DNA from: Acinetobacter suaedae
Lineage (GTDB): Bacteria; Pseudomonadota; Gammaproteobacteria; Pseudomonadales; Moraxellaceae
Reading direction: 5' to 3'
Assembly (NCBI RefSeq): GCF_008630915.1
Contig: NZ_CP043909.1
Span: 2,542,001-2,606,000, forward strand
Length of the DNA: 64,000 nucleotides
Below the pieces are notes generated by a model, which did not search any database, was not told the origin of the DNA, and saw only the letters and a program-made list of their open reading frames with translations. Position numbers and translations under genes: made by a program. Positions 1-64,000 of the stretch are shown piece after piece; the stretch's first letter is position 1; the number at the start of each line of letters is the position of its first letter.

Positions 1-903
1 AGCCAAGTGCTGTCGCTGCTGCTGCATATTTAATACTTTATTAAAGATAAAATCAGACCATGCCATCGAGATTGGTGGTAATGCTGTACTGAAAATCAAG
101 GGACGCATTTTATTAATAAGATAATCACGGATGATAGGATCACAAATAATATAACCGCCAATTGAGGCAATCGCTTTGCCAAAAGTCCCAACAAGGAAAT
201 CAATCTGATGCAATACACCATATTGCTCAGCACAACCTAGTCCTTGCCCACCTCTCACACCTATGGCATGAGCTTCATCAACATACAACATGGTTTTGAC
301 AAAACGTTGCTTTAACTGCGCCAGTGCCGCTAAATCCGTTTCATCACCATCCATACTAAAAATACTTTCAGTCACCACAATAATACGTTCAACTTGCTCA
401 TCTTGTTGATACTTTTGCAATAACTGTTCCAAATGCTGCAAATCATTATGACGATAACGCACATATTGAGCATTCGATAGACGAATACCATCAATCATAC
501 TGGCATGAACCAGTTTATCCGCCAAAATCACGGTTTTACTATCAGCTAATGCAGGCAAAATACCGATATTCATGTGATAGCCACTATTGAAAAGCAAGGC
601 AGCACGACCAAAAGCTTTGCTTAGGCTATTTTCAAATTGCTCATATTCTGCAAAATTACCTGTCAGTAAACGTGAAGAAGAAGAGCTAAATAATGCACGG
701 TCGATTTGCAAAGTATCAAGAAATTCCTCTCTTAAACTTAAATCAGCCGCCAAACCTAGATAGTCATTGGATGCCAAATTCAACATGGTTCGATCTTGGA
801 TGGTAATCCATCGTCCCTGCTGTTGATTTGAAGTAAATTGACGAAAATTACCTTGCTGTTTGAGCTGGTCAAGCTGCTCGGCATAATGATTAAGCAAGGA
901 CAT
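1..903 (-). CDS. bioF: 8-amino-7-oxononanoate synthase (partial, 3' end outside window)
   Basis: This PLP enzyme condenses pimeloyl-ACP (or pimeloyl-CoA) with alanine, the first step of the biotin ring pathway. The frame reads from an ATG at 903 leftwards with no stop before position 1, so the first 301 codons are present. Typical motifs are an early [11 protein letters not shown] stretch, [11 protein letters not shown] (aspartate contacting the PLP ring, about 243-290) and VGTFGKA (lysine forming the Schiff base, about 175-200). The start lies inside the end of bioA with a 14-bp overlap, which indicates translational coupling within a bioA-bioF operon. The C-terminal part of the small domain is missing only because the window ends. 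Confidence 0.93.
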
Positions 904-2185
904 TACTATTAACTCCTTGCATATTTTTCACTACTTCACTCATCTGTACTAATAAGTAATTTAGCTCATCATCGGTAATCACATACGGTGGCATCACGTA
1001 AACCAATTTTCCAAATGGTCGTACCCAAATACCACGTTCAACAAACTGTTGCTGTAAGGTTTTCATGTCGACATTAGATGTTAATTCAACTACACCAATC
1101 GCACCTAATACGCGTACATCTGCAACGTAGTCAAGTTGTGCTAAACCACTTAATTGCTCAACAAGAATCTTTTCAATCCGTTGGATATTACTCTGCCAGT
1201 CTTGTTCAACCAATAATTGAGTACTTCTCAAAGCAACAGCACAAGCTAGAGGATTCGCCATAAAAGTTGGACCATGCATAAACACGCCAGCTTCGCCACG
1301 ACTTATGGTTTCAGCCACTTGCTTAGTGGTTAAGGTTGCAGACAAGGTCATATACCCCCCTGTTAAGCCTTTACCAATACACATGATATCAGGCTCAACT
1401 TGCGCATGTTCCCAAGCAAACATTTTACCTGTGCGCCCAAAGCCTGTTGCGATCTCATCAAAGATCAACAATAAATTGTATTGCTCACATAATTCTTTGG
1501 CTTGGCGTAAATACTCAGGATGATAAAAACGCATCCCTCCTGCACCTTGTACAATTGGCTCAATAATTAGTGCGGCAATACTGTGATGATGCTGTTCGAT
1601 CTGGTGTTTGAGCTCTTGAATATCTTGTGGATTCCACTCAGCATCAAAGCGACTTTGTGGCGCGGGTACAAAGATTCGGTTCGGTAAACTTGACCCAAAA
1701 ATCTGGTGCATCCCCGTGACAGGATCACATACAGACATCGCATTCCAAGTATCACCATGATAGCCAGAACGTGTAGTAATAAAATTGGTTTTCTCAGGTT
1801 GATTCAATGCAGCCCAATATTGCACTGCCATTTTTAAAGCCACTTCAACTGAAACTGAACCTGAGTCAGCATAGAAAATTTTATCTAAACTCGGAGGTGT
1901 AATTTTTAATAAGAGTTTACCCAACTCAATTGCAGGTTCATGCGTCAAACCACCAAACATGATATGCGCCATGTTTTGCAATTGATCAGTAATGGCTTTA
2001 TTGAGTTCAGGGTGGTTATAACCGTGAATCGCACACCACCATGACGACATGCCATCAACCAAAGTTCGACCATCTTCTAATTCAATCGTTGCACCATAAG
2101 CACGTTTGACTTTAAAGGTTGGTAATGGATTTAACATCGAAGTATAGGGATGCCATAAATGTTCTAAATCAAATAAATCGGTCAT
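890..2185 (-). CDS. bioA: Adenosylmethionine-8-amino-7-oxononanoate aminotransferase
   Basis: BioA transfers an amino group from S-adenosylmethionine to KAPA to make DAPA. The 431-residue length is normal for the family. Visible motifs are [18 protein letters not shown] (residues 44-61, substrate-binding tryptophans), [14 protein letters not shown] (107-120), the class III aminotransferase segment [14 protein letters not shown] (241-254) and the PLP lysine in GKGLTGGY (K272). The start is an ATG at 2185 with an AGGAG-like sequence (minus strand AAAGGAGT) just upstream. It is followed by bioF with a 14-bp overlap. A repeat-bearing spacer of about 330 bp separates it from the upstream bioH-like gene, so it probably has its own promoter. 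Confidence 0.96.
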
Positions 2186-2220
2186 CCGTTACTCCTTTTA
2201 CCTCTTTAAAATTTCAATTA

Positions 2221-2410
2221 GCTTTGGCACAAGCTTTCGATACTCGGAAATGTCATCCGCAACCTGCGTGGTATCAACAAAATTTTGTTTCTGCGAGAGA
2301 ATTGACCAAATGCAGAAAGAGAACAGGTTTTGTGGATGACAATGCCTTTGCCTACTTTGGGCAAAACCAAAGTAGGGCGAACCGCAGGTTTATCCTACCA
2401 TCTGATGAGA
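2221..2410. repeat. Hairpin-bearing repeat-like element in the bioH-bioA spacer
   Basis: The 328-bp spacer between the bioH-like gene and bioA holds a perfect 10-bp inverted repeat, CCTACTTTGG (2351-2360) and CCAAAGTAGG (2367-2376), around a 6-nt loop. An outer pair, AACCTGCG (2261-2268) and CGCAGGTT (2383-2390), encloses it. The sequence is more GC-rich than the flanking AT-rich DNA and is open in one frame but has no start signal of its own. The nested inverted arms suggest a dispersed palindromic repeat rather than a gene; copy number cannot be judged from one window. Confidence 0.5.
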
Positions 2411-2513
2411 GTTCTGTAAGACTCTGCTGAAATCTACATTTAAAAACATTCTACAATATCTTAAACTTGTCAAAATCTAAAATATATTGCGAGAACTTTC
2501 AATTCAAGCAAGA

Positions 2514-3248
2514 TTAAACCGTCATTTGAATAAAATCTTCAATTACTTGCACAGTCTTCTCCACCATAAAACATGGAAAACCATGCGAAGCCCCTTCAAT
2601 AGAAATAACAGATAGATTTTTTGCAGCTAAATTCTGGATATTTTGAGCAACTTGGTAAGGAACTAAAGCATCATGCTCTGCGAAGACATGTAACTTCCTA
2701 CCTTGATAATTTTCACACAAACCAACCAAATTTAATTTCTCTAACAACTGCAACCCATCCCGAAGCAATGCAATCGGTTGCGGACGAATCAATTTCTGCA
2801 TGGCCAAGAAATCTTTTTTAGCAGAACTTGCACCTTGGCACACCAATAAACCAAAACGTTTTAGCGTGGTAATCGCATCCTGTTCAAATGATTGTTTGAA
2901 CTGCATAAAAGTTTCTACTGGCATAGCTGTCGTCCAATCCGCTTGAGCGACAAAACATGGATTAGATGCCAAGGTGATTAACGTCTTCTGTTCTGCATAT
3001 TGTTGCTGGATGTGATCGACTAATATTGTTGCCAGTTGACCACCCAATGACCATCCCACAATGACATCAAATTTTACTGCAAGCTCAACATGCTGTTGTA
3101 GGATTTCATGATCTAGCGCATTAAAGATATTAATTCGTTCAACGATATATCCTTTTTGCTCCAATCCGTCATGTAAAGGTTTTAATAATTCAGATCCACC
3201 ACCCCATCCAGTGATGAGTAAAATTTTATACTTCAACTTATAACCCAA
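2514..3248 (-). CDS. bioH: BioH-like pimeloyl-ACP methyl ester carboxylesterase
   Basis: An alpha/beta hydrolase of 244 residues. The nucleophile elbow is GWSLGG (S67), the likely acid is D193 in EHDALVP and the likely histidine is H222 in GASHGFP. The segment SNPCFVAQADW followed by a lid matches the corresponding stretch of BioH (SSPCFSARDEW in E. coli), which separates it from generic hydrolases. BioH removes the methyl group from pimeloyl-ACP methyl ester so that BioF can use it, and position upstream of bioA-bioF fits that role. The frame opens with TTG at 3248; no ATG lies near the conserved beginning and no clear Shine-Dalgarno is visible, so the exact start is uncertain (another TTG lies at 3236). 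Confidence 0.75.
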   Translation of the reverse strand: MGYKLKYKILLITGWGGGSELLKPLHDGLEQKGYIVERINIFNALDHEILQQHVELAVKFDVIVGWSLGGQLATILVDHIQQQYAEQKTLITLASNPCFVAQADWTTAMPVETFMQFKQSFEQDAITTLKRFGLLVCQGASSAKKDFLAMQKLIRPQPIALLRDGLQLLEKLNLVGLCENYQGRKLHVFAEHDALVPYQVAQNIQNLAAKNLSVISIEGASHGFPCFMVEKTVQVIEDFIQMTV

Positions 3249-3406
3249 TCATTCAAACTTAAAAAAATTATATCTTCTTTTCACATCACTATTTTCTAGA
3301 TCTATCAATAGTTTTGTTAGATAAAACGTAAAATAACTATAAAAAATTTACTAACACATCAAATTTCTAAATTTGCTAAAGTAGATTTCTATCATACGTT
3401 GAGATC

Positions 3407-3991
3407 ATGATGATGAATACAATAAAGTCCAAAGTTCTTATAGTGTGTAGTTCACTGTTTTTATTGACTACACCCAGTTTAAGCTCCGCACAAAATACTT
3501 TGTTTTCTAAACAGAATACAGCACAAAAAGAATGGGTTGGACACTCAGCACCAGATTTCAAATTACAAGATCAAGATGGAAAATGGCATACCCTAGATCA
3601 ATATAAAGGTAAATGGATCGTACTTTATTTTTACCCTAAAGATGACACAGCTGGATGTACTCAAGAAGCCAATCAATTCAAAGCACTCTACCCTGAGTTT
3701 TTACAATCAAATGCTGTTGTACTAGGCGCGAGTTTAGACGATGTTGCTTCACATCAAAAATTTTCAGAAAAGCTAGGCTTACCCTTTCCAATTCTGGCAG
3801 ATGAAAAAGGAACGCTTGCTGGAAAATTTGGCATCGTAAGAAATCTAGGCATTACTAAAATCGCCAAACGAGAAAGCTTTCTGATTGATCCAAAAGGTGC
3901 GGTGATATATCACTATACGAGTGTTAATACACAAACTCATGCTGATCAGGTTTTAAAAGACCTAAAAACCTTGCAAAAAAATAAATCATGA
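3407..3991 (+). CDS. Exported PrxQ/Bcp-type peroxiredoxin, one-Cys form
   Basis: The 194-residue protein starts with a signal peptide (hydrophobic residues 9-22, likely cleavage after SSA at 28) followed by an AhpC/TSA thioredoxin fold. The motif FYPKDDTAGCTQEANQF carries the peroxidatic cysteine C84. The family is thiol-dependent and reduces hydroperoxides. In most Bcp/PrxQ proteins a resolving cysteine lies five residues on; here that position is asparagine (N89), and the only other cysteine is in the signal peptide. The mature protein therefore works as a one-Cys enzyme and needs an external thiol partner. Three ATGs in a row (3407, 3410, 3413) leave the start ambiguous by two codons. It is convergent with the ferritin gene, sharing a terminator. 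Confidence 0.85.
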   Translation: MMMNTIKSKVLIVCSSLFLLTTPSLSSAQNTLFSKQNTAQKEWVGHSAPDFKLQDQDGKWHTLDQYKGKWIVLYFYPKDDTAGCTQEANQFKALYPEFLQSNAVVLGASLDDVASHQKFSEKLGLPFPILADEKGTLAGKFGIVRNLGITKIAKRESFLIDPKGAVIYHYTSVNTQTHADQVLKDLKTLQKNKS

Positions 3992-4000
3992 TTGTATCAA

Positions 4001-4026
4001 AAACTCAGCCAAGGCTGAGTTTTTTC
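4001..4026. terminator. Bidirectional terminator between peroxiredoxin and ferritin genes
   Basis: Arms AAACTCAGCC and GGCTGAGTTT around AA, followed by a T run on the plus strand and preceded by A residues on the left, between two convergent genes. Confidence 0.85.
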
Positions 4027-4033
4027 AAATATC

Positions 4034-4498
4034 TTACATTTGAGATTGAATATAGTTTTGTAAACCAATTAACTCAATTAATCGCAACTGTTTTTCTAAC
4101 CAATAGGTGTGATCTTCTTCCGTATCTGAAAGTTGCTGACGCAACATATCTCGGCTAATAAAATCACCTTTCTCTTCACACAACTTAATACCTATCGCTA
4201 GTTTCTCACGAACATGATATTCAAGTGCTAAATCTGCTTTTAAACAACTTACAACATCCGTACCAACATTGATGTCTTCGCGGTTCATATTTGGTTTTGC
4301 TTCTAAAAAAAGAACACGACGAATAATCGCATCAGCATGAGATGCTTCTTCTTGCATTTCATGGTCAATACGCTCATAAATCTTGGTTAAACCCCAATCT
4401 TCATACATTCTTGAATGAATTAAATATTGATCACGAGCAGCCAATTCACCGCCAATGAGCATATTTAAATAGTCGACGACTTCTGGATTGCCACGCAT
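4034..4498 (-). CDS. Bacterial ferritin of the haem-free FtnA/BfrA type
   Basis: A 154-residue ferritin-fold iron-storage protein. The dinuclear ferroxidase ligands are in place: E18, E51, H54, a central glutamate in LEYHVREKL, and the [10 protein letters not shown] segment. In haem-binding bacterioferritins the residue after E51 is methionine, which ligates haem at the subunit interface; here it is alanine (A52, in MQEEASHAD). The N-terminus, with the [20 protein letters not shown] segment split as [10 protein letters not shown] and [10 protein letters not shown], closely resembles the Pseudomonas aeruginosa protein once called BfrA and now FtnA. I therefore expect a ferritin that mineralises iron without haem. 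The start ATG at 4498 has an AGGAG Shine-Dalgarno. Confidence 0.9.
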
Positions 4499-4850
4499 AA
4501 TATTTACTCCTATCGATTACCGTTATTATGCGTAAGTTTGAATAAAATTGCAAAAACCAAAACACGTAAACCTATGATTTTTATAAAATTAAAATGAGAA
4601 ACATACGCATTTACAGTTTTAATTAATCCAATTTATTGAAATAAAATAAGTGCTTGCAATCAACTCATGTATTCAAATACATGTGAAAGATCAAAAACCG
4701 CTTTATTTTAATTTTTGTAACGGTTAGCAATGCTTCTTATTTAACTCATTTTTCAAGTAAAAAAGGTAAGAAATTCTTTCAACCATTGTGTATTTAGATA
4801 AAATTCGCTAAATAGAATCACTTACAAAAAGTATCATGCGGATATACAAA
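4499..4850. other. Divergent intergenic region with a palindrome
   Basis: About 350 bp of AT-rich DNA separates the divergent ferritin and SDR genes and must hold both promoters. The only structured element I see is the palindrome at 4666-4683. No open frame with a ribosome-binding site is apparent. Confidence 0.6.
4666..4683. promoter_or_regulatory. Candidate operator palindrome
   Basis: CATGTATT and AATACATG are separated by CA, giving an 18-bp near-perfect dyad in the divergent promoter region of the ferritin and SDR genes. Such dyads are typical of dimeric repressors. No cognate regulator gene is adjacent. Confidence 0.35.
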
Positions 4851-5906
4851 ATGGATAAAAGCAAACCGATTTTAGTTACTGGGGCAACCGGTTATATTGC
4901 GGGTTGGATTATTGAACGACTTTTGAATCAAGGATACATCGTTCATGCAACGGTTCGAGATCCATCAAAAAAGGATAAAATCCAACATCTGTACGACATC
5001 GCTGAAAAATCCTCAGGGCAAATTCATTTTTTTAAAGCAGACTTACTACAAGCAGGCGCATTTGATGAATCAATGAAAGGATGTGAAATCGTGATTCACA
5101 CCGCCTCACCTTTCGTTGTGACCAACTATAAAGATGCGGTCAAAGATATTATTGAACCAGCTGTAATCGGTACTGAGAATGTACTAAACAGCGTCAATCG
5201 AACTGAATCAGTCAAACGTGTGGTACTGACATCAAGTATTGCATCAACTTATGGCGATGCGATTGAAATCCTTGATACTAAAAACAATGAATTTGATGAA
5301 AGCCACTGGAACAATACCAGCAGTGAAACACATCAACCTTATCCATTCTCAAAGGTTGCAGCAGAACGTAAGGCTTGGGAAATGGCTGAACAACAAAATC
5401 GTTGGGATTTAGTCTGCATTAATCCAGCATTGGTGATGGGACCATCATTAACTGCGAATACACAATCAGGTAGTGTTGAAGTTTTACAACAATTTGCCAA
5501 TGGTATGACCTTACTCGGTGTACCGCCCATGTGGAATGGCATCGTTGATGTCCGTGATGTAGCTGATGCGCATATTCAAGCAGCAAGTAACACCAATGCA
5601 AAAGGACGCTATATTATCAGTGGTGGAACTTTAAGTTTATTGGAAATGGGAAAAATCTTACGTCAGAATTTTGGCAATCGTTTTCCTTTTCCTCGTAATC
5701 AATTACCAAAATCAGCATTTAAATTATTTGGACCATTCGCTGGATTTTCGAGATCATTCGTTGAACTCAATATGGGTTATCCAATTTATTTTAATGCGCA
5801 AAAGAGTCAACAAGAGCTGGGAATACAATACCGAGATATTGAATCTAGCGTCGTTGAACACTTTCAACAATTACTCGATGATGGTGTCGTTAAAAAATAT
5901 CTTTAA
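4851..5906 (+). CDS. Extended SDR, dihydroflavonol-4-reductase-like NAD(P)-dependent reductase
   Basis: A Rossmann-fold protein of 351 residues. VTGATGYIAGWI near the N-terminus is the nucleotide-binding TGxxGxxG motif, LTSSIAS supplies the catalytic serine region and YPFSKVAAE is the YxxxK active site. PALVMGPSL follows. These features place it in the extended SDR group with dihydroflavonol reductases, cinnamoyl-CoA reductases and aldehyde reductases; the natural substrate cannot be read from sequence. The frame is open from an ATG at 4836, but GGA eight bases before the ATG at 4851 and the family's usual short N-terminus favour the later start. A strong terminator follows at 5913. Confidence 0.85.
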   Translation: MDKSKPILVTGATGYIAGWIIERLLNQGYIVHATVRDPSKKDKIQHLYDIAEKSSGQIHFFKADLLQAGAFDESMKGCEIVIHTASPFVVTNYKDAVKDIIEPAVIGTENVLNSVNRTESVKRVVLTSSIASTYGDAIEILDTKNNEFDESHWNNTSSETHQPYPFSKVAAERKAWEMAEQQNRWDLVCINPALVMGPSLTANTQSGSVEVLQQFANGMTLLGVPPMWNGIVDVRDVADAHIQAASNTNAKGRYIISGGTLSLLEMGKILRQNFGNRFPFPRNQLPKSAFKLFGPFAGFSRSFVELNMGYPIYFNAQKSQQELGIQYRDIESSVVEHFQQLLDDGVVKKYL

Positions 5907-5912
5907 CTCATC

Positions 5913-5940
5913 AAAAAGCCGCTTTTAAAGCGGCTTTTAT
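5913..5940. terminator. Bidirectional terminator between the SDR gene and ligA
   Basis: AAAAGCCGCTTT and AAAGCGGCTTTT with a single central T form a GC-centred hairpin flanked by A and T runs, between convergent genes. Confidence 0.88.
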
Positions 5941-5961
5941 TTGTTCAAATCTTCAACTCAA

Positions 5962-7992
<2,031 letters not shown>

Positions 7993-8011
7993 TTACTTTT
8001 CACCATATAAA

Positions 8012-8034
8012 AGGGCGGAAAAACCGCCCTATAA
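8012..8034 (-). terminator. GC-rich hairpin between zipA and ligA
   Basis: On the minus strand AGGGCGG, a TTTTT loop and CCGCCCT are followed by TTTATAT, upstream of the ligA start. It has the form of an intrinsic terminator or attenuator inside the smc-zipA-ligA block, so ligA may be only partly read from the upstream promoter. Confidence 0.55.
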
Positions 8035-8064
8035 CTTTTTACTCAATTCATTATAAAAGATTAA

Positions 8065-9105
8065 TTAGGTCGCTGCTTGATTTGAACGATAGTCAATCAC
8101 ATGATGACGCCAATGTTCTTTCAATTGCGGTGTAAATTCTAAGTTATTTTCATCATAGACTTTACCATCTACTTCACGCGCAATTAAACCTGCAATACTG
8201 GTCATCATGTCATAACCCGTAACAGCTTTGCTATTCGGTAAAGCCAAGAAAAATGCTAAGCCCTGAACTTGTTCACCTGACAATGTTTCCAAATCAAAAC
8301 CTGCAGGCCCATGATCGGTAATGCGTAAGACAGAGAACATTAAAGCACTTGGCTCATCGGTATTTTCATAACGATGGAAGCAAGACATTTCACCATAGCG
8401 CAAACCATATTTGAGTAAAACTTTTAACGCTTTATCACCAGATAAGGCACGGCGAGGATTTGGATACACATTTAATGCAATAATCTGTTCAGCTGTAGCT
8501 AATGCACTTTCATCATCATAACGTTGTTGTTCATGCAAATGTACATCCAGAATATTGCTTTCTCCATCAAATTCAGCGATTTCAACCGTTTCAATATTAG
8601 GATTTAAACTCAGCTCTGGTTCAGCTTTAACTTGCTCTGACTGAGTTTCCTCAATGGTTTTATCAGATTCCTCAACCGTCACAACTTGTTCGGTGAGCAA
8701 TGGGTCAGTTTCTGTCGTTTCCTGTGTCAATTTCTCTTCTTCAGTACCTGTTTCCGAAGTAACTGCAACCTCACTGCTGGTGTCTTCGGCTTTCTCATCT
8801 AGCTGTTGTTCGACTTTTTCTTCAACACTCACCTCTTGTTTTGGTGATTCATTGTGTGGTTCGACCTCAACCTCTTCATCATTTAAACGAGGTTCAACAC
8901 GTTCAGTGCTTGGACTCACTACGTCATTTTGTAGCAGTTGGTCCCGTACATGACGAGGAATGACTGGCTGATTACTTTCAGGATTAATATGTAATTCTGC
9001 CTCTAATGAAGGTTCAACTGGTTTTGGTTTTCTTAAAATCATGGTCAAACCAACAAGCATAATCACAACGGCGACAACAATGCCTATTATTGTATTCACT
9101 TCCAT
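8065..9105 (-). CDS. zipA: Cell division protein ZipA
   Basis: ZipA anchors FtsZ rings to the inner membrane. The 346-residue protein has the usual order: a single N-terminal membrane helix (IIGIVVAVVIMLVGLTMIL), a long acidic Glu/Thr/Val-rich linker (about residues 30-190) and a C-terminal ZipA domain containing PNPRRALSGDKALK and VTGYDMMTSIAGLIA. The open frame extends to a TTG at 9120 inside smc, but the ATG at 9105, just past the smc stop, has GGAG seven bases upstream and gives the standard N-terminus. It lies between smc and ligA, an order also found in Pseudomonas. The linker sequence is biased and its reverse strand stays open. Confidence 0.9.
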   Translation of the reverse strand: MEVNTIIGIVVAVVIMLVGLTMILRKPKPVEPSLEAELHINPESNQPVIPRHVRDQLLQNDVVSPSTERVEPRLNDEEVEVEPHNESPKQEVSVEEKVEQQLDEKAEDTSSEVAVTSETGTEEEKLTQETTETDPLLTEQVVTVEESDKTIEETQSEQVKAEPELSLNPNIETVEIAEFDGESNILDVHLHEQQRYDDESALATAEQIIALNVYPNPRRALSGDKALKVLLKYGLRYGEMSCFHRYENTDEPSALMFSVLRITDHGPAGFDLETLSGEQVQGLAFFLALPNSKAVTGYDMMTSIAGLIAREVDGKVYDENNLEFTPQLKEHWRHHVIDYRSNQAAT

Positions 9106-9106
9106 A

Positions 9107-12100
9107 CTAGGACTCCGCAACTAACCCGTATTCTTTTGCCTGTTCTAAATCAACAGTCACTAATTTTGATGTACCTGGCTCTGGCATGGTTACACCCAAC
9201 AAATCTGTCGCCATTGTCATTGCCAATTTATTATGTGTAATGTAAATGAATTGCACTTGTTCAGAAAGCTCTTTTACCAAATTACAATACCGCTGCACAT
9301 TTGCATCATCCAATGGCGCATCGACCTCATCCAAAACACAAAATGGTGCTGGATTTAATCTAAAGATCGCAAAAACCAAAGCCAAAGCAGTTAAAGTCTT
9401 TTCTCCACCTGAAAGTAGGGCCAAGGAACTATTCCGCTTACCAGGTGGACGCGCCATCAACTTTACACCTGATTGCCAATCATCTTCGAGGCTTAGAGTC
9501 GCTTCTCCACCACCAAACACTTTCGGAAACAACGTTTGTAACTCTTGATTGACCTGATCAAATGTTGTCATAAATAACTTACGTGTTTCCTGATCAATGC
9601 TCTTCATCGCGTCTTTGAGTTGGTCTACAGTATTTTGTAAATCCTGCATTTGATGATTAAGCTCATCAAAACGCTGAGAGACTTCCTCATATTCTTGTGA
9701 AGCTGCCAAATTCACCGCACCAATTTTTTCAAATTGTTGCTGTGCTTTTTCAAGTTTTTGCTGATGTTCTTTAATTTCAATCGATACGTCTTGGAGAGCC
9801 TCAGCATTTAATTCTTTTAGCTGATCGAGATAGTGCTCCCGATCAGACTTAGCTGCCTGCCAAGCTAAACGCTTTTTCTCCAACTGCTCACGCACTTGTT
9901 CATCTTTTTGTTGAGCTTGATGACGTTGCTCAGTCAAATGTTGCTGTTTTTCTTGAACCTGATTCAGCTCAAGCTGCCATTCACTCCAGTTTTTTTGCAA
10001 TTTTTCTGTTTGTTGAAACTGCTCTTGAAACTGTGACTCTAAATTTGGAAGCTCCAATTGAATCGGATCAACAAATTTCTTTGCCTGCTCTATTTGCTCG
10101 ATGATCTGTCGATATTGTGTTTTTAAGAAAGAAATATCTTTCTCTAATAATTCAATTTGCTGATTAGCCTGCGAGGTCTGACGGCGTAGTGTCTCACGTT
10201 GTTGCTGTTGTTGTGTGAGTTGCTGTTGCTGCTCATCTAACTGTTCATTTAGACTTTCAACCTGAAACTGCAAGGTTTTATAATTTGGTAATACGGCTTC
10301 TAATTTCAGTGCAAGTGCATGTAGATCAATCTCTAAATCATCACGCTGCATTGCATCTTCTTCGAGCTGTACATCCAACTGTTTAAGTTGATCTGCTAAC
10401 TGTTGCTGCTGTACCACAAATGCCTGTGCCGTACTTTGTAGCTTGGCAATTTGCACATCGAGTTGTTGTAATTCTTTTTGCTTTTGCTTCAGACTTTGCT
10501 GTTGTTGCTGTAAGGTCAGCTGTTGCTGCTGCAAGCTTTGCTGTTGTTGCGAAAATTGATTTTCCAAATCAAGCAATTGTGGCTGCTTTTCTGCAAGTTG
10601 CTGTTCGATTTCCTCTAAACGCACTTGATGGCTTAGCACGCCCTGTGCACTTTGACTATCTTCATCATAATGCAGGCCAATCATCCAATCCGCACCAATA
10701 TGATAACCATCAAGCGTCAGAATTGATTGTGCATGATTAAGATCAGACTGATAACCCAATGCTGTCGTTAAATCATCTGCAACGGCAACATTTGCCCAGA
10801 GCGAAGATTGAGGAGCTTCAATAAAATCACTTAAACACCGCAGTTGTTGTATTTGAATCTTTTGCTGCGTAGATGATTTTAACTGACGCGCCACATCTTC
10901 TTGGAATGTTTGTCCACTCTCAATCAGTTGTGCTTGCAACCATTTAGCTAAAAATTTCTCAATGATCACAGCATGAGCTTTGCCTTGAGCAGTTAAACGC
11001 AAGCTTTGCATCAATCGAACTGCATTCTGATCATGCTTTGGACTTTGTTTTGCAACGAATTGATTTAAGTTTTTTTGTTCAGCCAATAAAACCTGAATCT
11101 CTGTTTTTAGGCTTTGTAGATCCGTCTTATTTAACTGTTGCTGATCTTGCTGTGTCTGTACCTCGTACTGTAACTGGTCAATTGCAGTTTCTAACAGAAC
11201 AATTTCCTGCTGCAATTGTTGCTGTAATTGTTCGAGCTGTTCTTTCTCATCATTCTGAACTTGTGCACGAATCTGACTGGTTTGTGCTTGTAAGGTCTGC
11301 TTTTGTTGTTCAAGCCTTAAAACATTTTTCGTCAATTGCTCAATTTGCGCTGCCATTTGCAACTTTTTTTGCTGTTGCTGCTCAACTTGAGTCTTGAGTT
11401 GCTCAAATTGCTGCTGGGCTTGTTTTTGCTGGGCTTGAACATCCGTAAAGTTTTGCTCAGATGATTGCGTTTGCTGTTCTAATGCCAGCAATGTTTCATT
11501 TTGCTCATCAAACTGAGTGCTAAGGGTTTCTACCTGTAACTCTGATAATTGTAAGCGCTCTTTGGTTTGAAGCTTTTGCTGCTCAAGTTGAGCCAAACTA
11601 CTACTATTTTGCTGAAATAGACTTTGTTTCTGCTCCAGTGTCATTTTCAACTCAGCAAGTTTTTTCTCTGCCTGCTGCCATTCCTGCTGCAAAGGCGATG
11701 ATTGCTGAATTAAACGCTGGAATAATGCACTGGTCGCTTCTAGGTCATGCTCAATCGTATTTGACTCAGAACGAACCAATTTGAAACGCTCACCAAGATC
11801 TGTCATTTCAACTGTATATTCTTGTTGTAACTTGTGACTTTGATTGGCTTGAAAAGAAAGGATTTCAATTTTTAAATGACGAATTTGGCTTTCTAGCGTT
11901 TTATATTGAATTGCAGCTTCAGACTGACGTTTTAAGGTTCTTAGCTGTGATTTTAACTCGACAGCGATATCTTCTAAACGCGCTAGATTCTGTTCGGTAT
12001 GTTCTAAATGCTGTAGCGTCTCACGACGACGTGCCTGATAGCGGGAAACACCTGCCGCTTCTTCAATAAACACACGCATTTCTTCAGGTTTGGCTTCGAC

Positions 12101-12556
12101 TAGACGGCTAATCATGCCCTGCTCAATCACCGCATAAGAACGCGGCCCCAAGCCTGTACCCAAGAAAATATCGGTAATATCACGACGACGACATCGTGTA
12201 CCATTTAAGAAGTATTCTGACTTACCTTCACGCGTGACTTGGCGACGAACAGCAAGCTCATTGTAAGCATTATAAGCGCCGCCTAATTTGCCATAGGTAT
12301 TATCAAAACGAAGTTCTACACTGGCCACACCGACAGGCTTTCGCTTGGATGTCCCTGTGAAAATAACATCCTGCATACTACCGCCACGCAATTGACGTGC
12401 GTTGGACTCGCCCATAACCCAACGAATCGCATCAATGACATTCGACTTTCCACAACCGTTCGGCCCAACAACCGCAGTACGGTTGGCCTTAAAATGTAAA
12501 GTGGTACTATCGGCAAAAGATTTAAAGCCTGAAAGTTTTAAACTGCTTAAACGCAT
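9107..12556 (-). CDS. smc: Chromosome segregation protein SMC
   Basis: SMC is the ATPase of the condensin complex that compacts and segregates the chromosome. The 1149-residue protein has Walker A GPNGCGKS (residues 31-38), then a long coiled coil, a hinge in the middle (about 500-650), a second coiled coil, the ABC signature LLSGGEKTLTALAL and Walker B FCVLDEVDAPLDDA near the C-terminus. The coiled coil is unusually rich in glutamine, with runs such as LQQQQQSL around residues 665-695. It starts 10 bp after the GntR regulator gene stop and overlaps the zipA Shine-Dalgarno region, so all are likely co-transcribed. Partners ScpA and ScpB are not in the window. Confidence 0.96.
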   Translation of the reverse strand: MRLSSLKLSGFKSFADSTTLHFKANRTAVVGPNGCGKSNVIDAIRWVMGESNARQLRGGSMQDVIFTGTSKRKPVGVASVELRFDNTYGKLGGAYNAYNELAVRRQVTREGKSEYFLNGTRCRRRDITDIFLGTGLGPRSYAVIEQGMISRLVEAKPEEMRVFIEEAAGVSRYQARRRETLQHLEHTEQNLARLEDIAVELKSQLRTLKRQSEAAIQYKTLESQIRHLKIEILSFQANQSHKLQQEYTVEMTDLGERFKLVRSESNTIEHDLEATSALFQRLIQQSSPLQQEWQQAEKKLAELKMTLEQKQSLFQQNSSSLAQLEQQKLQTKERLQLSELQVETLSTQFDEQNETLLALEQQTQSSEQNFTDVQAQQKQAQQQFEQLKTQVEQQQQKKLQMAAQIEQLTKNVLRLEQQKQTLQAQTSQIRAQVQNDEKEQLEQLQQQLQQEIVLLETAIDQLQYEVQTQQDQQQLNKTDLQSLKTEIQVLLAEQKNLNQFVAKQSPKHDQNAVRLMQSLRLTAQGKAHAVIIEKFLAKWLQAQLIESGQTFQEDVARQLKSSTQQKIQIQQLRCLSDFIEAPQSSLWANVAVADDLTTALGYQSDLNHAQSILTLDGYHIGADWMIGLHYDEDSQSAQGVLSHQVRLEEIEQQLAEKQPQLLDLENQFSQQQQSLQQQQLTLQQQQQSLKQKQKELQQLDVQIAKLQSTAQAFVVQQQQLADQLKQLDVQLEEDAMQRDDLEIDLHALALKLEAVLPNYKTLQFQVESLNEQLDEQQQQLTQQQQQRETLRRQTSQANQQIELLEKDISFLKTQYRQIIEQIEQAKKFVDPIQLELPNLESQFQEQFQQTEKLQKNWSEWQLELNQVQEKQQHLTEQRHQAQQKDEQVREQLEKKRLAWQAAKSDREHYLDQLKELNAEALQDVSIEIKEHQQKLEKAQQQFEKIGAVNLAASQEYEEVSQRFDELNHQMQDLQNTVDQLKDAMKSIDQETRKLFMTTFDQVNQELQTLFPKVFGGGEATLSLEDDWQSGVKLMARPPGKRNSSLALLSGGEKTLTALALVFAIFRLNPAPFCVLDEVDAPLDDANVQRYCNLVKELSEQVQFIYITHNKLAMTMATDLLGVTMPEPGTSKLVTVDLEQAKEYGLVAES

Positions 12557-12566
12557 ACTGCCCTAA

Positions 12567-13262
12567 CTAACGGCGTGAGCGTCTCGCCCAAGCCAATTCA
12601 ATCTGTTTCATACGTGTCAGAGATTCCAACACAAGGTTACGCAAGTGTCGACAAAAATCTTCCATAAATAAAGCAGCTTGTTGTGATTTTCGGATCAAAA
12701 TAGCATCAATCACGAGCTTAAATAGCGTAAATGATTCTTGCAGCTCACGACGTGAGGTATTTAAGGTCAAAAAATAACTACGACGCAGAGATGGCAACAG
12801 TTCTTTATAGAACTGCATGAGATATGGATTTGCCACCATGTCATGTTGTTCTGCTAAATAATTAAAAATTGCGTCATAGAATTTCTCGATATCCCCTGCT
12901 CTTACGAATTCAACCAACTGATCTAACATGGCTTGTAGTTGTTCAGCTTCGTTAACACGCCATGTCTCACTAATCCGCTGCACAATATGCCCAAGCACCA
13001 TGACATTAGTATCAAACAAGGCTTTAACCTGTTGTGCTGACATTTCAGAAACAATCGCACCACGACGTGGGAAAATTTCGATCAGATAAGTACGTTCTAG
13101 TAATAATAATGCTTCACGGACAGAACCCCGACTGACATCCAATTCTTTAGCGATACGTAATTCTTGGATGCGTTCACCCTCAACCAACTCACCGCTAATG
13201 ATTTGTTCACTAATATATTTTGCAATCTGTTCAGAAAGACTATCAGCCTCTTCAAGATTCAT
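12567..13262 (-). CDS. GntR-family transcriptional regulator (FadR/FCD type)
   Basis: A 231-residue regulator with an N-terminal winged helix (GERIQELRIAKELDVSRGSVREALLLLE, given here as GERIQELRIAKEL and DVSRGSVREALLLLE) and an all-helical C-terminal ligand domain. A GntR regulator directly before smc-zipA-ligA is also found in Pseudomonas, so the linkage is old, but the effector and targets are unknown. The frame begins at a TTG at 13298; the ATG at 13262 has GAGG five bases upstream and gives the compact N-terminus, so I use it. The stop is 10 bp before smc, indicating one transcription unit and possible autoregulation of the block. Confidence 0.88.
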   Translation of the reverse strand: MNLEEADSLSEQIAKYISEQIISGELVEGERIQELRIAKELDVSRGSVREALLLLERTYLIEIFPRRGAIVSEMSAQQVKALFDTNVMVLGHIVQRISETWRVNEAEQLQAMLDQLVEFVRAGDIEKFYDAIFNYLAEQHDMVANPYLMQFYKELLPSLRRSYFLTLNTSRRELQESFTLFKLVIDAILIRKSQQAALFMEDFCRHLRNLVLESLTRMKQIELAWARRSRR

Positions 13263-13631
13263 GGGCCCCTCGCTATCTTTGTTATACGCATTGTCCAATG
13301 CTATTTGCGCTTTTTTGTTTTAACTGATCTTGCGCTATAAATTCTATATCATTGTCTGACAATTTTATTGCTTTTTAAGCCAATGCAAAGGGAAAAAACC
13401 ATTTTCCCTTCTATTTTCAGTAAAAACCTTAACTTTTCTATTTTTAATATCAAATATTTATGTATTAATTTTAGCGATCAACCATACATCTGAAATATAG
13501 AATCAACAAAAATATTTATTGATACAAATCACACTAAATAAAATTTAATCAAAATAAGTCACATAAAATACATATTCATCTAGGTAATTTCCAATAGGTG
13601 CACAAAAGCTGCATTTTTTTAACCAAAGGGC
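13263..13631. other. AT-rich intergenic region upstream of the GntR gene
   Basis: About 370 bp containing the promoter for the GntR-smc-zipA-ligA unit. Apart from the two hairpins annotated separately I see no gene or repeat. Confidence 0.55.
13388..13410 (-). terminator. Hairpin downstream of the TauE/SafE gene
   Basis: AAGGGAAAA and TTTTCCCTT around a 5-nt loop. It lies between the stop of the permease gene and the GntR gene, both on the minus strand, and could be a back-up terminator. Confidence 0.4.
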
Positions 13632-13646
13632 TTAAAAAAGCCCTTT
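13625..13646 (-). terminator. Hairpin overlapping the TauE/SafE stop codon
   Basis: AAAGGGCTT and AAGCCCTTT around AAAA include the last codons and the stop of the permease gene. It lacks a clear T run on the minus strand, so it may act as a 3'-end stabiliser or a weak terminator. Confidence 0.4.
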
Positions 13647-14432
13647 ATATACAAAATAACAGCCTACTGTGACCAACAGCCCTGCAAAACATTTTTTTAA
13701 CATCGCTGGAGACAAACGGTGTGCCACGCGTGCACCGACTTTCGCTGTAATAAAGCTCATTATGCTAATGCCTATAAAAGCATAAATATGAACATAACCA
13801 ATGGTATTTGGCACCTCTACTTGCTGTTTAGTACCAAACCACATAAACCCCACTGCACCAGCAACCGCAATCGGTAAACCACATGCCGCAGAAGTTGCGA
13901 CTGCTTTTTGCATTACCACACCATATCGATTCAAGAAAGGAACTGTTAAGCTCCCCCCACCGATACCAAAAATTGCAGATGCGGCCCCAATTCCGCCTCC
14001 AGCAGCAAATTGAATCGGTGCAGATGGTAAATGGCGATTTGGGTCTACTACACCATGTGCACCTCTAAACATCTTAAATGCCATCCAAATTGCAAATATA
14101 CCGATCACCAATTGCAAATGCTGACCAGACATAAGATCTGCAATGCCAGCACCTAAAAATGAACCTAAAACCAAACCCGGTGCTAAATTACGAAAAACCG
14201 ACCACAAGACTGCCCCTTTTTTATGATGAGCCATCACTGAACTGATCGAAGTCACAATAATCGTCGCCAAAGATGTTCCTACGGCAATATGCATGATGAC
14301 GTTAGGGTCATAGTTCAGTTGAGTAAAGACAATATATAAAATTGGAACAATAATTAATCCACCACCCACACCAAATAGCCCTGCGGTAAATCCAGCAATT
14401 GCACCAATCAACAAATATATGATTAACTCCAT
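13632..14432 (-). CDS. TauE/SafE-family membrane permease (sulfite/organosulfonate exporter-like)
   Basis: A 266-residue integral membrane protein with about eight hydrophobic segments. Two related glycine-rich motifs, GLFGVGGGLIIVPIL near residue 20 and AIFGIGGGSLTVPFL near 160, mark the duplicated halves of the TauE/SafE family (formerly DUF81). Members export sulfite, sulfoacetate or related anions, but substrate cannot be assigned here because there are no sulfur-metabolism neighbours. The gene is divergent from birA with only 25 bp between the two start codons, so at least one promoter must lie inside the other gene. Confidence 0.88.
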   Translation of the reverse strand: MELIIYLLIGAIAGFTAGLFGVGGGLIIVPILYIVFTQLNYDPNVIMHIAVGTSLATIIVTSISSVMAHHKKGAVLWSVFRNLAPGLVLGSFLGAGIADLMSGQHLQLVIGIFAIWMAFKMFRGAHGVVDPNRHLPSAPIQFAAGGGIGAASAIFGIGGGSLTVPFLNRYGVVMQKAVATSAACGLPIAVAGAVGFMWFGTKQQVEVPNTIGYVHIYAFIGISIMSFITAKVGARVAHRLSPAMLKKCFAGLLVTVGCYFVYKGLF

Positions 14433-14457
14433 AAATACATGACCACTCTACTTAAAA

Positions 14458-15213
14458 ATGATGGATGATTTCGTAACACGTCAACTACAGCAATTGCTTA
14501 GTGCCAAAGGCCAATTTCCCGAAGTGGTTTTACTTAAAACCAAAACCACCTCAACCAATGATGATATGCGTGAAATTGCTCAAAAAGGCATAAGCACAGG
14601 ATTGGTGTGCAGTGAACAACAAACTCAAGGTCGAGGTCAACACCAAAGAGTTTGGTCATCACCAGAAGGAAATATTTATTTAAGTACACTCATTCAAAGT
14701 AAAACAGCTTTAGATGGCCGCCTTGCACTTGAAGTTGCGTTAAATATTTTACAAATGCCAACTCTACGTGGTTTAACTCTACAAATAAAATGGCCCAATG
14801 ATTTATATAGTCCCCAAGGTAAATGGGGAGGAATTCTGGTTGAACCGTTATCCAGCAATCAAGCAATCGTCGGGGTGGGTATTAACCTCAATACGCCACC
14901 TGTTGAAAATGCTGATCAACCCATCACATCACTACACATGTTAGGTTTACATCAAATTGACCGACTTGCATTGATTGCAGAGTTATACACAGCAATTCAA
15001 CAAGCAACCCAATGGTTTGAGCATGGCTCTTATAACTTGGCTGAACGCTTCAATCATCATGCGATTTGGATCAACCAACACGTTGAATTTGAACACACTC
15101 AAGGTAAAGTTCAAGGAATTTTTCAAGGGATTTCAAATGATGGTGCTGTCCTCATTCAGACAGACCAAACACAAACTTTTTATCAAGGTCGGTTAAGACT
15201 TGCATCTCTCTAA
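14458..15213 (+). CDS. birA: Biotin-[acetyl-CoA-carboxylase] ligase, catalytic domain only
   Basis: BirA makes biotinyl-AMP and attaches biotin to the AccB subunit. The 251-residue protein has [12 protein letters not shown], the biotin/ATP loop [16 protein letters not shown] with the catalytic lysine, GGILVE and GVGINLN, then a small C-terminal SH3-like domain. The N-terminal winged helix of bifunctional BirA is absent, and an in-frame stop lies at 14440 just upstream, so the gene is not 5'-truncated by start choice. This is a monofunctional ligase that cannot repress the bio genes at the left of the window. No Shine-Dalgarno is visible before ATG-ATG at 14458. The coaX start follows 14 bp after its stop. 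Confidence 0.92.
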
Positions 15214-15227
15214 GGAATAAACCACTT

Positions 15228-15971
15228 ATGAAAAGTTTATGGCTAGACATTGGCAATACACGCCTCAAATACTGGATGACCGAAGGTGAACATGTATTTG
15301 AGCATGCTGCTGAACTACACTTGCAATCACCTGCAGATCTACTCTTGGGTTTGATTCAACATTTTCGTCACCAAAACCTTAGTCGTGTCGGCATTTCTTC
15401 CGTCTTAGATTATGAAAATAATCAACGTATTCAAAGTATTCTTAGTATTCTTGATATACCCGTCATTTTTGCAAAAGTGCATGCAGATTATGCAGGTCTA
15501 AAATGTGGCTATGATGTGCCAAGCCAACTCGGTATTGATCGTTGGTTACAAGTTTTGGCTGTTGCCCAAACAAATGAAAACTATTGTGTAATTGGTTGTG
15601 GAACCGCATTAACAATCGACTTAGTAGAGGGTATGCAGCATCTCGGTGGGTACATTTTACCTAACTTATATTTGCAACGAGATGCACTCATCCAAAATAC
15701 CAAAGGCATTAAAATTCCTGATTCTGCTTTTGATAATTTAAAACCCGGACACAACACTGTCGATGCCGTCCATCATGGCATTTTATTGGGACTAATCAGT
15801 AGCATTGATCAAATTATGCAGCAATCTCCGAAAAAGCTCATTTTAACAGGTGGAGATGCGAATTTATTTGCGAAGTTCCTGAATCATTATCAACCACGAG
15901 TTGAATCAGATTTGCTACTAAAGGGCTTACGACAATATGTTCAACTCAATTCAACTTTGAGTAATGTCTAA
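15228..15971 (+). CDS. coaX: Type III pantothenate kinase
   Basis: CoaX phosphorylates pantothenate, the first step of coenzyme A synthesis. The 247-residue protein has the ASKHA-fold motifs of the type III enzyme: [12 protein letters not shown] at residues 5-16, [12 protein letters not shown] in the middle and [11 protein letters not shown] after it. The start ATG at 15228 has AAGGA nine bases upstream. It follows birA by 14 bp, a birA-coaX pairing also known from Pseudomonas. A long perfect terminator hairpin follows. Confidence 0.93.
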
Positions 15972-15992
15972 ATAACCATAAAAAACTAGAAA

Positions 15993-16027
15993 AATTTAAA
16001 AAGGCGCATTATGCGCCTTTTTAAATT
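15993..16027. terminator. Bidirectional terminator between coaX and ffh
   Basis: A 17-bp perfect inverted repeat, AATTTAAAAAGGCGCAT and its complement, with one central T, flanked by A and T runs between convergent genes. Confidence 0.9.
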
Positions 16028-16036
16028 GCTGGTGAA

Positions 16037-17446
16037 TTATTTTTTGGAATCATTATTTCCAAATAACGGTCCCATACCACCGCCACCACCAAATTGTTTT
16101 TGCATATTGCCTAGTGATTTAAGCATCTTGCTCATACCTGATGGATTGGCGAACTTCTTCATCATTTTCGCCATCTGAGCTTGCTGTTTAATGAGTTTAT
16201 TTACTTCAGCGACATCCATACCACAACCTGCAGCAATACGCTTTTTACGACTTGGATTCATCAAATCAGGGTTACGACGCTCTTTAATCGTCATCGACTG
16301 AATGATTGCTTCCATACGTTTCACTTGCTTTTCTGGGTTTGCTTTTTCAATCGCCTCTTGGATACCTGAGTTACTCATACCTGGCAACTTGTCCAAGAAG
16401 CCCATCATGCCGCCCATTTTACTCATTTGCTCAAATTGCATCAGCATATCTTCAAAGTTGAAGGTACCGCCCTTTTGCAATTTTTTCGCCATTTTTTCGG
16501 CTTTTTCTTTGTCGATCTTGCGTTCAACTTCTTCGACCAAAGAAAGGACGTCACCCATACCCAAGATACGTTGTGCAACACGGTCTGGATGGAATGGTTC
16601 AAGCGCATCCAGTTTCTCACCAATACCCAAGAACTTGATTGGCTTGCCTGTGATAGCACGAACAGAAAGTGCAGCACCACCGCGTGCATCACCATCTGTT
16701 TTTGTCAGAATCACACCAGTAAGTGCTAATGCATCGTTAAATGCTTTTGCCGTATTCGCAGCATCCTGACCTGTCATCGCATCAACGACAAACAAAGTCT
16801 CTGTCGGCTTAACCGCAGCATGCAATTCTTTAATTTCATCCATCATGTCTTCATCGACATGGAGACGACCTGCAGTATCAACAATCAAAACATCAGCAAA
16901 TTGAATCTTCGCTTGTTCAATCGCACGGTTGACAATATCAATTGGTCTTTCAGATGCTTGCGATGGAATAAAACCAACACCGACTTCGTTCGATACGGTT
17001 TCTAACTGCTTAATCGCTGCTGGGCGATACACGTCAGCAGAAACTGTCATTACTTTTTTCTTTTGGCGCTCTTTTAAAAAACGTGCCAATTTCGCGGCGG
17101 TTGTGGTTTTACCCGCACCTTGTAAACCAGCAAGGAGGACAACAACAGGTGGCTTAGCACTTAAATCTAAAGTTTCATTTGCCTCACCCATCATCTTGGT
17201 GAGTTCATCATAGACAATTTTTACAAATGCCTGACCAGGAGAAAGCTGTGTCATAACTTCTTGACCGAGTGCTTCTTCCTTCACCTTCGCGATAAATTCA
17301 CGAGTTACAGGTAACGCCACATCGGCTTCAAGAAGTGCCATACGTACTTCACGTAGGGTATCTTTAATATTGTCTTCGGTCAGCTGCCCTGAGCCAGTAA
17401 CATTTCTTAAACTCTGTGTGAGTCGTTCTGTTAAGGTATCAAACAT
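16037..17446 (-). CDS. ffh: Signal recognition particle protein Ffh
   Basis: Ffh binds 4.5S RNA and signal sequences and, with FtsY, delivers inner-membrane proteins co-translationally. The 469-residue protein has the N domain, the GTPase domain with GLQGAGKT (107-114), DTAGR and TKTDGD, and a methionine-rich M domain ending in a glycine-rich tail (QFGGGGGMGP). The 4.5S RNA gene is not in the window. The gene is divergent from the CcsA-like gene ypjD, an arrangement conserved in many gammaproteobacteria. Confidence 0.97.
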   Translation of the reverse strand: MFDTLTERLTQSLRNVTGSGQLTEDNIKDTLREVRMALLEADVALPVTREFIAKVKEEALGQEVMTQLSPGQAFVKIVYDELTKMMGEANETLDLSAKPPVVVLLAGLQGAGKTTTAAKLARFLKERQKKKVMTVSADVYRPAAIKQLETVSNEVGVGFIPSQASERPIDIVNRAIEQAKIQFADVLIVDTAGRLHVDEDMMDEIKELHAAVKPTETLFVVDAMTGQDAANTAKAFNDALALTGVILTKTDGDARGGAALSVRAITGKPIKFLGIGEKLDALEPFHPDRVAQRILGMGDVLSLVEEVERKIDKEKAEKMAKKLQKGGTFNFEDMLMQFEQMSKMGGMMGFLDKLPGMSNSGIQEAIEKANPEKQVKRMEAIIQSMTIKERRNPDLMNPSRKKRIAAGCGMDVAEVNKLIKQQAQMAKMMKKFANPSGMSKMLKSLGNMQKQFGGGGGMGPLFGNNDSKK

Positions 17447-17593
17447 TGCGAAATCCGCTTAAAATGGCTAGTTGCAAAAAAATCTTTCTTAAAATAGAAA
17501 ATTTATGCATAAGATGCTATAGGATACTGTAGTTCGCAGCGAATTTATATCTTATATGGTGAATATTATTCATCCCCCTAAAAAAGGTTTGAC

Positions 17594-18403
17594 ATGATTA
17601 GTCTCCCCTTGGTTTACACAATTTTGGCACTTGTGGCTTATACCAGCTCTTTTTGGTATTTGTTTATTCGTCTAATGTCAAAACGTACACCAAATCTTTG
17701 GTGTTACGGTCTTCTTGTTAGTTTAGGACTGTTATTACACGGTGTAGTTCTCTATCAAGACATGATGACACCAATGGGCATCAACTATGATGTATTTAAT
17801 CTCATCTCGTTCACCTCAGGGCTTATGCTCACCTTGAGTTTAATCCTTAGTCTGATTCGCCCGGTTTTACCTTTAAATCTAATTGGTACACCGGTTGCTG
17901 CATTTGGTTTGATTCTAGGATTTGTATATAGCAAACCAAATCAATTTATTGAGTTGCATAGCCTAGGATTAGATTTACATATTATTTTATCCCTTTCAGC
18001 CTATGCTGTACTTTTAATGGCAACCATTCATGCCGTTCTCTTGTGGTTCCAAGACAGAGAGCTGAAAAAAAAGCAAAAAAAACGGATTTGGGTCAATTTA
18101 CTCCCACCATTCCAAGTGATGGAATCATTACTCTTTGATTTAATTATTACAGGTTTTGGTCTGCTTACTGCCGCTTTATTATTTGGCTTCTTTACCATTG
18201 ATAATTTCTTTGCCCAACACCTTGCGCATAAAACTGCTTTTAGCATTATTTCGTGGTTTTTATATGGTGCTTTATTAATTGGACATTACAAATTTGGTTG
18301 GCGTGGACTTAAAGCCATTCGTTTTACGATTACAGGTTTTATCTTGCTCGCGATTGGTTTTATTGGCAGTAAATTTGTACTCGAAATGATCTTAGGACGT
18401 TAA
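17594..18403 (+). CDS. ypjD: CcsA/YpjD-type cytochrome c assembly family membrane protein
   Basis: A 269-residue inner-membrane protein with about eight membrane segments and the conserved LHIILSLSAYAVL and later SIISWFLYGALLIGHY segments of the cytochrome c assembly (CcmC/CcsA) family. The tryptophan-rich haem-handling motif of true CcmC/CcmF proteins is not evident. Together with its position next to ffh this makes YpjD the best name; its function is unknown. The ATG at 17594 is preceded by AAAGG. A small hairpin with a T run follows at 18430. Confidence 0.82.
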   Translation: MISLPLVYTILALVAYTSSFWYLFIRLMSKRTPNLWCYGLLVSLGLLLHGVVLYQDMMTPMGINYDVFNLISFTSGLMLTLSLILSLIRPVLPLNLIGTPVAAFGLILGFVYSKPNQFIELHSLGLDLHIILSLSAYAVLLMATIHAVLLWFQDRELKKKQKKRIWVNLLPPFQVMESLLFDLIITGFGLLTAALLFGFFTIDNFFAQHLAHKTAFSIISWFLYGALLIGHYKFGWRGLKAIRFTITGFILLAIGFIGSKFVLEMILGR

Positions 18404-18429
18404 GTATTCCATGTGTGAATAAACACTAG

Positions 18430-18464
18430 ACAGCGTTTCTTAAAATGCGTATAACGCTGTTTTC
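18430..18464 (+). terminator. Probable terminator after ypjD
   Basis: ACAGCGTT and AACGCTGT around a 15-nt loop, followed by TTTT. Confidence 0.5.
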
Positions 18465-18483
18465 GCTTAACTAGGTAACCACC

Positions 18484-19413
18484 GTGAAACTTGTACTTGC
18501 CCCAATGGAAGGTCTAACTGATCCCATCATGCGTGATGTTCTCACTCATGTGGGCAGCTTTGATTGGTGCGTGACCGAGTTTATTCGTATTACTGACAGT
18601 GTTCTTCCAGACCATATTTATTATAATTTTTGTCCCGAATTACAAACGGATGGCAAAACCGCTGCGGGTACACCGGTTCATGTTCAATTTCTAGGGAATA
18701 ATCCCGATATGCTGGCAGCGAATGCCGCTAAAGTTGTTGAACTTGGCGCGCCAGCAATTGATCTCAATTTTGGTTGTCCAGCCAAAACGGTCAACCGCCA
18801 TCGTGGTGGTTCAGTACTACTCGATGAACCTGAAACTGTTCATTTATTAGTAAAAGCCGTACGTGACGCTGTACCTTCTCACATCCCTGTTTCAGCCAAA
18901 ATGCGTTTAGGTTATTTGGATGAGAATCATACGATGGAAAATGCTCATGCCATTGAAGATGCTGGTGCTAGTTGGTTAACCGTACATGCGAGAACCAAAG
19001 CGGATGGTTATACTCCGCCCGCATATTGGGAAAAAATCCAACCAATTACTGAAGCACTAAAGATTAATGTGATCGCCAATGGTGAAATTTGGAATAATAC
19101 AGATGCTAAGGCATGTCTGACCCAATCTAACTGTACAGATCTTATGATTGGCCGAGGTGCTGTGACTACCCCAGATTTAACACAGTGTATCCGTCAAAAT
19201 GTTGACCATGCTTTATTAAGTTGGCAAGATTTAGTTGAATTACAACATCGTTTTTTAAGTGGTCAATTTAAAACTGAAATTGGCATGATTGGTCGTTATA
19301 AACAATGGTTAGGTATGATGACCAAAGCATATCCTGAAGCACAAGAGCTTTGGGGACAAGTAAAGCGGCTAAAACAACTGGAGCAGATTATCGCCGCCCT
19401 TCAAACTGCTTAA
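18484..19413 (+). CDS. dusC: tRNA-dihydrouridine(16) synthase DusC
   Basis: This flavoenzyme reduces uridine 16 of tRNA to dihydrouridine. The 309-residue TIM-barrel protein has LAPMEGLTDPIMRD at the N-terminus, LNFGCPAKTVNRHRGG with the catalytic cysteine C98, HARTKADGY and VIANGEIW, in the spacing seen in E. coli DusC (which also uses C98). The pattern distinguishes it from DusA and DusB. The start is a GTG at 18484. No downstream gene on the same strand; a terminator follows at 19491. Confidence 0.92.
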   Translation: MKLVLAPMEGLTDPIMRDVLTHVGSFDWCVTEFIRITDSVLPDHIYYNFCPELQTDGKTAAGTPVHVQFLGNNPDMLAANAAKVVELGAPAIDLNFGCPAKTVNRHRGGSVLLDEPETVHLLVKAVRDAVPSHIPVSAKMRLGYLDENHTMENAHAIEDAGASWLTVHARTKADGYTPPAYWEKIQPITEALKINVIANGEIWNNTDAKACLTQSNCTDLMIGRGAVTTPDLTQCIRQNVDHALLSWQDLVELQHRFLSGQFKTEIGMIGRYKQWLGMMTKAYPEAQELWGQVKRLKQLEQIIAALQTA

Positions 19414-19490
19414 ATTTCCACAACGATATAGTCTCGTATCTACAAGTAAGTGCTATTAGTGCCTTATCCACACCAAAATCCTCGAATAAA

Positions 19491-19530
19491 AAAAGCGACT
19501 CTAAAGTAAATTACTTGAGTCGCTTTTGCT
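19491..19530. terminator. Bidirectional terminator between dusC and the secreted-protein genes
   Basis: AAAAGCGACTC and GAGTCGCTTTT enclose an inner AAGTAA/TTACTT pair, giving one long hairpin with flanking A and T residues. Confidence 0.85.
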
Positions 19531-19551
19531 AAATAAAATAAAGAACTAAAA

Positions 19552-20553
19552 TTATAAACCATTCACTCTCATTCTTAGATTCGTTACTGATGCGCCCGTC
19601 AAACCAAAACTTCCCATAGATGCATTTGGTAAATTATTAAATACATTTGCTTGCTGTGCGTTGTTCGTACCCAGTAACACATTATTTAATTGCAAATTAA
19701 ATTTATCTGTTGTGCCTGCATGTCCAAAAACAAAGCCTCCAGGATTAGTACCGTTAGCACTTTCTATTCCAGCATAAAAACCTGTCAGACCAAAAGGAGA
19801 ACCATTATGCCCAGTAAACTTAAAATCAAAACTTGCACCAATTGGAGCGGTAGTGGCATCACCAGATGTTGCGTAATCAGAGACCAGCATGATATTACAG
19901 CCATCACCCGCTCCACAAATCGAGTCAATTGCACCACCGAACTTGATCATATTTCCTTGCGGTGCTGAACCTAATTGGATATTCATGGTCGGTTTATTTG
20001 CAGCAAATACAATATCAATACCACCTAAACGTAAGATTTCTTTAACATCACTTTTAAGCAAAGTACCAGAACTAAATATGGAATTTTGTGTATAGGTTGT
20101 TCCACTAATACTAGATAAAGCGTTTGCGGCTGCTGCATAGACAGAGAATGGGGAAATTCGTATGCCTGTCACATTGTCATTAAATGCTAGACCAATATTT
20201 ACAAATGCATTGCTTGCTGTACCTGCATCGGTATCTATCGTCGCACGAACACCTAACATGGTTTTTGAGCTACCATTTAAACCAGAAATCTTCACTGGAG
20301 CTTCTGAGCTTTGGCCAGCAACACCAGCAATCACCAATCCAGCTCGATTTGTATAATCTGTAGTCAGACCATCATTATCAATCATTGCTAATTGATTAAA
20401 TTGAATATTGGATTCAACACCAATTGTTAGACCATCTTGTCCTGTCATTGCTGAAAGACTTTGATCATCCATCGGTTGCATTGCTAAAGTCAAAGGACTT
20501 ATACACAGCAATGACAAACATCCTAGTTTTTTATTTTTATTCATTGCCCTCAT
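19552..20553 (-). CDS. Secreted protein with TGQDG N-terminal signature (333 aa)
   Basis: A signal peptide (LGCLSLLCISPLTLA) is followed directly by MQPMDDQSLSAMTGQDGL, the signature shared with four upstream proteins. The remainder is low in charge, rich in Gly, Asn, Ser and Thr and alternates hydrophobic residues, suggesting beta structure; it ends TNLRMRVNGL. An internal short loop, CGAGDGC, could form a disulfide. The signature resembles the DUF6160-type N-terminus, and comparable Acinetobacter proteins carry Fil-type names, but no biochemical role can be read. It is the last of the cluster, 158 bp after the preceding gene. An alternative ATG lies nine bases downstream of 20553. Confidence 0.75.
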   Translation of the reverse strand: MRAMNKNKKLGCLSLLCISPLTLAMQPMDDQSLSAMTGQDGLTIGVESNIQFNQLAMIDNDGLTTDYTNRAGLVIAGVAGQSSEAPVKISGLNGSSKTMLGVRATIDTDAGTASNAFVNIGLAFNDNVTGIRISPFSVYAAAANALSSISGTTYTQNSIFSSGTLLKSDVKEILRLGGIDIVFAANKPTMNIQLGSAPQGNMIKFGGAIDSICGAGDGCNIMLVSDYATSGDATTAPIGASFDFKFTGHNGSPFGLTGFYAGIESANGTNPGGFVFGHAGTTDKFNLQLNNVLLGTNNAQQANVFNNLPNASMGSFGLTGASVTNLRMRVNGL

Positions 20554-20711
20554 CCATAGACAAATGTTTAAAATATGTACTCTAGCTTAGCATAATCTAG
20601 AAAAACCACAATGAGATACGTCCGAAAGTTAGTATTTTACTTTTGCCTGACTTTAATAAATAGCTCCGCCTTTTTAATGCAAGTTGGCCTTACTATCCAA
20701 CCCTATGTAGA

Positions 20712-21488
20712 TTAAAGAACTGCACCACACAAATCTTTTGTTCCAGCTGGGTATGTGAACTGCAATTGGCTTCTATCTAAAATCAATTCTTGAGATATTT
20801 CTTGACCGATGATGGAATTACCTACAGGGATTGCATATTGTCCTAAATTCATCTCAAAATAGTAATTTACTGGCTTTGTTGAAGCAGTCCCAACATACCC
20901 ATAATTAATTCCATTAAAAATCATACCAACTTGTTTAGTATCCTGATTAATATAAATCCCTAACCTCTGATAACCTTTTGGCAAAATATTCACATCAAAA
21001 GACTTTCCCCCACCATTTCCTTGGGAAGTAGTGTTATTGTAAACAGCGGCTATTAGCATATTCTGATTTTTGCCTGGATCCCAATTATTTATATATGTAA
21101 TCAATATAGCAAAAGGGCTTTGATCTTGCCCTTCCCCTCTCCCTATTGTAGGTAGAAATACGATATTACCTTCTCCAGAGATTGTAAAAGAAGGCAACTT
21201 GAATTGATATTCATAAGCAATAATTCCAGTCTGAGGCAACGGAATAGTATATCCATCTCCATTCTTAGCATAATAATTTAGTTTAGTTCCCATATCAGGG
21301 TTTGCAGCAACTGTATAAGAAGCCTTCATACCGTTAATACTTGGAAATTTCAAATTTGTGGAGCTTGAATTTGGATAAGACTGCTGTATCTGAGCTTCAG
21401 TTGCATTAAAACTGAAACTACACTGAGCCAATGCTGGATTAAAAATTATTGCGGTAAATAATGTTGTTATTGATAAAATTTTTCTCAT
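20712..21488 (-). CDS. Secreted protein, DUF4882-like (258 aa)
   Basis: A signal peptide (residues 1-21, cut after NPALA) precedes QCSFSFNATEAQIQQSYP. The protein has tyrosine- and asparagine-rich stretches, segments such as FEMNLGQYAIP, and a pair of cysteines near the two ends (QCSF and LCGAVL) that could tie the fold together. Length and character suggest the Acinetobacter DUF4882 family, from memory only. It does not carry the TGQDG signature of its neighbours. It lies 92 bp after the 499-residue gene and 158 bp before the last gene, so it probably belongs to the same unit although spacing is looser. Function unknown. Confidence 0.7.
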   Translation of the reverse strand: MRKILSITTLFTAIIFNPALAQCSFSFNATEAQIQQSYPNSSSTNLKFPSINGMKASYTVAANPDMGTKLNYYAKNGDGYTIPLPQTGIIAYEYQFKLPSFTISGEGNIVFLPTIGRGEGQDQSPFAILITYINNWDPGKNQNMLIAAVYNNTTSQGNGGGKSFDVNILPKGYQRLGIYINQDTKQVGMIFNGINYGYVGTASTKPVNYYFEMNLGQYAIPVGNSIIGQEISQELILDRSQLQFTYPAGTKDLCGAVL

Positions 21489-21580
21489 ACTTTTGTCCTG
21501 TATATATTTAAAATAATTATTTATAAAGCTCCCTTATTATCAGAGAGCTTGCTTTCATTTTATATAAGATTCTTATTAAG

Positions 21581-23080
21581 TTAACAGAACTTCAAACCAC
21601 CAAAACAGTTAGAAACAGGCTTTTGATGCCCATCTAAAAGTAAGTTTTCCAATACCATAATAGCACGAGCATCATCGGCTAAACGTACATCACCAATACC
21701 TTTGTAAATAGGAGTACCAAATAAAGCACCAAAGGCCTCTCCAAGACTAAGATCAATCCGATTATTCGATAAATAGTCTGTAATAAATGTAGCTATTTGA
21801 GGAAGCACATCATGCATAGGAATTCCTGTGGTTGGATTTAAGGCTCCAAAATCTAAAGGATCTTTAAAAGATAACCACCATCCCGGTTGAGCAATATCAT
21901 TCGGATCCACACCAGGCCATTGTAGTGCTGTATTTTGTAATGCAAGATAACCACCACTACTAATTGGCAAATTATGAATCAAGTTAAAGTTTTGTTTAAC
22001 CTGTACATTAGCCTTTAGATTGGTAATATAAGAACAATTGGTTTTATTGATAACTGCTGCACAGCCTGCTGATGTAGTTCCTTTTGCCCCCATAAAAAAA
22101 GTTGCTTCATCAACCAATCCAAGAATGGACTCATCTAAGGTCATCGCAATCCCGCCATTATCAGCACCAATCGCAATAGTTGGAATCGGGACATCTTTTA
22201 CCACAAGATTCAGTTGTTTCATGCGACTCCCTGTGACAATCGTTTCAGGGAAGTTAAAAGAAACATTCTGACGAGGTACATTAATTCCCCAAATTGGATT
22301 GCCATTATAATGATATAGATTCTCAGACCCTTGGGCTCCAGCAGGAGCTTGATAGCTTCCAGATCCAGATGTCATCTTGTTTGAGTTCGTGAATGCTACT
22401 CGATCTAATCCAAGTGCTCGTACTTTTGCATAAATTAATTGGTCTGCGGTCGTACCAAACATTGCATCCTGTGTAAACGCATTCACGGGCGTTTCGCCTA
22501 CCTTAATGAAACCACTAAAGGTATTGATCCCACCTCCAGTTGACAACCCGTTACCATCAATATCATTCCGTGTGCCTGCTGTTAGATAACCTAAAATTTC
22601 TTCAGCACTCAATCGAAAACCTGCAATTTCACGCGTAGAAGCACTATTAGGGTTCTTGATTGCAAACTCAATAAAAGGATTGGTAATCACAGCACTGGTA
22701 TTGGCACGTCCTTTTGACCATGTAGGTGTACCATCAGCCAATTTCCCATCTGGTGGGCCACTTAATGAGACATTTTCCATATCGATATCACAACCATCTG
22801 GCCCATTTCGTCCACCACAACCCAATTGTAATGCACGAATATTGGCATTCAACTCCATTTTTGCTTCTAGGCCTAATTTATAGTAACCAAAATTTTGCAA
22901 TGGATTAGATGCATTCGGTGCAGTAAAACCTAAGGATAAAAGTGCCTGACCTTGTATAGAAGATAACTCTGTATCCGTCATTTCGACGAGACTATCATTA
23001 CTTGCCCACGTGTGAGTAGAAAACATCGTCATGAGTAAGCAAGAGGTCAATATTGATTTTTTAATTCCATTTTTCATCAT
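21581..23080 (-). CDS. Secreted protein with degenerate TGQ signature (499 aa)
   Basis: After a signal peptide ending in THTWA, the mature protein begins SNDSLVEMTDTELSSIQGQA, a diverged form of the operon's shared signature. Cysteine pairs occur early (LGCGGRNGPDGC) and late (GCAAVINKTNC), and the protein ends in a C-x6-C arrangement (NCFGGLKFC) with the last cysteine at the very C-terminus. Composition suggests beta structure. The start ATG-ATG at 23080 has AGGAAG upstream, 20 bp after the previous gene. Function unknown; likely exported to the periplasm or cell surface with its neighbours. Confidence 0.75.
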   Translation of the reverse strand: MMKNGIKKSILTSCLLMTMFSTHTWASNDSLVEMTDTELSSIQGQALLSLGFTAPNASNPLQNFGYYKLGLEAKMELNANIRALQLGCGGRNGPDGCDIDMENVSLSGPPDGKLADGTPTWSKGRANTSAVITNPFIEFAIKNPNSASTREIAGFRLSAEEILGYLTAGTRNDIDGNGLSTGGGINTFSGFIKVGETPVNAFTQDAMFGTTADQLIYAKVRALGLDRVAFTNSNKMTSGSGSYQAPAGAQGSENLYHYNGNPIWGINVPRQNVSFNFPETIVTGSRMKQLNLVVKDVPIPTIAIGADNGGIAMTLDESILGLVDEATFFMGAKGTTSAGCAAVINKTNCSYITNLKANVQVKQNFNLIHNLPISSGGYLALQNTALQWPGVDPNDIAQPGWWLSFKDPLDFGALNPTTGIPMHDVLPQIATFITDYLSNNRIDLSLGEAFGALFGTPIYKGIGDVRLADDARAIMVLENLLLDGHQKPVSNCFGGLKFC

Positions 23081-23100
23081 TTTCTTCCTATATTACTCAA

Positions 23101-25497
23101 TCAATTACGCGGTTTTAGCATGAATTCAGATCGAATCTGCCCACCAGTCATAACCATTTCTCCAAGACGCTGTGCTCGATTATTGGCAGCATCTGCTCTT
23201 GGATAGAAGTTAATGTCTTTTACTCGGAAAACATCATTTGGATTTCGATCAGGATTAAAATCAAAACCAAAGTTAAAACCTACATTATCTTTATTAATTA
23301 CAATCGCATTATTAAACTGTATCAAACCAGACATATTATCCAAACCGATACTAGCGTCATCGATTGGATCACTTACTTGCAACGTACCGTCTTTTAAACG
23401 ATAACGTCCAACAACAGACAAACGATTACCATTATTCGCTGAAATTTCATTATTTGGAATTAAACTAAAATTCATATCACCTAAAAATTTCAGTTTTAAA
23501 CCGAGCAACACATCATCTTTAGTGTTGAATGCATTAATAATGACAGGAGTTGCACTATTAGGATCATTATAAGTTGGTAAATAACCAGCTGCGATTTCAG
23601 CAGCCATAACCATCAGTAAATCTTTTAATTCAACATTTACGTTACCACTTTCAAAACCCATACTGCCATAGCCACGCAATAACATATCAATATTGCGTAA
23701 ACCCATATAATAGTTTTTATCACCATCAACAATCAGAATTGATGTTGTTTTACTTCCATCACTATTACGCCCCTCAGTACTCAGCCCTAAAGCTAAACCT
23801 AAACGCTGTGAATCAGTTACAGTAGAACGTGTAACCATATTATTTGAATTATTCAAGTTAAATACTTCACCCGTATAAGATGTTGCATAAGTGGCAATAT
23901 TCGCATTGACATTGTAAAAAGGTAAGCCCAAACCCCATTTATTATTAAGTCCTGTACTTGGGTCTATTTTATTTGCAGCAGAGACACCACTACTTGACGT
24001 GAAACGCCCACGTCGTGAAAGCGCTTGGAAATCTGCGCCACGCACTGCTATAACTAAACTATAAGGATTTTCTGGCTGGTTATGAATCTGTTGTAGATAG
24101 TCTGCAGATGTCGTCAGTGTACCTGTCGCAGTCCCACCAAAACGGGAATTACGTAACACAGAGTTTTCAGGCATTTTTAAATGACGTGTATTTGCAAGAT
24201 TGATATAGACATTTCCACTATCAAAATAAGCACGTTGATTAGAATTGATAACGAGCGGACTGAGATCCCCAAACTCAAAACCAAAGGTATTGCTACCCGC
24301 TCCTCCAATTTCTAAAGTTGTGGCTTTGCTATCATCACCAGCTAGCATCGCATCACCTTTTTGAGTAAATTCCCCTCTTAAGCGTAGTGCTAACCCTGTT
24401 GAACCGATCACGGTTCCATCAGCACCATTTGCTGTTGTATTTGCATCACTTGCAAAACCCAGTACATTATTCAATGTATGTGTATTGGTTTGGTTATTGT
24501 CAACAGGTGCGGCTAAGCCATTGGCACTTGTACCGCGTAACTGTAAGGAACCATTCACAGTACGACCACTCATTCCTACACGAATCAAGCCTTTACTATT
24601 ATCGAGATTATAAACTGGTGAGTTTGGGTCAATTGTTACATTACCTTTGGTCATCAGCTCAATATTCAGCCCTGCACTTGTTCCTGTATAAGTCCCTGTT
24701 TCAGCACCAAGTTGGTTTGGATCAGTCACTCTTGTGAAATCAACATAGCCATATGTAGTATTCGGGCTATTGAGTTTACTTGCAGAAGCAGAACCTAAAT
24801 TAGTTTGTAGAATCATCCCTTTCGCCGCATCAACGTACATTGCGCCTTTGCCTAGAAAGTTAAAATTGAAATTTTTTAAAATAAGTTGATTAAACTGGTT
24901 TGCTGTTCCTGTACCTAAACCTGTATAAAGATTAATGTTTTTCAAACCAAGCTGCAGTGAAGATTGAGAATTGGAGTTAAATAAACCATCACGAGTACTA
25001 AGTGCTATCACTTGTGGTGATCCTGTTTGGATCGCAAAATTTCCGATCGCTGTATTACAGTTTACGGTAGGTGTTTGAGCACAAATCTGAAAATTATTAA
25101 CTGAAATCGTAGTCGGTTGTGACTCAATGTGTAAATCTAATCCCGTCTTCGAACCATTTGACCCCGTATTAATTTTAAAATGCGTACCTAGCGTATAATT
25201 TCCAGCACCAGAGCCCGCATCATAAGCCATATTTTTACGGACTCTTACATCATTCGCTACAGCTCTAAGAGATTGCTCAACATTATTTGCCATACCAGCC
25301 TGATCTTGCCAATAAAGTTGATCAATTTTCACTTCATCATATTCAAGTTGTAATGAAACACCATCTTGACCATTGACCATACGTAAATCACGATCTTGTA
25401 ATTCTTGCAACGCATAGGCACTTTGTGTCAAGACCAAGATACTGCTTGCCAATGCTGTTAAAACAAAATGGCGTTGTGTTTTTGCAATCCTTTTCAT
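23101..25497 (-). CDS. Large secreted protein with NGQDG signature (798 aa)
   Basis: The largest protein of the cluster. A signal peptide cut after QSAYA is followed by LQELQDRDLRMVNGQDGV. The body is rich in Asn, Gly, Leu and Thr, repeatedly forms segments such as LKLKFLGDMNFSLIPNN and NKDNVGFNFGFDFNPD, and looks like a long beta-rich fold with possible internal repeats. It ends GGQIRSEFMLKPRN. The frame is open back to a GTG at 25542 within the previous gene, but the ATG at 25497 has AGGA eight bases upstream and gives a standard signal peptide. The gap to the previous gene is then 19 bp. Function unknown. Confidence 0.75.
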   Translation of the reverse strand: MKRIAKTQRHFVLTALASSILVLTQSAYALQELQDRDLRMVNGQDGVSLQLEYDEVKIDQLYWQDQAGMANNVEQSLRAVANDVRVRKNMAYDAGSGAGNYTLGTHFKINTGSNGSKTGLDLHIESQPTTISVNNFQICAQTPTVNCNTAIGNFAIQTGSPQVIALSTRDGLFNSNSQSSLQLGLKNINLYTGLGTGTANQFNQLILKNFNFNFLGKGAMYVDAAKGMILQTNLGSASASKLNSPNTTYGYVDFTRVTDPNQLGAETGTYTGTSAGLNIELMTKGNVTIDPNSPVYNLDNSKGLIRVGMSGRTVNGSLQLRGTSANGLAAPVDNNQTNTHTLNNVLGFASDANTTANGADGTVIGSTGLALRLRGEFTQKGDAMLAGDDSKATTLEIGGAGSNTFGFEFGDLSPLVINSNQRAYFDSGNVYINLANTRHLKMPENSVLRNSRFGGTATGTLTTSADYLQQIHNQPENPYSLVIAVRGADFQALSRRGRFTSSSGVSAANKIDPSTGLNNKWGLGLPFYNVNANIATYATSYTGEVFNLNNSNNMVTRSTVTDSQRLGLALGLSTEGRNSDGSKTTSILIVDGDKNYYMGLRNIDMLLRGYGSMGFESGNVNVELKDLLMVMAAEIAAGYLPTYNDPNSATPVIINAFNTKDDVLLGLKLKFLGDMNFSLIPNNEISANNGNRLSVVGRYRLKDGTLQVSDPIDDASIGLDNMSGLIQFNNAIVINKDNVGFNFGFDFNPDRNPNDVFRVKDINFYPRADAANNRAQRLGEMVMTGGQIRSEFMLKPRN

Positions 25498-25516
25498 AAC
25501 CATTTTCCTTTTTATT

Positions 25517-26215
25517 TTAACAACGTGGATGTGCTGTACCACAAGAGAAAATTTTGATATTGCCTGTTAATGACAAATTACCATTCATATTTACACCAAT
25601 AAAACCTCTCTCTTTATTAGCATCAAAACCACTCCCACCATAAGGTGTCGCTGGCGTTAAATATCCTGGTAAATTATTTGATCCAGTAGAACAGTTTGCA
25701 CCACTTTCAGTGCAAGTATCTGTTTCGATAGATAATGATTGAAATCCCACATTTCTAAATTCAATTGGTTTGGTAGGATTAAAACCTAATTTAATTGCTG
25801 CATGAGAAACGCCATTATAGATGACGTCCTCACCATCCAATTTAATCTCTTGGATATTCACAGTCCCTTGTATACCTTTCATCACCAACCATTGCTTACG
25901 TCCTGTAGGTGATGGAATACGATTCCCTTGAGCATCATAAGTATCTTGTGTTCCATCATGGTAACGGTTATTCAACGATAGTGCTAAACGACAATATAAT
26001 AGATCCTCACATAAGAAATTAGCGTTACTATCATGATTCAGACTAACCTTTAATGACAAATCAGCCCCAGCCTGCCCAGTAATATTTTGTAAGCTTTTAT
26101 CATCTAAGCTTTCCATGGCAAATAAGGATGTTGACAAAACAAAGAGGCTTAGACCTTTGATTAAAAAAGTCATCCCACCATGATAGTTTTGCTTTTTATA
26201 ATAAAGAAACTTCAT
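25517..26215 (-). CDS. Small secreted protein with TGQAG signature (232 aa)
   Basis: A hydrophobic signal region (LIKGLSLFVLSTSLFA) is followed by MESLDDKSLQNITGQAGADL. The mature part has Cys pairs LCEDLLYC and TCTESGANC and ends with C-x6-C (SCGTAHPRC), the final cysteine being the C-terminal residue, the same terminal layout as the 499-residue neighbour. The ATG at 26215 opens the frame; an in-frame ATG 42 bases later (MTFLIKG) would give a shorter, more usual signal peptide. It begins 12 bp after the 688-residue gene. Function unknown. Confidence 0.72.
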   Translation of the reverse strand: MKFLYYKKQNYHGGMTFLIKGLSLFVLSTSLFAMESLDDKSLQNITGQAGADLSLKVSLNHDSNANFLCEDLLYCRLALSLNNRYHDGTQDTYDAQGNRIPSPTGRKQWLVMKGIQGTVNIQEIKLDGEDVIYNGVSHAAIKLGFNPTKPIEFRNVGFQSLSIETDTCTESGANCSTGSNNLPGYLTPATPYGGSGFDANKERGFIGVNMNGNLSLTGNIKIFSCGTAHPRC

Positions 26216-26227
26216 CGCCTTATATCC

Positions 26228-28294
26228 TTATAGGCCCGTTGTTGTTAACTTAAAATGCTGAATCAATAGACCATCTATAACGGCTGAGCCGAAGTTATTA
26301 CTCACCGTAGCACCGGTCGGTTGCATATTATTAATACGCCCTGCAATATCTGCTGGTGTTGTGGTTTGGATTCCTAAAATTTGATTATTGGTGTTTTGGC
26401 GCCAAGTTGTTTCGTATGGATCAGGACGATTTAAAGAAGGATGAGGCTGACCAGTGATTGGAGCTTTAGGTGCTACAGCACCCCAACTTCCCCAATCCCC
26501 CCAACATCTACTCAACCCTAGGAATCCACAGTTTACTTGTGTGCGAGATCGTTGCCAAACTTGGGTAAAATCTTGTTGCACAGAACTTTGCAATCCTGTT
26601 CCAGATTTCAATTCACCAATCGAAACTCCATAAGCACCAATTCCTTTGTGTGCGGTGAGTTGATTGGTCACAGGATTGTACTCAGTTGAGCCAATGGTAA
26701 TACTACTATGCGTTGCTTTACTTCCCTGGTAGCCTGAAATATTTGAGTTACCACACTGATAAATATTACAAGTCGAGCCTAAATAAGTCACACCCGAATC
26801 AACACTTGCCGCAGGATCAATATGTTCATAACGCGTGTAAATACGACGATAAACTTCTTGTACATTTGGAATTCTGGCTAGTTCTATGGAGAAATTATTT
26901 CCATCAGTACTTAGCATCAAGGGTTGATATAAATTCCCTAATACCAAGTTCATATTAACGTCATAGAGAAAAAGCCCATCTGCATTCGAATTCGGTTGAA
27001 AGTTTGGAACCACTCCACCTAATGCAGGTGTACTATTATCAGTTGCACCACCAACCAATTCCTGAGTACTAATCCTAAATACACTGGTTGCAGTTGGCGC
27101 GCTCCAACTATTAGTTCCTTTAGCTCTTAAACGACGGGTAGTAAAACCATTTTGATTTAAACATTGTCCCACTTGCACGGATCCACCAGTAGTGTTTGGC
27201 TTAGGTGATGTACACATACCACCACTTGGAAAACTTCCAGAAACGCTATCATTAGTAGGAGGATCATATGAGGTTCTAATACCATTAGTATTATTCGATG
27301 CATTACCTTGAGCACTAGTAATCGTAGTTCCTGTAGCCAATACACCATTTTCGAAGAAAGTATTCGTTGTCGGATTATAATCGACTTGTACAATTTCTCG
27401 AGTTACAGTCTGATTACTCACTGTTCCACGCTTTGTATCAGTTGCACCACTATTTAATCGGACCAAACCAGCGACACCAAAAGTTTGGTTATAATTAGTA
27501 TTCAAACCATAGTTGAAAGTTTTTGTTGTCTCAACACCATTCACTTTCATTAGGGCATCATAAGTTCCGCCCATCGCAGGTGAAACACCACCTAATGTTT
27601 GGAATACCTTTAAATTTGAACCATTGATGCTAAATCCATCCCACACAGCAGCTAAACGTAATCGGTTACTCAATCCATCTAGACCATTCTCAACAATATT
27701 TGCATCTCTTTGAAAAATATCAGTCCACAATCCGAGCTTTAAGTTATAGGCTGAAGACTCTGCACTTCCTGATGCTGGAAGTGTAGTATGGCGTAAAGGG
27801 GCTTCTAAAGTTAAATAAGTAACGTTTTCAATATTACCGACAAAATTCGGGACATTATCATCTGTTAGTGTTTTGATCACCCACGGGTTCGAAGCAGATC
27901 CCCAAGAGTCAATTGGTCGTCCATATAACGTCCCCCAATCACTCCCATTAATGGCTGCACCTACATTTTTATTTGATTGAGATAGAGACAAACCATAAAG
28001 CCAAGCGTCAGCCTTTTTATAACCTTTTGCTGTTGCTGTTGCACTTAATGGTCCAACAGGAATTAGACGGATTGAACCAGCACCATATGTTCCTGCACCA
28101 CTATTAGCAGTATCTGCACCATTAAATCGAAAAGAAAAATTTTCAGGTAAAAGCGCTATACCTTCACCTGTTGCTTGGCTAAGTCCCTCGTCAGAAATTT
28201 CTTGTAGCGCAAAAGCAGTTTGACTCATACACAAGCCAATAAAACTTGCCAACAACGTTTTTTTAAAAGCTACCGTAGAAGTACATCCAGCCAT
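26228..28294 (-). CDS. Secreted protein with TGEG signature, first gene of the operon (688 aa)
   Basis: A signal peptide cut after MSQTAFA is followed by LQEISDEGLSQATGEGIAL. The long mature region is rich in Asn, Gly, Thr and Ser, includes several cysteines (MCTSPKP, GQCLNQN, STCNIYQCGN, VNCGFLGLSRCWGDWGSW in two parts VNCGFLGLSRC and WGDWGSW) and ends with alternating hydrophobic residues LLIQHFKLTTTGL. The ATG at 28294 has AGGA seven bases upstream. Comparable proteins in Acinetobacter are sometimes named as Fil pilus-assembly proteins, but no usher, chaperone or pilin gene is nearby to support that role. Confidence 0.75.
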   Translation of the reverse strand: MAGCTSTVAFKKTLLASFIGLCMSQTAFALQEISDEGLSQATGEGIALLPENFSFRFNGADTANSGAGTYGAGSIRLIPVGPLSATATAKGYKKADAWLYGLSLSQSNKNVGAAINGSDWGTLYGRPIDSWGSASNPWVIKTLTDDNVPNFVGNIENVTYLTLEAPLRHTTLPASGSAESSAYNLKLGLWTDIFQRDANIVENGLDGLSNRLRLAAVWDGFSINGSNLKVFQTLGGVSPAMGGTYDALMKVNGVETTKTFNYGLNTNYNQTFGVAGLVRLNSGATDTKRGTVSNQTVTREIVQVDYNPTTNTFFENGVLATGTTITSAQGNASNNTNGIRTSYDPPTNDSVSGSFPSGGMCTSPKPNTTGGSVQVGQCLNQNGFTTRRLRAKGTNSWSAPTATSVFRISTQELVGGATDNSTPALGGVVPNFQPNSNADGLFLYDVNMNLVLGNLYQPLMLSTDGNNFSIELARIPNVQEVYRRIYTRYEHIDPAASVDSGVTYLGSTCNIYQCGNSNISGYQGSKATHSSITIGSTEYNPVTNQLTAHKGIGAYGVSIGELKSGTGLQSSVQQDFTQVWQRSRTQVNCGFLGLSRCWGDWGSWGAVAPKAPITGQPHPSLNRPDPYETTWRQNTNNQILGIQTTTPADIAGRINNMQPTGATVSNNFGSAVIDGLLIQHFKLTTTGL

Positions 28295-28623
28295 AATGCC
28301 ATCCTATCAACTGATGCTCCGCACCATCTTTATTTTTCTTTCATCCTGTTGAGTGATCAAATCAATTAAGATTTTTAGCTTCCGAGCCGCACTCAATCTT
28401 TTAGGCTATTTTCGCCTACGCATTCTCATTTTTCATTATGCCGAATATTTACACAAATGCAAAAGAAATTAGGTAGAAGGTCTTTTTTCCGATGAATGAG
28501 ATAGGATGTCTAAGGCATATTTTAAATTTTATTTTTATATTTCATACAATTAGGTCAAGATCAACATAATTTGCAACAATGCCTTCAAGGATCAGCAATT
28601 GTTGCAAATTGTAATTCTACAAC
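28295..28623. other. Leader and promoter region of the secreted-protein operon
   Basis: About 330 bp between dcd and the first secreted-protein gene, both minus. It contains the inverted repeat at 28568-28610 and a small TAGGC/GCCTA hairpin near 28400. The length suggests a separate promoter with a long untranslated leader. No open frame with a ribosome-binding site is seen. Confidence 0.55.
28568..28610. promoter_or_regulatory. 13-bp perfect inverted repeat downstream of dcd
   Basis: AATTTGCAACAAT (28568-28580) and ATTGTTGCAAATT (28598-28610) flank a 17-nt spacer. It could end the dcd transcript, but no T run follows on the minus strand, so an operator upstream of the secreted-protein operon is an alternative. 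Confidence 0.45.
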
Positions 28624-29193
28624 TTAAGTCTTCGGTAGTGTCACACCTGTTTGACCTTGATATTTACCACCACGATCTTTGTATGATGTTTCACATACTT
28701 CATCGCTTTCAAAAAACAGCATCTGAGCAACGCCCTCACCCGCATAGATACGAGCAGGTAAATTTGTCGTATTTGAAAACTCAAGGGTAACGTGGCCTTC
28801 CCACTCAGGCTCTAACGGCGTAACGTTTACAATGATACCGCAACGCGCATAGGTTGATTTCCCTAAACATACAGTAAGTACATTACGTGGAATACGGAAA
28901 TATTCAATCGTACGTGCTAGAGCGAACGAGTTTGGTGGAATAATACAAACATCAGATTCGATATCAATAAAGCTTTTCTCATCAAAGTTTTTTGGATCGA
29001 CAATTGCAGAGTGTACATTGGTAAATACTTTGAATTCACGCGCGCAACGGACATCATAACCATAGCTTGATACCCCATAGGAAATCAACTTTTCTCCGTT
29101 TTCATCGAAACGAACTTGATTTTCTGCATAAGGTTCAATCATGCCGTGTTTTTCGCTCATTTCACGAATCCAACGATCAGATTTTATTGCCAT
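28624..29193 (-). CDS. dcd: dCTP deaminase
   Basis: Dcd converts dCTP to dUTP, feeding dTTP synthesis. The 189-residue trimeric dUTPase-fold protein has [15 protein letters not shown] near residue 40, the segment [18 protein letters not shown] (catalytic glutamate in TLEFSN) and a C-terminal [13 protein letters not shown] tail that closes over the nucleotide, all as in E. coli Dcd. The ATG at 29193 is the standard start. Neighbours are functionally unrelated. Confidence 0.95.
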
Positions 29194-29293
29194 GTCTTTA
29201 TATCCAAAAACGAAGTTGATGATTGGTGGCTACTTTAACTTAAAATGCTGCTAATGAAAACAATGCTGTTCTTTCGGCAATCTGATACAGGGG

Positions 29294-29887
29294 TTATAGT
29301 TTGGAAAGTGCAGAATAACTGATCGGTATAGCAAAACTTACGAGCACAATAGATGCGGCTCTTTGTAGCTTAGCTTGGGATAACCATCCAACCTTATGGG
29401 TTGCTAAAGCAGCACCGACAACAATCCAAAACATAGCAATTGGAATAATCAACCCAACGAAAGTACTCATATGAGTCAGATATATTTCTTGGTTCGTCCA
29501 CGAACTTGCAGGAAAAATTGCTGACGCAAACAATAACGCTTTAGGGTTTAACAATGTCGCATACAAAAGTTCTTTGGGTCTAATCGTTGACTGATTTAAT
29601 GTCACTTTTTGGTCAGCTGTACGCCATAGTTTTATAGCTAAAAAAGTAATATAGGCTGCGCTCAATAGTTTTAATAATGTTGGGAGCAATGGTAAAGTCG
29701 TCGAGACCGTACCAATCAGTAGTCCCCACGCACTAATCGCTATAATATAGCCGATGGCTTCAGCAGGAATAAGCAACAATGATTTGCGTACTCCAACTTG
29801 AACACCTGAAGATGCAAGTAAGGTATTGGTTGGACCAGGTGTTAACAAGATCGTGACAACCAAACTGACAAAAAACCATGAAATCAT
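29294..29887 (-). CDS. LysE/RhtB-family amino-acid exporter
   Basis: A 197-residue protein with about six membrane segments and the family motif TPGPTNTLLASSGVQVG near the N-terminus. The family exports amino acids and related small molecules; the substrate is not predictable. A small dyad, CTAACA and TGTTAG (29923-29940), lies upstream of the start and could be an operator. The gene stands alone, divergent from the DUF2062 gene. Confidence 0.85.
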   Translation of the reverse strand: MISWFFVSLVVTILLTPGPTNTLLASSGVQVGVRKSLLLIPAEAIGYIIAISAWGLLIGTVSTTLPLLPTLLKLLSAAYITFLAIKLWRTADQKVTLNQSTIRPKELLYATLLNPKALLFASAIFPASSWTNQEIYLTHMSTFVGLIIPIAMFWIVVGAALATHKVGWLSQAKLQRAASIVLVSFAIPISYSALSKL

Positions 29888-30190
29888 TGAATGACCTCAC
29901 TAAAAGAGGTTTTTAGATTAATCTAACAATAACATGTTAGCAAAAAATTAATATAAATCACTAGGTCAAAATTTAAGTTAAGCATCTATTTTTATGATAC
30001 TTTTTATATAGCCATTCATCTTTAACAATTGAGATATTATCCTATTGTTTTCACAAATTTATTCATCATATATCCTATATTTTAGGCATCACCTCCTAGA
30101 TACCGATCATTTATCAAACAACATTTAAGTTTAAGCTAAGAAACGACTGTTAAGATAAAAAAGATATTTTCTCATCACTTTACCCATTTT
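29888..30190. other. AT-rich divergent promoter region
   Basis: About 300 bp between the LysE-type exporter and the DUF2062 gene. Apart from the 29923-29940 dyad I see no gene or repeat. Confidence 0.5.
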
Positions 30191-30733
30191 ATGCCTAAGC
30201 TATTCTTCCAAAAGTGGCTTCCTTCCTCTGAAAAAATTGCTGATTTAAAACTTATGAAAATATTCGGCACTCGCACCTTGAATCCATTGCTTTGGTATGT
30301 GAATCGACACTCGATTGCAAAAGCGATAGGTCTAGGGGCATTTTGGGGAATTTTACCAGTTCCTTTCCACAGCCTCTTTATTATTCTCACCATTTTATAT
30401 TTTGAAGTAAATTTACCGCTTGGACTATGTATGGCTTGGCTAACCAACCCATTGACCATCGTCCCAATTTTATATTTAGGTTTTTGGTTTGGTGCAAAAA
30501 TCTTCCACGTCAATATGATTAATAAAGACATGCTACTTGGCGTCTTACATCAGATCCTCAACTGGTTACAGAATTTCGGACATGGACATATTGATTTGCA
30601 TTTAGCGAAAATCTTAATTACAGGGCTCATCATCGAAGCCGTACTGTTTGCACTACTATTTTATATTGCTACACATTTAATTTGGCGCTGGACAGTGATC
30701 CGCAAATGGAAATCACGCCATTCAGTAAGATAA
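30191..30733 (+). CDS. DUF2062 domain-containing membrane protein
   Basis: A 180-residue protein with two to three membrane segments. The block AIGLGAFWGILPVPFHS (around residues 47-63) followed by a second helix with WLTNPLTIVPILYLGFW is characteristic of DUF2062. The function of this domain is unknown; it is common as a small inner-membrane protein in proteobacteria. It stands alone, 150 bp before the TRAP transporter operon and with no terminator obvious in between. Confidence 0.85.
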   Translation: MPKLFFQKWLPSSEKIADLKLMKIFGTRTLNPLLWYVNRHSIAKAIGLGAFWGILPVPFHSLFIILTILYFEVNLPLGLCMAWLTNPLTIVPILYLGFWFGAKIFHVNMINKDMLLGVLHQILNWLQNFGHGHIDLHLAKILITGLIIEAVLFALLFYIATHLIWRWTVIRKWKSRHSVR

Positions 30734-30885
30734 ATTCTTTAGTCTAAAAAACCTGTAAAAAAAGTTGCCATCCCCTTGAGAATACGGTAAGAGTAGAACA
30801 TATTTAATTACGTAAAAATGTACTGAATATTAAATAAAGCAGCCAAATGATGGATTTATGGTGTGCATATAAACAGGAGATAGTA

Positions 30886-31890
30886 ATGAAAAAATGGCCC
30901 CAACTCATTTTACTCGGTTTAGCAATAACAGGTTTATCTGCTTGTTCTGACAATACTGGCAACAAAAATGCAAGCCAAAAAGGCAGTAGCGCAACAACAA
31001 GCGCCAATAAACTGGAAACACGATTTGTTAATATTGCAACTGGTGGAGCTTCAGGTCCATATAATGTCATCGCAACAAATTTGGCTGAAATTTACCATAA
31101 AACTTATGGCGTTAACTCTAAGACGCAGACCACAGGTGCTTCTGTAGAAAATCTAAATTTGTTAAAGCAAAACAAAGTAGAAATGGCTTTTGTAATGAGC
31201 GACAGTCTCACAGAAGCAATCAATGGACAAGGCAGCTTTAAAGATAAAATTACCAATGTTCAGCAAATCGCAGCGCTCTATCCGAACTATGTGCAAATCG
31301 TTACCTCAAAAAAATCTGGAATTAAAAATATTGAGGATTTGAAAGGTAAACGTATCGCAGTTGGTGCTCAGAACTCAGGTGTTGAAGTCAATGCTCGTAC
31401 TTTGTTGAATGGTTTTGGTATTACCTACAAGGATGTAAAAGTAGATTATTTAGGTTATGCCGAAGCAGCGGATGCATTGAAAGGTGGAAAACTAGATGCA
31501 GCCTTCCTTACCAGTGGTATTCCAAACTCGTCACTGATGGAATTGCAACGTGGTTATGATCTACAGTTAGTCAGTATCAATCCTGACAAGATTAAAGAAA
31601 TTGCCAAAGATCAGGCCTATTTCTTACCAATGATCATTCCAAAAGGAACCTATGACAATGCTGAGGATATTCCAACTGCAGCAATCATGAATGCTTTAGT
31701 CGTTCGCTCTGATTTATCTGAAGATGATGTTTATAAATTGACTAAAACCTTCTTCGAAAGCCTTGATGCTTTAGCCAATACTCACCAAGCAGCAAAAGAC
31801 ATCACTTTGCAAGGTGCTCAAAATGGTTTAGTCGCACCACTCCATCCAGGTGCTAAAAAATACTACGACGAGGTCGCGGCAGCTCAATGA
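30886..31890 (+). CDS. TAXI-family TRAP transporter solute-binding lipoprotein
   Basis: The receptor of a tripartite TRAP importer. The 334-residue protein begins with a lipoprotein signal ending in LSAC (cysteine about residue 20) followed by a linker and the TAXI motif region FVNIATGGASGPYNVIATNLAE. The open frame extends to 30847, but the ATG at 30886 has a strong AGGAGA and gives a proper lipobox. Binding the receptor to the membrane through lipid is less common than a free periplasmic one. Its stop overlaps the next start by 4 bp. The ligand is unknown; TAXI systems characterised so far take up organic acids or amino acids. Confidence 0.9.
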   Translation: MKKWPQLILLGLAITGLSACSDNTGNKNASQKGSSATTSANKLETRFVNIATGGASGPYNVIATNLAEIYHKTYGVNSKTQTTGASVENLNLLKQNKVEMAFVMSDSLTEAINGQGSFKDKITNVQQIAALYPNYVQIVTSKKSGIKNIEDLKGKRIAVGAQNSGVEVNARTLLNGFGITYKDVKVDYLGYAEAADALKGGKLDAAFLTSGIPNSSLMELQRGYDLQLVSINPDKIKEIAKDQAYFLPMIIPKGTYDNAEDIPTAAIMNALVVRSDLSEDDVYKLTKTFFESLDALANTHQAAKDITLQGAQNGLVAPLHPGAKKYYDEVAAAQ

Positions 31891-32363
31891 AAATTATAAG
31901 TGCAGCTTCGGCTGCACTTTTCTGTTTAGCCTTCGGTATTGTTTTATTGGTCAGTTATCCGATTGCAAATACACATGTGATGAGTGAAAAACATAATTGC
32001 ATCATTCGTGAAGCTGACTTTAACTTGCAATGGCGACATTCTGTCGAAAAAACAATATGGCGGGAAAGTTATCATCGTGAAAAAAATGCATTCCGTTTGG
32101 TCTATACCGATCTAATTTCTTTTGGCGCTGGTACACCAAGCGATTACCCTATTATTTCTCAAAAAGATGGCGTGGTCAGAATGGCTGTAAACCAAAAACT
32201 TAAAGAGATTAATTGGACTGTTTCACGAAATATGCAAGGTCAACTGTCCTGGAACAATACGACATGGGCGATTGCAAATGAACTGCCTGATTATAGCCTT
32301 GTGCAGTTTAAGAGTACGTACACACCATTATGGAAGATCTGGTGGTTAGGAGAATGTAGATGA
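31887..32363 (+). CDS. DUF1850 protein of the TRAP operon
   Basis: A 158-residue protein with an N-terminal membrane helix and the DUF1850 pattern NLQWRHSVEKTIWRESY, SFGAGTPSDYP. DUF1850 proteins occur almost exclusively between TAXI receptors and fused TRAP permeases, and this gene is in exactly that position with 4-bp ATGA overlaps on both sides. The function is unknown but clearly tied to the transporter. Confidence 0.85.
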   Translation: MKIISAASAALFCLAFGIVLLVSYPIANTHVMSEKHNCIIREADFNLQWRHSVEKTIWRESYHREKNAFRLVYTDLISFGAGTPSDYPIISQKDGVVRMAVNQKLKEINWTVSRNMQGQLSWNNTTWAIANELPDYSLVQFKSTYTPLWKIWWLGECR

Positions 32364-34372
32364 ATAAACCCGATAACAGTGCAACACCAGAACAGGATGA
32401 TCAAGCCAAACAAAAAGAATTATTAGAAAAGTTTGATAAGGAATCGGTTACACGCACACCCAAGCAGAAATCTGTTGCTCTCTTTATTACCGTTTTAGCA
32501 ATTTGTTATTCACTCTTTCATTTATTTATTACCTACAACCCGTTACCTGAACTAATCCAACGCTCAGCACACGTGTCTATCGGTTTAGCACTAATTTTCT
32601 TACTCTATCCAGCACGACAAAGTAGTGATCGACAGCATATTGCATGGTATGACTGGATTTTAATGTTAGCCTCCTTTGCCTCACTAGGCTATTTATGGAT
32701 TGAATATCAAAACATCATGACCTCTCGTGGTGGTATTCCCAATACGTTAGATATCGTGTTTGCAATCATGACGGTTGTGTTAGTCATTGAAGCGGCACGA
32801 CGAATCATGGGCTGGATGCTTCCAATTTTAGGGTTGGTTTTTCTCGCCTATCCATTTATTAGTCATTTTAATTGGATGCCTGACCGTTTACTCACTCGAC
32901 CATATAGTGTGAGCGATATTTTTGGTCAAATGTATTTAAAAACTGAGGGCTTGTATTCATCAGCCATCGGTGCATCGGTCACGTTCATTTTCTTATTTAT
33001 CCTATTTGGATCATTTCTTGCCAAATCTGGTATGGGCAAACTGTTCAATGATCTCGCAATGGCTTTAGCAGGTCATAAACAAGGTGGTCCTGCAAAGGTT
33101 GCTGTGATTTCTAGTGGATTTATGGGCAGTATTAACGGTACAGCAGTCGCAAATGTGGTGGGAACAGGCTCCTTCACCATTCCGTTAATGAAGAAAATTG
33201 GCTATCAAAAGAATTTTGCGGGTGCGGTGGAAGCCAGTGCCTCGGTTGGTGGACAAATTCTCCCACCAATTATGGGCGCGAGTGCGTTCATTATGGCTGA
33301 AACAACAGGAGTCAGCTATGGCACTATTGCTCTTGCTGCTGTACTCCCTGCATTGCTCTATTATCTTGGGGTAATCTCCCAAGTGCACTTCCGTGCAGGT
33401 CGAGATAATTTAAAAGGCTTGCCTAAAGCTGACCTTCCTCGCGTTAAAGAAGTATTAAAAGAACGCGGACATTTACTGATTCCAATCGTGGCTTTAGTCT
33501 TTTTCTTATTTCAATCTATGCCTGTCAGTTATGCAGCCGTCTACACGATTCTTTTAACAATCGTAGTTGCCAATCTCCGCAAAACCACGCGTATGGGATT
33601 CAAACAGATTTTAGAGGCGCTTGCTGATGGTGCAAAACAATCCTTATCAGTGATGTCTGCCTGTGCGGTGGTTGGTTTGATTATTGGTGTAGTGAGCTTA
33701 ACCAGCTTCGGATCGGTCATGACCTCTTATATCATGAGTGTTGGCGCAGGAAATCTGTTCCTGACCTTATTATTTACTATGGTCGCTTCCATGATTTTAG
33801 GTATGGGGCTACCTTCTATTCCAGCTTATATTATCACTGCAACAATGGCTGCTCCTGCTTTGGCCCATTTTGATGTGCCTATCCTCGTTGCTCATATGTT
33901 CGTTTTCTATTTTGGATTATTTGCCAATATTACCCCACCTGTTGCTTTAGCAGCTTTTGCTGGTGCAGGTATTTCGGGTGGTGATCCGATGAAGACTGGT
34001 TTTCAGGCACTCAAATTGTCTCTAGCAGGCTTTATCGTACCTTTCTTGTTTGTCTATAATCCTGCAATGCTAATGATTGATACGACCAATATTGCATTGA
34101 ATGCACGCGAGTTTGCGCTTCCACCAATCTGGAGTATTGTCAGTATTACGGTTACATCAATTGTCGGTATTTTGGCTTTAGGTGCTGCAGTAGAGGGTTA
34201 TTTTAAAACCTCAATGAATCTAGTTTGGCGTTTAATTTTAGGGATCGGTGCGTTGCTGATGATTATGCCTGAGGGCAGAACTGATCTGATCGGAATAGTG
34301 ATGGTCGGTCTTTCAATTGCAATGAATATTTTACAAGCCAAGAAAGAAAGTCCATCATCTTCGAACATTTAA
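32360..34372 (+). CDS. TRAP transporter fused permease (DctQM-type)
   Basis: A 670-residue membrane protein that joins the small four-helix subunit (N-terminal part) and the large permease subunit. Family segments include GFMGSINGTAVANVVGTGSFTIP (read as GFMGSINGTAVANV and VGTGSFTIP), EASASVGGQILPPIMGASAF and GMGLPSIPAYII. It drives substrate uptake with the TAXI lipoprotein and sodium or protons. The start overlaps the DUF1850 stop by 4 bp (ATGA), and a terminator follows 24 bp after the stop. Confidence 0.93.
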   Translation: MNKPDNSATPEQDDQAKQKELLEKFDKESVTRTPKQKSVALFITVLAICYSLFHLFITYNPLPELIQRSAHVSIGLALIFLLYPARQSSDRQHIAWYDWILMLASFASLGYLWIEYQNIMTSRGGIPNTLDIVFAIMTVVLVIEAARRIMGWMLPILGLVFLAYPFISHFNWMPDRLLTRPYSVSDIFGQMYLKTEGLYSSAIGASVTFIFLFILFGSFLAKSGMGKLFNDLAMALAGHKQGGPAKVAVISSGFMGSINGTAVANVVGTGSFTIPLMKKIGYQKNFAGAVEASASVGGQILPPIMGASAFIMAETTGVSYGTIALAAVLPALLYYLGVISQVHFRAGRDNLKGLPKADLPRVKEVLKERGHLLIPIVALVFFLFQSMPVSYAAVYTILLTIVVANLRKTTRMGFKQILEALADGAKQSLSVMSACAVVGLIIGVVSLTSFGSVMTSYIMSVGAGNLFLTLLFTMVASMILGMGLPSIPAYIITATMAAPALAHFDVPILVAHMFVFYFGLFANITPPVALAAFAGAGISGGDPMKTGFQALKLSLAGFIVPFLFVYNPAMLMIDTTNIALNAREFALPPIWSIVSITVTSIVGILALGAAVEGYFKTSMNLVWRLILGIGALLMIMPEGRTDLIGIVMVGLSIAMNILQAKKESPSSSNI

Positions 34373-34395
34373 ACTCGAAGTTTAAGCAAATTTCA

Positions 34396-34425
34396 GAAAG
34401 GCGGTCGTCAAGACCGCCTTTCTTT
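34396..34425 (+). terminator. Terminator of the TRAP operon
   Basis: GAAAGGCGGTC and GACCGCCTTTC around GTCAA, followed by a short T-rich stretch. Confidence 0.75.
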
Positions 34426-34446
34426 CCATATGAAATATACAAAGCT

Positions 34447-35319
34447 TTATTTCGACTCGCTTTTTGCTTTCATGTATTGTTCTGCAACATCTAATACATA
34501 GTCCTGACATGCTTCACCTGTCGCAGGATCATAAGCACCGTTATTGGTTATATTATTAGATAAAATCCGAATCCCAAGAAATGGTACATTGAATTGATGA
34601 GCAATTTGCGCAACTGATGCAGCTTCCATTTCTTCAACTGAAGTTCCATATGTGTTATGGAAAAATTTAATTCGATCCAATTCATTATTCCAAACATCTG
34701 CAGAACCAATCGTTCCTTCCACTACTCTCCCTTTTGTATAATTCACTTTAGCTTTATAAGCCGCAACTAATAATGCTTGATCACCTTCGAACTTGCGTAT
34801 AGCAATTGGTTCAGGATCAGACTCATCTTCCGGCAACACATCAAACGCTTCATGCCATGTTAATGCATCAGATCCACCACCAATCGGTTGTTGTGGTGTT
34901 CTGAATGCACCAATATTGGTCGTATATTTTCCGAGAACAATATCAAAAACGTTTAATTCAGGATCATGACCACCAGATGTCCCTTGGTTAATAATAGCTA
35001 TCGGCTGGTACTTTTGAATGGCGATCGCAGTCGCTGCTGCCGAGTTACTCATCCCCATACGTGTTTTAGAAATAATCATTGGATAGCCGTTGTAGGTACC
35101 TTTCCAAAACGTCCACCCGCCAATGGTTTCGACAGTTACTTTATCCAACTTTGCAGCCATACGTTCAGATTCAACTGGCAATGCACCTTGGATCACGATA
35201 GGTTGTAATGAGGTTTGCTCAGCGATGTTATTATTTTTTGAAGACTGACCATCATTACATCCAGCAACCAATATCCCACCGCATAATGCGACCATCGTCA
35301 TAAAACGTTTAAAGAACAT
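34447..35319 (-). CDS. Lipoprotein related to MTA/SAH nucleosidase
   Basis: A 290-residue protein with a lipoprotein signal (GGILVAGC) followed by a complete nucleoside-phosphorylase fold. Alignment by eye to E. coli MTAN gives QGALPVE (E12 equivalent), NQGTSGGHDP, EEMEAASVAQIA (M231 and E232, nucleoside contacts) and FNVPFLGIRILSNN. The last segment matches FNVPFVVVRAISD, and the catalytic aspartate is replaced by asparagine (N255). The protein is therefore exported and may have altered chemistry. The frame opens at a TTG at 35340; the ATG at 35319 has AGG nine bases upstream and a better lipobox spacing. Confidence 0.78.
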   Translation of the reverse strand: MFFKRFMTMVALCGGILVAGCNDGQSSKNNNIAEQTSLQPIVIQGALPVESERMAAKLDKVTVETIGGWTFWKGTYNGYPMIISKTRMGMSNSAAATAIAIQKYQPIAIINQGTSGGHDPELNVFDIVLGKYTTNIGAFRTPQQPIGGGSDALTWHEAFDVLPEDESDPEPIAIRKFEGDQALLVAAYKAKVNYTKGRVVEGTIGSADVWNNELDRIKFFHNTYGTSVEEMEAASVAQIAHQFNVPFLGIRILSNNITNNGAYDPATGEACQDYVLDVAEQYMKAKSESK

Positions 35320-35428
35320 ATTAAATAACCTATAAATCAATACAAAAAGAAGAAAGAAGCAATCTATGTACCAACTTATAAGTATCTATAAGATTTGCTA
35401 AAACAACAAAATATTTTAATTAAAAGGT

Positions 35429-35457
35429 AAAAAATCAGCGTTATTCGCTGATTTTTT
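35429..35457 (-). terminator. Terminator downstream of mrp
   Basis: AAAAAATCAGCG and CGCTGATTTTTT around TTATT, ending the minus-strand mrp transcript. Confidence 0.85.
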
Positions 35458-35476
35458 AAGCCTAACTGTTTTTAAA

Positions 35477-36709
35477 TTAGAAAATACGCTTATCGTCTCG
35501 CTGACGCTGTGGCAATTTCTTCATTTGCTCTAATACAGTTTCTGCAATATTCATATAACTTTCTGCTGCATCATCTTGAACAACGACACTAGGTTGACCG
35601 TTATCCGCATGTTCACGAATTTTTGCATCTAAAGGTAAACGCCCTAATAACGGGATATGATATTGCTCTGAAAGCTGATCACCACCACCAATTCCAAAAA
35701 TTTGTTCCTCGTAACCACAGTTTGAGCAAATATGCGTCGACATATTTTCAATCACACCCAATACTGGAATATTCACTTTGTTAAATAACTCAATCCCTTT
35801 CACAGCATCCATGAGCGCAACATTCTGTGGTGTCGTAACAATCACTGCCCCAGTTACAGGAATACGCTGTGCTAATGTGAGTTGGATATCACCTGTACCT
35901 GGTGGCATATCAATCACTAACACATCTAAATCAGGCCATAATGTTTGATTGAATAATTGCATTAGTGCACCCGTCGCTTTAGGTCCACGCCAAGCCACTG
36001 GAGTATTATTTGCCCCAATAAGATGACCAATCGAAATGACAGCCATGCCATAGGCATCTAAAGGAACAAAATGTTCATTTTCAATTTGTGGTGTAAGTCC
36101 TGCATTTCCTAACATGGTTGGAATACTCGGGCCATAGATATCCGCATCAAGGACACCAACTTTCAAACCAAGTTTTTGTAATGCCAAAGCTAAGTTTACA
36201 GTGGTCGTTGATTTACCTACACCACCTTTACCCGAGGACACCAAAATAACATTTTGAATACGTGGATGTGGTGCAACATCACGCTGCTGTGGTGCAGCTT
36301 TCTGAATGGGAGGATTATTAGGATCTTCTTCAGCTTTTGGAGAAGCATCCATCACAGGTGGTAATTTACTATTATTTTCAGCTTTTGGTTGAGATGAACA
36401 GCTATGCCCAGCCTCTCCATGTGCAGCATGTTTTTGTTGAATAATATGTAAATTCAGTTCTTGGATTCCACATTTCTCCAAAGCATCTGCAAGCTCATCA
36501 TGGATTTGTTGCAAATAATCTTTTTCTTGCGGATAAGTATTGATGGTCAGTTGTAAAATACGACCTTGTACATTGACTTGGCTAATTCGATCTTTTAAAG
36601 CATTTTCAGAATTGGGCAAAACATAATTTTGTAGCACTGTTTGAATTTCGTCTTCCTTCACCTCTTGAGCTGGTGAAAAAACAGATTTTAAGGAAGAAAG
36701 CCACGACAT
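35477..36709 (-). CDS. mrp: Iron-sulfur cluster carrier ATPase Mrp/ApbC
   Basis: A 410-residue P-loop protein of the MinD/Mrp group that binds and transfers iron-sulfur clusters. It has an N-terminal MIP18-like region, a low-complexity linker (about residues 92-148, with a His/Ala/Pro-rich stretch), the deviant Walker A SSGKGGVGKS (158-167) and the cluster-binding pair in CSNCGYEEQIFG. The linker is longer than in E. coli Mrp. The ATG at 36709 is the standard start. Mrp often lies next to metG, and metG is 2.5 kb away here. Confidence 0.93.
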   Translation of the reverse strand: MSWLSSLKSVFSPAQEVKEDEIQTVLQNYVLPNSENALKDRISQVNVQGRILQLTINTYPQEKDYLQQIHDELADALEKCGIQELNLHIIQQKHAAHGEAGHSCSSQPKAENNSKLPPVMDASPKAEEDPNNPPIQKAAPQQRDVAPHPRIQNVILVSSGKGGVGKSTTTVNLALALQKLGLKVGVLDADIYGPSIPTMLGNAGLTPQIENEHFVPLDAYGMAVISIGHLIGANNTPVAWRGPKATGALMQLFNQTLWPDLDVLVIDMPPGTGDIQLTLAQRIPVTGAVIVTTPQNVALMDAVKGIELFNKVNIPVLGVIENMSTHICSNCGYEEQIFGIGGGDQLSEQYHIPLLGRLPLDAKIREHADNGQPSVVVQDDAAESYMNIAETVLEQMKKLPQRQRDDKRIF

Positions 36710-36876
36710 TTTGTTTACTCCAAAAACAGATCAACATATCACTGAGTTTGGTTAGTTTAGCAGTATTGAGGAATAGACGCTCATATCTCAGAAGATAATT
36801 GCTCATTTTTTTAAAGTGCATGATCATCAGTCGATATAAGCGTCCAGATGTGTTCTATAACCCAAACTCAAAACAA

Positions 36877-37326
36877 TCAACCTTTAAATTTATTGATCGT
36901 ATCTGTTGCGGCTTTCTTTAAATCATCTAATTTGTGACTTGCTTGAGCTTTCAAATCATCAAACTTGGCAGCAGCTTCATCTTTTAATTCAGCGGCTTTT
37001 GCTTTCGCGTCATCCAATTTGTGGCTTGCTTCTTCTTTCAAATGATCAAATTTTTCCTGAATACTATGCTGTGTATCCTCTAATTTGGCTTTCGCCTCAT
37101 CCACTTTACTTGAAAAAGCATCTTTAGTTTCGGAGCTTTGCTCAGATACATCTTTCTTTAAATCATCAAGTGCTTTTTCACCTTTTAATTTCAATTCCTC
37201 AGCAGAATGTTTTAAGTCATCAACCGCTTTTTCACCCTGTAACTGAGCCTCTTTTGCTTTATGTTTTAGATCATTACCCAATTCAGTTGCTTGAGTTTTT
37301 AATTCATCAATTTTGTCATTTGTCAT
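36877..37326 (-). CDS. LEA-like hydrophilic helical repeat protein (149 aa)
   Basis: A highly charged protein without Cys or Trp, built from 11-residue-type helical repeats such as KAVDDLKHSAEELKLKGEK and KLDDAKAKAAELKDEAAAK. Lys, Asp, Glu, Ala and Leu dominate. This composition is typical of group 3 LEA proteins and bacterial hydrophilins, which protect against desiccation or membrane damage; apolipoprotein-like amphipathic helices are the alternative. There is no signal peptide, so it is cytoplasmic. The start ATG at 37326 has AGGA nearby (minus strand GTGAGGAAACACC). Role in dryness tolerance is inference. Confidence 0.75.
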   Translation of the reverse strand: MTNDKIDELKTQATELGNDLKHKAKEAQLQGEKAVDDLKHSAEELKLKGEKALDDLKKDVSEQSSETKDAFSSKVDEAKAKLEDTQHSIQEKFDHLKEEASHKLDDAKAKAAELKDEAAAKFDDLKAQASHKLDDLKKAATDTINKFKG

Positions 37327-37847
37327 GGTGTTTCCTCACTAACGAATAAGCAAAGTACATATTGTTGGAGCTAGATTTATTTATAGCGCATTTAGATGAA
37401 TTTTTTGGTGATTGCTGCAAATTGAAACAATTGGGATACAGGAAGATTCATTTCATATCTGACTGATAACCTTTTGAATTTTTTAGATATAAAAATCATA
37501 TAAATGAACAACATCAACCTTGATTATGAAACTCTTTCCTAGAGATTTCATATAAAACATGCCTGCTCAATCGATGATCTGATAACAAGGCAAGCCACCT
37601 AAGTTATGTGATTTTTCTCATTTTTAACTTTTTTATTACTGCTTAAGATTTTTATTTTCTAACAACTTAAAAGAATACAATTGAGTAAAATAAAAATGAT
37701 CAATCACTAGCTATGGTCGTAGAATCAGTCTTGGTATTTCGATCATTTTTACATCCATCAAATTTCAATTAAAAACTATTCACAATATAACGAAATAGAT
37801 CAGATATACTTTCGCGTTAACGAAATCTGAACCTTATTTATAAAGCT
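37327..37847. other. Long AT-rich intergenic region with an inverted repeat
   Basis: About 520 bp between divergent genes. It holds an 11-bp inverted repeat, TAAAAATGATC (37691-37701) and GATCATTTTTA (37741-37751), and an imperfect dyad near 37523-37552. No open frame with a ribosome-binding site was found. Confidence 0.5.
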
Positions 37848-38345
37848 ATGAATGAAAATGAACTTTTAGAAATTCAACATGAACTTCAAGCTCAAGAAAA
37901 ACGTCTGAAGTATATTCTTTCAAGTAAAAGAAGAATCCAAAGCATGATTCTTACTTTTGAACAGGATTTGGCTGAACAATTAATTCCTGTTATTGATCAA
38001 ATCAGTGATGATAAAGCGCCAATTGAAAGCAGTTTAGCGTTGATGATTTGCTGGAAATTTTCTAAAGCAGAGTTCCCTAAAACTGAACATTGGTGTAGCG
38101 AACTCAGCATTACTGATCTTGAAATCAGGGATCAATTTACTGTGACGTTAAAAGCACAGGCATGGTTAGGGACTCTAGGCAGCGATGAGCTTTGGCAAAC
38201 CCCGATGTGTGCTGAGATTACGCTTGATCCAAAAACAGATGGTCTCAAGAGCTACTACATCCATTTCTTGTCTAAAGGCAAAATTATTTCGCTGAGAAAG
38301 AACTCAAAGCACAACGTAACCGTTAAGCAAATGCAAAGTATGTAA
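37848..38345 (+). CDS. Hypothetical protein (165 aa)
   Basis: Not recognised. The N-terminal 40 residues (ELLEIQHELQAQEKRLKYIL and following) look helical and may form a coiled coil. The middle and end contain tryptophan-rich segments such as KAQAWLGTLGSDELWQTP and a final basic region. No signal peptide or membrane helix is visible, so it is probably cytoplasmic. It stands alone between a long AT-rich region and a convergent membrane-protein gene. Confidence 0.6.
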   Translation: MNENELLEIQHELQAQEKRLKYILSSKRRIQSMILTFEQDLAEQLIPVIDQISDDKAPIESSLALMICWKFSKAEFPKTEHWCSELSITDLEIRDQFTVTLKAQAWLGTLGSDELWQTPMCAEITLDPKTDGLKSYYIHFLSKGKIISLRKNSKHNVTVKQMQSM

Positions 38346-38402
38346 TCCTTCGGGATGCATACTCTGTTATTTTTAAGACAAAAACCTCAAATTTTGGTTC
38401 GC

Positions 38403-38849
38403 CTATTTTTTGAATATATTTGCAATTATAAACCCTAATATAAGTGGTACTGATATAACCATGAATAAAAAAATAGACGTCATAAATAACTCTAAATTAA
38501 AATCTGGAAGTCCCCATAAAACAATAAAACTAATGACATACCCTCCTATTAAAAAAACCACGCCTTTTAACAACTGAGATATATCGATTAACTTTTTTGG
38601 ATGACGTAGAAAATAATAACTAATAAAATAAAGAAAGCTATGCCAACCAATTAAAACTGGCGTGAGCATGATGATAGCAGCAACCCCTCTAACAAACCCA
38701 TTAGAAACTTCTTGAGGTGAAAACTCCTGTTCATAAATCAAAAAGCCCCAAACAAAAATAACGATACAGAGTGTTGCAACTGTGCCCGAAATAATTGAAC
38801 GAATACACCACCATACAAAAGAAAAATCCTCACCATAATAATTTTTCAT
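38403..38849 (-). CDS. Hypothetical membrane protein (148 aa)
   Basis: Four likely membrane helices; no family recognised. The frame is open to a TTG at 38876, but the ATG at 38849 has GAGG five bases upstream and is preferred. Start of the coding product is MKNYYGEDFSFVWWC. It is convergent with the 165-residue gene. Confidence 0.65.
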   Translation of the reverse strand: MKNYYGEDFSFVWWCIRSIISGTVATLCIVIFVWGFLIYEQEFSPQEVSNGFVRGVAAIIMLTPVLIGWHSFLYFISYYFLRHPKKLIDISQLLKGVVFLIGGYVISFIVLWGLPDFNLELFMTSIFLFMVISVPLILGFIIANIFKK

Positions 38850-39243
38850 GTATTCCTCTTTTTTATTCATTATCAAATAGCAAACATTTATATTTATAGC
38901 TTTTAGATCTAGTGCTTAACATTGACTATAAGATACATCAAGATAACTATTTTAAAAATAAGATTATCAATACCAAACACATTCAGCCAATAACTTCACA
39001 TCGCCCCCTAGATTAAAAACTTTCTGTAGCAACCTAAAAACCGATTTAACATTGTTAAAGGATAAAATCCAACACAATTGGAAACAAGAATATGTTCATT
39101 GAAGTGCAAATGAAGCTAGCATGAAGTCATCAAAATAGAATCATCATACGATTTGAAAAGATTTCACTGAATCCCTTGTGCAAGTCGGGGGCAAGTCATG
39201 TAAAATCATCTGCCTTGCAAATACGAATGAGAGAACAATATCC
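38850..39243. other. Intergenic region upstream of metG
   Basis: About 390 bp containing the divergent promoter region of the 148-residue gene and metG. Besides the candidate metG promoter at 39176-39206 I see nothing specific. Confidence 0.5.
39176..39206 (+). promoter_or_regulatory. Candidate metG promoter
   Basis: TTGTGC (39176-39181) and TAAAAT (39201-39206) with a 19-bp spacer. If it is used, the upstream GTG at 39178 lies before the transcription start, supporting the GTG at 39244 as the metG start. Confidence 0.35.
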
Positions 39244-41301
39244 GTGCGTAAAATTTTAGTCACCAATGCCCTCCCTTATGCCAATGGTCCTATCCATATG
39301 GGTCACTTACTCGGTTATATCCAAGCAGATATTTGGGTTCGTGCGATGCGTGCAATGGGTCATGACGTGACTTACGTATGTGCGGATGATGCTCATGGTA
39401 CAGCGATCATGTTACGTGCTGAAGCAAACGGCATCAGTCCTGAAGCACAAATTGCCAATGTTCAAAAAGAACACATTCGTGATTTCGACGGTTTTGGTGT
39501 GCATTTTGATCATTATGATTCAACACATAGTGATGCAAACAAAGCGCGTGCATCTGAGATTTATATCAAAAACCGTGAAGCAGGCAATATCGCGGTTCGC
39601 CCTGTCACTCAATTATTTGATCCTGAAAAAGGCATGTTCTTGTCTGACCGTTTCATTAAAGGCACATGCCCAAAATGTAAATCAGAAGATCAATACGGCG
39701 ATGCGTGTGAAGTGTGTGGCACAACTTACAATGCAACTGAATTACTCAATCCACGCTCAACGTTGAGCGGTGCGACACCTGTTGAGAAATCATCAGACCA
39801 TTATTTCTTTAAACTTCCAAATTTCTCAGAATACTTACAGAAATGGACGCGTGACCAAGGTCGCCTACCTGTTTCGATTGCCAACAAACTAGATGAGTGG
39901 TTTGAAGCAGGTTTATCAGATTGGGATATTTCGCGTGATGCGCCTTATTTCGGTTTTGAAATCCCAGATGCGCCAAACAAATATTTCTATGTTTGGGTCG
40001 ATGCACCTATTGGTTATATGTCGAGTTTTGAAAACTACATCAAAACCAAACGCCCAGATCTAAGTTTTGATGACTTTTGGAAAAAAGACAGCGACAAAGA
40101 AGTCTATCACTTCATCGGTAAAGACATCGTTTACTTTCACGCACTGTTCTGGCCTGCAATGCTTGAAGGTGCAAACTACCGCACTCCATCAGGTTTGTTC
40201 GTGAATGGTTTCTTGACCGTGAACGGTCAAAAAATGTCGAAATCTCGCGGTACATTCATCAAAGCTGAAACTTATTTACAGCACTTGAATCCTGAATATT
40301 TACGCTACTACTTTGCGTCTAAGCTGTCTGACAAAGTTGAAGATTCAGATTTGAATTTGGATGACTTCGTACAGAAAGTGAATTCTGACCTTGTCGGTAA
40401 AGTGGTGAATATTGCCAGCCGTTGTGCAAAATTCATTAACAGCAATTTCAATAATACGCTTTCTAACACTTGTGTTGAGCCTGAATTGGTTCAAAGCTTT
40501 ATTGATGCGGGCGATTCAATTGCGCAAGCCTATGAAGCACGTGAATTCTCTGCCGCTATCCGTGAAATCATGGCGCTTGCGGACAAAGCGAATCAATATA
40601 TTGATGAGAAAAAACCGTGGGCTCTTGCAAAGCAAGAAGGTCAAGAACAACAAGTTCATGATGTTTGCTCAGTCGGTATCAACTTATTCCGTCAGCTTGC
40701 AATTTACTTAGCTCCAGTGCTTCCAACACTTGCTGCACAGGTTCAAGCCTTCTTACAACTTGAAAGCTTTGACTTTGCATCTCGTCAGAAAATCCTAGTT
40801 GCGCATGAAATTGCTCAATTCCAACCACTTATGCAGCGTGTTGATCCTAAAGCAGTTGCAGCGATGGTTGATGCATCGAAAGATTCTTTAGCTGCTGCGG
40901 CAGAAGCGCCAAAAGTAGAGAAGAAAAAAGAAAAGAAAGCCGAGAAAAAGCCTGAACCAAAAGTGGGTGAAGCTGAAATTATTGGTATTGAAGACTTTAT
41001 GAAAGTTGACCTCCGTGTAGCTGAAGTTTTAGAAGCAGCAACAGTTGAGGGTTCTGATAAATTACTTCAATTAACTTTAAATGTAGGTGAAGCTGAACCA
41101 CGCAATGTGTTTAGCGGTATCCGTGAGTTTTATCAACCAGAAGACTTAAAAGGCAAACTGGTGGTGATGGTTGCGAACCTTGCACCACGTAAAATGCGTT
41201 TTGGTATTTCTAACGGTATGGTACTTGCCGCAGGTAATGGCGAAGGTGTTTGGGTGATTTCACCTGAATCTGGTGCTAAAGCTGGTGATAAAGTGTCTTA
41301 A
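39244..41301 (+). CDS. metG: Methionyl-tRNA synthetase
   Basis: MetG charges tRNA-Met. The 685-residue protein has the class I HIGH-type motif ([14 protein letters not shown]), the zinc knuckle CPKC...CEVCG, KMSKS in [10 protein letters not shown] and a C-terminal EMAP-like tRNA-binding domain after a lysine-rich linker ([14 protein letters not shown]). Choosing the GTG at 39244 gives [15 protein letters not shown], the family's standard N-terminus; the longer frame to 39178 adds 22 unrelated residues. A strong terminator follows the stop. Confidence 0.96.
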
Positions 41302-41316
41302 TCAGCCTAGTGACTT

Positions 41317-41344
41317 AAAAAGACTTCTTCAGAAGTCTTTTTTT
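41317..41344 (+). terminator. Terminator of metG
   Basis: AAAAAGACTTCT and AGAAGTCTTTTT around TC, followed by T residues. Confidence 0.88.
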
Positions 41345-41385
41345 GTGCTAGTGTTCAAAAATAAGACTATGATAAAGCTTATAAT

Positions 41386-41883
41386 ATGCCTATTACAAAA
41401 ATGAGCCTTCTACAGAGACCTAAATGGCAAAGTTCAGCATTTATTATCTGGGGACCGTTTATTGGAACATTGATTATTGTAATCACATTTCATAGCCCCA
41501 TTATGTTTGGTGATCCAATACGATTTTTAAAAGGTCTCATTACGCCCTCGATCATATTTCCAATGATTGGAGGATTATTTTTAATTACACCATTTGGTTA
41601 TTTACTTGGTATCTTTCCCGCAATAATCACTCAATTGTTGTTCCAACATTTCTTTGCCCAAAAGCTTGCTCAAATATCCTTAATGCGCAGCATAATCTAT
41701 AGCGGCTTTTTAGGCTTTATGCTTGCACCCTTTATTCTTATTCTTGCCATACTCACCCCATCACCTTTAATCATCTTTAGTTATCTGCAATTTGTACTCA
41801 TCCTCCCTACAACATTAATTTGCACTGTTATTGAATGGAAAAAAGTTAAAAACAATAGGCAAATAATTGAAGCACGGACATAA
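41386..41883 (+). CDS. Hypothetical membrane protein (165 aa)
   Basis: Unrecognised protein with about four hydrophobic segments (FIIWGPFIGTLIIVITF, then FPMIGGLFLITPFGYLLG and others) and a short basic C-terminal tail (EWKKVKNNR). It is probably an inner-membrane protein. It stands alone after the metG terminator. Confidence 0.6.
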   Translation: MPITKMSLLQRPKWQSSAFIIWGPFIGTLIIVITFHSPIMFGDPIRFLKGLITPSIIFPMIGGLFLITPFGYLLGIFPAIITQLLFQHFFAQKLAQISLMRSIIYSGFLGFMLAPFILILAILTPSPLIIFSYLQFVLILPTTLICTVIEWKKVKNNRQIIEART

Positions 41884-42003
41884 ACTCTTTTAAAACTCAT
41901 AACAAAACTCTCTTTCACAAGCGGATTTTTTATTGGGAAATTATCCCTATTATGTTGTGATTCATGTTAAAAGTGTTATTTCTCTAATAACTTTAATGAT
42001 CTT

Positions 42004-42981
42004 ATGAAAAAAACTGCCCTACTCCTTTCAGCATTATTCTTAAGCAGCGTTCCTTTACTCACTCATGCAGAAACAAGCAAAACCCTGCCAGTCATTGAAC
42101 AACAAAAACAAGTTGCGGGCTACTATCACCACCAAGTCGGTGATGTACAAATTACCGCCCTGCTGGATGGTACCAACTTTATGTCACCAAGCTTGTTTAA
42201 AGATATTTCACCGCAACAAGTCCAGCACATCTTAAAGAAATACTATGCAGATCAAGACAAAGGCGTGCAAACCTCGATTAATGCTTTTCTCGTCAATACT
42301 GGCAAATCATTGGTTTTAGTCGATAGCGGTGCAGAAAGTTGTTTCGGCGCGCATCTTGGTTCTATTTTGAAAAACCTAGTTGCTTCAGGATATAAACCTG
42401 AACAAGTCGATACGATTTTACTCACTCATTTGCACCCAGATCATGTGTGTGGCATTAGTCAAAAAAGCACTGCCAATTTTCCTAATGCGACAGTCTATGT
42501 CTCAGATGAAGAAGCTAAATATTGGTTAGATCCGAAACAAGTAACAAAACTACCAAAAGACAAACAAGCCAACTACTTAGGTACAGTCGAAAAGATCAAA
42601 GAAGCTATTGCACCCTATCAAGCCAAGCAACGTTTCAAGACCTTCAAGCTCGGTGATGAAATCCAAGGATTCAAAGTCATCAACACGGCAGGACATACAC
42701 CGGGGCACTACAGTTATGAGTTAAAAACTAAAGACCAAAGTGTAGTATTCATTGGCGATATTGTTCATTCTCATACCGTGCAATTTGATAAACCCGAAAC
42801 TGCGATTGAATATGATATTGATCCGAAAAAAGCAGTACAAACCCGTTTAAAACAATTTGCGAATTTTGCAAAAAATGGCCAAACCATCGCTGCACCACAT
42901 TTACCATTTCCGGGTATTGGGCATATTTACTCAGCAGATCAGAAAAGCTATCAATGGATTCCCGTACATTTTAAAGATTAA
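42004..42981 (+). CDS. Exported MBL-fold hydrolase, methyl parathion hydrolase-like
   Basis: A 325-residue metallo-beta-lactamase-fold enzyme with a signal peptide cut after LLTHA (22). The dinuclear zinc motif is THLHPDH (H142, H144, D146, H147); TAGHTPGHYSYEL, GDIVHSHTVQFD and APHLPFPGIGHI follow in the order seen in Pseudomonas methyl parathion hydrolase, with matching YY...GDVQITALLDGT at the start. That family includes esterases and lactonases; the natural substrate is unknown. The gene sits upstream of a TetR-efflux operon on the same strand, 128 bp before the TetR start. Confidence 0.85.
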   Translation: MKKTALLLSALFLSSVPLLTHAETSKTLPVIEQQKQVAGYYHHQVGDVQITALLDGTNFMSPSLFKDISPQQVQHILKKYYADQDKGVQTSINAFLVNTGKSLVLVDSGAESCFGAHLGSILKNLVASGYKPEQVDTILLTHLHPDHVCGISQKSTANFPNATVYVSDEEAKYWLDPKQVTKLPKDKQANYLGTVEKIKEAIAPYQAKQRFKTFKLGDEIQGFKVINTAGHTPGHYSYELKTKDQSVVFIGDIVHSHTVQFDKPETAIEYDIDPKKAVQTRLKQFANFAKNGQTIAAPHLPFPGIGHIYSADQKSYQWIPVHFKD

Positions 42982-43057
42982 TAACCATCAGCATGTGTTG
43001 CCCGTCAATGCATGCTTTTACCGAACTAAAACAAAAATTAAAATGACTTAAATTTAC

Positions 43058-43077
43058 AACGGACAATAATGTCCGTT
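43058..43077 (+). promoter_or_regulatory. Candidate TetR operator
   Basis: AACGGACA and TGTCCGTT around ATAA form a perfect 8-bp dyad 32 bp before the TetR-family gene, a position and form typical of autoregulatory TetR operators. Confidence 0.7.
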
Positions 43078-43109
43078 AAATTTGGCTAAATTTTCTATGA
43101 ATCCCCAAA

Positions 43110-43658
43110 ATGATCAAACGTCAGCAACGTGCGATTCAAAATCGTGATGAATTGCTCCATGCCGCAGAAGAGATTTTTCGAATCCATGGCGTGCATGTTC
43201 CTTTACAAACCATCATTGACCACGCAGGTGTGGGACGTGCAACGTTTTATCGTAATTTTGCTGACCGTAAAGCATTGATTGTGGCTTTACTCGAACAAGC
43301 CATGACCAGACTCGAAGATCATGTGCAAGCTTTACAGGCTTTTGATGATGGCTTTCTTCGCTTAATCGAAAGCTATGTTGAACAAGTTCCCCATCTCATT
43401 GTCCTTATTGATTACTGGCGTATTGTTGATCGTCATGACCCAATCATGTTAAACATTTATGCACGGCGTGATAAAGCACTACAACCACTAATTAACCAAG
43501 CCATACAACATAAACTGTGCCGTCCTGATCTTACACCACAAGATTTTTCTATGATTGTGGGAATCTTAGGTTCCTCATTTCAAGGACATACTGCTTCAGA
43601 TCAAGTTCAGTTAGCCAAACGAGCAATAGAATTATTATTAAACGGCATTAAAATTTAG
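43110..43658 (+). CDS. TetR/AcrR-family transcriptional regulator
   Basis: A 182-residue regulator with an N-terminal helix-turn-helix (EEIFRIHGVHVPLQTIIDH then AGVGRATFYRNFADRKALI) and a helical ligand domain. It precedes an MFS pump gene by 12 bp and the perfect dyad at 43058-43077 lies just upstream, so it probably represses its own efflux operon until a ligand binds. No good Shine-Dalgarno is seen before the ATG at 43110. Confidence 0.9.
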   Translation: MIKRQQRAIQNRDELLHAAEEIFRIHGVHVPLQTIIDHAGVGRATFYRNFADRKALIVALLEQAMTRLEDHVQALQAFDDGFLRLIESYVEQVPHLIVLIDYWRIVDRHDPIMLNIYARRDKALQPLINQAIQHKLCRPDLTPQDFSMIVGILGSSFQGHTASDQVQLAKRAIELLLNGIKI

Positions 43659-43670
43659 TTCGAGGATCAT

Positions 43671-45326
43671 ATGGATAAAAGCCCTCGCTACCTTGAAACT
43701 CCACCAGATTGGTCTGCTGAAGAGCGTCCCACACTACCGGGTTCGCCTGCAGCAATTGCTCATGCCACACCGAAACGTTTCGCTTATTTTTTTATTGGCT
43801 TGTTTATCTGTATTGCTGCCAGCTTAAGTAACGGTTTTGTGATTGCGAACTTATCTATTTTCCAAGGTGAATATGGTTTAACCCCTTCTCAAGCGGCATG
43901 GCTCCCTGCGGCCTATGTGATGGCAAATGTCAGCGCCAATTTAATTTTATTTAAAGCACGTCAACAATACGGTCTACGTCTATTTTCTGAGATCGGTCTG
44001 CTGGTTTTTATTGGTGTATTGATTCTCCATCTCATCGTACAAACTTATGAAATGGCATTGATTGTCCGTTTTATTGCAGGTCTTGCAGCTGCGCCATTAA
44101 GTTCGCTTGGGATGTATTACACCATGCAGGCATTTGGTAAAGCTGATTTAGCAAAAGGTATTTATCTGGCTTTTGGTTTTCAGCAACTCGGTCTACCGCT
44201 GGCATGGATGATTTCACCCTTTCTATTAAGCGCTAATCAATGGGATGTAATTTATACCTTTGAACTGGGATTGGCCATTTGCTGCTTTGCCATGGTGGTT
44301 GCACTCAAATTACCTCGAAGTCTGCGTCTTGCTGTTTTTGAAAAGCAAGATTTCTTTACCTTTACCTTACTGGCGCCAGGTTTTGCTTGCTTATGTATTG
44401 TTCTCACGCAAGGCCCTATTCTTTGGTGGTTTGATAGTCCTTGGCTGGCTTATGTATTAATTGTTGGCTTTTGCCTGATTGTCTTAGGTTTAACTTATGA
44501 GCATTATCGTGCTAATCCTCTGATTATGACGCGCTGGCTTGCAACAAGCGACCTGCTTACGTTTATCTTTAGTGCATTTGCCTTACGTCTGTTGATGTCA
44601 GAGCAAAGCTATGCGGCTGTTAATTTTCTAAAAACTATGGGAATGGGGCCTGATCAATTTGTTCCACTTTATAGCGTCATCTTTTGTGGGACCATTGCTG
44701 GCTCAGTCTTTAGTGCATTGACCTTTCATAAAGATCGCCTGATGTTAAATTTGTTTTTGGCGGAATTTCTAATCTTAGTCGCGTGTATCTTGGATTATCA
44801 CCTGACCAGTGATGTCCGTCCAGCAAACTTTTATCGAAGTCAATTCCTTGTCAGTTTTGCTGGTGGCGTATTTATTGGTCCTTTACTCATGATGGGGTTT
44901 GTACGTACCTTACAACGCGGCCCACAATACGTGATTACCTTTGTTGTGCTATTCACAGCCACCCAGAACTTTGGTGGTTTAGTGGGTTCATCCTTTTTTA
45001 ACACCTATCAACAACACCATACCTATGATTATAAAGTCGAAATTAATAGTCATTTAAACCCAACTGACCCATCTGTTGCCCAACGCATAAAAAGTTATGA
45101 ACATAGTGCCATGTTAAATACAACCGATCCTGTTTTGCAAAATAAACAAGCGATGCAAAATTTGAATCAAGTTGTGACCCGTGAAGCACAAGTTCGCGCC
45201 TATAACGATGTAATTGTGCTCAATGGTATTTTCGCGATTATTCTCTTGATATGGGGCTTATTTAAATATGCCCGTGAGAAATATAAAACGATAAAAAATA
45301 GATCCCTACCAAGTACTTCGAGTTAA
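43671..45326 (+). CDS. MFS multidrug efflux permease (EmrB-like, DHA2 type)
   Basis: A 551-residue transporter with about 14 membrane segments. The early motif RLFSEIGLLVFIGVLIL region and AGLAAAPLSSLGMYY fit drug:H+ antiporter-2 proteins. Together with the adjacent HlyD-type adaptor it resembles the EmrAB arrangement, expelling hydrophobic or aromatic compounds through an outer-membrane channel. The ATG at 43671 follows a GAGG-like sequence and the TetR stop by 12 bp. Confidence 0.88.
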   Translation: MDKSPRYLETPPDWSAEERPTLPGSPAAIAHATPKRFAYFFIGLFICIAASLSNGFVIANLSIFQGEYGLTPSQAAWLPAAYVMANVSANLILFKARQQYGLRLFSEIGLLVFIGVLILHLIVQTYEMALIVRFIAGLAAAPLSSLGMYYTMQAFGKADLAKGIYLAFGFQQLGLPLAWMISPFLLSANQWDVIYTFELGLAICCFAMVVALKLPRSLRLAVFEKQDFFTFTLLAPGFACLCIVLTQGPILWWFDSPWLAYVLIVGFCLIVLGLTYEHYRANPLIMTRWLATSDLLTFIFSAFALRLLMSEQSYAAVNFLKTMGMGPDQFVPLYSVIFCGTIAGSVFSALTFHKDRLMLNLFLAEFLILVACILDYHLTSDVRPANFYRSQFLVSFAGGVFIGPLLMMGFVRTLQRGPQYVITFVVLFTATQNFGGLVGSSFFNTYQQHHTYDYKVEINSHLNPTDPSVAQRIKSYEHSAMLNTTDPVLQNKQAMQNLNQVVTREAQVRAYNDVIVLNGIFAIILLIWGLFKYAREKYKTIKNRSLPSTSS

Positions 45327-45347
45327 ACATTTGATTGAGAAAATATT

Positions 45348-46517
45348 ATGGCAGAAGAAACCAAAGATAATACCGAAAAACAGACTCAGGAAAATCCAGC
45401 AACCAATGCTGAAACATCACCTCAGTCTAACAACGCTATACAAACTACTGAGGCGCCACCACCGCCTCCGCCAACAAGTAAGTTGATCAAAACCAAGCGT
45501 TCAACCTTATGGTGGATGCTGTTGGTTTTATTGGTAGGTATTACCATCATCTTATGGGCATGGAAAATTGGTCCCTTTCATACAGCGATTGAGCAGACAG
45601 ACAACAGTTATATCAAAGGGAAAACCACGATATTGTCCTCACAAATCAATGGTTATATCAAAGATGTACTGGTCAAAGATTTTGATCATGTGAAACGAGG
45701 TCAAGTGTTGATGCATATCGATGCAACAACCTATGATCAAAAAGTTACTCAAGCGGTTTCAGGTGTAGAACAAGCTCAAAATAGCCTTGCCAATCAAACT
45801 CAAGCCATTGCACAACGCCAAGCCGATGTCGTGGCGGCACAAGCCAAGCTAGATCAGGTCAAAGCTCAATATGATTTATCCATGGCACAACTAAAACGTT
45901 ATCAACAATTGGGCAATAGTGGTGCGGCATCCAAATCTGAGCAAGATAAGGCCGCAGCCGATGCACAAAACAATCTTGCGTTACTCAAACAAGCCCAAGC
46001 CAACATTCTAGTAGCACAAGAGGCTTTAAAAACAGCACAAGTGGCAGAAGCAGGTTTAAAAGCACAGGTCAACAGCGCGCAAGCACAACTGGATCAAGCC
46101 AATACCACCAAAGATTACAGCACTATAGTCGCGCCACTGGACGGTCAACTCGGTGAAGTGAATCCTCGTGTTGGTCAATATGTTGCCGCAGGTTCACAAT
46201 TACTTTATTTGATTCCACAACAAACATGGGTGATCGCTAACTTTAAAGAAACACGGATTGCCAATATGAAAATAGGTCAGAAAGCTTCTTTCACTGTTGA
46301 TGCCATGAAACATCAAAAATTTACAGGGCGTGTTGAACAAATCTCTCCTGCAGCTGGATCAGAATTCAGTGTATTGAAACCTGATAATGCAACAGGTAAT
46401 TTCACAAAAGTGGTTCAACGAATTGCCGTTCGTATTGCAATTGATCCTGATCAAGAAGGTATCGAAAATTTACGTCCAGGTATGTCCGTGGTGACATCCG
46501 TGGATACCGATTCTTAA
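45348..46517 (+). CDS. HlyD/EmrA-family membrane fusion protein
   Basis: A 389-residue periplasmic adaptor: a charged, Pro-rich cytoplasmic N-terminus (APPPPPPTSK), one membrane helix (about residues 55-75), a biotinyl-lipoyl-like half motif (SSQINGYIKDVLVKDFDHV), a long helical hairpin rich in Ala and Gln and the closing half-motif APLDGQLGEVNPRVGQYV. It links the MFS pump to an outer-membrane channel. It begins 21 bp after the MFS stop. No TolC-type gene is in the window. Confidence 0.9.
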   Translation: MAEETKDNTEKQTQENPATNAETSPQSNNAIQTTEAPPPPPPTSKLIKTKRSTLWWMLLVLLVGITIILWAWKIGPFHTAIEQTDNSYIKGKTTILSSQINGYIKDVLVKDFDHVKRGQVLMHIDATTYDQKVTQAVSGVEQAQNSLANQTQAIAQRQADVVAAQAKLDQVKAQYDLSMAQLKRYQQLGNSGAASKSEQDKAAADAQNNLALLKQAQANILVAQEALKTAQVAEAGLKAQVNSAQAQLDQANTTKDYSTIVAPLDGQLGEVNPRVGQYVAAGSQLLYLIPQQTWVIANFKETRIANMKIGQKASFTVDAMKHQKFTGRVEQISPAAGSEFSVLKPDNATGNFTKVVQRIAVRIAIDPDQEGIENLRPGMSVVTSVDTDS

Positions 46518-46549
46518 GCCATACTGACATTCTCAATCAAATCCATTTA

Positions 46550-46598
46550 CAATGTGATCAAATCCATTTTTAACTGACCAAAATGTTTGATCACATTG
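46550..46598 (+). promoter_or_regulatory. Inverted repeat across the start of the desulfhydrase gene
   Basis: CAATGTGATCAAA (46550-46562) and TTTGATCACATTG (46586-46598) form a perfect 13-bp pair around 23 nt that contain the ATG at 46583 and its upstream region. A fold in mRNA would bury the start codon, giving possible translational control. A DNA operator is the alternative. Confidence 0.5.
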
Positions 46599-47455
46599 CT
46601 TTTCCTACACCCTATCAAACATTGGACCAGCCTTATCCAGTTCAACTGACGGTAAAACGACTTGACCTGATTCATCCTCAAATTTCAGGCAATAAATTTT
46701 TTAAACTGAAATACAACTTACGTGCAGCCCATCAACAAGGCTATAAGCAAGTGCTCACTTTTGGTGGAGCTTACTCCAATCATATCGCAGCAACGGCGTA
46801 TGCGGCCCAATGTTTTGGCTTTCAAAGTATAGGCATAATTCGAGGTGAAGAACTCGCGTCTCAAATATTAAATTCAACGCTACAAACAGCACAAGATTTT
46901 GGTATGCAACTGCATTTTGTTAGTCGAGCTGAATATCGCCTACGCCATGAAGCTGAGTATTTACAACAATTAAGACAACATTTTCCACAGGCTTTTATCA
47001 TCCCTGAAGGTGGCACCAATGAGCTTGCAATACAAGGGACAAAAGAAATATTGTCTGTGGAGGATCGAGAAAATTATGATGTCATTTGTTGTGCTGTAGG
47101 GACTGGTGGCACAATCGCAGGACTGATTGAAAACAGTTCAGATCAGCAACAGGTTTTAGGATTTTCTGCACTCAAAGGTGATTTCCTCAAATCAGAAATT
47201 CAACAATGGACGGATAAGCAAAATTGGTCTTTAACCGATGCTTATTGTTGTGGTGGCTATGCCAAAACCACACCTAAATTGCTGCAATTTATGCAGGAGT
47301 TTGAGCAGAAATATGCAATCCCTTTAGAGCAGGTCTATACTGCTAAAATGATGATGGGATTGTTTGATTTAATGCAGCAATATCATTTTCCTACTGATAC
47401 CCGTATTTTGGCGATTCATACTGGCGGACTACAAGGAAAACTGAAAACATATTAA
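46583..47455 (+). CDS. D-cysteine desulfhydrase/ACC deaminase-family PLP enzyme
   Basis: A 290-residue type II PLP enzyme. HPQISGNKFFKLKYN holds the PLP lysine (K38), and FGGAYSNHIAATAYAA and GTGGTIAGLIE are the substrate and phosphate loops. Members split D-cysteine or 1-aminocyclopropane-1-carboxylate; the substrate cannot be told from motifs. The coding start lies in an inverted repeat (46550-46598), and no Shine-Dalgarno is visible. It lies 65 bp after the HlyD gene on the same strand. Confidence 0.88.
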   Translation: MFDHIAFPTPYQTLDQPYPVQLTVKRLDLIHPQISGNKFFKLKYNLRAAHQQGYKQVLTFGGAYSNHIAATAYAAQCFGFQSIGIIRGEELASQILNSTLQTAQDFGMQLHFVSRAEYRLRHEAEYLQQLRQHFPQAFIIPEGGTNELAIQGTKEILSVEDRENYDVICCAVGTGGTIAGLIENSSDQQQVLGFSALKGDFLKSEIQQWTDKQNWSLTDAYCCGGYAKTTPKLLQFMQEFEQKYAIPLEQVYTAKMMMGLFDLMQQYHFPTDTRILAIHTGGLQGKLKTY

Positions 47456-47502
47456 ATACTGCATAAATCTTTTATAATTGCCCGCTTTTCGTCGATCGAG
47501 TA

Positions 47503-48705
47503 ATGTCCATGGTTCATCAAGTTGATGTTGTTGTTTTAGGTGCTGGCGCATCTGGCTTGATGTTGGCTGCTGAAGCAGGTAAACGTGGACGTTCAGTTGT
47601 GGTTCTCGAAAAAGCCAATAAGGTAGGCAAAAAGATTTTAATGTCTGGTGGCGGTAAATGTAACTTTACTAATCTTGATGTAGAGCCATCCAACTATCTT
47701 TCAGAAAATCCGCATTTCGTGATTTCAGCACTCACCCGCTACACCAACTGGGACTTTATTGGTTTAGTCTGTGAATACGGAATTGAATACGAAGAACGTA
47801 AACATGGTCAGCTCTTCACGCTGAAAGGCTCTAAAGAAATTCTTGAGTTGTTACTTTCAGAATGTGATAAAGCAAAGCGTGTTCAGATCCATACCCATTG
47901 TGAAGTTGAGCACGTTCAATCAAAAGCAGATACAGGTTTTATCATTGAGACCAATCAAGGCACATATCACTGTGAATCTTTGGTGGTTGCCACAGGCGGC
48001 TTATCGATTCCAACCTTAGGCGGTTCAGGTTTTGGTTATGAGCTTGCCAAACAATTTGGACATCATGTGTTCCCGACCCGTGCAGGCCTCGTTCCATTTA
48101 CCTTTTCTGATCATTTCAAAGAAGTCACAACCCGACTGAGTGGCAATGCTTTAGATGCCACACTCATGAATGATCGTCATCAATTTACTGAGGCCTTGTT
48201 ATTTACCCATCGTGGCTTAAGTGGGCCAAGTTCATTACAACTTTCTAACTATTGGCATGTCGGTGAAAGTTTTAAAATTGATTTCTTTCCAAGCCAAGAT
48301 TTTAGTCAATTTTTCAAAGATAAGAAAAAAGCACAACCGAAAGTTCTACTCAGAACGTTGCTCAGTGAGTTCACAGCCAAAAGCATTGTTCTCGAATTAC
48401 AGCAACTCATTTGGGCCGAACATAGTGAAATTGCAATTGGAAATATCAGCGACGCTCAACTCGAATACATCGCCACCCAACTACATACATTTACAGTCAA
48501 ACCATCAGGCACTGAAGGTTATCGCACCGCAGAGGTCACGCTCGGTGGTGTCGACACAACCGAAATCTCCTCAAAAACCATGGAGAGTAAAAAACAAAAA
48601 GGCTTATATTTTATTGGTGAAGTCTTGGATGTTACAGGACATCTAGGAGGATATAACTTTCAATGGGCATGGTCGTCAGCACAAGCCGCAGCGCAATTTG
48701 TATAA
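47503..48705 (+). CDS. YhiN/HI0933-family flavoprotein
   Basis: A 400-residue NAD(P)/FAD-dependent oxidoreductase. VVVLGAGASGLMLAAEAGKRG is read as VVVLGAGASGLMLAA with the Rossmann GxGxxG, KKILMSGGGKCNFTN and C-terminal GEVLDVTGHLGGYNFQWAW mark the HI0933/YhiN family. Function is not established. A TATAAT sequence lies at 47473-47478, but no good -35 is seen. The start is ATG at 47503 (a second ATG at 47509). Confidence 0.9.
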   Translation: MSMVHQVDVVVLGAGASGLMLAAEAGKRGRSVVVLEKANKVGKKILMSGGGKCNFTNLDVEPSNYLSENPHFVISALTRYTNWDFIGLVCEYGIEYEERKHGQLFTLKGSKEILELLLSECDKAKRVQIHTHCEVEHVQSKADTGFIIETNQGTYHCESLVVATGGLSIPTLGGSGFGYELAKQFGHHVFPTRAGLVPFTFSDHFKEVTTRLSGNALDATLMNDRHQFTEALLFTHRGLSGPSSLQLSNYWHVGESFKIDFFPSQDFSQFFKDKKKAQPKVLLRTLLSEFTAKSIVLELQQLIWAEHSEIAIGNISDAQLEYIATQLHTFTVKPSGTEGYRTAEVTLGGVDTTEISSKTMESKKQKGLYFIGEVLDVTGHLGGYNFQWAWSSAQAAAQFV

Positions 48706-48766
48706 TCCTCATTTGTGCAAAGCATGACTGAGCCAAATACGATTACAACTTAAAGCAGTAGATTTA

Positions 48767-48940
48767 TCAGCGTTCATCCACTTTGGCGTCATCTGAAGCT
48801 GAATTTTTTTGAGTATTTGACCGTGACTGTTGTTTTTCATTATTTGCTTTGGCAAATACAAATTTATAAGCACTCGCTAAGAACCCAACAGTAATCCCAG
48901 CAATGATAATAGGTGCGAATACACGATTTGGCCTCTTCAC
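48767..48940 (-). CDS. Small single-pass membrane protein (57 aa), GTG start
   Basis: The minus strand reads GTG at 48940 to TGA at 48767. GGAG sits six bases before the GTG; an ATG just upstream is in a frame that stops after two codons. The protein begins with KRPNRVFAP, has one membrane helix (IIIAGITVGFLASAYKFVF) and ends in a polar, Gln/Ser/Asp-rich tail. The strong ribosome-binding site and clean hydrophobic-to-polar layout support a real gene. It is convergent with the YhiN gene. No family recognised. Confidence 0.65.
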   Translation of the reverse strand: MKRPNRVFAPIIIAGITVGFLASAYKFVFAKANNEKQQSRSNTQKNSASDDAKVDER

Positions 48941-49151
48941 TTCATTCTCCTATCGATTTTTTATTTAGAGACGATTGATGTTAGGGGTTTTATATTTCAA
49001 TGTGAACTATCGCTCGTAAGGTGAAATATAAACAGACCTTATATATAAATGAATTGCTTTTTAGGTCATTTTTTTGATTGAAAGCATTCATCATAGTGTA
49101 GAAATGTTCTGTTTCCTCTCTATGATAAAGACCAATAGCACAGATATAAAC

Positions 49152-49178
49152 AAAACGACCACCCTGTTAGAGTGGTCG
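49152..49178 (-). terminator. Terminator of the mechanosensitive-channel-like gene
   Basis: On the minus strand CGACCAC and GTGGTCG flank a 9-nt loop and are followed by TTTTGTTT. Confidence 0.75.
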
Positions 49179-49209
49179 AATTGACTGAAAAAATCAAAGA
49201 TTATTTTTT

Positions 49210-50772
49210 CTATTCATCAGAATTTGGTGAAGTTGGCGGAGTTGGACTCGCTGGATTTACGGGCTTTTGTTGCTCTTGATGTAAAGGATTTGGTTGTTTT
49301 GCTTCATTTTTTGCTTTATCAAGCAAATCAGTCAGCAAACGCTCAGCAGGTTGACGACCACCTAGACCAAACGCCAAAGCAAATGCAACTGCAACTGAAC
49401 CTAAAGTTAAACCAAACGCCAAGTTTACAATCGAGTCAGCAATACCCATTGCTTTTAACCCCATTGCGATCACTAAGCCCATAATGAGGATACGAACTAA
49501 ATTACCTAACCAACGAGAGCTGTTGTATTCACCACGTTGTACAACGTTCGCAACCACATTTGCAAGCCAGAAACCGATCACAAGGATCACAGCACCTAAC
49601 AAAATACTTGCACCGAATTGGATGAACATCGCAATCAGAACGCTCACTTGCTCCAGACCAAGTCGATTTGCAGCTTCAGAAACTGCAAATAGCATTGTGA
49701 AGAATACGATCAAATATCCAATAATATCAGACACACGTGTTTGACCAAGGAAGCGCTGTAAATCCAGCTTCATTGGAACTTCATCAACACCTGCCCCAGA
49801 AATCAGTTCAGCGACTAAACGTCCAACGAAACGAGAAACCACATAAGCTACGATTAAAATCAATGCTGCGGCAATGATTTGTGGTATCGCAAGCATAATG
49901 TCATTCAACATTGCAGTAGCAGGTTGTGAAATAGCTTCTATGCCCAATGCTTCAAAAGCAACAATCAAACTAGTAATGATGATGATGGCAAAAACAAATG
50001 AACCTAAGAATCTAGAAACATTTGAATTTTTAAACAATCCAACTTTTTGTGCTTGTGCTTGTAAGCCAAGACTATTGCTCAAACCTTCCACGATACCGCG
50101 TACAATTTTTGCCAGAATATAACCAACAAAGATGATTACACCCGCAATAAATAGATTTGGTAAATATGAAATCGCATCATTTACCATATTCTGTACAGGA
50201 ATCAACAGGCCAGTTAAGCCCAGAATCGAAAGTACAATCGGTAAAAACAACAATAATACGAGCCAGTAAAAGATCTCACCAATATTACTACTCAGTGAGC
50301 TCACACCCACCTCACTGCTCAGCTTTTCATCCCAATCCGTCTTTGCAAGCACTTTGGTCAAACCTGCTTGCACTAAACGAGCAACAATCCAACCAACGAA
50401 TCCAACAGCAACCGCAGCCAAGAGATTTGGTATATAAGCAAGAACGCGGCCCACCATATTGCTAAAAGGATCACTCACACCACTAATGTTGAGAATATTC
50501 AAAGCGCCGACAACCGCTAGAATCATCACAAACCAGAACACCAGTTTGGATACTAGGCTTTCAATATTAGAAGTGTGTCCTGTTGCAGAAGATAATCGAT
50601 TATTGGTATCTAGCTTTTGTAGCAACTTCTTTACACCAGCAGCAATGACCAATGCTACAATCCAGCCTACTAAGAGAATAACGATTGCAGCTAAAATAGG
50701 CTGGAACTGATCCCAGTAATACATTGCATCAAATCCTCCACGTTGGGAGGGATCTCTAAAAAAATCATTCAT
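49210..50772 (-). CDS. Mechanosensitive ion channel-like protein with repeated TM helices
   Basis: A 520-residue membrane protein. Repeated 40-60 residue units, each with a conserved helix such as ALVIAAGVKKLLQKLD or AVGFVGWIVARLVQAGLTKVL, give about ten membrane segments, and the end LTLGSVAVAFALAFGLGGRQPAERL resembles the pore region of MscS-type channels. The tail is Pro/Ser/Asn-rich. It may release solutes during osmotic downshift; this is inferred from the family. The ATG at 50772 is followed by a standard N-terminal helix. Confidence 0.82.
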   Translation of the reverse strand: MNDFFRDPSQRGGFDAMYYWDQFQPILAAIVILLVGWIVALVIAAGVKKLLQKLDTNNRLSSATGHTSNIESLVSKLVFWFVMILAVVGALNILNISGVSDPFSNMVGRVLAYIPNLLAAVAVGFVGWIVARLVQAGLTKVLAKTDWDEKLSSEVGVSSLSSNIGEIFYWLVLLLFLPIVLSILGLTGLLIPVQNMVNDAISYLPNLFIAGVIIFVGYILAKIVRGIVEGLSNSLGLQAQAQKVGLFKNSNVSRFLGSFVFAIIIITSLIVAFEALGIEAISQPATAMLNDIMLAIPQIIAAALILIVAYVVSRFVGRLVAELISGAGVDEVPMKLDLQRFLGQTRVSDIIGYLIVFFTMLFAVSEAANRLGLEQVSVLIAMFIQFGASILLGAVILVIGFWLANVVANVVQRGEYNSSRWLGNLVRILIMGLVIAMGLKAMGIADSIVNLAFGLTLGSVAVAFALAFGLGGRQPAERLLTDLLDKAKNEAKQPNPLHQEQQKPVNPASPTPPTSPNSDE

Positions 50773-50935
50773 GTTGTTATCCTTATGTCATGTCATGTTT
50801 TACATCTTGTACGATCCACTCATGATCGCCCTACGTGCAAGCGCACAATTTATGGATGCTTTCACCTTAATTTTTGTCTATTTTCCAATCAATGAATCGC
50901 ATCACTAATACAACAAAAAATCCGCAAAATATTGC

Positions 50936-50972
50936 AAAAAAGCCTATTGATTCACACCAATAGGCTTTTTTT
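50936..50972 (-). terminator. Terminator between the 66-aa membrane protein and the channel gene
   Basis: AAAAAAGCCTATTG and CAATAGGCTTTTTT around an 8-nt loop. Both strands have T runs. Confidence 0.85.
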
Positions 50973-51000
50973 TAAGTCAATTTGGTCTATAAATGACTGC

Positions 51001-51201
51001 TTATGCATTTAAAATTACCGACTGCAAATGTGACATAATCACTTGGGCAGTTGGTTTTGCCGAATGATCAGCAACCATAAATACAAGCAGTGCAATCAAA
51101 AAGATTCCCACGATAATCAAGATATAAACTGGCAATCTTCTCTTTTTGGTAATTTCTTCTTTACTCGCCACATGAGGCTGTGGCTTACTAAAATCATGCA
51201 T
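51001..51201 (-). CDS. Small membrane protein (66 aa)
   Basis: One membrane helix (LPVYILIIVGIFLIALLVFMV) follows a basic N-terminus (KEEITKKRR). The frame opens at 51216, but that ATG has no room for a Shine-Dalgarno while the ATG at 51201 has GAGGG eight bases upstream. Function unknown. Confidence 0.65.
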   Translation of the reverse strand: MHDFSKPQPHVASKEEITKKRRLPVYILIIVGIFLIALLVFMVADHSAKPTAQVIMSHLQSVILNA

Positions 51202-51369
51202 GATAGCAGCCCTCATCCTTTTTACTATTCAGCTTTATATTAACAATACTGAATGTAGCATTGTGTGAAGAAGATACGGACTATCGTTGCCTTGATTGCA
51301 GAATTACACTTTTTATTTCAACATACTTTGTATAAAATATAGGCGCTTTAGCAATACTATAAAATAAGC

Positions 51370-51375
51370 TATAAT
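51370..51375 (+). promoter_or_regulatory. Candidate -10 element upstream of the 140-aa gene
   Basis: TATAAT (51370-51375) lies about 30 bp before the ATG at 51407. A convincing -35 is not visible. Confidence 0.35.
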
Positions 51376-51406
51376 ACCCGCCTTCATTTTTACACTGTTC
51401 AGCTTT

Positions 51407-51829
51407 ATGTCCTACAGCCAACAAAGCGTTTCTCTTGAATTGGACACTGATGTTAGCCATCAATGTTTTTTGCATCACACTCGTGATGAGCATTTGATTG
51501 GTATTATTGAATTCAATAAGCCGAGCTATATCCTAAAATGGGGTGATTTGGAGTATTTCCGTCGTCGCACTGATGAATTTTCTGTCATGCCTTTACCTGA
51601 TTGCATCAATGCCATGATTATTGACATACGGAATGTGCAACCTTTTTTAGATAATGAAGTTCCAATTGTACCTTGGCGCTTACTTGAAGAAGACTGCCCA
51701 ATCAGGCTTGTGGTACCGCAGGACCGTTTAGCCCATTATACAGGTGTGTTTGAACCGACATGGTTAACCACTGACATCGATACCGCAATTCAAGAAATTC
51801 GTGAATTTATGGATATGCTTGTTCATTAA
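51407..51829 (+). CDS. Hypothetical protein (140 aa)
   Basis: Not recognised. It is soluble, acidic and holds conserved-looking segments KPSYILKWGDLEYFRRR and VPWRLLEEDCPIRLVVPQD. No signal peptide or membrane helix. It stands alone with its own -10-like element and is convergent with fpr. Confidence 0.6.
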   Translation: MSYSQQSVSLELDTDVSHQCFLHHTRDEHLIGIIEFNKPSYILKWGDLEYFRRRTDEFSVMPLPDCINAMIIDIRNVQPFLDNEVPIVPWRLLEEDCPIRLVVPQDRLAHYTGVFEPTWLTTDIDTAIQEIREFMDMLVH

Positions 51830-51863
51830 CACATATCCTATTCAACTTATTTTTCTCGGTTGG

Positions 51864-52625
51864 TTACCAATAATTCTCAACCGCAATATTCCCCTCTCCA
51901 CGACGATTCATGGTTAGTCCACGCTGTTTTAATGCTTCTTTAGTATCATCAACCATTTGCGGATTGCCACATAACATGACATGGCTACTTTCTGGATTAA
52001 ATTCCAATCCAACAACTTTTTCGAGCTGACCATTGGCAATTAAAATCGGTAATCGATCATGCAATTTAGCGTTTGGATCACGTGTAATAATAGGTACAAA
52101 CTGAAAACCCAAATGCCCTTCACCAAAGGTTGCTGCAATCTCCTGAATACGTTCAACATACGCCAATTCTGAAGCGGTACGAACACTATAAACGAGATTG
52201 ATATGCTGATATTTATTCCACGTTTCAAAATCTTGCAACATCGATAAAAATGGTGCTAACCCCGTACCCGTAGCCAATAACCACAAATCTTTTGGTAATG
52301 GTTGCTGATAACGTGCAAGTGTTAAATAACCATAAGATATCTTTTCAAGATAGAGCTCATCACCTACTTTTAGATGCTGTAAGTTTGAGGTAAATGCGCC
52401 TTCAGGGACAACAATTGAAAAGAACTCTAAGGTTTCATCAAATGGTGATGACACAACTGAATAAGCACGAACCACCAATTCACCATCCACCATTAAACCA
52501 ATACGCGCAAACTGACCTGCGGTAAATTTAAAATGGGCTGGACGGGTCATAGTAAAACTAAATAGAGTATTGGTCCAACGATGAACCGATAAAACTTTTT
52601 CTACGCTAAATTTTTCAATTGACAT
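51864..52625 (-). CDS. fpr: Ferredoxin-NADP reductase
   Basis: The 253-residue flavoenzyme transfers electrons between NADPH and ferredoxin or flavodoxin and helps in oxidative stress and iron-sulfur work. RAYSVVSSP binds FAD, ATGTGLAPFLSML binds NADPH and MLCGNPQMVDD follows; the C-terminus ends in VENYW, which stacks on FAD. The divergent neighbour is a FinR-like LysR gene, the arrangement described for Pseudomonas fpr, so FinR activation under superoxide is likely. Confidence 0.93.
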   Translation of the reverse strand: MSIEKFSVEKVLSVHRWTNTLFSFTMTRPAHFKFTAGQFARIGLMVDGELVVRAYSVVSSPFDETLEFFSIVVPEGAFTSNLQHLKVGDELYLEKISYGYLTLARYQQPLPKDLWLLATGTGLAPFLSMLQDFETWNKYQHINLVYSVRTASELAYVERIQEIAATFGEGHLGFQFVPIITRDPNAKLHDRLPILIANGQLEKVVGLEFNPESSHVMLCGNPQMVDDTKEALKQRGLTMNRRGEGNIAVENYW

Positions 52626-52733
52626 GATTTGAACGTGGCACGAAACAGTGCGCTCATGGTAGCATGATCTGATTATTTATAAATACTCTAGAGTCTCCTA
52701 AATATAGGCTCTCAACACGTTAAGGCTTTTAAC

Positions 52734-53618
52734 ATGCGCATGACATTACGCCAACTGGCTGTTTTCGTGGCGGTCGCTCAAGAAGGAACTGTTACCAAAG
52801 CGAGTGATGCTGTCCGACTTACACAAAGTGCGGCAAGTATGGCTTTAGCTGATTTAGAAGATGGTCTTGGTGCACCATTATTTGATCGTTTGGGTAAACG
52901 ATTACAACTCAATGATTTGGGTAGATTCTTACTTCCTCAGGCTTTAGAAATTTTAGGACGCTGTGAGTCCTTCGAACAAGCGGCAAAGGGTGAGCTTCAA
53001 AGTATTGATCTACGTTTAGGTGCAACCTTAACGATTAGTGACTATTTGATGCCTGATCTGATGGCTGATTTTTTACAGCTTCATCCTCAAGCTCATCTAC
53101 AACTACAAGTTGGTAACACACGCCAGATGATCGAAGCCGTCAATCAATTTCAACTTGATTTAGCCTTAATTGAAGGCTCTTGTCATCTCCCACAGCTCCA
53201 ATGCATCCATTGGCGTAATGATGAACTTGCTGTTTGTTGTGCGCCCGATCACCCTCTTGCACAGTTAAATCGTCCAATCACAGCAACCGATTTTCTAGAT
53301 GTTGAATGGATCTTACGTGAAGAAGGTTCTGGTACCCGTGAAGTATTCGACAATGCAATTTTACAAGACCTACCTGATGCAAATATTCGCTTAACATTGG
53401 GTCACAATGAAGCAATTTTAAAAATTGTTGCAGGTGGTTTAGGTATGACCTGTGTTTCTCGATTGGCCATTGAACCTTTACAGGAAAAAGGACAATTAGT
53501 CATTCTAGACACACCCTACTGGGCGTTAACACGTCCTCTTTACATGCTCGTGCATCGTCAAAAGTATCAGGGACCAGGTTTAAAAGCCTTTTTACAATTC
53601 TGTGAAGATCAGGTTTAA
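52734..53618 (+). CDS. finR: FinR-like LysR-type regulator
   Basis: A 294-residue LysR-type regulator with N-terminal helix-turn-helix (TKASDAVRLTQSAASMALAD) and a periplasmic-binding-like effector domain. Divergent from fpr with a 108-bp gap, like Pseudomonas finR, which activates fpr. No clean T-N11-A box was picked out in the gap. The stop codon lies inside a 30-bp perfect palindrome. Confidence 0.85.
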   Translation: MRMTLRQLAVFVAVAQEGTVTKASDAVRLTQSAASMALADLEDGLGAPLFDRLGKRLQLNDLGRFLLPQALEILGRCESFEQAAKGELQSIDLRLGATLTISDYLMPDLMADFLQLHPQAHLQLQVGNTRQMIEAVNQFQLDLALIEGSCHLPQLQCIHWRNDELAVCCAPDHPLAQLNRPITATDFLDVEWILREEGSGTREVFDNAILQDLPDANIRLTLGHNEAILKIVAGGLGMTCVSRLAIEPLQEKGQLVILDTPYWALTRPLYMLVHRQKYQGPGLKAFLQFCEDQV

Positions 53619-53631
53619 ACCTGATCTTCAC
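53602..53631. terminator. 30-bp perfect palindrome at the finR stop codon
   Basis: GTGAAGATCAGGTTT and its exact complement meet at the finR stop (TAA, 53616-53618). No T run follows, so it may be a transcript end structure or a site for a dimeric protein. Confidence 0.5.
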
Positions 53632-53651
53632 CATTCCATCAATAAAATTAT

Positions 53652-53945
53652 TTAACGTCGAAAATTTGATAATAGTTCGCTTGTAATTGCTTTATTATGA
53701 TTCGCTATTTTAGTTTTCTTGGTTTTTGCAGGGTTAGGGTCAACACGCTCAATTTGTACCGCTTTAAATTTGCCTTGGTTTTCGACCACAGCAAACTTCA
53801 CTTTTTCATTTCGTTTCGGTTCACCTTCTGCTGACGGGAAATCTGAAATATGAAAAAAGACATCACCCTCAGTTGTACCAATAAAACCGAATCCTTTATC
53901 AGGATTATATTGCTTCACTTTTCCTTGATAGAAATCTTGTTTCAT
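53652..53945 (-). CDS. Cold-shock-domain protein with basic tail (97 aa)
   Basis: The cold-shock OB fold is clear: GKVKQYNPDKGFGFIG (RNP1) and DVFFHISDFP (RNP2), residues about 8-35. After residue 70 a lysine-rich tail (AKTKKTKIANHNKAI) replaces the membrane DUF1294 domain that often follows this type of domain. It probably binds RNA or single-stranded DNA. The start ATG at 53945 has AGGGG eight bases upstream; the upstream GTG at 53948 is less likely. Confidence 0.82.
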   Translation of the reverse strand: MKQDFYQGKVKQYNPDKGFGFIGTTEGDVFFHISDFPSAEGEPKRNEKVKFAVVENQGKFKAVQIERVDPNPAKTKKTKIANHNKAITSELLSNFRR

Positions 53946-53994
53946 CACATTTACCCCTACTTTACCAAGCCATTGCCCATAGTATATAGAAAAT

Positions 53995-54048
53995 AAAAAG
54001 AGACTTTAGACCTCTCATAAAATTTATGATGTCATCCAGTCTCTTTTT
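53995..54048 (-). terminator. Terminator of upp
   Basis: AAAAAGAGACT and AGTCTCTTTTT enclose an inner CATAAA/TTTATG hairpin, downstream of upp on the minus strand. Confidence 0.75.
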
Positions 54049-54064
54049 ATAATAATTTTAATGC

Positions 54065-54700
54065 TTAATCTTTTTGGACACTACCAAAAATCTTATCGCC
54101 AGCATCTCCTAAACCTGGAACGATATAGCCTTCCTCATTCAACCCCTGATCAATTGAAGCTGTATAAAGACGTACATCAGGATGGGCTGCTTCAACTTTA
54201 GCAATACCCTCAGGTGCTGCAACCAAAACCATCACACGAATATCTTTACAGCCACTTGCTTTCAAAACATCAATCGCAGCAATCAACGAATTCCCAGTTG
54301 CAAGCATAGGATCGATAATCATGGCCAAACGATTTGCAACATCAGGAACGAGTTTCTTGTAATAGGTACGCACTTCTAGAGTTTCTTCATCTCGCTCTAA
54401 ACCCAATACACTGACTTTAGCACTTGGAATCAGATTTAAAACACCTTCAAGCATACCAATGCCTGCACGCAAAATTGGAACAATGGTAATTTTCTTTCCA
54501 GCAATGCGCTGTGTAGCAACTTTCCCTGCCCACCCATCAATTTCATGATCAACAACGGGTAAATCCTTTGTCGCCTCATAGGTCAATAACATTGTGACCT
54601 CTTGTGCCAATTCACGAAAGTTCTTGGTGCTGATGTCTGAACGACGTAATAAACCAAGTTTATGGCGAATAAGCGGATGACGAATTTCTTGGATCGACAC
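54065..54700 (-). CDS. upp: Uracil phosphoribosyltransferase
   Basis: Upp makes UMP from uracil and PRPP in pyrimidine salvage. The 211-residue protein has [14 protein letters not shown] at the start, the PRPP loop [11 protein letters not shown] and the C-terminal [15 protein letters not shown] uracil-binding loop. The frame is open to 54775, adding 25 unrelated residues; the GTG at 54700 gives the standard N-terminus ([14 protein letters not shown]) with AGG nine bases upstream. Confidence 0.95.
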
Positions 54701-54761
54701 GAGTAAGTACCTAGCTAATATAAATCTTCGACTATTATAAAGTGTTTTTTTACTATTCAAT

Positions 54762-54791
54762 AAAAAAGCCCCCAATTTTGGAGGCTTTTTT
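54762..54791 (-). terminator. Terminator of the nuo operon
   Basis: AAAAAAGCC...GGCTTTTTT with a near-complete GC arm (one mismatch) just after nuoN, followed on the minus strand by a T run. Confidence 0.8.
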
Positions 54792-54806
54792 GTACAAATC
54801 AGACCA

Positions 54807-56303
54807 TTAGTGCTGTTGCGACATCATAAAATGCAATGGAGACAGAATTTCTGCTTTCAATGCTAAGTTAATCATCGGATCCGGGTACACCCCCAAGAAT
54901 AAGACTAATAATGCAGCACCAAGTACCATGATACCACCGACCTTAGTTCCCCAATGTGCGTCAGCATCAATACGAGGTACATCTGGTGGTGTCATATACA
55001 TGACAACCATCACACGAAGGTAATAATATAAACCAATACCACTACCCACAACGATCATCGCTGCAAGGAACCAATGTTGAGTTGTGACTGCTGCCAACAC
55101 CACCAAGAACTTACCGATAAAGCCAGCAGTTAATGGAATACCAGCAAGAGACAACATCATTACGGTTAATGTTGCAGTCAAAATTGGACGACGCCAGAAT
55201 AAACCACGATAGTCGGCAAGACTTTGTGCTTCATCGACGTTGTTATAAGGACTCGACATCAATGCAACTGCACCAAATGCGCCGATGGTCGTCAATACAT
55301 AAGTAATGACATAGACACTCACACTACCCAAACTCGCATAGGTCATACTGATTAAAGCAATCAATAAATAACCAAAGTGTGCAATCGATGAATAACCCAA
55401 GATACGTTTCAAATTAACTTGACGCACTGCAAGCAAGTTACCCACCACGATCGACAATACTGCAAGAATTGTCAAAATCGTAACCAGTGATTGCTCTAAA
55501 ATTGCCCCTGAAGTCAACAAGTAACGAACAAATAAACCAACTGTTGCCACCTTCGCAGCAGTTGCCAAGAAAGTTGCCATTGGTGCTGGTGCACCTGCAT
55601 ACACATCTGGCGTCCATTTATGGAAAGGTGCAAGAGAAAGTTTGAATGCCACAGCAAAGATAATTAATGCTAGGCCCAATAACACCATCGGTTGATCAAT
55701 TACAGCGAATAAATTCTGTACTGAATCATAGAATGATAACGAGCCAGTATAAGCATAGATATATGCTATACCCATCAACAACATCGCAGATGCTGTTGCT
55801 GAAAGCACAAGATATTTAATACCAGCTTCCAAAGAATGACTACGTTGATAGGTATAAGCCAACATGCCATAAATCGGAATAGACATGAGTTCAAGGCTGA
55901 TAAAGAAAGCTGCATAATGTGAACTAGCCACCATCAGCATCGCACCAGCGACTGAAGATAGCAACAAGATATAAAGCTCTTCACGATTGTCTTTATAGGT
56001 CTCAATATAGGCATGAGACAACGTGCAACATGCTAAAGCAGCAATCAAAATCAAGAATTGATAGAGCATGGTAAATGGATCAACCATAAACATGCCCATC
56101 ACATTTACTGGAGCAAAACTTCCAGTAAACATGGTATACGCAATTAAAATTGCAGCAAGGTTTAAACCGACAACCGAAGTTGTCGCAATTAAATTGTGGT
56201 TTCGCTTGATCGCAATCAACAACATCACAACGATTGCAGTCAATGCGACAATCATTACGGGTGCCAGTGGCATAAGCTCAGAAAAAGAAAGTGTGAAGTT
56301 CAT
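54807..56303 (-). CDS. nuoN: NADH-quinone oxidoreductase subunit N
   Basis: A 498-residue antiporter-like subunit of respiratory complex I with about 14 helices, translocating protons in the membrane arm. [20 protein letters not shown] and the helix [11 protein letters not shown], with its conserved lysine, are typical. Last gene of the operon, 3 bp after nuoM, with a terminator directly downstream. Confidence 0.96.
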
Positions 56304-56306
56304 GAT

Positions 56307-57905
56307 TTATTGCATCTCCACATGTTCAAGTTGAGTTGCTGTCTGTTGAACGACTTCAACAACTTCTTGTACTGGCATATAACTATTTACAATCCACTGC
56401 ATACTTGATTGTGAAACATCCAAGAATGTTTGAGGGTAAATACCTAACCAAACCAAACCAACTGCGCATAGCATTAAAATACTAACTTCACGAGCAGATA
56501 GATCTTTTAGAGGACTGGTATAGTGCTGCTGCTGTTCTGGATTCGGTACACCAAAAAGTGCTTTATGAATCAGAATCAAACCATATAGACCAGCAAATAC
56601 CAAGCTCACAGCGGCAATGATAGTGAAAGTCGGATAGGTATTGAATGAACCCATCAAGATTAGGAACTCACCAATAAAGTTACCTAGACCTGGTACACCA
56701 ACAAGTGCTGCAACAAAGAACATTAAGAAGAATGGCAAGTATTGCAGTTGACCACGAAGACCACCCATCAAACGTAAATCACGGGTATGTAAACGCTCAT
56801 AAACTTGACCAGACATAATGAACAATGCAGCAGATGATAAACCATGTGCCAACATCATGATCATCAAGCCTTGGAAAGTCAGAATATTACCTGCATAAAT
56901 CGCAAGTAAAATGAAACCCATGTGCGAAATAGACGTATACGCAAGTAAACGTTTCATATCAGTTTGCTGGTATGCAAGGAATGCACCGTAGAAAATACCA
57001 ATCAAACCCAGAATAATTGCAAAATCAGCAAACTGTGCCGATGCTGCTGGGAAGAATGGAATGACAAAACGAAGCAAACCATAAGCCGCTGTTTTAATCA
57101 AAATACCTGCTAAATCCACCGAACCCGCTGTTGGTGCTTGCGCATGTGCATCAGGTAACCAACCGTGTAATGGGAATACTGGCAATTTCACAGCAAAACC
57201 AATGAAGAAACATAACATGAAGGCGTATGCCACTTCAGGCGGTAAACGATGTGCTACAGCCATAAGGTAGTTATAATCAAAACCAATCATGCCTGTCATC
57301 ATGTATCCATAAACCACAAGGCCTAGGATACCGATCAACATAATTAAACCGGCAATTTGGGTATATAAGAAGAACTTAGTTGCAGCGTAAACACGCGAAC
57401 GACCATTCGAACCTTTATGCCCCCATAACGCAATCAAGAAATAGATTGGTACGAGCATCATCTCCCAGAAGAAGAAGAATAAGAACAAGTCAATCGCTAA
57501 GAATACACCGATCACCCCACCTAAACTCCAAAGGAGGTTTAAGTGGAAGAAACCAACATTCTTTTGAATCTCACCCCAAGAGCAACCTACAGCAAGCACA
57601 CCAAGTAACGCTGTTAATAACACCATCAGTAGTGATAAACCATCTACTGCAAGGTGAATGCTAATACCTAAGGTTTGAATCCAAGGAAGATAAAACTCTG
57701 CAGCCCATGATGGCGTTTGGCCACCCATACTGTAGCTGAAAGTACCATTTTGCCAGAGAGCTATACCCAAACCAAAGGTGATGAGCATACCAATTAAGGC
57801 AATCCAACGCGGTAATTGTTGGTCGAATTTATCAACCAACCAACAAATGAAACCAGCAATGAAAGGAACTAAAATCAGTGCGGGTAAAATTAAATTGTTT
57901 TCCAT
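56307..57905 (-). CDS. nuoM: NADH-quinone oxidoreductase subunit M
   Basis: A 532-residue antiporter-like membrane subunit with GWLPDAHAQAPTAGSVDLAG (the conserved loop) and ISHMGFILLAIYAG. The frame is open to a TTG at 57920; the ATG at 57905, one base after the nuoL stop, has GGGGA in front and gives the usual start (MENNLILPALILV). Confidence 0.96.
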   Translation of the reverse strand: MENNLILPALILVPFIAGFICWLVDKFDQQLPRWIALIGMLITFGLGIALWQNGTFSYSMGGQTPSWAAEFYLPWIQTLGISIHLAVDGLSLLMVLLTALLGVLAVGCSWGEIQKNVGFFHLNLLWSLGGVIGVFLAIDLFLFFFFWEMMLVPIYFLIALWGHKGSNGRSRVYAATKFFLYTQIAGLIMLIGILGLVVYGYMMTGMIGFDYNYLMAVAHRLPPEVAYAFMLCFFIGFAVKLPVFPLHGWLPDAHAQAPTAGSVDLAGILIKTAAYGLLRFVIPFFPAASAQFADFAIILGLIGIFYGAFLAYQQTDMKRLLAYTSISHMGFILLAIYAGNILTFQGLMIMMLAHGLSSAALFIMSGQVYERLHTRDLRLMGGLRGQLQYLPFFLMFFVAALVGVPGLGNFIGEFLILMGSFNTYPTFTIIAAVSLVFAGLYGLILIHKALFGVPNPEQQQHYTSPLKDLSAREVSILMLCAVGLVWLGIYPQTFLDVSQSSMQWIVNSYMPVQEVVEVVQQTATQLEHVEMQ

Positions 57906-57906
57906 T

Positions 57907-59802
57907 TTATTTCCCCACAACCTGAATCACGATCAAGATCATCAACAACACCACGATACCGAGTGACATGCTTGATGCGTATTCACGCAATGAACCTGTT
58001 TGACGTGCGCTTGTAAAGCTATTACCGCCCTTCACAATCGCAGGCAATACTAACCATAAACCATCAACAGGATCACGACCTAAGATTTTTGCAATAAACA
58101 AATATGGTTTTACAAACACGATGTCATATAAAGCATCAAAACCAAATGCTGTACGGCAGATATGCGCTAAACCTGCACCCAAAGAACTTTGAGCAAACGA
58201 CTTGACAGCACCATAAGCAAAAGCAAACAGGAAAATACCAACGGCCAAGCCAGCCAATGCAATACCAACTGCTTTTAATTCAACACCATGTTGTAAATGT
58301 GCTAAAGCATCAGTCATAACAAACGCAGGGATACCTGCTTGATTTAAAATGCCGATAACTGGCGCTTGTAATAACGCACCAACACCTGTTGAAAGTACAG
58401 CAAGAATCGCAAGTGGAGCCCAGTAAGTTGCACCTTTGATTGGATGATATGCCGTCTTTTCTTCACCAAAGAATACGATCCAAATTAAACGGAAGGTATA
58501 GATAGAGGTTAAGAAAGCACCAGCAACACCAACCCAGAACAACGTACCGAAGGTTTCAATACCTGTAGTATGACCATGCGCCCAAACTTGCCACAAGATC
58601 GCATCTTTCGAGAAGAAGCCAACGGTCAAGAATGGAATCGCAGCTAAGGCACCGCCACCAATCGCGAAGCAAGCAAATAAGAATTTGTTATGCTTGAATA
58701 GACCACCCATCTTGAAAATGTTTTGTTCATGATGGTACGCCAAAATGACAGCACCTGAAGACAAGAACAATAACGCTTTAAAGAATGCGTGAGTCAACAT
58801 ATGGAACAAACCAGCTTGGTACGCTTCAGCACCCACTGCCATAAACATATAACCGAGCTGACTCATGGTTGAGTAAGCCAAGATACGTTTGATATCGGTT
58901 TGAACTAATGCAGCAAAACCAGCAACCAATAACGTCACAGCACCTGTAATGGAAATGAATTGCATTACTTCTGGTGCCATCTCCATTACAGAGAACATAC
59001 GGCAGCATAAGTACACACCCGCTGTAACCATCGTTGCAGCGTGGATCAATGCCGATACTGGTGTCGGACCAGCCATCGCATCTGCTAACCAAGTTTGTAA
59101 TGGAATTTGTGCTGATTTACCTGCCGCGCCCAAGAACAACATCAATGCTGTCCAGATCGACAATGATGAGCTTTGTGTCATTACAGTTGCTGCATTTTCA
59201 ACAATGTACTGAGTATTCAAAGTACCAAATTGTTGATAGAGCAAGAACAATGCGATGAGTAAAAATACATCACCTACACGTGTTACTGTAAATGCCTTGA
59301 TTGCTGCCCAACCATTTGCAGGATTTGAGTAGTAGAAACCAATCAGTAAGTAAGAGCACAGACCTACACCTTCCCACCCCAAGAACAATAACGCCAAGTT
59401 ATCGCCCAATACCAACAACAACATGCTGGCAACAAATAGGTTAAAGTAAGAGAAGAAACGGGCGTAATCTTCTTCACCACGCATATACCAAGATGCGAAG
59501 ATATGAATCAGAAAGCCGACCCCAGTCACCATTCCCATCATAATGAGAGAAAGACCATCTAGCTGTAAGCTAATACCCGGTGCGAAACCACCGACATTAA
59601 ACCATGTCCATAAATGCTGAACGAAAACGGTATCACCGCTATTGGTAAATGCCAATCCTGCAATTAATGCAAATACAGCAGATAAACCAACTGAACCAAC
59701 ACCAATAATCGCTGCAACATTTTCAGAAAGTTTATTACGACCCGCTGCTAAAAGGATAAAACCAATGAGCGGAAATAAAATGGTTAAATATAAAGTACTC
59801 AT
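57907..59802 (-). CDS. nuoL: NADH-quinone oxidoreductase subunit L
   Basis: A 631-residue distal antiporter-like subunit of complex [24 protein letters not shown] and the lateral-helix region near the C-terminus, with a final membrane helix ([18 protein letters not shown]), are as in other NuoL proteins. It overlaps nuoK by 4 bp and nuoM follows. Confidence 0.96.
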
Positions 59803-60107
59803 CCGCGCATCTCACTAGCAGCATCTACATCCAAATGATGGAAGCGATGATAGAACTGAAGGACGATCGCAAGACCGATACAAGCCTCTGCCGCAGCAAG
59901 AGTCAAAATCAAGATAAACATGACCTGACCATCTGGTTGTGCCCAGACACTACCAGCCAAAACAAATGCTAACGCAGCAGCATTCATCATGACTTCAAGA
60001 CTCATTAACATAAATAATAGGTTGCGTCGCACCATCACACCGTAAAAACCCAGTGCAAAAAGAATGGTCGCGACAATCAAACCATGTTCTAAAGGAATGT
60101 GTCCCAT
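59799..60107 (-). CDS. nuoK: NADH-quinone oxidoreductase subunit K
   Basis: A 102-residue three-helix subunit with [15 protein letters not shown] and [17 protein letters not shown], holding the two conserved glutamates of the proton path. It overlaps nuoL by 4 bp and nuoJ by 1 bp. Confidence 0.95.
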
Positions 60108-60628
60108 TATTCTTTTTCCTCTTCTGCACCTGGTTCACGTTTACCTAAATGGAATGCTGCAACCAATGCTGCAAGCAATAACAAAGCGGCAACTTCAACC
60201 AATAATAGATAATGCGTAAATAAAGCCTGCCCTACTGCTTTTGGACCAACAATTTCACGCCCCATCACTGCACCTGAAGCGGTGTAATCACTGCCAAGCA
60301 TCCAGACGAGAATCAAGCCCATAAGAAAGCTCATGAGCGCTGGGAATGCCCATGCATCAGAAGTCAACCACTTGCTTTCTTGTTCTACAGTGTCCTGTCC
60401 GAGATTTAGCATCATGACCACGAAGACGAATAAGACCATGATCGCACCGGCATAAACGATGATTTCAAGTGCGCCTGCAAATGGCGCACCCACGATCATG
60501 AAAATACCCGCCACAGCAAGTAAGGATACGATTAAGCTCAATAGTGCATGCACAGGATTTGTATTCGTCACAACACGGATGGTTGAAACAATGGCCACAA
60601 GAGCCATCAAATAAAATGGCCACATCAT
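60107..60628 (-). CDS. nuoJ: NADH-quinone oxidoreductase subunit J
   Basis: A 173-residue subunit with five helices; the [20 protein letters not shown] segment is the family's signature pi-bulge helix. It overlaps nuoI by 4 bp (ATGA) and ends in a charged tail (EPGAEEEKE). Confidence 0.95.
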
Positions 60629-61167
60629 GGTAATAAGCTCCGTACATCAACTGGCGCACTTTCTTTTTGCGCTTGACCTTTGTCTTTACCTGTCACAGCC
60701 ATACCAGTCACGCGGTAGAAGTTATAGTCTGGATATTTACCTGTACCAGAAATGAGCAAGTTTTCTTTCTCATACACCAAATCCTGACGTACATATTCTG
60801 CAAGTTCAAAATCAGGTGTCATCTGGATCGCAGTTGTTGGGCAAGCTTCTTCACACATACCGCAGAAGATGCAGCGAGAGAAGTTAATACGGAAAAATTC
60901 TGGATACCAACGTCCATCTTCTTTTTCCGCTTTTTGTAATGAAATACAGCCCACAGGACATGCAACCGCACATAAGTTACATGCTACACAACGCTCTTCA
61001 CCATCTGGATCACGCGTCAATACAATACGACCACGAAAGCGTGGAGGCACAATTTGTTCTGCTGGTACTTCTGGATATAAAATCGTGTCACGTTTACGCG
61101 TTACATGGCTAAACACCATCCACAACGAACGTACAATCGATCCGAATCCAGCTAGAATTTTATACAT
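60625..61167 (-). CDS. nuoI: NADH-quinone oxidoreductase subunit I
   Basis: A 180-residue iron-sulfur subunit carrying two 4Fe-4S clusters (N6a, N6b): [15 protein letters not shown] and [15 protein letters not shown]. It passes electrons from the hydrophilic arm towards N2. An 18-bp gap follows nuoH. Confidence 0.97.
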
Positions 61168-61185
61168 TTTGTACTCCCTGCTGTC

Positions 61186-62202
61186 CTAGGCCTGATTCAT
61201 CAGAATCACAGCACCAGTCACTAACAAGTTGACCAACGCCAATGGCAAACAAACTTTCCAACCAAAATTCATTACTTGGTCATAACGCGGACGCATTAAC
61301 GAGCCACGAGCCAAGACAAACATCATCACAAAGAATGCTGTTTTGATAATGAACCAGAATACTGGTGGAACAAATGGAATTTCTAAGTTAAATGGTGCAA
61401 GCCATCCACCGAAGAATAAAGTCACGATCAAAGCAGAGATCAGCACCACATTGACATATTCAGCAACGAAGAACATCCCCCACTTCATCCCACCATATTC
61501 AACATGGTAACCCTCAGCCAATTCTTGCTCGGCTTCAGGTTGGTCAAATGGATGACGATGCGTCACCGCAACGCCTGCAACCACAAAGATCAAGAAACCT
61601 AAGAATTGTGGAATGATGAACCACATATCACGTTGTGCTTCAACGATTTCACGAAGGTTAAATGAGCCTGCAATCGCAACCACACCCATCAACGAGATAC
61701 CCAAGAACACTTCATAAGAAATGGTTTGAGCCGCAGAACGTAAACCGCCTAATAATGAGTATTTGTTGTTCGATGCCCAACCACCAAATAACACGGCATA
61801 GACTGCAATACCCGCCATTGCCATAAAGAACAATAAACCGATACTCATATCTGCTACGCCCAACATCGGACTCACAGGAATGACCATGAATGAAAGAACC
61901 GCAGTTGCCATCGCAACTGCTGGTGCTAAACGGAAAGTTAACTTATCTGCAAACTTTGGTGTCCAGTCTTCTTTAAACATGATCTTGAGCATGTCGGCAA
62001 CGATCTGGAACATACCACCTGGACCAACACGGTTTGGACCATAGCGATCTTGCCAGAGTGCTAAAAGACGACGTTCAATAAACGACATCAATGCCGCAAT
62101 CAACACCACAACCAGCAGAATAACAATCGCTTGAATCACTGAATAAGCGATTGGCCATTGCTCAGCCCAAAGTGGCGTTTGACGTATAAATTCTTGATTC
62201 AT
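61186..62202 (-). CDS. nuoH: NADH-quinone oxidoreductase subunit H
   Basis: A 338-residue membrane subunit that forms part of the quinone site. [19 protein letters not shown] and [19 protein letters not shown] are the conserved loops. It follows nuoG by 3 bp. Confidence 0.97.
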
Positions 62203-62205
62203 GAA

Positions 62206-64000
62206 TTACACTCCTACTGCCACAGACACAGGCTCAGCCAATGAAACCGTTGGTGCTAAACCAATTGGATAACCAATATAACCCGTTGGTAAATATTCGA
62301 TCACTTGTACAGGTAAGCTAATACTGGTCTCACCCGCTTTAATCGTAATACGTTGACCATCTTGAACATTTAAACGTGTCGCATCTTGTTCAGCCACTGC
62401 AAACATCGCTTCAGGAATACGAGATTCCATCGCAGGCGTTTTAATCGTGAACTCACCAGAACCAAAAATATGGTGCATTGGTACGAGACGGAAACTTTCA
62501 GGATTCACAACAACTGCTGTCGGTGCAACATAGCTACGTGCTGGACGCTTGGCTAAACGATCGAATAAACGAACACCTGAATCACCACCTTTTAAGTGAC
62601 CACCCACTTCATCCTGGTATTTGTTCCAAGCTTGTGGTGAGTTCCAGCCCGCAGACCATGCGAAAGGTACCAGTGAAGATGCTGTCTGATTCCCCACATA
62701 ACCTTCCATCGAGAAGGTTAATGCCGAGTCAGGATCAGTCGGTTGTTTCGGTTCGTGAACCGATAACGGCGCACGCATTGCAGTACGACCAGAATAACGA
62801 CGTGGTTCACGTGCAATCTTCAAACCGTGAATACGATAGCCCGCATCCGGTGCAACATCTTGAATCGCTTCAAGCACAGGAACATTTTTCACGATGTCAT
62901 CAATCACATCATCAAGAAGTGTCCAATCTACAGCTTTGCCTTTAAGACCTGTCTCAACGGCATGTAACCAACGCCAAGATTCTTTGATTGCATATTCAGG
63001 CTTGTAGTAGCTTGGGTCATACACTTGATAGAAGCGTTGTGCACGTCCTTCTTGACTGACTACAGTTCCGTCACCTTCCGCAAAACTTGCAGCAGAAAGA
63101 ACAATATCTGCAAGTTTCAAGGTTTCAGTTTCGCTGTGATCCAATACAATCACAGTTTCAGCTTTATCCAATGCAGCTTTGACTTGAGCAACTGGGATAC
63201 GACGAGTTAAGTCATTTTCAACTACAACCACTGCATCATAATCTTGTGCAAACGCTTGTTCTAAGCTTAAGCCACCCAATAATGCTAAGCCCATTGAGTT
63301 CACTTCAGGAACTGTCAATGATAAGCCCGCATTTTCACCTAGATTCTGCGCAACTTGTGCAGCAGCTTCCATGATTGCTGGATCTTGTAAGCTGGTACCA
63401 GAGATAATCAATGGCTTTTTCGCAACTTTTAAGGTATCAGCAATGGTTTGTGCAAATGCTTTAGCATCATCGTCAAGACCAGATACTGTTTCACCTTTAA
63501 CTGCAGCAGCAACCGCAAAACCTAAACGTGCAATATCATTTGGAGATGCAACGACCTCACCTGTTGCCACATCCGCTAAACGCGTTTGTGTCGCAGCAAG
63601 GATATAAATCGGTGACTTCGCTTCTTGACCAATACGTTGTACAGGTTCTGCCAACCAGTCAGGTGTACGCGTTTTAGCAGCCATTTCTTTCGCTTTATTT
63701 TTCGCAGCTTGGCGAACCGACAAAGCCATACGTGGCGCAGTTTGCGTTAAGTCCTCACCCAAGATCAACACGGCATCATAGCTTTCAATTTCACGCATGT
63801 TTGGGTTATAGATACCCTGTGTTTGCATGATTGAAGCAGCTAACTCAACCAAGTTCTGCTCTTTTTGAGACATACCTGTTGAATAGTTATCTTGACCAAC
63901 AAGTTGGCGAAGTGCGTAGTTTGATTCCAAGCTTGCGCGAGGAGAACCAATACCTAAAACTTTCTTACCTTTAAGCTGCGCAATCACTTGATCAAGAGCT
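62206..64000 (-). CDS. nuoG: NADH-quinone oxidoreductase subunit G (partial, 5' end outside window)
   Basis: The frame is open to the right edge (codons Ala-Leu-Asp-Gln at 63988-63999), so only the C-terminal 597 or so residues are present. They belong to the molybdopterin-oxidoreductase-like domain of NuoG, with GIGSPRASLESNYALRQL and a closing LPTGYIGYPIGLAP. The N-terminal iron-sulfur region, with the ferredoxin-like clusters, lies outside. A GTG at 63987 could be mistaken for a start but is internal. Confidence 0.93.
   Translation of the reverse strand, partial: ALDQVIAQLKGKKVLGIGSPRASLESNYALRQLVGQDNYSTGMSQKEQNLVELAASIMQTQGIYNPNMREIESYDAVLILGEDLTQTAPRMALSVRQAAKNKAKEMAAKTRTPDWLAEPVQRIGQEAKSPIYILAATQTRLADVATGEVVASPNDIARLGFAVAAAVKGETVSGLDDDAKAFAQTIADTLKVAKKPLIISGTSLQDPAIMEAAAQVAQNLGENAGLSLTVPEVNSMGLALLGGLSLEQAFAQDYDAVVVVENDLTRRIPVAQVKAALDKAETVIVLDHSETETLKLADIVLSAASFAEGDGTVVSQEGRAQRFYQVYDPSYYKPEYAIKESWRWLHAVETGLKGKAVDWTLLDDVIDDIVKNVPVLEAIQDVAPDAGYRIHGLKIAREPRRYSGRTAMRAPLSVHEPKQPTDPDSALTFSMEGYVGNQTASSLVPFAWSAGWNSPQAWNKYQDEVGGHLKGGDSGVRLFDRLAKRPARSYVAPTAVVVNPESFRLVPMHHIFGSGEFTIKTPAMESRIPEAMFAVAEQDATRLNVQDGQRITIKAGETSISLPVQVIEYLPTGYIGYPIGLAPTVSLAEPVSVAVGV

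Follow-up and report, generated by a model that had tools for sequence, protein, structure and literature searches.

The window analysed here is a stretch of 64,000 nucleotides from Acinetobacter suaedae (contig NZ_CP043909.1, positions 2,542,001 to 2,606,000), in which six ORFs on the minus strand, labelled g1 to g6, occupy positions 19552-28294. Five of the encoded proteins carry a 15-residue element, termed the leader below, namely g1 (26228..28294; 688 aa, secreted; leader LQEISDEGLSQATGE, residues 30-44, 28163..28207), which is present in 20 of 20 related clusters, g2 (25517..26215; 232 aa, secreted; MESLDDKSLQNITGQ, residues 34-48, 26072..26116), g3 (23101..25542; 813 aa from a GTG start or 798 aa from an alternative ATG at 25497; LQELQDRDLRMVNGQ, residues 45-59 or 30-44, respectively, 25366..25410), which has a DUF6160 N-terminus and a large beta-rich body, g4 (21581..23080; 499 aa, secreted; LVEMTDTELSSIQGQ, residues 31-45, 22946..22990) and the FilA-like g6 (19552..20553; 333 aa; MQPMDDQSLSAMTGQ, residues 25-39, 20437..20481). 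The remaining gene, g5 (20712..21488; 258 aa, DUF4882), encodes a secreted protein that lacks the motif, and is itself found in none of the 20 related clusters; it is probably an interloper. The first four genes are separated by 12, 19 and 20 bp, as the initial annotation had stated, and the bodies of the five proteins are as dissimilar as it had claimed. DUF6160 (PF19657) spans the signal peptide and the motif in three of the five leader proteins, with 41.2 bits for g6, 38.7 for g3 and 27.3 for g2, the last just over the 27-bit gathering cut-off; g4 stays below it with 13.4 bits and g1 has no match at E 1. The FilA model NF050077 scores 103.5 bits with g6, 55.1 with g3, 22.5 with g2 and 16.3 with g1, all under its cut-off of 220, and matches neither g4 nor g5.

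A signature at the mature N-terminus of five of the six proteins was the central claim of the initial annotation, and it holds, as the 15-residue motif lies at, or a few residues past, the predicted Sec cleavage site of g1-g4 and g6. The pattern printed for it is one x short between L and [TNQ] and hence, as inspection shows, does not match any of the sequences quoted with it. With three x at this place, it is found in exactly these five among the 127 ORFs of the window (≥60 aa; 25,133 residues), where residue-shuffled ORFs lead to an expectation of 0.01 matches per window. The motif is present in 94 of the 96 genes of the five groups aligned across the window and the 20 related clusters; one exception is a fragment of 77 aa and the other a piece close to where its locus ends. 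The cut of the signal peptide, placed by a crude AXA-like rule rather than by SignalP, directly abuts the motif in 71 of the 94 genes and is one to four residues away in 23, so that the motif is tied to signal peptides and not randomly scattered. Hydrophobic residues at -12 and -7, as well as Q, E or K at -1, were demanded by the search pattern, which 94 of the 96 genes pass. Position -15 is hydrophobic in 94/94, -4 is L, I, V, M or F in 50/94 and mostly Thr or Ala in the remainder, -2 is Gly in 89 and Ala in five, and E-8 is poorly conserved (22/94); residues +1 to +3 after the leader are also fairly conserved.

These features resemble the double-glycine leaders of class II bacteriocins and microcins, with which the motif shares hydrophobic residues at -12, -7 and partly -4, and Gly at -2. 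When 91 distinct leader pieces were compared to 18,950 NCBIfam models, with 91 pieces from further downstream in these proteins as control, 36 matched FilA, and besides FilA only bacteriocin/lantibiotic models were matched: TIGR01847 (bacteriocin_sig) by 11 of the 91 (best E 0.007) and three lanthipeptide/bacteriocin families by one piece each, with no match to these four among the 91 control pieces. Two of the five window leaders match TIGR01847, both below its cut-off of 15.7 bits, namely g2 (E 0.092, 13.5 bits) and g4 (E 0.12, 13.2 bits), for which it is the sole match among all models. A scoring matrix built from 16 bacteriocin leaders was passed (7.3 bits or more) by 68/91 leaders in register and by 1/91 control pieces at any position; three of the five window leaders pass it, and g3 (5.2 bits), g6 (2.6) and also filA (4.3) fail. 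Where C39 substrates carry G, A or S at -1, the motif has Q in 71, E in 21 and K in two of the 94 genes, a choice restricted to Q/E/K by the search pattern, and so does not conform to Gly/Ala/Ser; the leader would function like a canonical double-glycine leader but is not classified as one. In contrast to class II bacteriocins and microcins, whose leaders are cleaved by the C39 domains of ABC exporters, the molecules here are large proteins instead of peptides, export is by Sec, and no ABC exporter gene is present in the cluster or the fil operon.

The fil operon consists of six genes in the same genome, ~110 kb from the cluster, and its filA has the same leader as the cluster genes. FilB is a stand-alone C39 peptidase (PF03412, 4.9e-16) and a relative of FapD (1.8e-31, 109 bits, below the model cut-off of 330), which retains the Cys-Gly-x-Ala active-site signature and, in this genome, begins with a hydrophobic stretch without a preceding positive charge. 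FilC is related to FapF (1.2e-17, 64 bits, below the cut-off of 700). The initial annotation had considered that a known pilus locus might lie elsewhere in the genome, and by name it does, as NCBIfam calls the Fil system a putative pilus and the part of the Tol 5 study considered here deduces 'Fil fimbriae' from EM plus FilA bands (PMC3498257). For FilA of Acinetobacter sp. Tol 5, a strain described as nonpathogenic (PMC8411912), there are also Edman data (legend in PMC3498257), which may already show where the mature protein begins. However, models for usher, chaperone, type IV pilin and secretion ATPase match none of the six fil proteins, nor any of the six window proteins, next to which their absence had been noted before. 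The operon instead encodes a C39 peptidase, one protein related to FapF, another similar to FadL, and FilF, whose lipobox points to a lipoprotein, so that the pilus name is weakly founded. The named system leaves out g1-g4. Among known machineries, the Fap amyloid system of Pseudomonas (with the C39 peptidase FapD, the pore FapF, and FapE) comes closest; Sec-exported substrates, a stand-alone C39 peptidase and a putative FapF-type pore appear to be shared with it. Differences from Fap are the presence of FilE/FilF and of a FadL-like protein, a leader that has G-Q/E as its last residues and directly follows the signal peptide, and the encoding of most substrates in a separate operon; Fap subunit models match none of the six window proteins (E 1) and none of the six fil operon proteins (E 0.1).

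FilB and the cluster, represented by g3, largely occur together. Among 99 genomes of the genus, both are present in 81 and both absent in 15, g3 occurs alone in three and FilB alone in none. In the three genomes that retain the cluster without FilB (G381, G442 and G463), no further complete stand-alone C39 gene was found; in G463 and G442, stops were flagged in the matched stretches, yet g3 is present there as leader-bearing ORFs (800 and 744 aa). Independent losses are few, as 2-3 of four supported pairs agree and none disagrees (p 0.25-0.5, with outgroup states assigned by the analyst). In one genome of another genus of the same family (G006) and one of another family (G187), a gene resembling filB (310 and 237 bits, respectively, below the cut-off of 475) adjoins motif, FilC-like and FilD-like genes. 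At class level, DUF6160 was found in 6/370 genomes, including our own, and 6/6 have a stand-alone C39 ORF of ≤400 aa, compared with at least 48/370 genomes among the matches listed. On this count, which was made by hand and leaves out one 117-aa contig-end piece, the association has p 3.6e-6, or 2.8e-5 without our own genome.

We consider it fairly likely, as a full explanation, that the motif is a leader of the double-glycine type, follows a Sec signal peptide directly and is processed by FilB; the leader of the secreted cluster proteins is probably removed by a peptidase encoded elsewhere in the same genome. The proteins would cross the inner membrane via Sec and lose their signal peptide to signal peptidase, upon which the exposed 15-residue leader may form a short helix that places -12, -7 and -4 in a groove of FilB. 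Cleavage near Gly -2 would release the beta-rich body, which would then travel to the surface, probably through FilC/FilD-type outer-membrane proteins. The periplasmic location of FilB, its binding and cleavage of the leader, the exact bond and the outward route are what we infer from these comparisons. Two predicted structures agree with the folded domain beginning right after the leader: in the AF2 models of g3 (pLDDT 86.5, pTM 0.83; residues 1-58 with pLDDT <50), which forms one large beta structure, and g6 (pLDDT 76.8, pTM 0.73; residues 1-39 with pLDDT <50), the leader lies outside the fold.

Alternatively, the leader could be recognised, left uncut and kept on the mature protein, with FilB acting as a chaperone in the manner of HlyB and its C39-like domain, or with the leader serving as a docking signal for FilC/FilD. 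Such retention would fit the residue at -1 and the conservation that continues into +1 to +3, and the relevant part of a review describes certain C39-like domains as chaperones without processing (PMC6173800). The active-site signature retained by FilB and the position of the leader outside both modelled folds speak against it, as does the dependence of secretion on the catalytic Cys of FapD, the nearest characterised FilB relative, in the portion of the Fap study considered (PMC5557850), and we regard it as unlikely. The initial annotation had proposed a common sorting or assembly tag for parts of one exterior structure, of which the shared tag stands, while a C39-type leader is favoured over a retained assembly tag.

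It appears very improbable that the five proteins are Fil pilus subunits that contact each other through the motif: the Tol 5 observations and the FilA-like g6 are in its favour, but the bodies are dissimilar and reach ~800 aa, g3 is modelled as a single beta structure, and neither operon has usher or pilin genes. Equally remote is a reading in which the motif is an inherited N-terminal piece of DUF6160, or an aid to signal-peptide processing, unconnected with C39. The extent of DUF6160 over signal peptide and motif, the adjoining cut and the three genomes with the cluster but no FilB are in line with it. It is opposed by the co-occurrence with FilB, by the bacteriocin/lantibiotic matches of the leader pieces and by the similar register on FapE-like and other proteins adjoining stand-alone C39 genes.

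Processing by FilB may be one instance of a general Gram-negative two-step export code, in which a Sec signal peptide is followed by a C39-type leader that stand-alone C39 peptidases recognise in the periplasm. Such a code would serve Fil proteins, Fap amyloids and further families, allow one peptidase to act in trans on several operons and supply the recognition sequence of FapD; we lean only slightly towards this generalisation. The passages considered of a 2017 paper call the FapD target unclear and describe Fap proteins as without canonical C39 sequences, with GG/GA motifs in FapE suggesting its possible processing (PMC5557850); a 2018 review, in the part considered, gives the FapD substrate as undetermined (PMC6173800), and the corresponding part of a 2025 review conveys the view that FapE and FapF are processed by FapD (PMC12822426). 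No prior report of a C39-type leader linking Fil/DUF6160 and Fap was found among the open-access PubMed Central papers listed or in the passages considered. If true, substrates could be predicted from sequence by reading the leader, the Fil and Fap systems would be connected, and a maturation step open to testing would be assigned to the Acinetobacter DUF6160 proteins, as would a maturation pathway to a class of unexplained surface proteins. Beside other stand-alone C39 genes, leader-like neighbours, some of them FapE-like, occur at 20/47 loci, with no neighbour above threshold at the other 27; the FapE-like and, less clearly, FapB-like proteins that bear a similar leader are all below the FapE/FapB cut-offs. 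Among same-strand genes with a signal peptide, those that are the first or second neighbour of a stand-alone C39 gene reach the leader score in 22/108 cases, compared with 5/174 farther away (p 2.8e-6). The 27 opposite-strand neighbours excluded from this test include one match, and its in-protein control gave matches in 7/46 nearest and 2/48 second genes.

Six genes lie on the minus strand at 19552-28294 of the window (g1 to g6), and in five of them (g1, g2, g3, g4 and the FilA-like g6) a motif of 15 residues stands at the end of the signal peptide or a few residues beyond it, as the initial annotation had reported. The pattern proposed there was one residue short as printed, but once corrected it matches exactly these five among the 127 open reading frames (ORFs) of the window, where residue shuffles predict 0.01 matches. 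Across the window cluster and 20 related clusters, the five groups comprise 96 aligned genes, and 94 of them carry the motif. Numbered with the residue after the conserved glycine as -1, it spans -15 to -1, with hydrophobic residues at -15, -12, -7 and in part -4, aspartate at -10 (78/94) and glycine at -2 (89/94), the search pattern having imposed -12, -7, -2 and -1 and left -15, -10 and -4 free. In the AlphaFold2 models of g6 (pLDDT 76.8, pTM 0.73, 50 sequences) and g3 (pLDDT 86.5, pTM 0.83, 59 sequences), pLDDT is under 50 across signal peptide and motif, a short low-confidence helix is placed at -10 to -6 in both (the g3 signal peptide has another), and the beta-rich folded body starts within a few residues past G-Q.

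The 20 related clusters were hand-picked to cover the identity range among the 84 genomes in which a g3 relative occurs; three were included for their lack of the stand-alone C39 peptidase FilB. g1, g2 and g3 are each found in all 20, g4 in 18 and g6 in 12, whereby the absences of g4 and g6 are soft because only about 12.5 kb was taken per stretch. The DUF4882 gene g5 (20712-21488) has no motif and was not found in any of the 20, including the closest examined (L112), whose proteins are 83-89% identical to those of the window; g5 is therefore likely an interloper, inserted recently into the cluster. In several Acinetobacter genomes (L105, L106, L107, L108, L110), a g4 relative is located upstream of g1, not after g3. 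Near the cluster region, the window also harbors the genes of a TRAP transporter (an NMT1-like binding protein and DctM; 30847-34372); its DctM gene turned up in only 6 of the 30 genomes examined.

We read the motif as a double-glycine (GG)-type leader of the kind handled by C39 peptidases. When 91 distinct 24-residue leader pieces were scanned against 18,950 NCBIfam models, 36 matched the FilA model, 11 the bacteriocin-type leader TIGR01847 (best E 0.007), and one each the lichenicidin A2, class I lanthipeptide and lactobin/cerein families, whereas 91 control pieces taken downstream of the leader in these proteins matched FilA in three cases, one unrelated CRISPR model, and nothing else. The weight of these matches lies in their selectivity against the controls, single matches being weak. 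Among the five window leaders, those of g2 and g4 alone match TIGR01847, both under cut-off. A matrix made from 16 bacteriocin leaders agrees with this: it gives at least 7.3 bits to 68/91 leaders (in register) versus 1/91 control pieces, with g6 (2.6), g3 (5.2) and filA (4.3) falling below.

About 110 kb from the cluster, the same genome carries the fil operon (filA, filB, filC, filD, filE and filF), in which filA has the same motif as the cluster genes. Profile matches make FilB a relative of FapD and a stand-alone C39 peptidase, and make FilC a relative of the amyloid pore FapF. FilB starts with a hydrophobic stretch that in this genome lacks a preceding positive charge, hence a periplasmic location is likely but not certain. 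The genome also has a short (169 aa), weak C39-like ORF (G000:C1:1568499-1568669), and similarly short, weak ones of 181-192 aa are found both in FilB-containing and in FilB-less genomes. Beyond the genus, a FilB-like gene, scoring under the FilB cut-off, adjoins motif genes together with FilC and FilD in a second genus of the same family (G006) and in a different family (G187). On a different contig, each of these genomes also has three motif genes in a tandem cluster (L091, L092), which, like the window cluster, is not beside a C39 gene.

In 99 genomes of the genus, FilB and g3 are both present in 81 and both absent in 15, with g3 alone in 3 and FilB alone in none (Fisher p 4e-15, kinship ignored); with phylogeny considered, this shrinks to 4 independent pairs with support, 2-3 agreeing and none disagreeing (p 0.25-0.5). 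The three exceptions (L112, L120, L121) have no C39-like ORF or just a short one, and retain g1-g4 ORFs with leaders, so that the cluster can persist, for some time at least, after the loss of FilB. DUF6160 (E 1e-3) is found in 6 of 370 gammaproteobacterial genomes, this one included, and by a hand tally among the matches listed, all six have a stand-alone C39 ORF, compared with at least 48/370 overall (p 3.6e-6; p 2.8e-5 without this genome).

Of 60 stretches fetched, 57 surround stand-alone C39 matches listed; 55 had a recognisable C39 gene, and the counts cover 47 loci. Among same-strand signal-peptide genes, a GG-leader score is reached by 22/108 at one or two places from the C39 gene versus 5/174 at three or more (p 2.8e-6), although the in-protein control is unclean for the nearest genes (7/46 match); a matrix from six Fil leaders alone gives 10/108 versus 1/174 (p 3.8e-4). 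Opposite-strand neighbours, excluded from the test, gave 1 GG match of 27. At least one GG-scoring neighbour occurs at 20 of the 47 loci and none at 27. Seven neighbours tested outside the Fil-like locus comprise two FapE-like (1e-22, 1.2e-18) and three FapB-like proteins (1.5e-24 to 1.9e-30), all five under curated cut-offs, and two without any match; the single C39 gene tested among these loci matches FapD (4.9e-85), also under its curated cut-off. In the FapB-like proteins, the GG match may be a repeat edge rather than a leader. For two of the four neighbour leader pieces, the leader falls within the FapE model itself, at positions 26-43 (E 0.0027, 0.11), which fits the observation that FapE is the sole Fap protein without mature-N-terminus peptides in mass spectrometry (PMC5557850).

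Our best reading is that Sec exports the leader proteins, after which signal peptidase would cut the signal peptide, FilB would recognise the leader and the leader would be removed, with onward transport perhaps occurring via FilC/FilD. The strongest objection is the Gln/Glu at -1. This position is also variable in the Fap-type neighbours (G, R, K and M in the printed cases), hence FilB-type peptidases may tolerate such residues, cut elsewhere, or only bind. In NCBIfam, FilB already bears the name of a C39 peptidase from a putative pilus system, and FapD that of a maturation endopeptidase. Two papers have voiced the suspicion that FapD processes FapE (PMC5557850, PMC12822426); our literature search found no paper naming the DUF6160/FilA N-terminus or the window cluster as C39-type leaders.

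One genome, G042 (L048, L085-L089), has seven C39 matches on short ORFs among the matches listed, several of them bordered by the same pair of secreted proteins, and these genes form a separate, amplified C39 family. At L080, L082 and L084, the stand-alone C39 genes belong to another subtype and adjoin proteins in which a leader-like stretch ends in Ala-Gly.
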